From the IMG/VR virus record IMGVR_UViG_3300035216_000402, positions 1 to 36,822 of that record: a stretch of DNA of 36,822 nucleotides; one strand, given 5' to 3'. The position numbers and the translations under genes were made by a program. The DNA is from a virus. This document shows positions 1-36,822 of the stretch, one piece after another. Under the pieces are notes generated by a model, which saw only the letters and a program-made list of their open reading frames with translations, was not told the origin of the DNA and made no database searches. Each line of letters begins with the position of its first letter. The stretch's first letter is position 1.

Positions 1-993
1 GATGCTGGTGTTCCTGGAGTAAAAGATCCAGTCACAGGAACAACTACTAGTGATACTACTAGTGTTCCATCTAAGGCAAATGAGTCAAGTAATCAAGGTG
101 GAGATTCAAATAAGACTTCAAGTGACCAAGGATTAGATATAAAAATTCTTGCAGGAACTAATGCTGGGATGCCATCAGGTATCTTGAAGTATCCTATTGA
201 TATGAGTGATAGTATGAATAAACTCCAGATTAATATTCTTGAATATAAACCAAAAGGAATTGCAGGTCAAAAAGGTAGTTTTGAATCGCCAGCCAGACAA
301 AAGGGAAAAACCTTAACGAGTATCTTTTTACCGGTTCCTGGTGGCATTCAAGATAACAATCAAGTCTCTTGGAATAAAGGTGATATGAATGCATTGCAAC
401 AAGCTGCAGCACAAGTTGCTACCGGTTTTATAGAGGGTGGTCCAAAAGATGCAGCTGCAGCAGCAGAAGCTATTGTTGGCAGACTACAAGGTAATAGTGA
501 CGCGGTAAAAAAATTGGCTGGTGCCGCAATGGCAGGGCAAGCTTCAGGTCTTGGTTCTGGGTTACTTACAAGACAAACTGGTGCTATTATCAATCCAAAT
601 ACTGAGTTGTTATTTAATGGACCAACAATGAGAAATTTTGGGTTCTCATTTAATATGAGTGCAAGAAGTGAGAAAGAAGTGCGATCTATAGGTCTTATAA
701 TCAGAGCATTGAAGCAGGGAATGTCTGTTCGTAGAAGTCAAAGCGGATTGTTTCTACTCTCTCCACATGTATTTGAACTTAAGTATATTACAGGATCGAG
801 TGAACAAAATCCCCACTTAAATAAATTTAAACTGTGTGCTATGACTGGATTTAATGTTAATTACACCCCCAATCAGACATTTATGACATTTGCAAATAAT
901 ATGCCTGTCTCATATCAAGTTGACATGCAATTATCAGAACTTGAACCAATCTTTAATGATGATTATAAAGATGATAACTCTATAGGTTTCTAA
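1..993 (+). CDS. 48: Baseplate tail-tube cap protein gp48 (5' truncated by window)
   Basis: The frame is open from base 1, so the gene begins left of the window; 330 residues are visible. In T4, gp48 sits on the baseplate hub and primes tail-tube polymerisation. The C-terminal part resembles gp48: an NTELLFNGPTMRNFGFSF core and a closing QVDMQLSELEPIFNDDY segment. The visible N-terminal part is low-complexity (Thr, Ser, Asn, Gly) and an Ala-rich stretch lies near the middle, typical of cyanophage versions. gp53 follows after one base, the usual cyanophage baseplate order. An ATG at 169 is internal and not the real start. The gp48 identity is by family resemblance and position. Confidence 0.85.
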   Translation, partial: DAGVPGVKDPVTGTTTSDTTSVPSKANESSNQGGDSNKTSSDQGLDIKILAGTNAGMPSGILKYPIDMSDSMNKLQINILEYKPKGIAGQKGSFESPARQKGKTLTSIFLPVPGGIQDNNQVSWNKGDMNALQQAAAQVATGFIEGGPKDAAAAAEAIVGRLQGNSDAVKKLAGAAMAGQASGLGSGLLTRQTGAIINPNTELLFNGPTMRNFGFSFNMSARSEKEVRSIGLIIRALKQGMSVRRSQSGLFLLSPHVFELKYITGSSEQNPHLNKFKLCAMTGFNVNYTPNQTFMTFANNMPVSYQVDMQLSELEPIFNDDYKDDNSIGF

Positions 994-994
994 C

Positions 995-1657
995 ATGTCA
1001 AATTATTTTAGAAGATTACCCGACTTAGAATACGTTAGCAGATTAAAAGACTCTGGACTGTCTGATTATATTGTAGTAAAAAATCTCTTTAAGAAAGGAA
1101 TCTTAAGAGAAGATATCTATCAAAATATTGCTACGTTTGAAAAGTATAAAATTATTGGTGATGAAAGACCTGATAATGTAGCAAATCAAATATATGGCAA
1201 CTCCGAATTAGATTGGTTAGTATTAGTATCAAATAATATTATTAACATTCAAACCGAATGGCCTATGAAACAGAATGATCTTGATGAACATCTTCTTTTA
1301 AAATACGGTACATATGAAACCCTATACAGTGGAATACACCACTACGAATCAAAAGAAATTAAAGATGCAAATAACGTAGTTCTTTTCCCAGAAGGTCTAT
1401 GGGTTGATGAAAACTATGAGTTCATATACACAAATCCTCAAGGGATTCTTGAAAAAAGAAGACCAGGATTACCAGTTACGAACTATGAATATGAAACAAA
1501 ACTAGAAGATAATAAGAGAAATATAAACCTACTCAAACCAAAATACGTTAATCTAGTTATTGACGACCTTAAAGGTATTATGCAATACAAAAAAGGTTCC
1601 ACTCAGTATATGAGTGAAACCTTGAAGAGAGGAGATAACGCTAAATTATATTCTTAA
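995..1657 (+). CDS. 53: Baseplate wedge subunit gp53
   Basis: This 220-residue protein matches T4 gp53, a wedge component that joins wedges to the hub. Recognisable parts are the N-terminal NYFRRLPDLEYVSR, then a region with DNVANQIYGNSELDWLVLVSNNI and WPMKQNDLDEHL (gp53/LysM-like part), and a basic C-terminus. It starts one base after the gp48 stop and is probably translationally coupled to it. Its end abuts the end of gp32 on the other strand, so this is where the rightward structural operon meets the leftward replication operon; no clear terminator hairpin separates them. Confidence 0.88.
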   Translation: MSNYFRRLPDLEYVSRLKDSGLSDYIVVKNLFKKGILREDIYQNIATFEKYKIIGDERPDNVANQIYGNSELDWLVLVSNNIINIQTEWPMKQNDLDEHLLLKYGTYETLYSGIHHYESKEIKDANNVVLFPEGLWVDENYEFIYTNPQGILEKRRPGLPVTNYEYETKLEDNKRNINLLKPKYVNLVIDDLKGIMQYKKGSTQYMSETLKRGDNAKLYS

Positions 1658-2605
1658 TTACTCATTAGCAAGACGTTGGAAGTATGATAGAGCATCATCT
1701 TCATCGCGATCAGCAGATACTTCTGACCTAGCACCAAGGTTGTTCAGTTCAGTCTTCAGGTCTTCAGTCAATTCAGACTGTGGTTGACGTGAGGAGAAGT
1801 TAGGTGCGTAAGAACTACGATCATTGTCCTCATCGTTGGTCTCTTCATCATAGCGAGCAGGTGCTTGCTTCTGACCTAGAACCATCTTCAGACGCTTCTC
1901 CAGTTGCTCATAGGACTTAAACTGGTCAGTAGCAGTCAGAGCAGTCAGTGAATACTGCTTCTTCCACAGTGCTTCCAGGGCATCGTCATCATCTAATAGA
2001 GGAGACACACGGTCAAACTCAGAAGAATCATAGTTCCAGTAACCTGCAACTTTCTTCAGTTTCAGTTTGAAGTTAGCACCCTGCCAGAAGTCAAAAGGAT
2101 TGATTGGAGTTTCATCCTCAAACTCAGGTTGCATTGATTCCATGACCTTATCAAAGATCTTCTTACCAAACTTGTATAGAAAAACGCGACCCTCATTCTG
2201 GGGATTTGCTTTGTCCTGCACAACATAGATGTTGGCATAGTAGGACAGTTTGCGTTTCTGCTTACGAACAGTATCCTTGTCTGCTTCGTTACCACTGTTC
2301 CACAGTTCACGGTTGTGCTCTGATACAGGGTCTTTACCACCGGCAGTAGTCAAAGAGTTCTCAATGTACCACCCACCAGGACCTTGGAAGGCGTGGGAAT
2401 ACATCTTTGCCCAAGGGAGGTCTTCTCCTTCAGGGGCAGGGAGGAAACGGATAACGGCATAACCATTGCCGGTCTTATCCATTTCAGGTTTCCAGAGACG
2501 GTCGTCGCCACCGCTGCTGGTATTGTTCATCTTCTCAACTTCCTTTACCAGTTTAGAGGTAAGAGAACCAAGAGAAGATTGCTTTTTAAGATTTGCGAAA
2601 GACAT
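1658..2605 (-). CDS. 32: Single-stranded DNA-binding protein gp32
   Basis: This 315-residue homologue of T4 gp32 coats ssDNA at the replication fork and in recombination. The OB-fold core shows NGYAVIRFLPAPEG, GGWYIENSLTT, KQKRKLSYYANIYVV and NPQNEGRVFLYKFGKKI. A short basic N-terminus fits the cooperativity (B) domain, and the acidic tail after about residue 255 fits the partner-binding A domain. The whole protein contains no cysteine, so the Cys ligands of the T4 zinc site are absent. Codon use is more GC-rich than in the neighbouring small genes, as expected for an abundant protein. Confidence 0.93.
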   Translation of the reverse strand: MSFANLKKQSSLGSLTSKLVKEVEKMNNTSSGGDDRLWKPEMDKTGNGYAVIRFLPAPEGEDLPWAKMYSHAFQGPGGWYIENSLTTAGGKDPVSEHNRELWNSGNEADKDTVRKQKRKLSYYANIYVVQDKANPQNEGRVFLYKFGKKIFDKVMESMQPEFEDETPINPFDFWQGANFKLKLKKVAGYWNYDSSEFDRVSPLLDDDDALEALWKKQYSLTALTATDQFKSYEQLEKRLKMVLGQKQAPARYDEETNDEDNDRSSYAPNFSSRQPQSELTEDLKTELNNLGARSEVSADRDEDDALSYFQRLANE

Positions 2606-2662
2606 AGGATTTATTAGATTAGTTTGGATTTGGCTTTTGTGGACTTCGTTATTCTACAGACC

Positions 2663-2998
2663 TTAGTCTGATTTGTCAATCTGGTCCTTCATAACGATAA
2701 TCATCTTAGACATATTGCTAAAGACGACATTCATATCGACATCAGGAGGGAGACCCATTGCTTTAGCAGAATCAAGGATACGTTCCTTCATTTCTTTTGC
2801 TTCTGGGTCATCAGACAAACTCAAACGGGTATACAAAATCTTTTGTTTGTCAAGAAGTTCCTCAAGCATTTCAACATGCTTAAGTTTTTTCTCCTTACTC
2901 ATTGCAGTAAATGCGAAAATGTTTATGTAAACACTATCCTGCAATTCCTGTATTTTAGTTAACTCTGCGCGGACAACTTCTGAGTTAAAGAAGCTCAT
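2663..2998 (-). CDS. DUF1825 family protein
   Basis: A 111-residue, mostly helical protein. It begins SFFNSEVVRAELTKIQELQ and contains LDKQKILYTRLSLSDDPEAKEMKERI and MGLPPDVDMN, which match the DUF1825 family of cyanobacteria and cyanophages as I remember it. No biochemical role is known to me. It lies between gp32 and gp59 in the replication/late-transcription operon, and its start overlaps the stop of the 64-aa gene upstream by 4 bases (ATGA). Acquisition from a cyanobacterial host is plausible because the family is mainly cyanobacterial. Confidence 0.75.
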   Translation of the reverse strand: MSFFNSEVVRAELTKIQELQDSVYINIFAFTAMSKEKKLKHVEMLEELLDKQKILYTRLSLSDDPEAKEMKERILDSAKAMGLPPDVDMNVVFSNMSKMIIVMKDQIDKSD

Positions 2999-3189
2999 TC
3001 GCCCTCTACTATCTCAGTTTCACTCACTGTAGCATCATCATCTTCTACCTTACTTGCTTCAATTTGATTTAGTGCATCAAGTGCGCCAACGACTTTAAAG
3101 TAAGTGACACGCAGATTTTCCATCTGCTCTTCAAGTTGTCTCTTTTGTTCAATCAGGTTAGTAATAACTTCAGTATTTTCCAGTGACAT
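2995..3189 (-). CDS. Small coiled-coil hypothetical protein
   Basis: 64 residues. A helical N-terminal half (EVITNLIEQKRQLEEQMENLR) looks like a short coiled coil, and the C-terminal tail is acidic (EDDDATVSETEIVEGE). I do not recognise a named family, but small proteins like this are common beside gp59 in cyanophages. It overlaps the next gene by 4 bases and ends the stretch between gp59 and the DUF1825 gene, so it is probably co-transcribed with replication genes. Confidence 0.6.
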   Translation of the reverse strand: MSLENTEVITNLIEQKRQLEEQMENLRVTYFKVVGALDALNQIEASKVEDDDATVSETEIVEGE

Positions 3190-3201
3190 ATTAAGTTCCG
3201 A

Positions 3202-3792
3202 TTAATTGTTAGTGATTAGTTGCTTGAGTAACTTCCGATAATGAAGCACTTCAATATTTAGAAAGGGAGAATATTTTTTAATTCTGAGACTTACGGTTTC
3301 CCACACAGGGTCCTTAAGTCTAGTATCAAAGTCTTTTCTATACCCTAGTATTCTATCACAAATTACCAGAGTTTCAAGTGAAATATCCCCACTCAAATAA
3401 CTTTTGAGTATGGGGGGATGACCTGTTCCAGTGAAGACACGATCTAATTTTTGTTCCGATAAAAGAGAACCCATCTCTTCTTTAAAAACATAAGATAGTG
3501 ATTGAGTTCTCTTCTTCCATGAGGTATACCTACCTTCACCTTCTCTTATCATCTCTCCAATCCATAGTTTACTAGGATCGGTGCATGAAATAAAGTTGGA
3601 TATAAAAAACTCAATTACTTCTTTATCGTCTTTGTTTCTGGATAGTTTTTCAAACCAGAACCTATCTTTTCTTTTATAAAAAGATTGCACAGTCGCGCGA
3701 CTCTTTCCACAGTATTTGTGATAGTCATACTTCTCCTTGGTGAAGTGATTCTTTAAGGAGAGGTATTGCTTATAGGCATCGAACGGCATCAT
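3202..3792 (-). CDS. 59: Helicase loader gp59
   Basis: 196 residues, close to the length of T4 gp59 (217), which loads the gp41 helicase onto gp32-coated DNA at forks. The start MMPFDAYKQYLSLKNHF and the following YDYHKYCGK are typical of cyanophage gp59. Later aromatic/basic helices such as RFWFEKLSRNKDDKEVIEFFISNF and SLETLVICDRILGY align with the T4 protein in order. Its closeness to gp32 fits the known physical interaction of the two proteins. The 56-base gap upstream is rich in homopolymer runs. Confidence 0.85.
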   Translation of the reverse strand: MMPFDAYKQYLSLKNHFTKEKYDYHKYCGKSRATVQSFYKRKDRFWFEKLSRNKDDKEVIEFFISNFISCTDPSKLWIGEMIREGEGRYTSWKKRTQSLSYVFKEEMGSLLSEQKLDRVFTGTGHPPILKSYLSGDISLETLVICDRILGYRKDFDTRLKDPVWETVSLRIKKYSPFLNIEVLHYRKLLKQLITNN

Positions 3793-3848
3793 GAAAAAGT
3801 CAAAGGGGGCAAAAATTTTGCGGGAAATTTTTTGGGGACGAAAATGGA

Positions 3849-4106
3849 TTACAAAGGCAATTTTGCTCTAGAACTCCGCTTCAGAAAGTTTAATTCCATT
3901 GCTTGATATTTAATCTTTTCCTTAAGTGGTTTTGTAATTAACTTAGGGACTGACTCTACATCGATACCATTCTTTTCACAGAAGTGAACGATAGCATCTA
4001 TGTAGTTCATCTCTGGTACAGTTTGTACTAGAGATTCTATTTCTTGAGTGAATTTAGAAGGGCAATAAAACTTACTTTCTAATACTTTGTCTAGTTCATT
4101 CTCCAT
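3849..4106 (-). CDS. 33: Late-promoter transcription accessory protein gp33
   Basis: In T4, gp33 binds the RNA polymerase beta-flap and connects it to the sliding clamp for late transcription. The central NYIDAIVHFCEKNGIDVESV and C-terminal KEKIKYQAMELNFLKRSS segments align with the T4 gp33 core, and the length (85 aa) is somewhat shorter than T4's 112. I chose the ATG at 4106 (MENELDKVL); a longer frame begins at 4133 but would overlap the nuclease gene further. The tail here ends RAKLPL rather than in the T4 hydrophobic Leu-Leu motif. It overlaps the nuclease gene's end by 11 bases. Confidence 0.75.
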   Translation of the reverse strand: MENELDKVLESKFYCPSKFTQEIESLVQTVPEMNYIDAIVHFCEKNGIDVESVPKLITKPLKEKIKYQAMELNFLKRSSRAKLPL

Positions 4107-4779
4107 TCTCTGTCCTAGTATTGTGAGATACAAATTCTTTAATGTAACGAACTAACAATTTAATATAGTCCCCTTTGTTCCTTTTGTCAAATACTTTAAC
4201 CTCACCACCAGGAGTAACCATGATAGTGATAAGTTTTTTGACGGGGATACCAGTCAGTTCATAGTATGCCGCAGCATAAAAAGTCTCTTGAACGAAATAG
4301 TTTTCTAACCATTTCTCCGGTTTAATTTTTTCGGATGTCTTAAAATCGATGACTGCGAGTTCTCCTTCATACTCTCCGATACAGTCAACTCTACCAGCTA
4401 ATCCAAGATACTCTGAGTACAGAGTTCTTTCTATAGCGTGTATGTTATTTATCTTGTCCAGATATGGTTTAGCATGATGAAACATAAACTGGGTGAGAGG
4501 ACGAAAGTCATCCCAGTTTATTTCATTGTTCCTCATGTATACTTCAGCTGCTTCGTGAAAGTCTGTTCCACGAGTAGTTGCTTTCTTTGTGATACGATCT
4601 GCTTCTTCATTACCAACTCTCTTTCTCCATTCAACAAATACTTGCCGATTATAAAAGGAAGTTACAGACGTAATAGAAGGCACCCAGTCTCCACTAGGAA
4701 CATTGTAGAGACGGATGCCATTCTTATTTTTGCAGTTTAATTCAATATCACCTAAGTAATTATGATGAATAAAGTTCAT
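4096..4779 (-). CDS. PD-(D/E)XK exonuclease, Cas4/RecB-like
   Basis: 227 residues. The core nuclease motif is visible as an Asp (GRVDCIGEY) followed by ELAVIDFKTSEK (the D-x-K of motif II/III), then QETFYAAAYYELTGI (motif with Gln and Tyr). An upstream His (DFHEAAEVY) fits the Cas4/AddB-type nuclease family. Cyanophages commonly carry such a protein beside phoH and gp33; it may process DNA ends or degrade host DNA, but this is inference. No Fe-S cysteine cluster is evident. It overlaps phoH by 4 bases (ATGA). Confidence 0.75.
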   Translation of the reverse strand: MNFIHHNYLGDIELNCKNKNGIRLYNVPSGDWVPSITSVTSFYNRQVFVEWRKRVGNEEADRITKKATTRGTDFHEAAEVYMRNNEINWDDFRPLTQFMFHHAKPYLDKINNIHAIERTLYSEYLGLAGRVDCIGEYEGELAVIDFKTSEKIKPEKWLENYFVQETFYAAAYYELTGIPVKKLITIMVTPGGEVKVFDKRNKGDYIKLLVRYIKEFVSHNTRTENGE

Positions 4780-5525
4780 AGACCAAGTTCGTTTTTAGCA
4801 AGTAGATATTCTTTACAGAGACCAGAGCGAACGATATCTTCAATACCAAACTCAATGATATCCATTGAAGGCATGATACGTAAAACTCTCATGAAGTCTG
4901 AGATACCATTCCTCTCATTCTGTTTTGTCAAGTCAGTCTGAGTAGCATCACCACAGAACATAATCTTAGAGTTTTCACCAACACGGGTGATGATACTATC
5001 AAGTTCATGATAGTTCAAGTTCTGGAATTCGTCAACAATAATAACAGCATTATCAAGTGTAGTGCCACGGATGAATGATGTAGACCAGAAACTAATCGTT
5101 GTCTGCGCTTTAAGATTGCCATAAAGCATTTCAAAGTCTGATTCTGTAGGCATTTCAAACATATACTTTACCATATTCTTATATGGAATTTGGTAAAGAG
5201 ATGATTTATCCTCATGGTCTCCGGGTAGAAAACCAATCTCCCTTGTAGCAACTAGTGACCTTACAAGATAAATTTTTTCGTAAGGAGACTTAGTATCCAA
5301 TACATCTTTCAATGCATTGTATAAGGTGATAAAAGTTTTACCCGTTCCTGCCGCACCGTAAGCGACGATATTCTGGTCATTTTTATAACAACGAAAAAGT
5401 TCTGCTTGATTATCTGTGAGAGGATCTATTGTCCTCATCAGATCTAAATTAATAGGTTTTTTTCTTTTCATTTGCTTATTACTCATTCCGAACGGTACGG
5501 GCGTCTTCGATCTTTTTGCGGGCAT
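4776..5525 (-). CDS. phoH: PhoH-family P-loop ATPase
   Basis: 249 residues. Walker A is GAAGTGKTF at about residue 58, Walker B is VIIVDEFQN at about 164, and a later FCGDATQTD is the sensor motif of the PhoH/RecD-like helicase fold. The N-terminus is basic (RSKTPVPFG, KQMKRKKP). phoH is very common in cyanophages; in bacteria the gene belongs to phosphate-starvation regulons or RNA metabolism, but its phage role is unresolved. Here it sits between a small unknown gene and the Cas4-like nuclease. I see no Pho box. Confidence 0.9.
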   Translation of the reverse strand: MPAKRSKTPVPFGMSNKQMKRKKPINLDLMRTIDPLTDNQAELFRCYKNDQNIVAYGAAGTGKTFITLYNALKDVLDTKSPYEKIYLVRSLVATREIGFLPGDHEDKSSLYQIPYKNMVKYMFEMPTESDFEMLYGNLKAQTTISFWSTSFIRGTTLDNAVIIVDEFQNLNYHELDSIITRVGENSKIMFCGDATQTDLTKQNERNGISDFMRVLRIMPSMDIIEFGIEDIVRSGLCKEYLLAKNELGL

Positions 5526-5530
5526 AAGAT

Positions 5531-5779
5531 TCAGAGTGGTTTTACTGTGGATCCTGGTTGTTTTGATACCTGATGTAATACATCATTCCACCCTGGATGA
5601 GTCTTCTTCAGTTTGTCTTGGAAGTCTCCTACTTCCCCGATGCCAGGAAATGTAGTTGGATCGGAATAATCTCTATCCCACTCAGGGTTATCCGTCTTCC
5701 ATTGATCCCAATCGTGAATACTCATAGCAATTTCTTTTTGTTCACCTGTCTTCTTATTGATAATAGGATACGTAGCCAT
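5531..5779 (-). CDS. Conserved hypothetical protein next to phoH
   Basis: 82 residues, beginning ATYPIINKKTGEQKEI and containing a Trp-rich stretch (HDWDQWKTDNPEWDRDYSDP) and DKLKKTHPGWNDVL. No membrane segment or cysteine. I recognise the pattern as a small protein often found between phoH and thyX in cyanomyoviruses, but know no function. It ends 5 bases before phoH starts and is probably in the same transcript. Confidence 0.65.
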   Translation of the reverse strand: MATYPIINKKTGEQKEIAMSIHDWDQWKTDNPEWDRDYSDPTTFPGIGEVGDFQDKLKKTHPGWNDVLHQVSKQPGSTVKPL

Positions 5780-5806
5780 AAATTACATCACATACAACAA
5801 TATTTA

Positions 5807-6451
5807 TTATGCCCAGTCCATTGCTTCAGCAACGGCAGGGAACTGTTCACAGAAGACACGCTTGGCATCTAATGCGATATCCATATGTTCTTTCTGCGTT
5901 CCATTAGAAGAACGCAAATCGATATAATGGATCCATGACCTGACTGAGCCAGTCATGTAGATTTTGGTGGGCACTGCCAAGGGAAGCACAAAGCGAGCAC
6001 ACTCCTTTGCAATACCTTCATCAAGCATTGTTTGATACAATGCCATGGCATCTCTGAAGTGATTTTGCATCAGCATTTCGTACTTCTGCTTGACAAACGG
6101 GTCAATATCATCAATAGAATTCTGACGATTCTTGGTGTCTTGTCTGCGTAGTTCAGGTAGAGGGATCGTCTCCGCGAGTAAGGAACTATCAGCATATCTT
6201 TGTGAAAATTCCTGATATGTAAATGAACGATGACGAAGCACTTGAGCTGCAATTCCTCTGGTAGTATTTAACTCCAGAGTCATGTATGCCTGCTCAAAAA
6301 TACTCCAGTGCTGATGCTTCACACAATACTTAAGTAGTCCAGAGAACTTATCATTATCCTGGTTGTTTGGATTACTTACCCTGGCACAGTATGCCATGTG
6401 TTTCTCCGCATCGGGAGTTACACTAATTAGATTTACGCTGTTCTCTTTCAT
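5807..6451 (-). CDS. thyX: FAD-dependent thymidylate synthase ThyX
   Basis: 214 residues. ThyX makes dTMP from dUMP using methylenetetrahydrofolate and reduced FAD. The signature RHRSFTYQEFSQRYAD is present at about residue 77, with the catalytic-region ARFVLPLAVPTKIYMTGSVRSWIHYIDLR and the RSSNGTQKEH loop downstream. Some bacteria use ThyX instead of ThyA, and cyanophages carry it to raise dTTP supply. The start overlaps the end of the 59-aa gene upstream by 29 bases in another frame. Unlike many cyanophages, no ribonucleotide reductase genes lie beside it. Confidence 0.93.
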   Translation of the reverse strand: MKENSVNLISVTPDAEKHMAYCARVSNPNNQDNDKFSGLLKYCVKHQHWSIFEQAYMTLELNTTRGIAAQVLRHRSFTYQEFSQRYADSSLLAETIPLPELRRQDTKNRQNSIDDIDPFVKQKYEMLMQNHFRDAMALYQTMLDEGIAKECARFVLPLAVPTKIYMTGSVRSWIHYIDLRSSNGTQKEHMDIALDAKRVFCEQFPAVAEAMDWA

Positions 6452-6602
6452 CTAGTATCTCGTTAATAATGTCCTTTAGTTCTTGTCTTTCTAGATTAGT
6501 AAAGACATTTCGTTTTGGTATAACCAATGGTGGATATATTCTCTTTGATTTTGGTTTACCATCACTAGGTAAACTCATTCCTTGTGTATCTATCTTATCC
6601 AT
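6423..6602 (-). CDS. Small hypothetical protein (59 aa) overlapping thyX
   Basis: A 59-residue frame starting MDKIDTQGMSLPSDGKPKSK, then a basic Pro-rich part (RIYPPLVIPKRNVF) and a charged helix (ERQELKDIINEILDEREQ) ending RKSN. Its ATG overlaps the stop of the gene at 6595-6777 (ATGGATAA), and its last 29 bases overlap the thyX start in another frame. This tight coupling is what supports it as real. It has no recognised family. It fills the gap between thyX and the upstream gene, which would otherwise be unexplained. Confidence 0.6.
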   Translation of the reverse strand: MDKIDTQGMSLPSDGKPKSKRIYPPLVIPKRNVFTNLERQELKDIINEILDEREQRKSN

Positions 6603-6777
6603 CTATTTCCTCATAAACTTCGTCGTAATCTGAAATGGGTAGGTAGTAAGATGCAGGGTCGTCAAAATTCTCTTGAGTTGTAGCATATGCATCTACATCT
6701 GAATATACTTCAGACTCTAGGTTTTCTAAAAGAGATTTTAGATTACTCACAATCAGTTTGAGTTTTTCTTTGTCCAT
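6595..6777 (-). CDS. Small acidic hypothetical protein
   Basis: 60 residues from ATG 6777: an amphipathic helix (KLKLIVSNLKSLLENLESEVY) then an acidic tail (NFDDPASYYLPISDYDEVYEE). I moved the start from 6810 because the promoter -10 box at 6799-6804 would place the transcript start near 6792, after that codon. No family recognised. It is the first gene of the thyX-phoH-gp33 transcript if the promoter inside the preceding terminator is used. Confidence 0.6.
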   Translation of the reverse strand: MDKEKLKLIVSNLKSLLENLESEVYSDVDAYATTQENFDDPASYYLPISDYDEVYEEIDG

Positions 6778-6798
6778 AGGAAGCACATACTCAAAGGT

Positions 6799-6827
6799 AT
6801 TATAGCACAAAAAAAGCGGGGTAGCAA
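6799..6827 (-). promoter_or_regulatory. Sigma70-type promoter nested in a terminator
   Basis: Reading leftward: -35 TTGCTA (6827-6822), 17-bp spacer, -10 TATAAT (6804-6799). The -35 box is the loop plus one base on each side of the terminator hairpin at 6816-6833; the spacer contains the right arm and T-run. It would drive the genes from 6777 leftward to thyX and beyond. Confidence 0.7.
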
Positions 6828-6833
6828 CCCCGC
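6809..6833 (-). terminator. Intrinsic terminator
   Basis: Hairpin arms gcggggt (6816-6822) and accccgc (6827-6833) around a 4-base loop. Read leftward the hairpin is followed by seven T. It lies just after the stop of the 61-aa gene (6841) and ends that transcript. Confidence 0.85.
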
Positions 6834-6840
6834 GAAACGT

Positions 6841-7026
6841 TTAATTTACTAAAATCCTCCTACAGATTCTTTTACATACCGATTGTTTATCATCACAGTC
6901 TATAAGACAACTATAATAATCATTTAAAAGATCGGATTCTTCTATCGAACGATTTAAAGTATGAGTTAGTCGTTCTACGCTTTGTTTCCAACCTGCTAAC
7001 TGATTATAGGAAATGAGATTGTGCAT
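6841..7026 (-). CDS. Small Cys-containing hypothetical protein
   Basis: 61 residues from the ATG at 7026, which has GAGG six bases upstream; an ATG at 7038 is in frame but has no such site. The protein is helical (QLAGWKQSVERLTHTLNRSIEE) and ends with a cysteine-rich part (YYSCLIDCDDKQSVCKRICRR) carrying four Cys (C-x3-C-x6-C-x3-C), which could bind metal or form disulfides. No family recognised. A TATAAT lies close upstream of the SD, too close to give a leader, so the promoter is unclear. The terminator at 6809-6833 follows directly. Confidence 0.55.
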   Translation of the reverse strand: MHNLISYNQLAGWKQSVERLTHTLNRSIEESDLLNDYYSCLIDCDDKQSVCKRICRRILVN

Positions 7027-7163
7027 AATATCCCTCATTATACGAATATTTACTTTTGAAAAAATGATATAGTAAATTTCATATCATAAGCACCTCTGTT
7101 CTATTATTATTTAGACTGCTTTGTGTTTATTCACTAACATTTGTTAATTTGATAAGTAAATAC

Positions 7164-7192
7164 AAAAAAAGAGAGGGTTTGTAGCCCTCTCT
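7164..7192 (-). terminator. Intrinsic terminator
   Basis: Arms agagaggg (7170-7177) and ccctctct (7185-7192), loop of 7 bases, followed leftward by a T-run at 7164-7170. It ends the DUF4278-like gene transcript (stop at 7211). Confidence 0.9.
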
Positions 7193-7210
7193 GTAATGTA
7201 AGTTAATAAA

Positions 7211-7378
7211 TCACTTAGCGTATACTTGTCCACGATAGCAGAATGTACCGTGAGTCTCCTTCGATTCTACACAACGAGTATCATAATCTACACCACGATA
7301 TGAGGTGTGGTTAATCTGTGCGTTGTGTAACGCAGATGCCTTATTGATCTGCTTTCGGATTAGATTAAGTGTGTTCAT
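7211..7378 (-). CDS. DUF4278-like small protein
   Basis: 55 residues with a strong SD (AGGAG, 7 bases before the ATG). The pattern HTSYRGVDYD near residue 25 and a second THGTFCYRGQVYAK at the end give two YRG motifs, as in the cyanobacterial DUF4278 family. Function unknown to me. It stands alone between its own promoter with a leader of about 120 nt and its own terminator, so it is a single-gene transcription unit, probably strongly expressed. The N-terminus (NTLNLIRKQINKASALHNAQ) is helical. Confidence 0.7.
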   Translation of the reverse strand: MNTLNLIRKQINKASALHNAQINHTSYRGVDYDTRCVESKETHGTFCYRGQVYAK

Positions 7379-7424
7379 GTTGTTACTCCTAAAGTAATTG
7401 GATTTTTAGGTCCGTTCCTTTAGT

Positions 7425-7500
7425 CGTTTGCGTCCGTCTTCAGACGGATGAACGATCCGTTCCGCGACTTACTTGCGTCTCACCCTAAAGTGAGATGAAC
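7425..7500 (-). promoter_or_regulatory. Structured 5' leader with alternative hairpins
   Basis: Hairpins in transcript order: tctcac/gtgaga (7478-7495); acggat/atccgt (7444-7460); and a competing stem that uses 7444-7449 with 7433-7438 (TCCGTC, loop TGAA, GACGGA). The last two cannot form together. An outer pairing AGTCG/CGACT could enclose both. A stretch GGAACGGA occurs twice. No known riboswitch recognised. Confidence 0.5.
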
Positions 7501-7537
7501 GTATGGTAATTATACCATACATTATTTATATTAACAA
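7501..7537 (-). promoter_or_regulatory. Overlapping early and late promoters with operator-like palindrome
   Basis: Leftward: -35 TTGTTA (7537-7532), 17-bp spacer, -10 TATAAT (7514-7509). A T4-type late box TATAAATA lies inside the spacer (7530-7523). The -10 sits in an inverted repeat with 8-bp arms, gtatggta/taccatac (7501-7520), which could be a repressor site. It drives the DUF4278-like gene. Confidence 0.65.
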
Positions 7538-7554
7538 ACGTCGTGTAACATATG

Positions 7555-7722
7555 TTACCGCTTTCTAAGGTATCCTAGAATCTCCTCCCTAACTTCCATT
7601 AGTTCAGGATAACACTCCTGATTATGAGCATCACCTCTCAATTCATGGTCAGGTTTGATAACACTTTCAATGAAGAGATTGAGTGCTCTCCTACGTTTAG
7701 CATCTTTAGAAATATCATTCAT
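7555..7722 (-). CDS. Small hypothetical protein (55 aa)
   Basis: 55 residues starting MNDISKDAKRRRALNLFIES; basic and helical, ending LGYLRKR. The ATG overlaps the stop of the glutaredoxin-like gene (ATGA), which supports coupling and reality of the frame. No family recognised. A perfect 14-bp palindrome, GTAACATATGTTAC (7545-7558), covers its stop codon. Confidence 0.6.
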   Translation of the reverse strand: MNDISKDAKRRRALNLFIESVIKPDHELRGDAHNQECYPELMEVREEILGYLRKR

Positions 7723-7952
7723 AGAACTTCTTTTGTTTTGAGGTACTGAAGTGTTTCTTTTATACTACCGATATGTTTATATCCAATAGATACCTGAGGG
7801 AACTCTGCCTCTGAACCAAACTCAGCAGAGAACTGTGAAGTAGTAAAGTCTTTATCTAATTCATACTGATGAAATTCTTCACCAAGACTTTGTAAAAGAT
7901 GTGTCATACGCTGACATTCTTGATTTCCATTAGAATAAATTACTGCTCGCAT
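7719..7952 (-). CDS. Glutaredoxin-like protein with degenerate active site
   Basis: 77 residues with a thioredoxin-fold glutaredoxin layout: strand RAVIYS, helix, strand, then ...EFPQVSIGYKHIGSIKETLQYL, matching the TFPRV(I)xxxxxGG(C) region of the paralogue at 10531-10767. The usual CPYC is replaced by GNQEC, so only the second Cys remains; the GG before the last helix is GS. Classic dithiol reduction is therefore unlikely. It may bind another protein or use a monothiol mechanism. It is linked by TAATG to the gene before it and by ATGA to the gene after it. Confidence 0.75.
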   Translation of the reverse strand: MRAVIYSNGNQECQRMTHLLQSLGEEFHQYELDKDFTTSQFSAEFGSEAEFPQVSIGYKHIGSIKETLQYLKTKEVL

Positions 7953-8155
7953 TAATCAGTCTCCCTAGATTTGCGGTTAAATTTGATTACATACTTTTCA
8001 TATTGAGCATTTTCATCACCATAATCGTAGCAATTAGAATGCTCAAGACTACCACCAAGTAATCTCACAACATTATCTAGTTGCCATTCGACAGCAAACT
8101 TTTTAAAATTATCATCAATTCCTTTCGATGATCCTGGTTCATTAAAATTATCCAT
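7952..8155 (-). CDS. Small hypothetical protein (67 aa)
   Basis: 67 residues, helical centre (DNFKKFAVEWQLDNVVRLLGGSLEHSN) and a polar tail (YEKYVIKFNRKSRETD). No signal or membrane segment and no recognised family. It overlaps the 47-aa Cys4 gene before it (ATGGATAA) and the glutaredoxin-like gene after it (TAATG), so it belongs to the same coupled operon. Confidence 0.6.
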   Translation of the reverse strand: MDNFNEPGSSKGIDDNFKKFAVEWQLDNVVRLLGGSLEHSNCYDYGDENAQYEKYVIKFNRKSRETD

Positions 8156-8291
8156 TGTTCTTTTTTATCCAGCAAGGTTTACATAACGAATTTGTCCAAC
8201 TACCATCAGGTGCTTGATGTCCTATCTGAGGTGCTTTGTTCGCTGGGACCATTTTACCACACTCAACGCATTTTGTCTCCCACATTTTCAT
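8148..8291 (-). CDS. Cys4 zinc-ribbon-like microprotein (47 aa)
   Basis: 47 residues: MKMWETKCVECGKMV... and SLCKPCWIKK give two CxxC pairs separated by 26 residues, a typical zinc-ribbon spacing. Such small ribbons can contact RNA polymerase, ribosomes or nucleic acid; which applies here is unknown. The ATG overlaps the stop of the 99-aa gene (ATGA), and its stop overlaps the start of the 67-aa gene, so it fills the gap between them without spare bases. Confidence 0.65.
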   Translation of the reverse strand: MKMWETKCVECGKMVPANKAPQIGHQAPDGSWTNSLCKPCWIKKNNG

Positions 8292-8587
8292 ACTGTTCTG
8301 TTCAATCTAGTTTCTGCTTGGTCTGGGAAGTCTCTAGGTCTACTGTCAGCAGCATTATCAGTTCTAGGAGAACCTTCGTTCTTCTTCATAGTATGTTGAT
8401 AGTTGGGTCTTGGGTATCTAATAATAAATGGGTCGGGCATCCAATAGGTCACCTGCCATTCCTGTTCAGGACACATCTCAAGATGCTTCTCTACAGTGTG
8501 AGAGAAACTACCGAGTTGAATATACCCGTCATGACTGACACATCTGCCATCGCCAGTGTCAACCAAGAACATCATCTTACTACTCAT
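8288..8587 (-). CDS. Hypothetical protein (99 aa)
   Basis: 99 residues. The first two thirds look folded (KMMFLVDTGDGRCVSHDGYIQLGSF, then EWQVTYWMPDPFIIRYPRP); the last third is charged and probably disordered (KNEGSPRTDNAADSRPRD). No family recognised. It starts within the last bases of the gene upstream and its stop overlaps the start of the Cys4 microprotein gene. Confidence 0.55.
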   Translation of the reverse strand: MSSKMMFLVDTGDGRCVSHDGYIQLGSFSHTVEKHLEMCPEQEWQVTYWMPDPFIIRYPRPNYQHTMKKNEGSPRTDNAADSRPRDFPDQAETRLNRTV

Positions 8588-8715
8588 AGCACTTTTTGTT
8601 CTGGGTTGAGGTTTTTTACGAATTGCACAGGATCCTTTTCAGACTTGTGAACCCAATGATAGCGCATACATTCAAAGATAGGATCCCATGTTGGGATACA
8701 AACATAATCAATCAC
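8584..8715 (-). CDS. Small hypothetical protein with probable GTG start
   Basis: 43 residues if it starts at the GTG at 8715 (IDYVCIPTWDPIFECMRYHW...). That GTG overlaps the TGA of the 104-aa gene upstream (GTGATTGA), matching the coupling style of this operon. An in-frame ATG at 8778 exists but would overlap the upstream gene by 71 bases. Two Cys and a His are present. No family recognised. Confidence 0.45.
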   Translation of the reverse strand: MIDYVCIPTWDPIFECMRYHWVHKSEKDPVQFVKNLNPEQKVL

Positions 8716-9022
8716 GTTGTCGCCAATCCTCAGGTTTATCCTGCTGGAACCAGTCTTTAATATCTTCCGCACTATCAAATCCCCTTTTGTGATTGGATGG
8801 GTCGGGGTCTCCTAGTCCCATCCTATTCAGAAAATCATCTGTACTACCTTCCTCAATATTTTGAGCAGCCTGACGGCGTGCTTTTTGCAGCCAATCTCTA
8901 GCAAGCGTATGGGACTTAGCAAGTTTCTGCACCCATACCATATCATCTAATTTAACTTCTTCTCCATTTGCAATTTTTTTACAAATAAATTCCAGTCGTA
9001 GTCTATATTGAGTAGATAGCAT
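8708..9022 (-). CDS. Hypothetical protein (104 aa)
   Basis: 104 residues. Helical N-terminus (YRLRLEFICKKIANGEEVKLDDMVWVQKLAK, then ARDWLQKARRQA) followed by an acidic/polar part (GSTDDFLNRMGLGDPDPSNH) and a closing DIKDWFQQDKPEDWRQRD. It looks like a small soluble helical protein. No family is recognised with certainty. It begins 14 bases after the gene upstream ends. Confidence 0.6.
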   Translation of the reverse strand: MLSTQYRLRLEFICKKIANGEEVKLDDMVWVQKLAKSHTLARDWLQKARRQAAQNIEEGSTDDFLNRMGLGDPDPSNHKRGFDSAEDIKDWFQQDKPEDWRQRD

Positions 9023-9036
9023 CTTAGTTACGTAAA

Positions 9037-9216
9037 TCAGATAGGATCATCTTCAACTTCCTTTACCATTTTACTAATTAAATTTTCAGTTCCATTCATA
9101 GTCTTAACTGCAAAGAGATTAGACTTTTGATATTTCTTTAAATTTTTATATTGCTTTAGAAGTTTATCAATGTCTTCTCTAGGCATCTCAACTTTAACAT
9201 CAAAACCATCACTCAT
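9037..9216 (-). CDS. Small coiled-coil hypothetical protein (59 aa)
   Basis: 59 residues: SDGFDVKVEMPREDIDKLLKQ followed by a Lys-rich helix and ending SKMVKEVEDDPI. Its ATG overlaps the stop of the gene upstream (ATGA). It fills the whole gap between 9022 and 9213, which is why I accept it. No family recognised. Confidence 0.6.
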   Translation of the reverse strand: MSDGFDVKVEMPREDIDKLLKQYKNLKKYQKSNLFAVKTMNGTENLISKMVKEVEDDPI

Positions 9217-9551
9217 TTTTTCTTTCCCTCAGTCTTTGGTTTAATTGCCCAAAGTCTGGGATTCATTTGACCATATCCAAAATCAATCTTCTTGACTGCA
9301 CCAGGACCATACTTATCATAGTACATATCAAAAAGTTGCGATGTTTTCTTACATCTAGTCAAATCAACCATCTCTACACCATCAACAACATACCAAATTA
9401 GTATGGCATCATTGGGAAGAGATTTATTATTTGCGTTTTCTAATGTAGTATTCTCTTGCAGAATCTGACACCCATAATCGGAGGGAGTAATATTGCTTCC
9501 GGTATCCTCTCCGTTAACCATTTCTTTCTCCTGTTCTACTGCTACTGTCAT
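9213..9551 (-). CDS. Conserved hypothetical protein (112 aa)
   Basis: 112 residues from the ATG at 9551 (TVAVEQEKEMV), which overlaps the upstream stop (ATGA); the frame extends to 9566 but that start lies inside the previous gene. The C-terminal half (NDAILIWYVVDGVEMVDLTR...LFDMYYDKYGPGAVKKIDFGYGQMNP) looks conserved and folded, and I have the impression of similar proteins in other cyanomyoviruses. The N-terminal 40 residues are polar. Function unknown. Confidence 0.65.
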   Translation of the reverse strand: MTVAVEQEKEMVNGEDTGSNITPSDYGCQILQENTTLENANNKSLPNDAILIWYVVDGVEMVDLTRCKKTSQLFDMYYDKYGPGAVKKIDFGYGQMNPRLWAIKPKTEGKKK

Positions 9552-10108
9552 CCACGACCTCCCCATTGGATATCTGGATAGGCTGTCTCAACAACATCTT
9601 TAGTTATCTTATATTTAGATTGCAAATCTTTATCTTTGACTAAACAAATAACCTGAGATTCCTTTGGGTGAAGTCCCCTCAGTAAGTTGATAAACATCAT
9701 TTCTCTACGAGTCTTGTTTAAAGAATCGTTACCACCTTTTATATAATGGTAAAGATTTTGCCACTCTCTGCGAAGAGAAGTTTTACCTCTACCATCTAGA
9801 TCTTGACCAGTGGCAGACTCACCACCTTTCATTTCCTTTTCCAAATTGTCCGACAAGGTTCCACTATAAACAGATTGATCACTAATGTCTCCATATGGAA
9901 CTTCTCCTTTAGGAACCATTGATACAATAGTCTCATCAAAGTTCCAGATGAAGATCGCCTTAAGAGCATTATGTTCATACTCTTGCAGAACTTCTACCTT
10001 TTTTGCTTTAGATCTTTGCTTACTTACAAGTTCCAGAACTTCAAATATAAACGGGTTTTGTGGAAGAACTTCTTTCTTAGTCGTCTTCGTTGTCTTCGTC
10101 GGGCTCAT
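9548..10108 (-). CDS. DUF6433-like conserved phage protein
   Basis: 186 residues from ATG 10108 (MSPTKTTK); a start at 10120 is also possible. After a Thr/Lys-rich N-terminus the body shows NPFIFEVLELVSKQRSKAKKVEVL, LKAIFIWNFDETIVSMVP, REWQNLYHYIKGGNDSLNKTRREMMFINLLRGLHP and VICLVKDKDLQSKYKIT. This resembles a conserved family of T4-like marine phages that I recall as DUF6433; the name is from memory and should be checked. Role unknown. Its first codons overlap the end of the 73-aa membrane protein gene in another frame. Confidence 0.65.
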   Translation of the reverse strand: MSPTKTTKTTKKEVLPQNPFIFEVLELVSKQRSKAKKVEVLQEYEHNALKAIFIWNFDETIVSMVPKGEVPYGDISDQSVYSGTLSDNLEKEMKGGESATGQDLDGRGKTSLRREWQNLYHYIKGGNDSLNKTRREMMFINLLRGLHPKESQVICLVKDKDLQSKYKITKDVVETAYPDIQWGGRG

Positions 10109-10298
10109 AATCGTTTTCAAATCGTACTGCTAAAATTTCATCGGGTAAAATATTACCATTTTCATCAAACATTTCAGGATGCATATAAACAGGTTGAGTT
10201 TGATAAAAATGATCCTTTGCTAACCATCCTACTACACCTCCAACAAAAAAGAACATTATTGAAATGAGTGTACTGATGGTGAGAGTTACTGCTAACAT
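10077..10298 (-). CDS. Small membrane protein with acidic tail
   Basis: 73 residues from ATG 10298, which has AGGAGA about 6 bases upstream (the frame extends to 10385 without such a site). One N-terminal membrane segment (LAVTLTISTLISIMFFFVGGVVGWLA) and a very acidic C-terminus (YEPDEDNEDD). The DNA for that acidic tail also encodes the TKTTKTTKK start of the next gene in a shifted frame. Probably an inner-membrane protein; function unknown. Confidence 0.65.
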   Translation of the reverse strand: MLAVTLTISTLISIMFFFVGGVVGWLAKDHFYQTQPVYMHPEMFDENGNILPDEILAVRFENDYEPDEDNEDD

Positions 10299-10308
10299 TT
10301 CGATTCTC

Positions 10309-10512
10309 CTACTTTTTTCTAATGTCCAAGTAAAAGTTAAAGTGTAAAACAATTTCTCTTCGGAGGAAGGAAACCATTTTCCCAAACTTAACTTGAAAAG
10401 TCTTTGGTGGTTCTTGCTTCCTCCTATTTCTTAGTAGTAATTCTACTCCCCGATTTATATGGGGTTCATCATTATTTAGTTTGTCGTTTTCATCGTCGTG
10501 GGTTTCTACCAT
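10309..10512 (-). CDS. Conserved basic hypothetical protein
   Basis: 67 residues: a polar acidic start (ETHDDENDKLNNDEP), then a basic, aromatic body (NRGVELLLRNRRKQEPPKTFQVKFGKMVSFLRREIVLHF). The Lys/Arg-rich body could bind nucleic acid. I have the impression that similar short proteins are common in cyanomyoviruses but know no function. It lies downstream of the canonical glutaredoxin gene with an 18-base gap. Confidence 0.6.
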   Translation of the reverse strand: MVETHDDENDKLNNDEPHINRGVELLLRNRRKQEPPKTFQVKFGKMVSFLRREIVLHFNFYLDIRKK

Positions 10513-10530
10513 AACTATACTTCCAAGAAC

Positions 10531-10767
10531 CTAGACTAGTTTCTGTTCTCTTAGATGCTTGACTGTTTCAGTACATCCACCAAGAACTTCTTCTCCAAGA
10601 ATTACTCTAGGAAAAGTTGAACCTTGACCAAACTTTTCATAAAACTCTTCTCTCGAAAAGTCTTGTCTAAGTTTGTAGACCTCATAATCCAACTTTGCTA
10701 ACTGTAGCACCTGCTCAACCTTAACGCAATAAGGACAACCGTCCCGTGAATAAATTTTGTAAGTCAT
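10531..10767 (-). CDS. Glutaredoxin
   Basis: 78 residues with a full glutaredoxin pattern: strand KIYSRDGCPYC (active-site C11-P-Y-C14), the cis-Pro region TFPRVILG, and GGCTET before the last helix. It reduces disulfides with glutathione and in phages typically supports ribonucleotide reductase; no reductase genes are present in this window. A second, degenerate copy lies at 7719-7952. It starts just after the terminator at 10788-10811; an AT-rich TTTAAATA between them may be part of its promoter. Confidence 0.9.
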   Translation of the reverse strand: MTYKIYSRDGCPYCVKVEQVLQLAKLDYEVYKLRQDFSREEFYEKFGQGSTFPRVILGEEVLGGCTETVKHLREQKLV

Positions 10768-10787
10768 AATAGTTGTTATTTAAAGAT

Positions 10788-10811
10788 AAAAAAAGAGACC
10801 CTAAGGTCTCT
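10788..10811 (-). terminator. Intrinsic terminator
   Basis: Arms agagacc (10794-10800) and ggtctct (10805-10811), 4-base loop, followed leftward by seven T (10794-10788). It ends the psbA-psbD-doxX-side transcript after the gene at 10820-11044. Confidence 0.9.
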
Positions 10812-10819
10812 GTATTATA

Positions 10820-11044
10820 TCAACTTTTTTCTTGTTTGTAAAGGTCTTCTAGACGTTCTCTACTAAGATCAACATACATTAACTCCTCACCTGCCTGTGG
10901 TGCTTCAGGATGACGGGGTTTAGGTTTAGGTTTATTCATCTCTATGTTAATAGATTGAATGTTAGCCCACATCATAGCGAAGGCACCACCAGCAATAAGA
11001 GCGAAGCATATAAAGTATAGTGTGACTTCAAAACTATTCATCAT
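10820..11044 (-). CDS. Small membrane protein
   Basis: 74 residues from ATG 11044 (MMNSFEV), whose ATG overlaps the upstream stop (ATGA). One membrane helix (VTLYFICFALIAGGAFAMMW) at the N-terminus, then a Lys/Pro linker (NKPKPKPRHPEAPQ) and a charged helix (LSRERLEDLYKQ) on the cytoplasmic side. No family recognised. It is the last gene of the operon that begins with psbA/psbD, just before a strong terminator. Confidence 0.6.
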   Translation of the reverse strand: MMNSFEVTLYFICFALIAGGAFAMMWANIQSINIEMNKPKPKPRHPEAPQAGEELMYVDLSRERLEDLYKQEKS

Positions 11045-11286
11045 GCATCCTGTAAAGATTGAACTGTGTTGTGAAGTTCTCCAATGTCTCGGAGACCTTC
11101 TACACTGAACCAAGGGGAGTTAGCCCAACTAAATCCTTCACCCATGGTGCTATCGGGTGCTGTGATATACCAATGACATGCTGTGTCTGGCACATCTACA
11201 GCACACTTAGACCAGTCGTCACTCCACTGTGGGACTTGTACCCACATTAGAGCAGCAAACATAATACCGAATAGTGCTTTAATCAT
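11041..11286 (-). CDS. Exported or membrane-anchored hypothetical protein
   Basis: 81 residues with an N-terminal hydrophobic signal ([18 protein letters not shown]). The rest is Trp-rich (WSDDWSKCAVDVPDTACHWYI, FSWANSPWF) with two Cys about 12 apart that may form a disulfide, consistent with a periplasmic or lumenal location. No family recognised. It starts within the end of the doxX-like gene, so it is coupled to it and belongs to the psbD transcript. Confidence 0.55.
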   Translation of the reverse strand: MIKALFGIMFAALMWVQVPQWSDDWSKCAVDVPDTACHWYITAPDSTMGEGFSWANSPWFSVEGLRDIGELHNTVQSLQDA

Positions 11287-11677
11287 TTGTGAGTCTCCGT
11301 TTTATGAGATGGTCTATTGAAAAATTACCAGCACCAGCAAGAACGATACATGCTGCCCCACCCCAGTAAAGAACTAAAAGTTCTAACAGGTAGATATTAA
11401 ATCCACCGGTAGATACAGCGTGATAGATTGCAAAGGACATAGTACCTAGGATTGCCAAGGCACCCAGTAGAGTGCCAAGTCCAAAGATAATCATCCAACT
11501 TCCTACAATCTCAGAAAATGCTGCGATGTAGGAGAAGAAGATTGGGAATGGAAGATGTAATGGTCTTACAAATGCATCCGCAAAGTTTTCAATGTTCTCT
11601 AGTTTCTCGTATCCATGATGGATAAGCATGATGCCTACCGATAAACGAAGTAATAAGAGTCCTAGAGATTTAATCAC
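11279..11677 (-). CDS. DoxX-family membrane protein
   Basis: 132 residues, four membrane helices. The N-terminus ([20 protein letters not shown]) and the pattern [31 protein letters not shown] are typical of DoxX/DoxD-like proteins. These are membrane proteins linked to redox and oxidative stress in bacteria, with no settled activity. The GTG start overlaps the psbD stop (GTGA), which couples it to D2 synthesis and suggests a role near photosystem II or thylakoid redox balance (inference). Confidence 0.8.
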
Positions 11678-12729
11678 AGTGCGTTACCCCTAGGTAATAC
11701 TTCCTCTGGAAATACAAACGACTCATGTGGTTGGTCAACAGGTGCTAACCATGCTCTCAAGCCTTCGTTAAGAAGTATGTTCTTTGTATAGAACGTCTCA
11801 AACTCAGGATCTTCTGCTGCACGAATCTCTTGACTTACGAAATCGTAAGCACGAAGGTTGAGAGCAAGACCAATAATGCCAATGGAGGATGTCCATAGAC
11901 CCATAACAGGCACAAAGAGCATGAAAAAATGAAGCCACCGCTTGTTAGAAAATGCAATACCGAAGATCTGCGACCAGAAACGGTTTGCAGTGACCATAGA
12001 GTAAGTTTCCTCCTCTTGTGTTGAATCAAATGCCTTAAAGGTGTTAGCTTGATCACCATCCTCATACAGAGTGTTCTCTACTGTAACACCATGAATCGCA
12101 GAAAGCAATGCTCCACCTAGAATACCTGCCACTCCCATCATATGGAATGGGTTGAGCGTCCAGTTATGGAAGCCTTGTAGGAAGAGTAGGAATCTAAATA
12201 TCGCTGCAACACCAAACGAGGGCGCAAAGAACCAACTGGATTGTCCGAGAGGATAGATGAGAAACACACTGACAAAAACAGCGATAGGCCCAGAGAACGC
12301 AATAGCATTATACGGACGGATTCCAATTAACCTAGCCAACTCGAATTGACGAAGCATGAAACCAATGAGGGCAAATGCTCCGTGGAGCGCCACAAAATTC
12401 CAGAGTCCCCCAAGTTGGATCCAGCGGACGAAATCCCCTTGAGCCTCAGGACCCCAGAGAAGAAGAAGAGAATGACCCATAGCGTCAGCTGGAGTGCTAA
12501 CTGCTGCTGTAAGAAAATTTGCACCCTCAAGATAGGAACTAGCGAGACCGTGGGTATACCAGCTCGTTGCGAAAGTCGTACCAGTAAGCCAGCCGCCAAT
12601 AGCAAGATAAGCAGTGGGAAGAAGAAGAAGTCCAGACCAGCCAATAAAAACGAAACGATCCCGTTTAAGCCAGTCGTCGAGTACGTCAAACCATCCCCTC
12701 CTTTGTTGTTGTAGTGTTGATGCTACCAT
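11674..12729 (-). CDS. psbD: Photosystem II D2 protein
   Basis: 351 residues, full length, the same as cyanobacterial D2. Landmarks: [22 protein letters not shown] at the N-terminus, [42 protein letters not shown] (His ligands in helix D), the [25 protein letters not shown] loop, and [10 protein letters not shown] at the end. D2 and D1 form the photosystem II reaction centre in the thylakoid membrane. Phage copies help keep photosystem II working during infection. The 86-aa gene's stop touches its ATG and doxX overlaps its stop, so the whole set is one operon below psbA. Confidence 0.98.
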
Positions 12730-12989
12730 TATTTAAAACCTCCTTTTGATTTTTTGTTAATTTGTTTTTTATCCAGGACATTTACTTTACAATTTCCCCA
12801 ATTACGAACACACTCAAACCAGTATGCTCTCATCTGTTCGTAGTCATCAAAGATAACTGATTGGCCATTGAATTGTAACTCGTATTGATGTCTATCGTAG
12901 GGTTCATCGGAGGTTTGTGCAAACCACTCTGGTAGTTGTAGCGGACCTTCAGACAATACCCTCTCTTCTGGATCAAGTTTACCAATCAT
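12729..12989 (-). CDS. Hypothetical protein upstream of psbD
   Basis: 86 residues, soluble: [22 protein letters not shown], then [28 protein letters not shown] and a Lys-rich tail (NKKSKGGFK). The final TAA shares a base with the psbD ATG (TAATG), so it is translationally coupled to D2. No family recognised; an assembly or regulatory partner of D2 is possible but unsupported. It is separated from psbA by a terminator and preceded by a 16-bp perfect palindrome. Confidence 0.6.
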
Positions 12990-12994
12990 GAGAA

Positions 12995-13010
12995 TAAGTA
13001 ATATTACTTA
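12995..13010. promoter_or_regulatory. 16-bp perfect palindrome upstream of the psbD operon
   Basis: TAAGTAATATTACTTA reads the same on both strands and ends 5 bases before the 86-aa gene's ATG. It could be an operator for the psbD transcript or cover the start site; a TAATAT in its centre could serve as -10 but no good -35 is seen 17 bases upstream. Confidence 0.4.
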
Positions 13011-13021
13011 ACATTTGAGAA

Positions 13022-13050
13022 TAAAAAGAAAGGGGACCGAAGTCCCCTTT
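13022..13050 (-). terminator. psbA terminator with UUCG tetraloop
   Basis: Arms aaaggggac (13029-13037) and gtccccttt (13042-13050) around a loop that reads UUCG closed by C-G in the RNA, an exceptionally stable tetraloop. Leftward it runs into CTTTTTAT. It lies 27 bases past the psbA stop and separates psbA from psbD. Confidence 0.9.
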
Positions 13051-13076
13051 GCTTCCTATGAATTATAACAGATTAA

Positions 13077-14156
13077 TCAACCAACTGCGGGTGCGGTGAG
13101 TGCTACAGGTGTAGACTCAGCAGCAGCAAGGTCGAGTGGGAAGTTGTGTGCGTTACGCTCATGCATAACTTCCATACCCAAACCAGCGCGGTTCAGAACA
13201 TCTGCCCAGGTGTTCAACACACGACCCTGACCATCAAGGATGGACTGGTTGAAGTTGAAACCGTTCAGGTTGAACGCCATCGTGGACACGCCAAGTGCGG
13301 TGAACCAGATGCCAACAACAGGCCATGCAGCAAGGAAGAAGTGCAATGAACGTGAGTTGTTGAATGATGCGTATTGGAAGATCAAACGACCGAAGTAGCC
13401 ATGTGCTGCAACGATGTTATAGGTCTCTTCTTCTTGACCGAACTTGTAACCATAGTTCTGTGACTCTGTTTCAGTCGTCTCACGGACGAGTGAAGATGTA
13501 ACCAAAGAACCGTGCATTGCACTGAACAATGAACCACCAAAGACACCTGCTACGCCGAGCATGTGGAAGGGGTGCATAAGAATGTTGTGCTCTGCTTGGA
13601 AGACAAGCATGTAGTTGAATGTACCACTGATACCCAAGGGCATCGCATCAGAGAAAGAACCTTGACCGAAGGGATAGACCAGGAATACTGCACTCGCAGC
13701 AGCAACTGGAGCAGAATATGCTACACAGATCCATGGACGCATACCTAAGCGGTAAGAAAGTTCCCACTCACGTCCCATATATGCATAGATGCCGATAAGG
13801 AAGTGGAAGACTACTAGTTGGAAAGGACCACCATTGTAAAGCCATTCATCCAAAGATGCTGCTTCCCAGATGGGGTAGAAGTGAAGACCGATTGCGTTTG
13901 AAGAAGGAACAACTGCACCAGAGATGATGTTGTTACCATACATTAGTGAACCAGCAACTGGTTCGCGGATGCCGTCGATGTCCACAGGGGGAGCAGCGAC
14001 GAATGCTACGACGAAACAGATGGTTGCTGCCAACAGAGTTGGAATCATCAGTACGCCGAACCAACCAACATACAAACGGTTGTTGGTGGAAGTTACCCAA
14101 TCGCAGAAATCATTCCACGAAGAGGTAGATTGTTGTTGTCTTGAAAGTGTTGCCAT
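13077..14156 (-). CDS. psbA: Photosystem II D1 protein
   Basis: 359 residues, full-length cyanobacterial-type D1. The C-terminus is NFPLDLA followed by a 15-residue extension, so cleavage would leave 344 residues as in host D1. Helix and ligand regions are intact: [10 protein letters not shown] is replaced by the D1 form [24 protein letters not shown], and [15 protein letters not shown] is present. D1 is the photodamage-prone reaction-centre subunit, and phage psbA replaces it during infection. No intron or frameshift is present. Its own strong promoter and structured leader lie upstream, and a UUCG-loop terminator separates it from psbD. Confidence 0.99.
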
Positions 14157-14284
14157 TGTTTTGAAAAGGGTTAGATATGAGTGCGGGGAACACTAGTAAA
14201 ATATTCCTGTCTCACCCTCAGAGGCAGGTATTAAAGACGTTTTTATACACCCTAGAGGTCTTGGTTTGAGGGGTGTGAAGACTT

Positions 14285-14310
14285 GTTAAGGAATGTGTTG
14301 GTTCCTTAAC
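14285..14310 (-). promoter_or_regulatory. Stem-loop at the 5' end of the psbA leader
   Basis: Arms gttaaggaa (14285-14293) and ttccttaac (14302-14310), 9 bp with an 8-base loop. It would begin about 8 nt after the predicted transcript start, as expected for a 5'-protecting stem. A second imperfect stem (CCTG-x-CTC / GAG-x-CAGG) lies nearer the ATG. Confidence 0.55.
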
Positions 14311-14319
14311 CTGCTGACT

Positions 14320-14353
14320 TATTTATAATACTACAGTTTCCCTAACCTGTCAA
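14320..14353 (-). promoter_or_regulatory. psbA promoter (early box with overlapping late box)
   Basis: Leftward: -35 TTGACA (14353-14348), 17-bp spacer, -10 TATTAT (14330-14325). A perfect T4-type late box TATAAATA (14327-14320) overlaps the -10. psbA could thus be transcribed by host polymerase early and by the phage-modified polymerase late. The leader is about 160 nt. Confidence 0.8.
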
Positions 14354-14357
14354 GCCC

Positions 14358-15863
14358 CTATTTTGGTTTCTTTGCTGCTGCTCTGACTTTCTTATCAATA
14401 TGGGGGTTGCCCGTTGGCGGCATTGCCTTGGCACTAGCAGGGTCTAGGCGATTATATCGGTTTGATTGTTTCTTCTGACCTTCTGGTGTCACTAAATCAG
14501 GGTGATATCCATCGATCATCTTAGGTGGTTCTTGCATTGGGAACCCAAGTGGTGCTGGTTTACCATCATAATAACCAGAAATTTTTTTAATGGGAACATC
14601 CTTTACAGATTTGAGTTTCTTTTTCTCCGAAAGAACTTCTCCTTGTGGTTCATAATGAGCAGAAAGATCTAAACCTGTCTGAGGATTATATGGTTGAGTA
14701 GTGCCTGGTCTATAAGGGTATATACCTCTTCCTGGCATAGTATTTTTCATTTTCCATGCATCCAATTTTTTCTTTCTTTCAGCATCTGCTCCACCGTAAG
14801 TTGCAGCAATGTCTCCATAATTATCATCAACACCTGCTAGTGGAACATAAGCACCTTTAGGTAAATGTGGATTTGAATTATCAGGTTTTGATGGATTATT
14901 CTTTTTCCACTCTGCTGCCGGATTACCATAAGTTTTCCACATCCAATTATACAAATCATCACTCATAGCATCAGTATCACCAGCTGCTTGTTCCCAACTA
15001 TCAGGCATAGTAGTATCAGAAGGTCTTGCAGAACTACCAATCAAACCAAGATACTTTAACAAATACTCATCACCAGCATCCAACATATCCATTAACTTTT
15101 TCTTTCTTTCTTCTGCAGAAAGACCTTTCATTGTAGGATCAGTTCTAATAAATGCTGTTGCTTCTGGAGAGTCAAGAGCAACAAATACACTAACAGGTGT
15201 TCTTCTTTGCAGGGATGCACCAATTATTCTTAATGTTCCAGTTCCAGATACTTTTGCAAATTGTTCGATTTGAATTACAAGGTTTGAATAATTTTTAGGA
15301 AGAGTTATGAGATGTGTTCCTGAACCCATATTGTCATTAACAAATGAACTAGCAAAGGGGTCGTTATCAGAATATACATTTACGTTTACATGGTCATCAA
15401 AACTTTGAGCAGGATCTCTATCAGTCCAACTTGAAGTACCGCCACCCTTTGCGATTGTCAATTTAAGAGTGCTAGCTTTACTGGCATCAACCTTAAACAT
15501 AGCTCTTCTATAGATGGTATGAGATCCACCGACAATACTATTGGAACTACCAGAAAGATGAACTTCACTACCAGATACAGAATCATTACCACCATTAAAT
15601 CTAGTATCAAACGTTTGCTCTGTAGTTACTAAATCAACATCTCCCATTGCAGGAAGATTTGTTTGAAATAATCCACTAGAGGTCATACCTTCATCAATAT
15701 TACATCTCCAATTAGAGAACTCTGGACTGTTAAGATTTCTCAGTTCATCTCTAATCTGTTCTATAAATTCTTTAGCATCTTTTCTTCGCTTTATTTTTTC
15801 CTCACGCAATTCTTTCACACGGATCATATCAATGTGATTTAGTGCCCTAGAATATATTCCCAT
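14358..15863 (-). CDS. Probable virion structural protein (501 aa)
   Basis: 501 residues. An N-terminal helix (RVKELREEKIKRRKDAKEFIEQI) leads into a beta-rich middle (GSEVHLSGSSNSIVGGSHTIYRR...LRIIGASLQRRTPVSVF), then a stretch with LSAEERKKKLMDMLDAGDEYLLKYLGLIG, and a Pro/Lys-rich tail (EVLSEKKKLKSVKDV, GYYDGKPAPLGFP, YNRLDPASAKAMP, ending RAAAKKPK). I associate this kind of tail with cyanophage structural proteins, but the role is not established. The -35 of the psbA promoter lies 4 bases past its stop codon. An AATAAATA late-like box (15883-15890) precedes it. Confidence 0.6.
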   Translation of the reverse strand: MGIYSRALNHIDMIRVKELREEKIKRRKDAKEFIEQIRDELRNLNSPEFSNWRCNIDEGMTSSGLFQTNLPAMGDVDLVTTEQTFDTRFNGGNDSVSGSEVHLSGSSNSIVGGSHTIYRRAMFKVDASKASTLKLTIAKGGGTSSWTDRDPAQSFDDHVNVNVYSDNDPFASSFVNDNMGSGTHLITLPKNYSNLVIQIEQFAKVSGTGTLRIIGASLQRRTPVSVFVALDSPEATAFIRTDPTMKGLSAEERKKKLMDMLDAGDEYLLKYLGLIGSSARPSDTTMPDSWEQAAGDTDAMSDDLYNWMWKTYGNPAAEWKKNNPSKPDNSNPHLPKGAYVPLAGVDDNYGDIAATYGGADAERKKKLDAWKMKNTMPGRGIYPYRPGTTQPYNPQTGLDLSAHYEPQGEVLSEKKKLKSVKDVPIKKISGYYDGKPAPLGFPMQEPPKMIDGYHPDLVTPEGQKKQSNRYNRLDPASAKAMPPTGNPHIDKKVRAAAKKPK

Positions 15864-15881
15864 TACTTAAAAACTTTTTAG

Positions 15882-15920
15882 TTATTTATTATAATACCAC
15901 AGAAATGTATTTTCTAAATA
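15882..15920. promoter_or_regulatory. Divergent late-type promoter region
   Basis: Leftward: AATAAATA at 15890-15883, one mismatch from the T4 late box, 20 bases before the 501-aa gene. Rightward: TCTAAATA at 15913-15920, also one mismatch, 28 bases before the ATG at 15949. Both genes face away from each other, so this gap should hold both promoters. Confidence 0.4.
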
Positions 15921-15948
15921 CAAGTAGTGTATATTTGGTAAAGTATCC

Positions 15949-16443
15949 ATGAAAAGATTGTTGCCATTAATAATGATTTTGATGACAGCAACCGCCGCTA
16001 ATGCTGGCGGAATTGTTTCTAAACATGCTTCTAGTGTTCAACTTACGGTTGATTCTGCCAGGACTCAGGCAAGCAGAATTGGTTCCTCATTCAGTATCAC
16101 CGGTTCAAATATTGATACCACCGATGGTAGCACTGCAGGAGCTGTTTCTGCTGGTACTATTACTTCTGGTATCTATGCACCAGGTACTATTACTGCTACT
16201 CAAGATACAGCAGGTTCAGCATTCTCCTTTAGTCAATCATATACCCAAGGTGATGTAGTGCCAACTGCTGCTCCTACTGTAGGTCAAGTGCCTAACTTTT
16301 CTAGCACCCTTAGTTATACTGCAGGTGCTGCTGGAGACCTTGCTGGAACTGTCACCTCTGCTGGAGTTATCTCCATCACCGCAGGTGGAGCTGGAACCAG
16401 TGGAACCGGACAATTCGTTTCCGAGATCACCATAATTGATTGA
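15949..16443 (+). CDS. Exported Gly/Ser/Thr-rich protein
   Basis: 164 residues. Clear signal peptide: KRLLPLIMILMTATAANA, cut likely after ANA. The mature part is rich in Gly, Ser, Thr and Ala (GSNIDTTDGSTAGAVSAGTITSG, then SYTAGAAGDLAGTVTSAG) with alternating patterns typical of beta-rich fibres or adhesins, and has no Cys. It is first of three plus-strand exported genes set in an otherwise leftward region. Function unknown; a surface or periplasmic protein of the infected cell or an exported virion part are both possible. Confidence 0.6.
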   Translation: MKRLLPLIMILMTATAANAGGIVSKHASSVQLTVDSARTQASRIGSSFSITGSNIDTTDGSTAGAVSAGTITSGIYAPGTITATQDTAGSAFSFSQSYTQGDVVPTAAPTVGQVPNFSSTLSYTAGAAGDLAGTVTSAGVISITAGGAGTSGTGQFVSEITIID

Positions 16444-16454
16444 GGAAATTCGCA

Positions 16455-16904
16455 ATGACCCGTTTTGGAAAGACAATATTCTGGTCTGTAATGTCTGCGG
16501 TGGGTGCAAGTGCCATACTTGTTCCTGCCCAGGCGGTCCCTGTGGTGCCAAACTTCACACAGGGAAGTATGACCAGCCACACAGAAACAACTCAGAAGAT
16601 AACTGAGACTATAAATTCAATGGATTACAACACAGGGTATCAATACTCTGCGACTGGCAGTGGTATTGAATCAATAAACGGAACCTTAAGTCCTGAAAGA
16701 GGTTCTACTAACGTATCAATAAATGGAGTGACTTCATCATGGACAGGAGTAACAAATACACCACAATTCGTCCAAACGAATCCGGGGGATGCGTTTCAGT
16801 TTACAGAAACTTACAGCGGACCTGGACTTTCAAATCACACGATCATTCAGAGAGAAACCGACGTAACAAGTATAACAGATACTACAAGTATATTCCAACA
16901 ATAA
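16455..16904 (+). CDS. Exported beta-rich protein
   Basis: 149 residues from ATG 16455, with GAGGAAA about 8 bases upstream; a TTG at 16440 is also open but overlaps the previous gene. Signal peptide: basic start, hydrophobic SVMSAVGASAILVPAQA, then VPVVPNFTQGSMTSH. The mature part is Thr/Ser/Gly-rich (GYQYSATGSGIESINGTLSP, TNPGDAFQFTETYSGPG), like the neighbour, suggesting a related fold. The stop is TAA at 16904. Function unknown. Confidence 0.55.
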   Translation: MTRFGKTIFWSVMSAVGASAILVPAQAVPVVPNFTQGSMTSHTETTQKITETINSMDYNTGYQYSATGSGIESINGTLSPERGSTNVSINGVTSSWTGVTNTPQFVQTNPGDAFQFTETYSGPGLSNHTIIQRETDVTSITDTTSIFQQ

Positions 16905-17659
16905 TTTCACTACTCTTTACTATTCCAGTAAATGCAGAAACTGTTGGCGGCGTCAGTGCTACCGCTTCTCCTGTTGCTAATTCTAGTGGTAGCGTTACAA
17001 ATCAAGCAATCCAGGTCCTACAAGGACCGTATATTACCAATACATATGGGTCGGGGATACAGTGTCAGGGTCCTACACTAAACCTTACCCCATATGTAAC
17101 TGGTGCAGGTTCAATACAAAGACCTTGGGAACCACATTATATGGACCCAGTATATGATATCAGTGATAATTATGGTGCATTTGATGAAAATGGTAATCAA
17201 ACTGGAGATGGTATCATTGATAACCCAGGCGATATCCTATTTCGTAAGAGAACTAGAACTGGACAAAAAGATACCTATAGTCTATCTTTAGGTTTCTCTG
17301 CTACGTGGTCGCGTCCATTAGATAGAAAACTACAAGACCAATGCAAAGAAGCAGCTGCTGCTAACATCGCATTGATGCAACAGGCAACTGCTAATAAAAG
17401 ATTAGATTTTGAGATTGCAAGACTTAAAAATTGTGGAGAATTAATTCAGAAGGGTATTAGTTTTCATCCCAAGAGTCCTTACCATTCAGTGTGTGCTGAT
17501 GTAGTAGTAAAAAATACCACTTACATCAAACCACATAAACACACTATCCCAAAACCTATTTCTTCAATGCCTTCCTTAGGGCTTGAATCGCATTCACCCG
17601 GTCGCGCTGAGATCCTTGGCGCTCCTTTACAGATTCAACCTTACTCACCTTCCCCCTGA
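16892..17659 (+). CDS. Exported protein lacking a canonical start codon
   Basis: About 255 residues. A signal-like segment (IPTIISLLFTIPVNAETV) is followed by a mature part (GGVSATASPVANSSGSVTNQAIQVLQGPYITNTYGSG) with conserved-looking PVYDISDNYGAFDENGN, GDGIIDNPGDILF, WSRPLDRKLQDQCKEAAAANIALMQQ and LDFEIARLKNCGELIQKG, the last two helical. No ATG, GTG or TTG lies just before the signal; the only ATG in frame is at 16739, inside the previous gene (165-base overlap). ATT at 16892 is shown as an arbitrary nominal start. Its 3' end overlaps the convergent gene by 104 bases. Confidence 0.5.
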   Translation: MPTIISLLFTIPVNAETVGGVSATASPVANSSGSVTNQAIQVLQGPYITNTYGSGIQCQGPTLNLTPYVTGAGSIQRPWEPHYMDPVYDISDNYGAFDENGNQTGDGIIDNPGDILFRKRTRTGQKDTYSLSLGFSATWSRPLDRKLQDQCKEAAAANIALMQQATANKRLDFEIARLKNCGELIQKGISFHPKSPYHSVCADVVVKNTTYIKPHKHTIPKPISSMPSLGLESHSPGRAEILGAPLQIQPYSPSP

Positions 17660-18362
17660 TAGAAGCAATCTTTTTGACGACTTTTTTAGTTACAGGTTTC
17701 ACAACCCTCAAAAGAATATCAGCAAAAGGTTTTGCTAACAATGCGGAAGTTGTTGCTACGACAGCAATGGATGCAGTTGTAGTAATGATACCAGCAGGAG
17801 GAATAGCATTAACAACTTGATTTAGAATAGGAATATCTTCTACTTCACGAATACACTGGTTGCCATCTATACGGTAACCAGTTATTTTTTTGCGTCCACT
17901 ATCAAAAGCAAACCCAATAGGTTCTGTCTGCAATTGTTCCTTTGTTGGACACTCTATTTGTGCTGTTGCTGCTGAAGTATCTGGAACTTCAGGAGTCTTT
18001 GGTACATCTTGCGAAGGTTTTACTTCCTCTCCTTTATATGCAGGAACTGGTGCCTCTTCTTTAAAATCTAATTTACCTTTATCATAATCAATCGGATCAA
18101 AACTAGGAGCACCAGAATCACAATAAGTTTTTACACCTTTAGGGTCATCTTCTGAAATTATTCCACTCTTCTCTCTACCAGAATTTTGTTCGTGTGCCTC
18201 AACACATCCAGGCATATCAACAACAGGAACTCCAATAGTTACAGTTACAGGTGGAGTGTTTGGAATACTATACCTGGGTTCTGGTATAATTGTTGTTGAT
18301 ATATCTGGAATGTTTAACTCTCTAATTCTAATTTCATTAGTTCCAATATCAGGTATTTCCAT
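17556..18362 (-). CDS. Conserved hypothetical, possible virion structural protein
   Basis: 268 residues. N-terminus with repeated Pro-Asp-Ile segments (IPDIGTNEIRIRELNIPDIS), a polar Cys-containing part (VVDMPGCVEAHEQNSGREKSG, TYCDSGAPSFDPIDYDKG), a Pro/Glu-rich linker, then a hydrophobic helix (GIITTTASIAVVATTSALLA) and a strongly basic tail (KKVVKKIASIRGKVSK, ending RKALKK). I have the impression this MPGCVEAHEQNSGREKSG region is conserved in cyanomyoviruses, but the role is unknown. The basic end overlaps the exported gene on the other strand by 104 bases. Confidence 0.6.
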   Translation of the reverse strand: MEIPDIGTNEIRIRELNIPDISTTIIPEPRYSIPNTPPVTVTIGVPVVDMPGCVEAHEQNSGREKSGIISEDDPKGVKTYCDSGAPSFDPIDYDKGKLDFKEEAPVPAYKGEEVKPSQDVPKTPEVPDTSAATAQIECPTKEQLQTEPIGFAFDSGRKKITGYRIDGNQCIREVEDIPILNQVVNAIPPAGIITTTASIAVVATTSALLAKPFADILLRVVKPVTKKVVKKIASIRGKVSKVESVKERQGSQRDRVNAIQALRKALKK

Positions 18363-18549
18363 TGATTATATCTCCATACTCCTCAAAACTAAACTTACTT
18401 TGCACTGTTTGCTTGGCAAGTTTATCTCTAAGGGCATTAACTTTTACATCAGTATATTGCCGAAAGTTTCCTTTCTTCTCAACTTTTTTATAGTAATGAA
18501 GCGCATTGAGGATGATTGTATAATCCTCCATATCCAATTCAAAATTCAT
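18349..18549 (-). CDS. Small helical hypothetical protein
   Basis: 66 residues from ATG 18549 (MNFELDMEDYTIILNALHYYKKVEKK). An in-frame ATG at 18564 overlaps the stop of the gene upstream and is less likely. Charged and helical, no Cys or membrane part. It ends inside the start of the 268-aa gene and is likely co-transcribed with it. No family recognised. Confidence 0.55.
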   Translation of the reverse strand: MNFELDMEDYTIILNALHYYKKVEKKGNFRQYTDVKVNALRDKLAKQTVQSKFSFEEYGDIINGNT

Positions 18550-18553
18550 TTTA

Positions 18554-19129
18554 CTAACAATCATCAAATACGGAACCTACTGTAGAACCAACAGTAGAAC
18601 CTACTTTACCACCCAAAAGTGATACCCAACCAGCTGCTAACCATCCAACATATGGAATACCAATCACAGCAGGAACACCAACACCAGCAGCAATACTAGT
18701 TCCTGCCATTGCACCTTGTGACCGTGCGCCAGCGTCCGCCACTATACACTCTATTTCTTTTGCAGACTTTCCCTCACCATCTACGGCAGCACCTCCTAGA
18801 TTTCTATTGCCGTCCATAGTGAATTGGTCTCTACGCCACTCACGGCGACTCTCTGTGCCACCACCAAAGAATCCTTTCTTATTAGTATCTGAAGATAATG
18901 ATTTTTGGGATTCTAAAATAGCAGGATCATTTGCTTTATATTCTATACTATAACCTTCTTTGCCTGCTTGAATTCTATAAGAAGAATAATCTCCTCCAGG
19001 GAAATTGATGATTGGTGCTTCAGGTACTCTTGTTGCTTTAATGAGATGCCCCAAAACACCGATGTGTGCTACAGCAACTACACCACCAACACTTAATACA
19101 ACCCACTTAAACGGTGACTTATCCATCAT
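18554..19129 (-). CDS. Membrane-anchored conserved hypothetical protein
   Basis: 191 residues. N-terminal membrane segment (FKWVVLSVGGVVAVAHIGVLGHL), an exported-type middle, and a Gly/Ala-rich C-terminal stretch (GAMAGTSIAAGVGVPAVIGIPYVGWLAAGWVSLLGGK) that could be a second membrane hairpin, then a GSTVGSTVGS repeat and VFDDC. It overlaps the nuclease gene by 4 bases. Function unknown; its place beside lysis genes suggests an envelope role. Confidence 0.55.
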   Translation of the reverse strand: MMDKSPFKWVVLSVGGVVAVAHIGVLGHLIKATRVPEAPIINFPGGDYSSYRIQAGKEGYSIEYKANDPAILESQKSLSSDTNKKGFFGGGTESRREWRRDQFTMDGNRNLGGAAVDGEGKSAKEIECIVADAGARSQGAMAGTSIAAGVGVPAVIGIPYVGWLAAGWVSLLGGKVGSTVGSTVGSVFDDC

Positions 19130-19602
19130 TCTACTAAGGTCCCATGTGTTCTACGTATTTCACGAAGTGCTTCAAGATTCATATCTTTGGTGCCTCCATC
19201 ATAGGCATGAGCATAACCTTCAGTAATCATTTGTTCGTTGAGGGACACGTCTGCATCCCCAATGTAAAGCCAACCCAGAAGACGCCCATATTTCCCAGTC
19301 CCACCAACAAGTTCAGTCCTAACAGACAACTCATCATCACCAGCCAAAGTGCCTTCGAGTTTCTCTTTGAGCCAGTTGGTTGCGTCGATTCCAAGTGCCT
19401 TCTCCTCTAGATTTCTCGTTCTTTTCTCCGGTGTATCAACTCCTGCAATTCTAACTCTTTCTTTCTTGTATAAATCAAACCCGAGGTCAATAGTGACATC
19501 GATAGTATCGCCATCAAGAACACGATTGATCTCCGTCACTCGGAAGTTGTAACAACTCTTTCTGCTCGGTGGTGTCAGTGCTCCCATGGGATTCCCTTTC
19601 AT
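19126..19602 (-). CDS. Staphylococcal-nuclease-like (SNase) protein
   Basis: 158 residues. SNase-fold motifs in order: VLDGDTIDVTIDLGFDL, RVRIAGVDTPE (Arg and Glu of the active site) and GKYGRLLGWL (second catalytic Arg), then LNEQMITEGYAHAYDGG. These nucleases cut DNA and RNA with calcium; a phage copy may degrade host nucleic acid. No signal peptide, so it acts in the cytoplasm or is released at lysis. The ATG at 19602 has AGGA upstream. It overlaps the end of the 68-aa membrane gene by 89 bases. Confidence 0.88.
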   Translation of the reverse strand: MKGNPMGALTPPSRKSCYNFRVTEINRVLDGDTIDVTIDLGFDLYKKERVRIAGVDTPEKRTRNLEEKALGIDATNWLKEKLEGTLAGDDELSVRTELVGGTGKYGRLLGWLYIGDADVSLNEQMITEGYAHAYDGGTKDMNLEALREIRRTHGTLVE

Positions 19603-19720
19603 CTATTCCTAGTATATAGTAGATATAATAAGAAACTCCCGCCAAAAGGATGATTATAGAAATAATCACACTCCAGACGGGGTCATTTGGATTTTGTAAT
19701 GGATGTAATATTAGATTCAT
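19514..19720 (-). CDS. Small membrane protein overlapping the nuclease gene
   Basis: 68 residues with one membrane helix (PVWSVIISIIILLAGVSYYIYYILGI) after a short N-terminus. The last 20 or so residues (SHGSTDTTEQKELLQLPSDG) look unlike a conserved sequence and lie in the overlap with the nuclease gene, so the frame may have been extended by a lost stop codon. No family recognised. Confidence 0.5.
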   Translation of the reverse strand: MNLILHPLQNPNDPVWSVIISIIILLAGVSYYIYYILGIDERESHGSTDTTEQKELLQLPSDGDQSCS

Positions 19721-19744
19721 ATAGGTTCAATAAATTACTTCACA

Positions 19745-20077
19745 TCATTCGACGTGAATTGTACCAGTCATACCTGCACCTTTGTGTGGTCCACACCAAA
19801 ATTCATAGTCACCAGCATCGGCAAACTTGATATCTTGTGACTCACCAGGGGCAAAAAGCAGCGACTCTCTTGAAAGATCTGGACGTGCTTCAACAATAAT
19901 ATTATGTGGAGGGAGGGCCTCGTTTACAAAGTGTAGTACATCGCCTGTAGAGATTGTGATCTCATTAGGCTCAAATGCTAGGTTACCTCCCGCACCCATT
20001 ACAACATCAACAGCAAAGACTGGTGATGCCATAAACATAGCACCCAGTAAACAAATCAAACTAACAAATTTTCTCAT
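19745..20077 (-). CDS. petE: Plastocyanin
   Basis: 110 residues. Signal peptide of about 22 residues (KFVSLICLLGAMFMASPVFA), then the type-1 copper fold. Copper ligands are H58 (PPHNIIV), C95, H98 and M103 (FWCGPHKGAGMTG). Plastocyanin carries electrons from cytochrome b6f to photosystem I in the thylakoid lumen. Phage copies are known from cyanomyoviruses and would support electron flow alongside the psbA, psbD and petF in this window. It is placed among the lysis genes, 7 bases from the holin-like gene. Confidence 0.95.
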   Translation of the reverse strand: MRKFVSLICLLGAMFMASPVFAVDVVMGAGGNLAFEPNEITISTGDVLHFVNEALPPHNIIVEARPDLSRESLLFAPGESQDIKFADAGDYEFWCGPHKGAGMTGTIHVE

Positions 20078-20084
20078 CTTTTTT

Positions 20085-20522
20085 CTACAAGGTAGGTTTT
20101 ACAGGTGGTTCACTATCTTTTGTAGTGAACTGAATTGGTGCTTGTTCAATACGAATAGTTTGAGCAGGTGCAGTCTGTGCTGCAGCAGCAATCAATCTTT
20201 CCATATCTGCTTTACTGATACCACCATTTCCTTTGGAAGAACCGTCACCATTTTTCTTTGCTGCCTGAACACCAAAAGTCGCAAGCACTCCGGTGAAGAC
20301 ACTTGCGATAAAAGTAGGATCTAGTTTTTGCTCGGGAATACCAAGTACGGGTGGTAACTGGATGTACGCCAACGTGAGTATTCCGCCGCTCCAAACAAGG
20401 ATGCCAAGCCTAACAAAAGTAGACAGAATATCAAGCTGTTCTTCTTTGTCACTTGCGGCCTCCTTCATCTTTCCAAGAATACCTTTCTTTTTAGGATCTT
20501 CCTTCTTGACTTCCTCTGACAT
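20085..20522 (-). CDS. Holin-like membrane protein
   Basis: 145 residues. A charged N-terminus (EEVKKEDPKKKGILGKMKEA), two hydrophobic helices (FVRLGILVWSGGILTLAYI and FIASVFTGVLATFGVQAA) joined by a short loop, then a polar, Ala/Gln-rich tail. This layout with charged ends fits a class II holin. It lies in a run that also has an exported lysozyme-like protein at 21641-22243. Holin is an inference from topology and context. Confidence 0.5.
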   Translation of the reverse strand: MSEEVKKEDPKKKGILGKMKEAASDKEEQLDILSTFVRLGILVWSGGILTLAYIQLPPVLGIPEQKLDPTFIASVFTGVLATFGVQAAKKNGDGSSKGNGGISKADMERLIAAAAQTAPAQTIRIEQAPIQFTTKDSEPPVKPTL

Positions 20523-20543
20523 TCCGTGTAGAGCAACGCATTT

Positions 20544-21206
20544 CTATTTAGAAATATACCCCTCTTTGACTAGATACTTTCTTGTCAGTGGAGTTGGTTC
20601 ATATTCCATCCACATCTGACCAGCAGCACAAGCATTCAGGGCATCAGCAGTCATTCCTTCAGTCTTACCTGCCCAAGTTGCTTCCTTCTCCCATGGCCAT
20701 GCTGACGCAGGATACGCGCTCTCTACCATCTCACGCCATAACATAGGGACAGTATCTTCTGGCATAATGAGAGCAATCAAACTATTGTTGATAGTGCCTG
20801 CCATGCAATCTTGTGCAGCGTGCCATCCTTCATGTCTCATCACACTCATCAATACACCAGGGCGACGCATAAATGTTTTGTTGAGGAAGAAATTATTCCC
20901 TACAGTATGATAAACTCCACGATGTCCTACTGGAAAATACTTCTCATCTGCTAAAAACACTTTAACTCCGACCCTGTTAAGGGAAATAAGCATGATGTTG
21001 AATTCAGTAGAAACAGGAGTAAAGTCAGAAGTATTAGGATACTCACTAGAAATATCCAAAAGGTTAGTGACTTCTTCGACTCCATCAGTACATTCCCGTA
21101 GTAACATACATCCCATAGAATCATTAGTATAGAAACCTTTGGTAGGTTCTGCAAGCACAGGAACGCTCAAAAACGTTGCTGCGATTACTGCTAATAGTTT
21201 TTTCAT
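20544..21206 (-). CDS. Exported protein with HEGWH (putative metallopeptidase)
   Basis: 220 residues. Signal peptide (KKLLAVIAATFLSVPVLA). A HExxH-type motif is visible as MRHEGWHAAQDC (H125, E126, H129), as in zinc metallopeptidases; a downstream Glu in WPWEKEATWAG could be the third ligand. Five or more Cys suggest disulfides in the periplasm. It lies beside holin-like and lysozyme-like genes, so digestion of envelope protein at lysis is possible; no activity is known to me. Confidence 0.6.
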   Translation of the reverse strand: MKKLLAVIAATFLSVPVLAEPTKGFYTNDSMGCMLLRECTDGVEEVTNLLDISSEYPNTSDFTPVSTEFNIMLISLNRVGVKVFLADEKYFPVGHRGVYHTVGNNFFLNKTFMRRPGVLMSVMRHEGWHAAQDCMAGTINNSLIALIMPEDTVPMLWREMVESAYPASAWPWEKEATWAGKTEGMTADALNACAAGQMWMEYEPTPLTRKYLVKEGYISK

Positions 21207-21442
21207 TAGAAAGGAAGACCAACAGGAGGAACAGCACCACCAGTTGCACCAGGAATTTCTGGCATCTCTGGCATCAACCCTTCAATAATACCCGGAATTG
21301 CTTCGGCAATTTCTTCTACTGCTTTCTCTCTCGCTTGTTCAATCATGACATCTGCATTCTTATAAAGATACCAAGCACCAGCAACACTAGCACCAGATAC
21401 TAAAAAAGAAAACGCTGCCATCAAATTAAAAACTTTTTGCAT
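21206..21442 (-). CDS. Small exported or membrane-anchored protein
   Basis: 78 residues from ATG 21442, with GAGG upstream. A hydrophobic N-terminus (FNLMAAFSFLVSGASVAGAWYLYKNA), then a charged helix (VMIEQAREKAVEEIAEAI) and a Pro/Gly-rich end (GLMPEMPEIPGATGGAV). Its stop shares a base with the ATG of the HEGWH gene, so it is coupled to it. No family recognised; possibly a spanin-like or envelope partner of the lysis genes, which is a guess from position. Confidence 0.55.
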   Translation of the reverse strand: MQKVFNLMAAFSFLVSGASVAGAWYLYKNADVMIEQAREKAVEEIAEAIPGIIEGLMPEMPEIPGATGGAVPPVGLPF

Positions 21443-21644
21443 AATATGCCTCATAGTATTTTGTAATTCCATTGCAATTTACATTGCCTTGAGATACCCA
21501 GTCATGGGCACACTCATAAATGGATTTGTTAGTATATTTAGATTTTCTAGAATAATCTAAATTTTTACCATATTTGTCAATTAGAATGAATAATGCTTGT
21601 TGTCGCACCTTCATGCTATCGTCATCTTTGATTTTATTCCTCAT
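21426..21644 (-). CDS. Small hypothetical protein with two cysteines
   Basis: 72 residues, soluble, with an N-terminal basic helix (RNKIKDDDSMKVRQQALFILIDKYGKN) and a later IYECAHDWVSQGNVNCNGI. The ATG overlaps the stop of the lysozyme-like gene (ATGA). Its 3' end overlaps the next gene's start by 17 bases. No family recognised. Confidence 0.5.
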   Translation of the reverse strand: MRNKIKDDDSMKVRQQALFILIDKYGKNLDYSRKSKYTNKSIYECAHDWVSQGNVNCNGITKYYEAYYAKSF

Positions 21645-22243
21645 GAGAGTATCATTTGTTTTGTAAAATCATAGGCGTAAGTATCACGCGAACCACGGAT
21701 ACCCCATCCCAACCAATAATAGGATGGAATCATATATTTTGCAACCGTTTGTCCACTACCTTCAAAGTCAGGGAGAGTCCTCACAAAGATGTCTTCATTA
21801 ATCATATAACGAGTCTGACATTCAAGGGTACTGGGGTCACACCCATACTTACTTGCGAAGTTACCTAACCCCAAATAACGGTTCTTAGAGGTCCACTGAA
21901 TGATCCCGTAACCACCCCGATGGCAATCAGTGTAAGGAACTCTAGCACCTCCCTCACATATATTGGCAGTGAACTTACTTTCCTGTTTAATGTTACCCAG
22001 GATCGTTGCCAGGGCATTTCTATCTTTGATTTTTGTGCCACGTTGTAATTCTTTTAAAACGTATTGTTCTTCTGGCGTACACTCAGGACAAATCCATGTC
22101 TTTGGAGATTCGACTACTACCTCTTCTACAGGAGATGGTGTTTGCACTATTTTATTATTACTACTTAACCAATTAATTCCAGATACTAATGGAATAGCAA
22201 TAGCAACTAATCCAATACTGATAGTGTTGATCATGTTCTTCAT
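21641..22243 (-). CDS. Lysozyme-like endolysin with N-terminal signal anchor
   Basis: 200 residues. Hydrophobic N-terminus (INTISIGLVAIAIPLVSGI) acts as signal or anchor. The catalytic part resembles the phage-tail-lysozyme/Phage_lysozyme2 family: NALATILGNIKQESKF (Glu likely catalytic), CHRGGYGIIQWTSKNRYLGLGNFASKYGCD and the closing TVAKYMIPSYYWLGWGIRG. Four or more Cys suggest a periplasmic enzyme. With a holin-like protein nearby, it is the best candidate for the cell-wall hydrolase of lysis; a tail-associated lysozyme is the alternative. It lies first in its operon, behind a promoter nested in a terminator. Confidence 0.75.
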   Translation of the reverse strand: MKNMINTISIGLVAIAIPLVSGINWLSSNNKIVQTPSPVEEVVVESPKTWICPECTPEEQYVLKELQRGTKIKDRNALATILGNIKQESKFTANICEGGARVPYTDCHRGGYGIIQWTSKNRYLGLGNFASKYGCDPSTLECQTRYMINEDIFVRTLPDFEGSGQTVAKYMIPSYYWLGWGIRGSRDTYAYDFTKQMILS

Positions 22244-22255
22244 AGGGTGACTAAT

Positions 22256-22284
22256 ATATTAGCATAGAAAAAGGAGACCGTCAA
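22256..22284 (-). promoter_or_regulatory. Promoter nested in the terminator upstream of the lysozyme gene
   Basis: Leftward: -35 TTGACG (22284-22279), 17-bp spacer, -10 TAATAT (22261-22256). The six bases of the -35 are exactly the hairpin loop of the terminator at 22271-22292. The ATG of the lysozyme gene is 13 bases past the -10. Confidence 0.65.
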
Positions 22285-22292
22285 GTCTCCTT
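22268..22292 (-). terminator. Intrinsic terminator
   Basis: Arms aaggagac (22271-22278) and gtctcctt (22285-22292) with a six-base loop; T-run continues leftward (22272-22268). It ends the ferredoxin/hli transcript just after the 45-aa gene. Confidence 0.8.
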
Positions 22293-22298
22293 TATATA

Positions 22299-22436
22299 TC
22301 AAATCGGATTATATGCTGGAGTCATTAGTCCACCGTCTGGTGGTCCATCATCATCTTCATTAGTTTCCATTAATAATAGCATAAAGAATAGGGGTGTCAA
22401 GAAAAAAATAATTGCCTGGGCCCATTCAATACTCAT
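22299..22436 (-). CDS. Tiny membrane protein with acidic tail (45 aa)
   Basis: 45 residues: a membrane helix (AIIFFLTPLFFMLLL) after a short polar start, then ETNEDDDGPPDGGLMTPAY. Its ATG overlaps the stop of the 27-aa gene (ATGA). I have the impression that similar DDDG-PPDGG small proteins occur in cyanomyoviruses. An internal TTGACA-N16-TATTAT looks like a promoter on the coding strand. Confidence 0.6.
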   Translation of the reverse strand: MSIEWAQAIIFFLTPLFFMLLLMETNEDDDGPPDGGLMTPAYNPI

Positions 22437-22516
22437 ACTTTTGTTCTATTTGGGGTCATTGCTGCTGCTGCTCCAATTGGAATTAGGATTAAGAATGCTA
22501 CTGCAAGAAATCCCAT
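22433..22516 (-). CDS. Tiny membrane peptide (27 aa)
   Basis: 27 residues: GFLAVAFLILIPIGAAAAMT then PNRTKV, a single membrane helix with a basic end, like small photosystem or cytochrome subunits, but not matching one I know. It is joined to hli by TAATG and to the 45-aa gene by ATGA, so translation is chained. Confidence 0.5.
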   Translation of the reverse strand: MGFLAVAFLILIPIGAAAAMTPNRTKV

Positions 22517-22623
22517 TACCAAATACCTGGAATAATTTGCCCACTAACGGCATAACTACCCATTGCGGCAATGACTCCGATCATTGCTGCCCATCCGTTA
22601 ATGCGTTCTGCTTGTTCGTTCAT
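22516..22623 (-). CDS. hli: High-light-inducible protein (35 aa)
   Basis: 35 residues with the chlorophyll-binding helix ERINGWAAMIGVIAAMGSYAV followed by GQIIPGIW, the typical HLIP ending. Hli proteins protect photosystems by binding chlorophyll and dissipating energy in the thylakoid membrane. In place of the usual ExxNGRxAM, residues read ERINGWAAM, with Trp where Arg normally stands. It overlaps the genes on both sides. Confidence 0.9.
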   Translation of the reverse strand: MNEQAERINGWAAMIGVIAAMGSYAVSGQIIPGIW

Positions 22624-22769
22624 TGTTTTAGTTCCTGTGTGTTGTTGTAAATAATGACTCTACCATTTTCATGAGTGAACATTAGTTCATCATCATGTGC
22701 CCAGCAGAGTTCTTCGTATATGGCATTTAATCTCTCCATGTCCTCATAGAGTTGATTTGAATTAGGCAT
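22620..22769 (-). CDS. Small hypothetical protein (49 aa)
   Basis: 49 residues, acidic helical start (NQLYEDMERLNAIYEELCWAHDD) then a short beta part (ENGRVIIYNNTQELKQ). Overlaps the 72-aa gene's stop by 8 bases and the hli start by 4 (ATGA). No family recognised. Confidence 0.6.
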   Translation of the reverse strand: MPNSNQLYEDMERLNAIYEELCWAHDDELMFTHENGRVIIYNNTQELKQ

Positions 22770-22980
22770 TGTCAAAGTGTTTTACAATGACTTCAATTCG
22801 TTCTTCTTCATGCGCGATGACATCAAGTTGATCCTGAATGGCAGCAAGAACATCAGGATGCTCACCGATACCTACAGGGTTTTCTAGATAAACTTCTATG
22901 TTAGCCTTTGCTTTGGCAATGTTACCGTTAGCATCAGCACGAAGTGCATCTAGGATTTTAAAACGGAGAGTGACAGACAT
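22762..22980 (-). CDS. Small hypothetical protein in ferredoxin operon
   Basis: 72 residues, soluble and helical (VTLRFKILDALRADANGNIAKAKANIEVYL, then PDVLAAIQDQLDVIAHEEERIEVIV). Its ATG shares a base with the ferredoxin stop (TAATG), so it is co-translated with petF. No known function. Confidence 0.6.
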   Translation of the reverse strand: MSVTLRFKILDALRADANGNIAKAKANIEVYLENPVGIGEHPDVLAAIQDQLDVIAHEEERIEVIVKHFDNA

Positions 22981-23270
22981 TAGTAAAGTTCCTCTTCTTT
23001 TTCAGTTTCAATTACACAATCACTTGTTGGATAAGCAACACATGTAAGAACAAATCCCGATGCCATCTGGTCATCATCTAAGAAAGATTGATCGGTTTGG
23101 TCTACAGTGCCACTGACAATCTTACCAGCACAGGATGAACACGCACCCGCACGGCAAGAATAGTTCATATCAACTCCACCTTCCTCAGCAGCGTCCAGAA
23201 TATACTGATCGTCTTCACAAGAGATAATGGTATCTCCATCAGGAGTTCGGAGAGTAATCGTGTATGCCAT
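22980..23270 (-). CDS. petF: [2Fe-2S] ferredoxin
   Basis: 96 residues, plant-type ferredoxin. Cluster ligands C39, C44, C47 and C77 are in place ([14 protein letters not shown] and VLTCVAYP), with the acidic end EEELY typical of the family. It takes electrons from photosystem I, and phage copies may redirect them to other reductases such as bilin reductases or nucleotide metabolism. It has its own promoter (TTGACA-N17-TATACT) in the gap just upstream. Confidence 0.95.
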
Positions 23271-23293
23271 TAGTTCGGTATAAAGTTAGGTTA

Positions 23294-23322
23294 AGTATAT
23301 AGAAAGTTTGATACGTTGTCAA
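23294..23322 (-). promoter_or_regulatory. petF promoter
   Basis: Leftward: -35 TTGACA (23322-23317), 17-bp spacer, -10 TATACT (23299-23294). The -35 lies in the loop of a short inverted repeat GATAC/GTATC. The -10 is 23 bases from the petF ATG. Confidence 0.75.
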
Positions 23323-23325
23323 GTA

Positions 23326-23547
23326 TCATCCACTAACTTCAAGATAAAATTTGGTTTGATCACTCTTAGAGTTTTCGTAAGATGAAATATCACCGTATTC
23401 TTTGTGGTCACCGTAACCAACCATTCTGCCTTTAGTGTTCTGCAGAGCAGGCATAAAGACAATAAAAAAGAATACTCCTGGGGCACCAACTAAAAGGGCA
23501 CCACCAATCACATAATAAGTCAGAATTTCAAGTAGAGAGGGTTCCAT
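23326..23547 (-). CDS. Small membrane protein
   Basis: 73 residues with one membrane helix (YYVIGGALLVGAPGVFFFIVFMPAL), then RMVGYGDHKEYGDISSYENSKSDQTK. Not a photosystem subunit I can name. Starts in the stop of the 28-aa gene (TGATG), so it belongs to the hli transcript. Confidence 0.55.
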   Translation of the reverse strand: MEPSLLEILTYYVIGGALLVGAPGVFFFIVFMPALQNTKGRMVGYGDHKEYGDISSYENSKSDQTKFYLEVSG

Positions 23548-23633
23548 CAGTAGGTTTCAGATAGGTTTTCAATAGAATAGCAAAGCAATACTAAAAATGC
23601 AATGCTTGTTAGGGTAAAAGCAAATTCAGTCAT
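23547..23633 (-). CDS. Tiny membrane peptide (28 aa)
   Basis: 28 residues: TEFAFTLTSIAFLVLLCYS then IENLSETY, a single helix. Its ATG is in the hli stop (TGATG) and its stop contains the next ATG. The strict coupling suggests a translated peptide; it resembles small photosystem subunits in size and shape only. Confidence 0.5.
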   Translation of the reverse strand: MTEFAFTLTSIAFLVLLCYSIENLSETY

Positions 23634-23851
23634 CAGAATCCGAAGACACCAAAGAAGAATACACTACCGGAAGTAGTATAAGAGATAACAGCAGCAACAA
23701 ATCCAAGCATAGCAGTGCGTCCATTTAATTTCTCTGCTTTTTCAGCGTAGGATTCATAACCATAACGCTCTGCGTCGGTCTGTGAAACATACATCGTTGG
23801 TTCTTTAGCGAACAGATTCTGTTGTCCACGGTCATTGGTTGTTACAGTCAT
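23633..23851 (-). CDS. hli: High-light-inducible protein (72 aa)
   Basis: 72 residues. A polar N-terminus (NDRGQQNLFAKEPTMYVSQTDAERYGYESYAEKA) leads to the chlorophyll-binding helix EKLNGRTAMLGFVAAVISY, then TTSGSVFFFGVFGF. The ExxNGRxAMxGF signature of the CAB/HLIP family is complete. It protects photosystem components under light stress; together with the 35-aa copy at 22516-22623 it is the second hli gene here. A consensus promoter lies directly upstream. Confidence 0.93.
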   Translation of the reverse strand: MTVTTNDRGQQNLFAKEPTMYVSQTDAERYGYESYAEKAEKLNGRTAMLGFVAAVISYTTSGSVFFFGVFGF

Positions 23852-23878
23852 GTTACACTCCGCAATGTTTCTTTACAT

Positions 23879-23907
23879 ATTATATAGGAAACATAAAGTT
23901 TTGTCAA
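23879..23907 (-). promoter_or_regulatory. hli promoter, perfect consensus
   Basis: Leftward: -35 TTGACA (23907-23902), 17-bp spacer, -10 TATAAT (23884-23879): consensus in every box and spacing. The gene starts at 23851 with a GGAG site before it. Confidence 0.9.
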
Positions 23908-23921
23908 GGTTCCCTAGCATA

Positions 23922-24122
23922 TCAATAATCACTTATATACTCTTTACACACCTTCTTATTCTTAGTACAAAACTTTTTTACATATGATTCGACATCCGAT
24001 TCCAAAGTCCTATGTGCTTCATTATGCACATGGCCTACAAATAACAATAGTCCACCTATCATGAGGACTATATGCAGTACTGGACTGCTTAGAGAAAAAA
24101 CAATTCTTTGTTTATACGACAT
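23922..24122 (-). CDS. Small membrane protein starting at a terminator
   Basis: 66 residues from ATG 24122 (MSYKQRIVFSL), directly after the T-run of the terminator; a longer frame to 24212 crosses that hairpin. One membrane helix (SPVLHIVLMIGGLLLFVGHV) and a basic Cys-containing tail (VKKFCTKNKKVCKEY). No SD is seen; it may be translated only from read-through RNA. No family recognised. Confidence 0.45.
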   Translation of the reverse strand: MSYKQRIVFSLSSPVLHIVLMIGGLLLFVGHVHNEAHRTLESDVESYVKKFCTKNKKVCKEYISDY

Positions 24123-24149
24123 AAAAAAAAGGGGACCATTACAGTCCCC
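24123..24149 (-). terminator. Intrinsic terminator
   Basis: Arms ggggac (24131-24136) and gtcccc (24144-24149), seven-base loop, eight T leftward (24130-24123). It ends the transcript of the beta-barrel-like gene. Confidence 0.9.
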
Positions 24150-24177
24150 TCCGATATTATATTGTAGGGTCAGTAAC

Positions 24178-24552
24178 TCAGAAAGAGTACTTAACGCCCA
24201 ACTTACCACCAACGTTCAGTTCGTCGTCGCCAGCGATTTCAGTGGTTAGGAAGGAAACCTCACCATATACGCCCAGACCGTCCGAGATGGCAACGCCAAC
24301 ACCTGCCTTACCAGAGAACTCAGTCTCGGTGTCAGCACCGTCAGCGGCGACTACCGCAGGACCACCCTGAACATAGTAGGAAGCAGACTCACCAATAGCG
24401 CCTTCATATCCCACATGGATATCTGTCGTTGCGCCGGTATAGTCGTCTGCCGCCCAACCTGCATTGGTCTCTACGTTGACGTAGGGACCGGCAAAAGCAG
24501 CGCCAGCGGAAAGTGAAAGAGCAGCAGTTGCTGCGAATACAGATTTGATCAT
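24178..24552 (-). CDS. Exported beta-barrel-like envelope protein
   Basis: 124 residues. Signal peptide (IKSVFAATAALSLSAGAAFA), then alternating polar/apolar strands (YVNVETNAGWAADDYTG, SASYYVQGGPAVVAAD, GKAGVGVAISDGLGVYGEVSFL) ending GGKLGVKYSF; the final Phe is typical of outer-membrane barrels. The gene has its own promoter, a leader with three stem-loops and its own terminator, so it is built for high expression. Role unknown; it may alter the host outer membrane. A partial parallel is the protein at 34323-34793. Confidence 0.65.
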   Translation of the reverse strand: MIKSVFAATAALSLSAGAAFAGPYVNVETNAGWAADDYTGATTDIHVGYEGAIGESASYYVQGGPAVVAADGADTETEFSGKAGVGVAISDGLGVYGEVSFLTTEIAGDDELNVGGKLGVKYSF

Positions 24553-24599
24553 TTGAATTACCTTTAGTTACTTGCGGAATGAATACCCGCAGATGATAA

Positions 24600-24683
24600 G
24601 TCTCTCGACAAGAGACTGTGTATGACAAAGACTAGCGCAAGCAATTGGGGCATTCGTCTTATCGAACTGGCACAGTGCCAGTT
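24600..24683 (-). promoter_or_regulatory. Structured leader with a perfect palindrome
   Basis: In transcript order: AACTGGCAC-A-GTGCCAGTT (24683-24665), nine-base arms and one centre base, starting about 7 nt after the predicted start; then gtctct/agagac (24616-24600). A further gcgg/ccgc pair lies closer to the ATG. It could serve as an operator, a 5' RNA-protecting stem, or both. Confidence 0.6.
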
Positions 24684-24695
24684 GCCACATTATTT

Positions 24696-24724
24696 AGTAT
24701 AGTAGAAACCTTCAAGTTTGTCAA
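24696..24724 (-). promoter_or_regulatory. Promoter of the beta-barrel-like gene
   Basis: Leftward: -35 TTGACA (24724-24719), 17-bp spacer, -10 TATACT (24701-24696), with ACTAAATA, a late-like box, overlapping the -10. The TGA inside TTGACA is the stop codon of the GT25 gene. Confidence 0.8.
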
Positions 24725-25542
24725 GTGGGTTGGGTTTCTACTCTCTGAGACGGTTCTGAAACTCGTCCTAGATAAGGATCATAGTTCATAAAGTCCTTTA
24801 TGTCAACCGTTGCTCCAGTCTGAGACCAGTATCCAAACTGGGCTTGGTAGTTCTGCTTATGGAAAGCATCAACGTGGTCGGGATGAATACTAGAACCTAA
24901 TTCTGTGCGATAAAGCAGCAGGGGGATAGCAAAGGTATTACCTGAATTATAGATAAGGTCGTCTGCAACAGGACGTGGTTTCACATTCTGGTCTAGTTTA
25001 TATTTGTCTCCACGACAATGGAGTCTTACTAACTTCTCTGCGTGATAACGAGTAATGATATAACAGGCAGTAGAGAAATCATTTACAAATCTCTTGTGAA
25101 GTTTAACATGGATATCTCCTGTGGAAATGATTGCAATCTGAACCACATCCCAATCATAAGGGAAGTGTCCGTAGAAATCACTCCAAGTAAAGTTCCAATA
25201 CCGAACTAAGTCCAGAGAACAATCATCTTCCATAATCACCGCATAAGGACTATCAGATGTATCAAGGTAATGCTTAATTGCTTTTAGATGTGAAGTAGTA
25301 CAACCTACCTCACGACTAGTCATATTATTAGGATACCTTCCCTTAAGAATATCACTTAAGTCATCCTCTCTACCATCATAAGCAGAGATACGTTCATAGT
25401 TCTCAATCTCCCAATACTTAAATTGAGATTCCATATACTCACGTCTTTCTGGTTGGTCATCCATATTAACATAATAGATAGGACCAATACCTTTCAACTT
25501 GAATACAGATCTGTTTTTATCAGAGTTATCATAATCAATCAT
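24721..25542 (-). CDS. Glycosyltransferase family 25-like
   Basis: 273 residues from ATG 25542, which overlaps the upstream stop (ATGA). GT25 features: GIGPIYYVNMDDQPERREYM at the start, REVGCTTSHLKAIKHYL, and an acidic YAVIMEDDCSL (metal-binding ED-type motif) near residue 110. GT25 enzymes add galactose or similar sugars to lipopolysaccharide or protein glycans. It is the last gene of the leftward glycan cassette. Acceptor unknown. Confidence 0.8.
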   Translation of the reverse strand: MIDYDNSDKNRSVFKLKGIGPIYYVNMDDQPERREYMESQFKYWEIENYERISAYDGREDDLSDILKGRYPNNMTSREVGCTTSHLKAIKHYLDTSDSPYAVIMEDDCSLDLVRYWNFTWSDFYGHFPYDWDVVQIAIISTGDIHVKLHKRFVNDFSTACYIITRYHAEKLVRLHCRGDKYKLDQNVKPRPVADDLIYNSGNTFAIPLLLYRTELGSSIHPDHVDAFHKQNYQAQFGYWSQTGATVDIKDFMNYDPYLGRVSEPSQRVETQPT

Positions 25543-26342
25543 ATAACTTCCCATCCTTGACAATAAAGGTCTTTAGTATTTAAGTGTGCGTTGTTAGGTC
25601 CGAACCATTTAGATGGAGCAATGACTTTACCAGCATTTGCCAACCATGCTCCCCACCAGGAGAATGATGAGTTAGCAATAATAAAATCACTACACTGGGT
25701 CATCAGATACAGGTCATGATATGGTCCTGCTGCCTCTGATACAAGGAATCTTTCACTATTAAATAAATCTTGTTCCATGCACCACTTTGGATCATCACTA
25801 AAGATGACAACCTGTCTCTTTAGATCAAATTTACTGAGAGATTTTTTATAGTAATCAAGAGTTTGGTTATAATGATTATCAGAATTAATTAAAAAATCAC
25901 CTCTACGTATATGTAACGCAATAGGTTCTTCAAAACACTCCTCAACAATCTCCTTACACTCATCAATAATATATTTTTTGAATGTAAAATTCTGTCTAAT
26001 CTCTTTAGCGCAGTGTTTGAAATATCTCTCTGTCTGAAAAAACCCATAGAGAGTATAATCAACAGTTCTGCTACTATGAAAAACGTCATGATTAAATTCA
26101 AAACCTTTCTCCTGAACAACATAGTCTGTTTTAAGGAGACCTGTGTTGTCTGGTTTGATATCAAAGCAATCAAATAGTTCAATCCTCAACTTGTTGCCAA
26201 GTCCATCTACAAGAACTTCATCATGATTTGGAATTGTAAAAGTGACACCTGTATAACGTGCAACTCCAAGTGTTGCAGCATACTGGAACATCTGATTACC
26301 CAATTGTCCCATCTTGCCAAGGTAATTAAATCCTACAGTCAT
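25539..26342 (-). CDS. GT11 family glycosyltransferase (alpha-1,2-fucosyltransferase-like)
   Basis: 267 residues. Typical GT11 motifs: GQLGNQMFQYAATLGVA at the N-terminus, IALHIRRGDFL (HxRRGDF for the GDP-sugar), YHDLYLMTQCSDFIIANSSFSWWGAWL and APSKWFG. These enzymes transfer fucose from GDP-fucose. GDP-fucose makers are not in the window; the donor could come from the host or be GDP-L-galactose from the GDP-mannose 3,5-epimerase-like protein at 31250 (inference). It overlaps its neighbours by 4 bases on both sides. Confidence 0.88.
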   Translation of the reverse strand: MTVGFNYLGKMGQLGNQMFQYAATLGVARYTGVTFTIPNHDEVLVDGLGNKLRIELFDCFDIKPDNTGLLKTDYVVQEKGFEFNHDVFHSSRTVDYTLYGFFQTERYFKHCAKEIRQNFTFKKYIIDECKEIVEECFEEPIALHIRRGDFLINSDNHYNQTLDYYKKSLSKFDLKRQVVIFSDDPKWCMEQDLFNSERFLVSEAAGPYHDLYLMTQCSDFIIANSSFSWWGAWLANAGKVIAPSKWFGPNNAHLNTKDLYCQGWEVI

Positions 26343-26707
26343 TCTCTTCCCTCAGGTAAATCTTTTCGGTCAAATCCTGAATACTCTCTATGAATATCAT
26401 TGTGGTCAAACTGTGCCCAGTAAATTTCAAACCCTATACCATCTTCAAGAACTTCAAATTGATGCAAGTATCCAGGTTCTACAGCATGATAGTCGCCAGG
26501 TTCTAAAATAGTTTCATCAATAAGGTTCTGACAATGCCTCCAGTTCCTAATTAATAGTTTACCAGATACAATATAGAATCCATTCCATTTAAATTTATGC
26601 ATATGTTTTGAGCACACGCCACCCTTCTTAAAATCAATTCGGTGAAATTCTAATGAATTATTGGCACAGATTAATTCAGTTTTACCCCAGACCTTTCCTT
26701 GTTTCAT
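26339..26707 (-). CDS. Cupin-domain protein of the glycan cassette
   Basis: 122 residues, single cupin. Visible are GGVCSKHMHKFKWNGFYIVSG (motif 1, with paired His) and LEPGDYHAVEPGYLHQFEVLEDG (motif 2, with Pro-Gly and His). Such small cupins in sugar clusters are sugar isomerases or mannose-6-phosphate isomerase-like proteins; the exact reaction cannot be read. It overlaps the GT11 gene by 4 bases. Confidence 0.75.
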   Translation of the reverse strand: MKQGKVWGKTELICANNSLEFHRIDFKKGGVCSKHMHKFKWNGFYIVSGKLLIRNWRHCQNLIDETILEPGDYHAVEPGYLHQFEVLEDGIGFEIYWAQFDHNDIHREYSGFDRKDLPEGRE

Positions 26708-27672
26708 TTCAATAGTAAATTACAAATATCAATTGTTCTATCAAATCCTTCTATAGAATCCTCTAATAAAATATCAATATTAGAATTATAATCCTTAAAG
26801 GTTTCATAGTCAACACTGTTCAAGAGACAATCAATCCAACAGCTAGATGGGTAGGTAACATAATATTTCGATCCAATAGAATATAGTTGAGACCTGTTTA
26901 AATTATTTTTTTCTAACCAGGCATTGTCTACTAGAAACTTATTTTTATTCTTAAGTATTTTAGTCAGTGTTGGATGAAGTTCACCACCATTAACAGTGGG
27001 ATGTCTAACAAAGTAACATACACCTTCAGAGAGTTCTTCTATCCTCTTCCAAGTCTCATCTTTCCACTTTGTAGTATAGATACCAGACCACTCACCACCA
27101 TTGGTTTCCAACTTAATATCCTGATAATTTGGTTTATCAAACCCATTAGTAAAAAAGAATACTTTACTACCTTCATTACAATCAGTCTTGTCATAGTAAT
27201 GATTGGGGATGCCAACGGAAATAAATTTATCTATTGGAGTAGTTACGTCATCAAGAATATGCTCCCCCTTAATCCAAGTAAGAACATAGTCAGCACTAAA
27301 ATGATACTTTCCTAATCTTGTAATACCTTCTTGAGAAATACCATGCTGTATAGCAAACGTCTTACAGGATACTTTCTTACAAAGATTATAATCAATACTA
27401 TGATAGACATTACTAGTTCCTGATGTTACTAACATAGAGTTAGCACTAATAGAATAATCAATCAATGCGCTCTCTTGATCTATATTCATTACATAAAAGT
27501 TTTCATACTTATCAGAAAACTCATTAATCTTATAAGAAAGAGAGTCGTTAATTACTTCACTGAAATTAGTATAGAGCAGAACCTCATGCTCATTATCGCA
27601 GATATATTCAATCATAGGAATCAAAAATCTAAGATGATTCCTAGTCATAGTACATAATAATATTTTCTTCAT
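26704..27672 (-). CDS. Probable GT-B glycosyltransferase or glycerophosphotransferase-like
   Basis: 322 residues. Starts KKILLCTMTRNHLRFLIPMIEYI and has KTFAIQHGISQEGITRLGKYHFSADYVLTW, a pattern found in GT-B-like and CDP-glycerol transferase families. A later FVRHPTVNGGELHPTLTK and ITYPSS-like TYPSSCWIDCLL fit the C-terminal donor half. No exact family recognised. It overlaps genes on both sides by 4 bases and belongs to the sugar cassette. It is very AT-rich. Confidence 0.55.
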   Translation of the reverse strand: MKKILLCTMTRNHLRFLIPMIEYICDNEHEVLLYTNFSEVINDSLSYKINEFSDKYENFYVMNIDQESALIDYSISANSMLVTSGTSNVYHSIDYNLCKKVSCKTFAIQHGISQEGITRLGKYHFSADYVLTWIKGEHILDDVTTPIDKFISVGIPNHYYDKTDCNEGSKVFFFTNGFDKPNYQDIKLETNGGEWSGIYTTKWKDETWKRIEELSEGVCYFVRHPTVNGGELHPTLTKILKNKNKFLVDNAWLEKNNLNRSQLYSIGSKYYVTYPSSCWIDCLLNSVDYETFKDYNSNIDILLEDSIEGFDRTIDICNLLLK

Positions 27673-28313
27673 GAATCAACTCTCTTGATAGCAAAGATTA
27701 AATCATCATATCTATCTTTTACATATCTAAGATCAACTTTATCATAAGTATAGTTTCCTTCAAGTGTTTCCTTTACTTCATCAAAGCACGTTTTTAAATC
27801 TTCAAAGTCTTCTATCTTCTGAACATCCTCAATAAACATTGTTCCTCCATCTCTCAATAGAGGAAGATAATACTCAATACACTTTTTCTGAGACTCAAGT
27901 GTATGCGGACCATCGTCAAAGACAATATCAAAACCGTCAGGAAATAAACTCTTAACTTCTTCTATATTATCAAAGTCATATGCATCACAATTTACATAGG
28001 TAAACCTATCATTATCCATAATCTCCCAACACTTACCATTCATAGTCTCTTGAATATCAAGGAGAAGCATCTTTGATTTTGGAAGGAAGTCATGCCACAA
28101 AATAGCAGAGCATCCATAGTTAGTTCCAAGTTCTAAAATAGAAACTTCCTTATCAACGTACTCAGAAAGATTTTCTTCATAATAATCACAGAACCCATGC
28201 CAATCATTTTTGTCTGTGCCCCATCCACCAATATGTCTTCCAGAAGAGTCATACTTTCCATTGAAACCATTCATATCATATTTTTCAATGATATCTACTA
28301 GTTGATTTGTCAT
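27669..28313 (-). CDS. Class I SAM-dependent methyltransferase
   Basis: 214 residues. SAM motif I is ILELGTNYGCSAILW, motif II region DIVFDDGPHTLESQK, and GGTMFIEDVQ follows; the order fits methyltransferases related to the CmcI/MTase_24 group, which act on sugars or small molecules. In a sugar cassette it likely O-methylates a glycan. It is first in the leftward half of the cassette, next to a gap with promoters in both directions. Confidence 0.78.
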   Translation of the reverse strand: MTNQLVDIIEKYDMNGFNGKYDSSGRHIGGWGTDKNDWHGFCDYYEENLSEYVDKEVSILELGTNYGCSAILWHDFLPKSKMLLLDIQETMNGKCWEIMDNDRFTYVNCDAYDFDNIEEVKSLFPDGFDIVFDDGPHTLESQKKCIEYYLPLLRDGGTMFIEDVQKIEDFEDLKTCFDEVKETLEGNYTYDKVDLRYVKDRYDDLIFAIKRVDS

Positions 28314-28331
28314 TAGTTTTTCTGGTATAAT
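28302..28331 (+). promoter_or_regulatory. Promoter of the plus-strand glycosyltransferase
   Basis: -35 TTGATT (28302-28307), 18-bp spacer, extended -10 TGGTATAAT (-10 at 28326-28331). The gene starts at 28355. This is the only clear rightward promoter in this region. Confidence 0.7.
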
Positions 28332-28354
28332 TAAGTATAAGGTTTACAAGTAAA

Positions 28355-29029
28355 ATGATAAAGATTTTTATTGGATATGACAAGAGAGAAAGAACAGCAA
28401 CTTCTCTTTTAATTGATTCGCTGAACAAGTACTCATCATCGCCATTATCTATAACTCTTATAAAGAGGGAACAGTTAGAAGGAATCCTAACCAGACCCAG
28501 AGGTCCATTAGACTCTACAGATTTCTCAACCTCAAGATTCCTTACTCCATACTTATCAGAGTATTCAGGTTGGTCTATCTTTATGGATTGTGATATGCTC
28601 TTTCAAGATGATATCACAAAACTGTGGAATCTACAAGACGATAAACATGATGTAATGGTAGTCAAACATCAATACATTCCTAAGTCTGAGAGAAAGTTTG
28701 ATGGAGAGAAACAAACACCATACACCATGAAGAATTGGTCTTCATTAATGATGTTCAATAATAGTAAGTGTCAAAATCTTACACTTGATTATGTGAACAC
28801 GGCACATGGATTAGACTTACATCAGTTCAAATGGGCATCAAGTGTAGGAGAACTTCCTAAGACTTGGAATTGGTTAGCAGATGAATATGAATATAAAAAA
28901 GATATATCCAATGTCCACTTTACTCTAGGCGGTCCTTGGTTTCATGATGGAATAGGATCCTATAATAAATCGGACTATGAGGATACATGGAAAGAATATC
29001 ATAAAGAATGTACTGATTACCTATTCTAG
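28355..29029 (+). CDS. GT-A glycosyltransferase on the opposite strand
   Basis: 224 residues. Start IKIFIGYDKRERTATSLLIDSL and the DxD region SIFMDCDMLFQDDI (near residue 78) show a GT-A nucleotide-sugar binding fold related to GT8. A late HFTLGGPWFHDGIG has the His-Gly pattern of GT8-type enzymes. It is the only plus-strand gene within about 11 kb. Its end overlaps the convergent gene by 9 bases. Donor and acceptor unknown. Confidence 0.75.
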   Translation: MIKIFIGYDKRERTATSLLIDSLNKYSSSPLSITLIKREQLEGILTRPRGPLDSTDFSTSRFLTPYLSEYSGWSIFMDCDMLFQDDITKLWNLQDDKHDVMVVKHQYIPKSERKFDGEKQTPYTMKNWSSLMMFNNSKCQNLTLDYVNTAHGLDLHQFKWASSVGELPKTWNWLADEYEYKKDISNVHFTLGGPWFHDGIGSYNKSDYEDTWKEYHKECTDYLF

Positions 29030-29284
29030 ATTTCTAACTCTAGTATTGAGATTGATAATATCTTTCTCAATCTCCTGAATTTTTTGCTCTTGACACTTTA
29101 ACCAATCAAAATACATTTCATATTCAGTGTCAATATCTTCAGGAGATTTGATATTGCTATCTAAACCATACCGTTCTGCGGCCCATGGGGGAGGAGTAGA
29201 TGTTTTCCATGGATATATCTTATACTCCAAGTCTGCAACTATTCCCCATAAGACTACTCGTAGCTCAAATAATCTTCCTTTCAT
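29021..29284 (-). CDS. Coiled-coil hypothetical protein
   Basis: 87 residues: KGRLFELRVVLWGIVADLEYKIYPW, TPPPWAAERYGLDSNI, then a long acidic helix (DWLKCQEQKIQEIEKDIINLNTRVRNLE) likely coiled-coil. No family recognised. Its ATG overlaps the stop of the GT8-like gene, so it is part of the cassette transcript. Confidence 0.55.
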   Translation of the reverse strand: MKGRLFELRVVLWGIVADLEYKIYPWKTSTPPPWAAERYGLDSNIKSPEDIDTEYEMYFDWLKCQEQKIQEIEKDIINLNTRVRNLE

Positions 29285-30009
29285 TTAAGTGACATCATAC
29301 GTTTAGCATTTAAATATACAGGGTCATCATATTTTCTTCGACCCTTCCCTGTCCAGATTACTGTTCCATCTCTAAACTCCCAGTCCATAAAGTTGCCATT
29401 AAATACCGTAACATCTTCCCGAGGAATATGTTCCACAAGAAGTTGATTCAAAGCAACTTGATCTGCATACCAAGTATTAGGAAGTGAATTAATAATTTCA
29501 ACTAAAGTTCTAGTCTTATCAATGTAAGTATTATCAAAATAAACAATACCTGCAGCAATCTTAGTTCCTTCTTTAATCCAGTCAGTCAAGTAAGTTACTG
29601 GTTTTCTTACAAACAATCCACAAGGTTTGGTTGGAAACTCAAAATCTTTCATGACAAGACAGTCAATATCAAGAACCATAATCCTCTCAATATTTTCTAA
29701 CAGGAATGGAAGAATAAAAAAACGAAGAGAAGCATAGATACACTTTCTCTGATCCTGGTCTTCCGGCAGATCTATATCATTAAAAGTAAATGACATTGAT
29801 GTTGAAATCTTTTCTCGGTAAAATTCAATGTCCGCGTATACTTCTTTGGTTGGATTTATGACATGAACATGTACAGGTTTACCAGATTTATGCGCTGAGT
29901 TAATAAATGGTCCCGCGTGGTCTACAAAGTATTTGCTGTCACACGCAGCAAATACACATGGTTTTGTAGGATAGTTCCCATAGATATCTTTTGATTCAAT
30001 ATTCATCAT
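29281..30009 (-). CDS. GT8-like glycosyltransferase
   Basis: 242 residues. PCVFAACDSKYFVDHAGPFINSAHKSG starts a GT-A fold; IERIMVLDIDCLVMKDF gives the DxD metal motif; KIAAGIVYFDNTYIDK and WYADQVALNQLL follow in GT8 order, ending DWEFRDGTVIWTGKGRRK. The start may be the first or second ATG of ATGATGA over the upstream stop. Sugar and acceptor unknown. Confidence 0.75.
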   Translation of the reverse strand: MMNIESKDIYGNYPTKPCVFAACDSKYFVDHAGPFINSAHKSGKPVHVHVINPTKEVYADIEFYREKISTSMSFTFNDIDLPEDQDQRKCIYASLRFFILPFLLENIERIMVLDIDCLVMKDFEFPTKPCGLFVRKPVTYLTDWIKEGTKIAAGIVYFDNTYIDKTRTLVEIINSLPNTWYADQVALNQLLVEHIPREDVTVFNGNFMDWEFRDGTVIWTGKGRRKYDDPVYLNAKRMMSLK

Positions 30010-30536
30010 GACTTGGATAGATGATAAACTCCAATCTTAGGTCCTCCCCAGAATCCTTTAATATGTGGGAATGAATTCATTACTTCTTCGTGAGACCAAT
30101 CAGGTTTTACATGAATTTCATACGGATTTCCTTCATCAGCACCTTGAGGCATATAGATGATGGGAATACTAGTATACAGATTGTCAGAAATCTCTAGAAG
30201 ATCGTTCACAAGTTTAAGTGCTTCTTCCTTTTTCATATGCTCAATAACATCACCAGCAAAGGTGATATCAGTTTGACCAATCCTCGAATAGTCAAATGTT
30301 CTTACATCTTCCAGATAGAAGTTGTCATAGATTTCATCAAGTTTATACTTAGGAACCCATGGTTCCCAGATTTCAACACCATACCATTCACAATCTTGAA
30401 GGTTTTCAAGGTTTTTAAATAAATTTAAATATGTTCCTTCACCAACAGCAATATCTAAAATCTTTTTATGCTTTGGAGTTACATCAGAAATCCATTTACG
30501 AATCTGATCCTTTCCTTCGTAATCACTTCTAGGCAT
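30006..30536 (-). CDS. SAM-dependent methyltransferase
   Basis: 176 residues. Motif I is KILDIAVGEGTYLNLF; QTDITFAGDVIEHMKKEEALKLV is the usual post-motif with the Asp-Val-Ile-Glu-His pattern of class I enzymes; YTSIPIIYMPQG follows. It probably methylates a sugar. It is smaller than the neighbour at 27669-28313 and not closely similar, so the cassette has two different methyltransferases. Confidence 0.75.
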   Translation of the reverse strand: MPRSDYEGKDQIRKWISDVTPKHKKILDIAVGEGTYLNLFKNLENLQDCEWYGVEIWEPWVPKYKLDEIYDNFYLEDVRTFDYSRIGQTDITFAGDVIEHMKKEEALKLVNDLLEISDNLYTSIPIIYMPQGADEGNPYEIHVKPDWSHEEVMNSFPHIKGFWGGPKIGVYHLSKS

Positions 30537-30545
30537 TTTTACAAT

Positions 30546-31253
30546 TCAACTCCCTTTAATAATAGCATACTTGTCAAGACAATAGTCAATTTCATCTTGA
30601 ATATTTTTATCGTAGGTACTTGAGATTTGATTCTCATGTACCCTATTAGAAATCAAAACATCTTCTAGGTAAATAGGATCACCAAAATTAGATTTAAGAT
30701 TATAATAATAGTCACAATCCATCATCATTACTAATTTCTCATCAAACCTAATCTTATCAAAACATTCTTTTCTCATACTCAAAACAGAAGGAGAACTAAT
30801 TGAATTTACTCCTTCTACCATTTTATCATTCCACTTTGGAAACATATCCCAATAAAAGTTATATCCATCATCCTTAGTGTGATTACATCCATTCACTAAC
30901 CACATACTATCACTCTTATCAAACTCAGAATGAATTTTTTCTAATGACTCAGTATCATAAAAGAAATCATCTTGGAACATAACTTTAATAATATCCCCGG
31001 AACACATCTCAATTGCTTTGTTTGTGTTAGCAGGTCCATTACCTCTGTCAATTTCGTTCTTTGAATAAACAATTTTAAATTTACCTTCAAACTGTTTTAG
31101 TTCTTTTACAACTTCATTACCTATACTATGATCAGATATACAAACTTCAAAATCTTTATAAGATTGTATTTGAATTGTTCTCAGAAGATCGTTAAGGTAT
31201 TCCGACCCTCTGCCATTAAATTCCCAGGTAGGGATAGCAATTGAAATTTTCAT
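30546..31253 (-). CDS. GT2 family glycosyltransferase
   Basis: 235 residues. MKISIAIPTWEFNGRGSEYLNDLL, FEVCISDHSIGNE, GNGPANTNKAIEMCSGDIIKVMFQDDFF (the GT2 nucleotide-sugar/metal region) and VMMMDCDYYYNL are characteristic of family 2. It is inverting and uses a nucleotide-sugar donor. It overlaps the epimerase gene's end by 4 bases. Acceptor unknown. Confidence 0.85.
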   Translation of the reverse strand: MKISIAIPTWEFNGRGSEYLNDLLRTIQIQSYKDFEVCISDHSIGNEVVKELKQFEGKFKIVYSKNEIDRGNGPANTNKAIEMCSGDIIKVMFQDDFFYDTESLEKIHSEFDKSDSMWLVNGCNHTKDDGYNFYWDMFPKWNDKMVEGVNSISSPSVLSMRKECFDKIRFDEKLVMMMDCDYYYNLKSNFGDPIYLEDVLISNRVHENQISSTYDKNIQDEIDYCLDKYAIIKGS

Positions 31254-32335
31254 TGTTCGATCTGCTCACCAATCCATGCATATGTTTTGCGGATACCTTC
31301 TTCAAGTGTTTGAGAGTAGTCCCATCCAAGTTTTTCCCGAATAAGATCATTATTAGAATTGCGACCACGAACTCCAAGAGGTCCATCAATATGAATTTTG
31401 GTAACTTCCTTATCAGCAACCTTAGCCGCAGTCTCTACCAATTGATTAATAGTAACCATTTCCTCAGAACCAATATTAACTGGTCCCGTAAAGTCACTAT
31501 CCATCATTCTTCTAGTTGCTTCAATACATTCATCAATGAACAAGAAGGAACGAGTCTGTAAGCCATCTCCCCACACCTCGATTGCTCCACCTGACTCCGG
31601 GAGGAAAGCGACTTTACGGCAGATTGCAGCTGGTGCCTTCTCTCTTCCACCGTCCCAGGTCCCTTCAGGTCCAAAAATGTTATGGTAGCGAGCCACCCTA
31701 ACAGGAATACCGTGGTTGCGATTGTAAGCGAAATATAGACGTTCGGAAAAGAGTTTCTCCCATCCATATTCCGAATCTGGGTCTGCTGGATATGCTGATT
31801 CTTCACGGCAATCGGGGTTATCAGGGTCAAGTTGATTGTGCTCTGGATACATACAAGCAGAACCAGAGTAGAAAATTTTAGTTGGTTGGTCTAGAGCAGG
31901 ACGATTACATTCAGTCCAGTCCTTAACTACACCATCAAAGGTAGCATTCAGTTTACGAACTTCCTCTAGAACATTCAGGTTGATGCTACAGGAGTTATGC
32001 ATAATGTCTGCATCATTTTCTCCAGTGAAAACGAAACCTGCTCCACCCATATCAGCAGCAAACTGATAGATCTCATCGAATGGTTTGACATATTGATAAG
32101 GTACGTTTGCATTATAGTTACCAGAATATCCTTTAAACTGGACAACTTCGCTTACAAGTCTTACATCACGCAAGTCACCTTGCACAAACTCATGTGCTTT
32201 TGTTGAGGAGAACTCTGGATACTTGAGGTCTACACCACGCACCCAGTATCCTTCATCCCGCAACCGATTTACCATATGGCTGCCAATAAATCCACCAGCA
32301 CCAAGGACAAGTGCCGTCTTCCGGTATTCACTCAT
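31250..32335 (-). CDS. GDP-mannose 3,5-epimerase-like NAD-dependent epimerase
   Basis: 361 residues from ATG 32335. Rossmann start ALVLGAGGFIGSHMV, then QFAADMGGAGFVF, FYSGSACMYPEH, EYGWEKLFSERLYFAY, HNIFGPEGTWDGGREKAPAA and LQTRSFLFIDECIEATRRMM. These closely match plant-type GDP-mannose 3,5-epimerase (GME), which makes GDP-L-galactose; the usual YxxxK is in EYGWEK. It is the first gene of the cassette, behind a promoter nested in a terminator. Other sugar epimerases are possible. Confidence 0.82.
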   Translation of the reverse strand: MSEYRKTALVLGAGGFIGSHMVNRLRDEGYWVRGVDLKYPEFSSTKAHEFVQGDLRDVRLVSEVVQFKGYSGNYNANVPYQYVKPFDEIYQFAADMGGAGFVFTGENDADIMHNSCSINLNVLEEVRKLNATFDGVVKDWTECNRPALDQPTKIFYSGSACMYPEHNQLDPDNPDCREESAYPADPDSEYGWEKLFSERLYFAYNRNHGIPVRVARYHNIFGPEGTWDGGREKAPAAICRKVAFLPESGGAIEVWGDGLQTRSFLFIDECIEATRRMMDSDFTGPVNIGSEEMVTINQLVETAAKVADKEVTKIHIDGPLGVRGRNSNNDLIREKLGWDYSQTLEEGIRKTYAWIGEQIEQ

Positions 32336-32362
32336 TAGTTCCAATACATGTTAGTAATATTT

Positions 32363-32391
32363 ATTATAGCAAAAAAGGGGCAGTTATACAA
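32363..32391 (-). promoter_or_regulatory. Glycan-cassette promoter nested in a terminator
   Basis: Leftward: -35 TTGTAT (32391-32386), 17-bp spacer, -10 TATAAT (32368-32363), with TAATAAATA, a late-like box, directly after it. The -35 covers the loop of the terminator hairpin at 32375-32400. It drives the epimerase gene starting at 32335. Confidence 0.68.
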
Positions 32392-32400
32392 CCACCCCTT
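32371..32400 (-). terminator. Intrinsic terminator
   Basis: Arms aagggg (32375-32380) and cccctt (32395-32400); with wobble pairs the stem extends inward to about 11 bp and a 4-base loop. T-run leftward 32376-32371. It ends the transcript carrying the 71-aa gene at 32511-32726. Confidence 0.8.
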
Positions 32401-32423
32401 CTGTAAAGGTCACTTCATGCACG

Positions 32424-32506
32424 CCACTTGCTCTTTAACCTGAAGCAAGAAACAGGGCGGGAGTTACCTCCATCCGCACCACTTGCTCTTAGGTAAAGCA
32501 AGAAAC
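32424..32506 (-). repeat. Two tandem hairpin repeats in the 3' region
   Basis: Copies at 32424-32453 and 32479-32506, period 55. Each has cca, arms cttgct and agcaag, then aaac; the loops differ (11 and 9 bases). They lie between the stop at 32511 and the terminator, so they would be in the 3' end of the RNA. A related hairpin with the same flanks but a different stem (cctagtt/aactagg) is at 32783-32808. Confidence 0.65.
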
Positions 32507-32510
32507 CAAT

Positions 32511-32726
32511 TCAAAGAAGATCTCTAAGTGTTTTTAATGTCTTCAGTTTAGTAATCAAACCATCAACTTTTGCCTCTAGTGCAACAACGTCTCCGCCACC
32601 GCCGCCACCACCGTCACACTTAGCGTGTGCTTTGGATTCAAGTGCCTTAAGTCTTTTTTCTACTTCTTGATCGTACTGAGACATGGTTGCGCCAGACTCA
32701 GACTTTATAGTTTTTCTTGTAGACAT
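32511..32726 (-). CDS. Coiled-coil protein with poly-Gly linker
   Basis: 71 residues: a helical start with YDQEVEKRLKALESKAHAK, then CD and a seven-Gly run, then VVALEAKVDGLITKLKTLKTLRDLL, likely a second coiled coil. Ser/Lys-rich N-terminus (STRKTIKSESGATMS). The layout of two helices with a flexible Gly hinge suggests a small structural or assembly protein. No family is recognised with certainty. Confidence 0.6.
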   Translation of the reverse strand: MSTRKTIKSESGATMSQYDQEVEKRLKALESKAHAKCDGGGGGGGDVVALEAKVDGLITKLKTLKTLRDLL

Positions 32727-32799
32727 AATTTTACTTAGATAATTCTTTTTTTATTTAGTTTTAAAGGGTCGTTATGACTCCACCACCTAGTTTTAAGAA

Positions 32800-33060
32800 C
32801 TAGGAAACTTGAGGGGTATCCCGACCAGTGCTGTTAGAGTCCGTCCGTGACTTAATGAGTTCAATCCTTGCTCTTAAATTTACTTCAGAATCTCTTTGAA
32901 GATGTCCATAAAACATATTCATATGAGTCTGAACATTACTCCATCCATGATACTTTTTATGAGATCTTACTTTCATATAGTAATCATGGAGTAGAAGTTT
33001 GGCATCATTTACCGTCATCCACTCATGTATAAGAGTTAGATTGATGGCATCTCTTTCCAT
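32800..33060 (-). CDS. Hypothetical protein (86 aa)
   Basis: 86 residues, basic and His-rich (IHEWMTVNDAKLLLHDYYMKVRSHKKYHGW...MNMFYGHL), helical, with polar tail (RTDSNSTGRDTPQ). No family recognised. It starts at the stop of the 92-aa gene. Its stop lies inside the base of the hairpin at 32783-32808. Confidence 0.55.
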   Translation of the reverse strand: MERDAINLTLIHEWMTVNDAKLLLHDYYMKVRSHKKYHGWSNVQTHMNMFYGHLQRDSEVNLRARIELIKSRTDSNSTGRDTPQVS

Positions 33061-33339
33061 TTAACCGGCAGATACGTTGTCTTTTATATAGCAAGGAACA
33101 CCTTCAGGGTCTAACCATTTAGGATATTCTGAGTCTTCAATAGCAAGAAGCATTTGATCTCCATTGTCAAACAAGTAAATGTCAGAGTATTTTTTAGTAT
33201 ACTCATTTGCTTTTTGTAAACGGAAATCTGGTTTACCATTCAGTTGAATGTAACCTCTTTGAACGAACCGGTAAGGGAAACGTTCGTGGATTATAATGGT
33301 CTTAGTAGACTCAACTGACTTAGGGTTTAAATCATTCAT
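33061..33339 (-). CDS. Hypothetical protein (92 aa)
   Basis: 92 residues with a compact beta/alpha look (KTIIIHERFPYRFVQRGYIQLNGKPDFRLQKANEY...IYLFDNGDQMLLAIEDSEYPKWLDPEG). No Cys pair, no signal. Overlaps the 70-aa gene upstream by 4 bases (ATGA). No known function. Confidence 0.55.
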   Translation of the reverse strand: MNDLNPKSVESTKTIIIHERFPYRFVQRGYIQLNGKPDFRLQKANEYTKKYSDIYLFDNGDQMLLAIEDSEYPKWLDPEGVPCYIKDNVSAG

Positions 33340-33548
33340 GCTTCAACCGTTTCAAGATCTTCTGCAATACAATCAATCAAAATGTCATAATCATCCAGTG
33401 GATCGCCAGAAAATACTACACCATCGTTCTCGTAATACTTACGAACCTTTTTGAGAAGTTTCGGATTCTTCACATCCAGGAAGAAATCACCGTTTACTGC
33501 ACCCTTAAGGGTTTGAACGTCTTTCTTGAACTTGCTAGTCAGTGTCAT
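33336..33548 (-). CDS. Hypothetical protein (70 aa)
   Basis: 70 residues: TLTSKFKKDVQTLKGAVNGDFFLDVKNP, KKVRKYYENDGVVFSGDPLDDYDIL, ending CIAEDLETVEA. Acidic C-terminus. No family recognised. First gene after a consensus promoter at 33571-33600 and a tRNA gene. Confidence 0.55.
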   Translation of the reverse strand: MTLTSKFKKDVQTLKGAVNGDFFLDVKNPKLLKKVRKYYENDGVVFSGDPLDDYDILIDCIAEDLETVEA

Positions 33549-33570
33549 TGTCTTGTTTGTTGACCTTAGT

Positions 33571-33600
33571 ATTATAAGGGTTTGACAGGGGTTTTGTCAA
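33571..33600 (-). promoter_or_regulatory. Promoter between the tRNA and the 70-aa gene
   Basis: Leftward: -35 TTGACA (33600-33595), 18-bp spacer, -10 TATAAT (33576-33571). The -35 is one arm of an inverted repeat TTGACA/TGTCAA. It starts 10 bases past the tRNA 3' end. Confidence 0.75.
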
Positions 33601-33609
33601 GTAGGAAAG

Positions 33610-33682
33610 TAGGACTGCCGGGACTTGAACCCGGATCACTCCGTTATAAGCAGAGGGCCTTAAACCCTTAGGCGACAGTCCC
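33610..33682 (-). tRNA. tRNA with anticodon UAU (predicted Ile, AUA)
   Basis: 73 nt, full cloverleaf by eye. Acceptor GGGACTG pairs with CAGTCCT; U8; D-stem GCCT/AGGC; anticodon stem CTCTG/CGGAG with loop CTTATAA, so the anticodon is UAU; T-arm CCGGG TTCAAGT CCCGG; discriminator A, no encoded CCA. It reads AUA directly, without needing lysidine. The last codon and stop of talC lie in its 5' part (15 nt overlap). A promoter follows it directly. Confidence 0.85.
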
Positions 33683-34321
33683 TTGAACTGCCTTCCAATC
33701 AGCATCAAAGATTTCTAAACCTTTATCTGTAAGAATGTGATCATACATTTGGTCAAAAACCTTTGGGGGCATGGTACAGATTTCTGCACCATTGTACCAA
33801 GAACGAATTGCTCTTTGTACATTTCTGATTGAAGCAGACAGAACTTGAGTCGGAACTCTGTGTATTCGATAGAGTTCCGAAATAGATCTTACAACTTCTA
33901 AACCTGCAACTGATTGATCATCTAGTCTACCTACAAAAGGAGAGACATATGTTGCTCCTGCCTTTGCTGCTAGGACTGCCTGTGATGCACAGAAGATGAG
34001 TGTCACGTTAGTTCTTATCTTTTCTTTTGACAACTCTCTGCAAACAAGCAAACCATCCTTAGTCATAGGGAGTTTGACTGTTGCTACGCTACCAAATTTA
34101 TCTACAAGACGAAGACCTTCATCAAGCATAGTCTGTGCATCACCAACAACTTCCATGCTGATGTCTTGCACACCAATATCTTTAATCTCTTGGTAGACCG
34201 CTTCAGGGTCTCTATCTGCCTTACGGATTAATGATGGGTTCGTAGTTACTCCGTCAATCAATCCTGTGTCAAATCGATCTCTAATGATTTCTGTATCTGC
34301 AGTATCAAGGAAAATTTTCAT
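33668..34321 (-). CDS. talC: Transaldolase, TalC type
   Basis: 217 residues, the length of short fructose-6-phosphate aldolase/transaldolase TalC proteins. Motifs: KIFLDTADTEIIR at the start, DGVTTNPSLIRK, the Schiff-base Lys in VATVKLPMT, NVTLIFCASQAVLAAKAGATYVSPFVGRLDD, and KVFDQMYDHILTDKGLEIFDADW. It swaps three-carbon units in the pentose phosphate pathway and is a common cyanophage gene that raises NADPH and ribose supply. Its stop codon is inside the tRNA gene. Confidence 0.95.
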   Translation of the reverse strand: MKIFLDTADTEIIRDRFDTGLIDGVTTNPSLIRKADRDPEAVYQEIKDIGVQDISMEVVGDAQTMLDEGLRLVDKFGSVATVKLPMTKDGLLVCRELSKEKIRTNVTLIFCASQAVLAAKAGATYVSPFVGRLDDQSVAGLEVVRSISELYRIHRVPTQVLSASIRNVQRAIRSWYNGAEICTMPPKVFDQMYDHILTDKGLEIFDADWKAVQGTVA

Positions 34322-34322
34322 A

Positions 34323-34793
34323 TTACTTAAAAAATAATTTTACTCCTACACCAAATCTTCCCTTGTCAAAGTTAATGACATCTGTTAGATACTCGGTGTA
34401 AAATTTAACATCGTCTCCAGCTTCTCCACCAATACTAATTATTGGATTTGAGAGGGAGTTCTTTTCATCAAAACCTGGGTTGTGAGCAGATACTCCAATG
34501 TAGAGTTTAGAATACTCTGAAACTGGAGCAAAGAACTTTACTCCTAGATGATTAATTCCAGGGGTATCATTACACTGAACCGGTGAGGATATATGCTCAA
34601 AGAACAATTTAATATTTTCAGTAGGTTCGTATTCGATACCATACTTTCCTATTGGATTCTTGAGTTCAATTGCAGAATCAAGATACCCATAATTTACACC
34701 GATGTATGTTTGAATATCAGGCGGTGTAAATGTTCCTGTTGCTACGGTAGCAACAAATCCTAGCATTGTTGCTGCTCCAAGACATAAATCCAT
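34323..34793 (-). CDS. Exported envelope-type beta-strand protein
   Basis: 156 residues. N-terminal signal-like segment (CLGAATMLGFVATVATG), then TPPDIQTYIGVNYGYLDSAI, YGIEYEPTENIKLFFEHISS and a final KGRFGVGVKLFFK with aromatic end, alternating like an outer-membrane barrel. Two Cys. Partial resemblance in layout to 24178-24552. It starts 2 bases after the Phd-like gene ends, so the two are co-transcribed. Function unknown. Confidence 0.55.
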   Translation of the reverse strand: MDLCLGAATMLGFVATVATGTFTPPDIQTYIGVNYGYLDSAIELKNPIGKYGIEYEPTENIKLFFEHISSPVQCNDTPGINHLGVKFFAPVSEYSKLYIGVSAHNPGFDEKNSLSNPIISIGGEAGDDVKFYTEYLTDVINFDKGRFGVGVKLFFK

Positions 34794-34795
34794 GA

Positions 34796-34969
34796 TTACG
34801 GTGCTTCGTTATTAAGATCAACATAGAGTTTAATTAGTTCATCATCAGCAGGAACCATCACTGCTCTCTCACCTTTTTCGTTTTCTATACCTATAGTTTC
34901 TCCATTCTCCACTCTCTCAAGAAGAGCATCCCAGTTCTCTTGCCAATGTTTCACCGAGTAAAATTCCAT
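34796..34969 (-). CDS. Phd/YefM-like antitoxin (lone)
   Basis: 57 residues. The pattern EFYSVKHWQENWDALLERV then ENGETIGIENEKGERAVMVPADD is that of Phd/YefM antitoxins (strand-helix start, GE turn, VLVPAD). Such proteins bind promoter DNA and neutralise a toxin. No toxin gene lies beside it in the same operon; a single regulator or anti-host-toxin is possible. It follows a perfect consensus promoter with a 94-nt structured leader. Confidence 0.65.
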   Translation of the reverse strand: MEFYSVKHWQENWDALLERVENGETIGIENEKGERAVMVPADDELIKLYVDLNNEAP

Positions 34970-35070
34970 TGCTAGATTATATATATGATGAAATTATGGG
35001 GGAAGTTCCTATCGCCGCTACTCCTGAACTTGCCAAAGGGAAGTACCGCAGTTGATCTCTCAACCTTTAA
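34970..35070 (-). promoter_or_regulatory. Structured leader of the Phd-like gene
   Basis: About 94 nt from the predicted start to the ATG. It begins with the stem GTTGA/TCAAC (loop GAGA, 35064-35051) at or near the first nucleotide, followed by complementary blocks such as AAGTTC/GAACTT (34991-35022 region). It could be a stabilising leader or a small RNA; it contains no long reading frame. Confidence 0.5.
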
Positions 35071-35099
35071 ATTATACTACTTGAAATGTTCTATGTCAA
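35071..35099 (-). promoter_or_regulatory. Perfect consensus promoter of the Phd-like/talC operon
   Basis: Leftward: -35 TTGACA (35099-35094), 17-bp spacer, -10 TATAAT (35076-35071). The TGA in the -35 is the stop codon of the 62-aa gene. Confidence 0.9.
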
Positions 35100-35284
35100 T
35101 TGCTGTACAGAATATCTCTAAAGTAAAAATCCACCTTGGTTAAACTTCCGATTGGTGGTTCACTATCGTTATTCGCCCAAGTTTTACAAAGATTACACAT
35201 CTTTAATGTGATACCTCTTGGTCCATACATTCTTGCAAATGATGACATTGCAAAATTAAATCTATTCTTATACTTCTTTTCCAT
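35096..35284 (-). CDS. Small hypothetical protein with CxxC
   Basis: 62 residues from ATG 35284 (MEKKYKNRF); the frame extends to 35320 but that region is the end of another gene. Basic, with LKMCNLCKTW (one CxxC) and a C-terminal VDFYFRDILYSN. No family recognised. Its start overlaps the 46-aa gene's end and its stop TGA is in the next promoter. Confidence 0.55.
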   Translation of the reverse strand: MEKKYKNRFNFAMSSFARMYGPRGITLKMCNLCKTWANNDSEPPIGSLTKVDFYFRDILYSN

Positions 35285-35408
35285 GATCCAAATGTATTTC
35301 TGTATTATGAATTTTTGCAATTCCTATAACCGGAACTACTATTAGAGCATAGCATAAAATAAAGAGAAACGCATCGTTCTCCATAAGAGTTCTAACTACT
35401 GCTAACAT
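35268..35408 (-). CDS. Tiny membrane protein (46 aa)
   Basis: 46 residues: LAVVRTLMENDAFLFILCYALIVVPVIGI (one membrane helix) and a polar tail (AKIHNTEIHLDHGKEV). The frame ends inside the 62-aa gene start (17-base overlap). No family recognised. It starts about 15 bases after the T-run of a terminator; no good SD is seen. Confidence 0.5.
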   Translation of the reverse strand: MLAVVRTLMENDAFLFILCYALIVVPVIGIAKIHNTEIHLDHGKEV

Positions 35409-35421
35409 TTTGTTTACCGCA

Positions 35422-35469
35422 CAAAAAGATAGAGACAACTGCAGAAAAATGGTGCAGTCATCTCTATCT
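35422..35469 (-). terminator. Long-stem intrinsic terminator
   Basis: Arms of 17 bp (35427-35443 and 35453-35469) with two G-U wobbles and a 9-base loop; T-run leftward. It follows the gnd-like gene and probably ends its transcript. Confidence 0.8.
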
Positions 35470-35533
35470 ATTAAAATATAAATGGGTTGTTATACTTATG
35501 TCAGGGGTTCCTAATGAAAAAAATATTTTAATC

Positions 35534-36025
35534 CTAGAGATGTTCTGCCACCTTCGATTTAACATTACCTGGTGATAGTGATTGGAAAATTTTGGAGCAA
35601 ACATCAATAGCATAAGGTGATCCATATACACCAGAGAAGATATATGATATACCCAACTTAGAACAATACCGTTCCAGTTCCTGACATTTTGTTATGTCAC
35701 TGGTGCTATGGTCAATAATAATATCGCCCTCCTCAAGGAATGGTAGCAACTCATCGAGTGTGTCTTCTGCCTTTTGTTCTGGGAGTGTAATCTGAAAGAT
35801 ACCAGGAATTCTGCCAGCACTAGTGTATTGCTTACTGTCAGATTTAACTGCTAGAACAAGGTACTCTAGTGAGGTTACACATCCACTAATATATCCTGCT
35901 TCATATTGTCCGCAGGCACTTTCATAGTTGGTACTACTGTAACCCCAAACTTCAATTCCCTTTTCAATCATACGGCGGGACATACCTTCACCAGTACGAC
36001 CCAACCCAATCATTCCTACTTTCAT
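35534..36025 (-). CDS. gnd: Shortened 6-phosphogluconate dehydrogenase-like protein
   Basis: 163 residues. NAD(P)-binding start KVGMIGLGRTGEGMSRRMIEKG, then EYLVLAVKSDSK, GIFQITLPEQKAEDTLDELLPFLEEGDIIIDHSTS and YIFSGVYGSP. This is the Rossmann half of a 6PGDH-type enzyme. The remaining substrate-binding helical domain is missing, and DIIIDHSTSD/FSGVYGSP replaces the typical GGNS/SGG substrate motifs. The end (IFQSLSPGNVKSKVAEHL) looks like a shortened C-terminus. Probably not an active dehydrogenase; a degraded or repurposed copy. Confidence 0.75.
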   Translation of the reverse strand: MKVGMIGLGRTGEGMSRRMIEKGIEVWGYSSTNYESACGQYEAGYISGCVTSLEYLVLAVKSDSKQYTSAGRIPGIFQITLPEQKAEDTLDELLPFLEEGDIIIDHSTSDITKCQELERYCSKLGISYIFSGVYGSPYAIDVCSKIFQSLSPGNVKSKVAEHL

Positions 36026-36174
36026 TTTTTCTCCTGAATAGCAATTAAAGTTTCATATGGAATCCATGCAGGTTCTTCTTTTTTAAATTGAACTTGAACC
36101 TCTGTTATAATTTTGCATAAATCTTTCCTATAAGTTTGTCGGGTGTTTTTCACCACAGATATTGGATTGTTCAT
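36022..36174 (-). CDS. Small hypothetical protein (50 aa)
   Basis: 50 residues: NNPISVVKNTRQTYRKDLCKIITEV then QVQFKKEEPAWIPYETLIAIQEKK. Basic, one Cys. Its stop overlaps the ATG of the gnd-like gene (ATGA) and its start overlaps the stop upstream. No family recognised. Confidence 0.55.
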   Translation of the reverse strand: MNNPISVVKNTRQTYRKDLCKIITEVQVQFKKEEPAWIPYETLIAIQEKK

Positions 36175-36314
36175 TGTTCTATTCCAAGTTCTCTTAAATA
36201 ATCAATCCACCATTGTGGATTCTTTTTAGTTTTCCATTGTGGCACTTCCATACCCTTTTCAGAATAGTGCTCATATAAAACTCTATCGATAGTCTGTGCG
36301 ATCTCCATATTCAT
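36171..36314 (-). CDS. Small hypothetical protein with uncertain start
   Basis: 47 residues from ATG 36314 (MNMEIAQTIDRVLYEHYSEKG); a second ATG (36308) and several upstream ones (to 36389) are in frame but overlap the membrane gene. Ends WKTKKNPQWWIDYLRELGIEQ, Trp-rich and helical. An AGGA-like site lies before the ATG. No family recognised. Confidence 0.5.
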   Translation of the reverse strand: MNMEIAQTIDRVLYEHYSEKGMEVPQWKTKKNPQWWIDYLRELGIEQ

Positions 36315-36492
36315 CTTCCTCATCGTCAACGTCCGCATATGCATTTGCCACGAAGGGTCCTCGTTTTCGTAGAGGTTCTTTTCCGACATAAGAGTTTTCT
36401 GTATTAACTGCAGATACCCACACAGCAAGTTTCATTACTACAAAAATGATAGCCAGTGGTGTGAAGCAACCAATTAAAATTACTGGATTCAT
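36283..36492 (-). CDS. Small membrane protein with acidic tail
   Basis: 69 residues with one helix (PVILIGCFTPLAIIFVVMKLAVWV) and an acidic, charged C-terminus (DVDDEEDEYGDRTDYR). The final bases overlap the start of the next gene. A GGAGGG site precedes the ATG. No family recognised. Confidence 0.55.
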   Translation of the reverse strand: MNPVILIGCFTPLAIIFVVMKLAVWVSAVNTENSYVGKEPLRKRGPFVANAYADVDDEEDEYGDRTDYR

Positions 36493-36547
36493 TTAATCCC
36501 TCCAGACAACAACACTTTTTACTTCTCCTTTTTAATATTATGTATGG

Positions 36548-36822
36548 TTAAAGTAATGTATGGATTCCTCCTGTTAATTTGCTGGACAGCAATTCCTGAT
36601 CCATCGGAATGGGATAGTTCCCATCGAAACAAGCACTACAGAAATTTCCAGACTCTGCCTTTGCTGCTTCGATCATTCCCTCTTTGCTGAGGTATGCCAA
36701 AGAGTCCACTTTGAGATGGTTCTTGATTTCCTCCAGGGTGAGACGAGAGGCGATCAATTGATCCTGGGTATCGGTATCAATCCCGTAAAAACATGGGTGG
36801 GTCACCGGTGGTGAACTAATCC
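36548..36822 (-). CDS. purF: Amidophosphoribosyltransferase PurF, C-terminal part (cut by window)
   Basis: 91 residues of the C-terminal end; the start lies past 36822. The frame reads ISSPPVTHPCFYGIDTDTQDQLIAS, then EIKNHLKVDSLAYLSKEGMIEAA and SGNFCSACFDGNYPIP, matching the end of PurF, which makes phosphoribosylamine, the first step of purine synthesis. Phage-borne purine genes support dNTP supply. GTG at 36805 is an internal Val, not a start. The enzyme is presumably complete beyond the window. Confidence 0.88.
   Translation of the reverse strand, partial: ISSPPVTHPCFYGIDTDTQDQLIASRLTLEEIKNHLKVDSLAYLSKEGMIEAAKAESGNFCSACFDGNYPIPMDQELLSSKLTGGIHTLL

Follow-up and report, generated by a model that had tools for sequence, protein, structure and literature searches.

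The three intergenic elements described here are very probably compact composites, each combining an intrinsic terminator with a host sigma70-type promoter and acting as an insulator. Comparative sequence strongly supports the central feature of this arrangement: the -35 box lies at the apex of the terminator hairpin, exactly 17 bp from the -10 box, and tracks the presence of that -10, being absent when the -10 is absent. The window, meaning the whole 36,822-nt stretch of DNA that was analysed, is a 36.8-kb cyanomyovirus fragment. A 3-kb query around locus 1 matched 479 phage records, mainly Synechococcus and Prochlorococcus phages. Loci 1, 2 and 3 are all on the minus strand and share one plan, in which a GC hairpin is followed by a T-run, the apex reads TTGNNN, and a -10-like hexamer lies exactly 17 bp further on. 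Their features are:

6841..7038, minus strand: 65-aa gene (phrog_665, unknown function), stop codon 7 nt before the locus 1 hairpin
6816..6833, minus strand: locus 1 terminator hairpin GCGGGGT-TGCT-ACCCCGC, then T7 at 6815-6809; -14.4 kcal/mol including the T-run
6822..6827, minus strand: locus 1 -35 box TTGCTA, formed by the closing T, the tetraloop TGCT and the closing A
6799..6804, minus strand: locus 1 -10 box TATAAT, 17 bp from the -35; the ATG at 6777 is 22 nt on
6595..6777, minus strand: 60-aa gene downstream of the locus 1 promoter, a small ORF upstream of thyX, predicted to be started by that promoter
22271..22292, minus strand: locus 2 terminator hairpin AAGGAGACT-TGAC-GGTCTCCTT; -12.9 kcal/mol
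22256..22284, minus strand: locus 2 promoter TTGACG-N17-TAATAT, -35 at 22284-22279 and -10 at 22261-22256
32374..32401, minus strand: locus 3 terminator hairpin AAGGGGTGGTT-GTAT-AACTGCCCCTTT; -16.5 kcal/mol
32363..32391, minus strand: locus 3 promoter TTGTAT-N17-TATAAT, -35 at 32391-32386 and -10 at 32368-32363, upstream of a nucleotide-sugar epimerase gene

A sequence-only reading of the window had proposed that the terminator hairpin at 6799-6833 carries the -35 box of the next promoter, and that the same geometry recurs at 22256-22292 and 32363-32400 with 17 bp at each. The boxes and the spacer of 17 were confirmed at locus 1 on the minus strand, and the other two loci also stood, with the locus 3 hairpin running from 32401 to 32374. 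The phrase "in the loop" is slightly loose, since the first T of the locus 1 -35 closes the loop and the TT of the locus 3 -35 falls within the left arm. Each element has the GC stem-loop and direct T-run of an intrinsic terminator (-12.9 to -16.5 kcal/mol) and follows a stop codon, at 7, 6 and 109 nt for loci 1, 2 and 3. Each also has the TTGACA-like box 16–18 bp before a TATAAT-like box that marks a sigma70-type promoter, conserved among orthologs. The weakest of these boxes are the locus 2 -10, TAATAT, a weak hexamer though extended (TGC), and the locus 3 -35, TTGTAT, which has the consensus base at three of six positions and is a poor -35 in the source genome; both were counted against the composite reading. 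From the end of the -10 to the start codon there are 22, 13 and 28 nt, and the intergenic gaps that hold composites are ~50–80 bp.

The stems of the three window copies are unrelated to one another. By itself, the window has two loop-class promoters at 11 terminators, versus ~0.1 expected, which is suggestive only. These could be ordinary terminators followed by AT-rich DNA in which TTG and TATAAT occur by chance, as the imperfect boxes at loci 2 and 3 and a window promoter scan giving only slightly more sites than shuffles would allow. The counts from relatives come from 1.9 Mb of viral contigs, which were collected as carrying homologues of the neighbouring proteins, with the element itself playing no part in the choice. 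Among 316 unique strict terminators in this sample, 123 had a TATAAT-like box 7–14 nt after the stem. In 83 of the 123 a TTG starts at spacer 17, and no other single spacer was seen more than seven times. Swapping the downstream halves among the terminators with a -10 gave 23.4 expected (maximum 37 in 1000 trials) versus the 83 observed, while hairpins from terminators without a -10 gave 4.2 expected at spacer 17. The earlier suggestion that the coincidence is unlikely to be chance is thus borne out. Chance is a very improbable account given the sharp 17-bp peak, the -10 offset peak, the swap controls, and the ortholog and viral-versus-genome contrasts given below; for the class, chance and AT-richness were rejected on the spacing peak, the swap controls and the ortholog contrast.

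The loop TTGAC was found in 52 of the 123 terminators with a -10 versus 4 of the 193 without (p ~1e-20, nominal because the sequences are phylogenetically related), and the commonest loops of the latter were GAAA and TTCG. The 83 composites have 54 distinct stems and the same boxes. Across them the 17-bp spacing stays constant but the hairpin register floats: measured against the -35, the loop begins at anything between -1 and +3. Positions 4 and 5 of the -35 played no part in selection and are A in 66% and C in 69% of the 83. Stems flip between G-C and C-G in our pair tables, for which the hairpins had been selected for pairing, so that the sole independent pairing test is the left-arm swap of the hairpin-free scan.

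That scan looked in viral contigs for TTGAC followed by a T5-containing spacer and TATAAT, whether or not a hairpin was present. Among the 120 viral matches listed, 48 had the -35 as the loop of a GC hairpin, and left-arm exchange predicts ~5. The same pattern in prokaryote genomes gave a hairpin in 1 of the 120 matches listed, from a Clostridia-rich sample, and on this count a generic bacterial design derived from the host was rejected. At 41 of the 49 hairpin-carrying loci from the matches listed, the encoded proteins are closest to those of cyanomyoviruses. Separately, loop-class composites were observed at L216 and a few others (L273, L306, L310) on contigs without clear cyanophage proteins, and the design may extend to other phages.

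Orthologous loci were compared for the same boxes. Upstream of thyX, 47 locus 1 orthologs have a terminator with a -10, and the apex TTGNNN is present in 39 of the 47, nearly all at 17 bp and with many different stems; the start region of the 60-aa gene is the same in its relatives. A stem kept in relatives after loss of TTGNNN had been named as a finding that would count against the overlap. There were 21 such close relatives at locus 1, with a plain terminator and a GNNA loop that abuts the start codon (TTGNNN in 0 of 21); their -10 is lost too, and they are therefore plain terminators rather than counter-examples. At locus 2, 13 orthologs keep TTGAC and TANNAT at 17 bp while the stem bases differ. 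At locus 3 the orthologs read TTGACA, TTGCAT or TTTACA as the -35, with spacing unchanged. Of 72 unique upstream regions there, 36 combine the promoter with a hairpin on its -35 (spacer 17 in 35 of them); another 28 have the promoter but no hairpin, and 19 of these 28 still read TTG. The test took the best-scoring box, which favours TTG somewhat, but not the single spacing. The boxes outlast the hairpin and the hairpin register varies, so it is the promoter that stays in place and the hairpin that shifts about it. From these comparisons we conclude that the overlap is far beyond chance in relatives and is kept by selection, and the claim that one ~35-bp stretch serves as both terminator and -35/-10 promoter is strongly supported. 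A protein-binding or kissing TGAC loop is disfavoured, as the register floats ~4 nt with the spacing at 17 and the loop motif vanishes with the -10.

Two details of these loci concern translation. In the 21 plain-terminator relatives (L002-L042), GGGAGG(GNNA)CCTCCC-ATTTTTT, ~160–330 nt upstream of thyX, runs directly into the ATG and leaves no space for a promoter or the usual ribosome site; folding could bring the GGGAGG arm close enough to act as the ribosome site instead. The locus 2 -10 lies only 13 nt from the ATG, and the leader would therefore be ~6 nt, which counts against our best explanation. This short interval between predicted start site and ATG (22256-22243, minus strand) is kept in orthologs, and suggests leaderless or SD-free translation.

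The -10-like boxes might instead be phage late promoters of the TATAAATA type, which need no -35, leaving the loop TTG incidental. Locus 3 does read TATAATAAATA, and its orthologs run on into ATATA or ACATA. However, the loop TTGAC tracks the -10 at a fixed 17 bp, and the late motif is absent at locus 1 and its orthologs and at locus 2, and so we regard this reading as improbable. The locus 3 -10 (32368-32356, minus strand) continues, across the locus and its orthologs, as TATAATAAATA, TATAATATATA or TATAATACATA; it resembles a sigma70 -10 joined to a late-promoter-like ATANATA and is possibly a dual early/late promoter.

For the composite of terminator and sigma70-type promoter, the sequences show the geometry, that it is conserved and that it depends on the -10; we infer that termination and initiation occur at the elements, with insulation and compactness as the benefit. 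In the RNA, the hairpin and U-run would stop transcription of the upstream gene. In the DNA duplex, the hairpin apex would serve as the -35 and the right arm and T-run as the 17-bp spacer, with the -10 placed ~2–4 bp past the T-run. The new transcript would begin ~7 nt beyond the -10, downstream of the hairpin; it would therefore lack the hairpin and not itself be attenuated, and the RNA and DNA uses would not conflict. TTGACA is well suited to form a closing T-A pair and a TGAC tetraloop, and therefore one sequence can serve both signals. The predicted outcome is an insulated, self-starting transcription unit within a ~50–80 bp gap.

It is fairly probable that terminator and promoter merely share DNA for genome economy, with separate selection on each and no regulation beyond insulation. 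The floating register against a fixed 17-bp spacing, the persistence of the locus 3 promoter without a hairpin and the size of the gaps all agree with this; nothing strong speaks against it, and it is the minimal form of the composite explanation, with which it is compatible. Coupled regulation is an unlikely addition, in which polymerase terminating in the T-run covers the -10 and either blocks the promoter under heavy upstream transcription or is recycled after RNA release. It is possible because RNA release would occur ~2–4 bp short of the -10, and polymerase that has terminated stays on DNA and reinitiates nearby: in vitro, E. coli RNA polymerase remains on DNA after termination, diffuses and starts again from promoters close by (PMC6978380), and DNA retention with secondary, usually antisense, initiation has been described (PMC6978322). 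Such recycling offers a route for a promoter at a terminator to reuse the same polymerase (PMC6978380, PMC6978322), but it was shown in vitro for separated units. E. coli phages, moreover, use tandem, non-overlapping versions, and overlap is therefore not required. A relay is doubtful; here polymerase ending in the T-run would pass straight to the overlapping promoter, or would occlude it, and the output of each small operon would then depend on transcription of the preceding one. Insulation, and blocking of the promoter by read-through polymerase, had both been raised in the sequence-only reading, and we treat them as what the elements might do.

Promoter-early stem-loops (PeSLs) are a related design in which similar copies are repeated within one genome and are able to recombine. 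They are described in the T4-like phages RB49, phi1, PST and nt-1 (Arbiol 2010 and Comeau 2014, as cited in PMC4503421). A 2015 cyanophage paper searched S-PM2 for PeSLs; its authors gave a stem-loop at 11369-11391 and considered PeSL-mediated shuffling unlikely for the S-PM2 region studied (PMC4503421); in our analysis that stem-loop has TATAAT 8 nt after the stem. The cyanophage elements resemble PeSLs in placing a terminator stem-loop and a sigma70-like promoter, an early one in the PeSLs, in one intergenic cassette. They differ in that the RB49-type promoter is downstream of the terminator, whereas the cyanophage -35 is in the hairpin apex, and in that their stems differ from locus to locus (54 distinct among 83) rather than being repeated copies. 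Lacking the tandem order and the repeated copies, they are therefore not filed as PeSLs, although they work like the regulatory half of one.

Terminators in KVP40 and nt-1, GGGTTGAC(NNNN)GTCARCCC then TATNNT, are alike in having the -35 inside the hairpin and the -10 just past the T-run. They differ in that TTGAC is in the left arm, the spacer is mostly 18 bp, and a single, nearly identical stem recurs around each genome, in the form GGGTTGAC(NNNN)GTCAGCCC-T-run-TATNNT in KVP40 (L163-L169) and nt-1 (L598-L609). These stem-embedded -35 elements are probably what Comeau 2014 calls PeSLs. A phrase search of the open-licence literature for an overlapping terminator/promoter found no paper. We rate composite terminator/promoters as already known in T4-like phages, and the cyanophage placement of the -35 in the loop as new.

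Complete phage genomes were compared for the position of the -35 relative to terminators. Seven complete cyanophage genomes together have ~20 distinct loop-class composites versus ~2 expected; none were found in one of the seven, Syn9, which was counted against the composite reading. In RB49, T4 and Aeh1 the promoters come after the T-run (16, 12 and 20 found versus ~5, 3 and 5 expected), and the left-arm form of KVP40 and nt-1 is present in 5 and 7 copies. No loop-class composites were found in the complete genomes of T4, RB49 and T5, and Aeh1 and phiM12 have one each, not clearly over expectation; a feature generic to T4-like phages was ruled out on these counts.

Cyanophages are among the commonest ocean viruses, and scanning for the composite, a recognisable regulatory unit of theirs, can predict promoters and the borders of operons in the genomes of uncultured phages. 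One composite stands in front of high-light-inducible genes, directly before hli03 in S-SM2 and S-PM2, and in S-SKS1 a composite fills a 48-bp gap between genes. The many natural variants offer a test bed for termination/reinitiation coupling when the signals overlap.

Two other features of the window were observed. At 10842-10794, on the minus strand, 2 nt separate the end of a promoter, TTTACA-N17-TATAAT, from the terminator hairpin AGAGACC-TTAG-GGTCTCT-T7, and the transcript from this promoter would therefore start inside the left arm. The late-promoter-like TTTAAATA comes next, and the element could yield a very short RNA or else be a late promoter that is insulated. At 1593-1623, also minus, the 3' end of a convergent plus-strand gene (995-1657) contains a long terminator hairpin, and many relatives have hairpins like it downstream of thyX.
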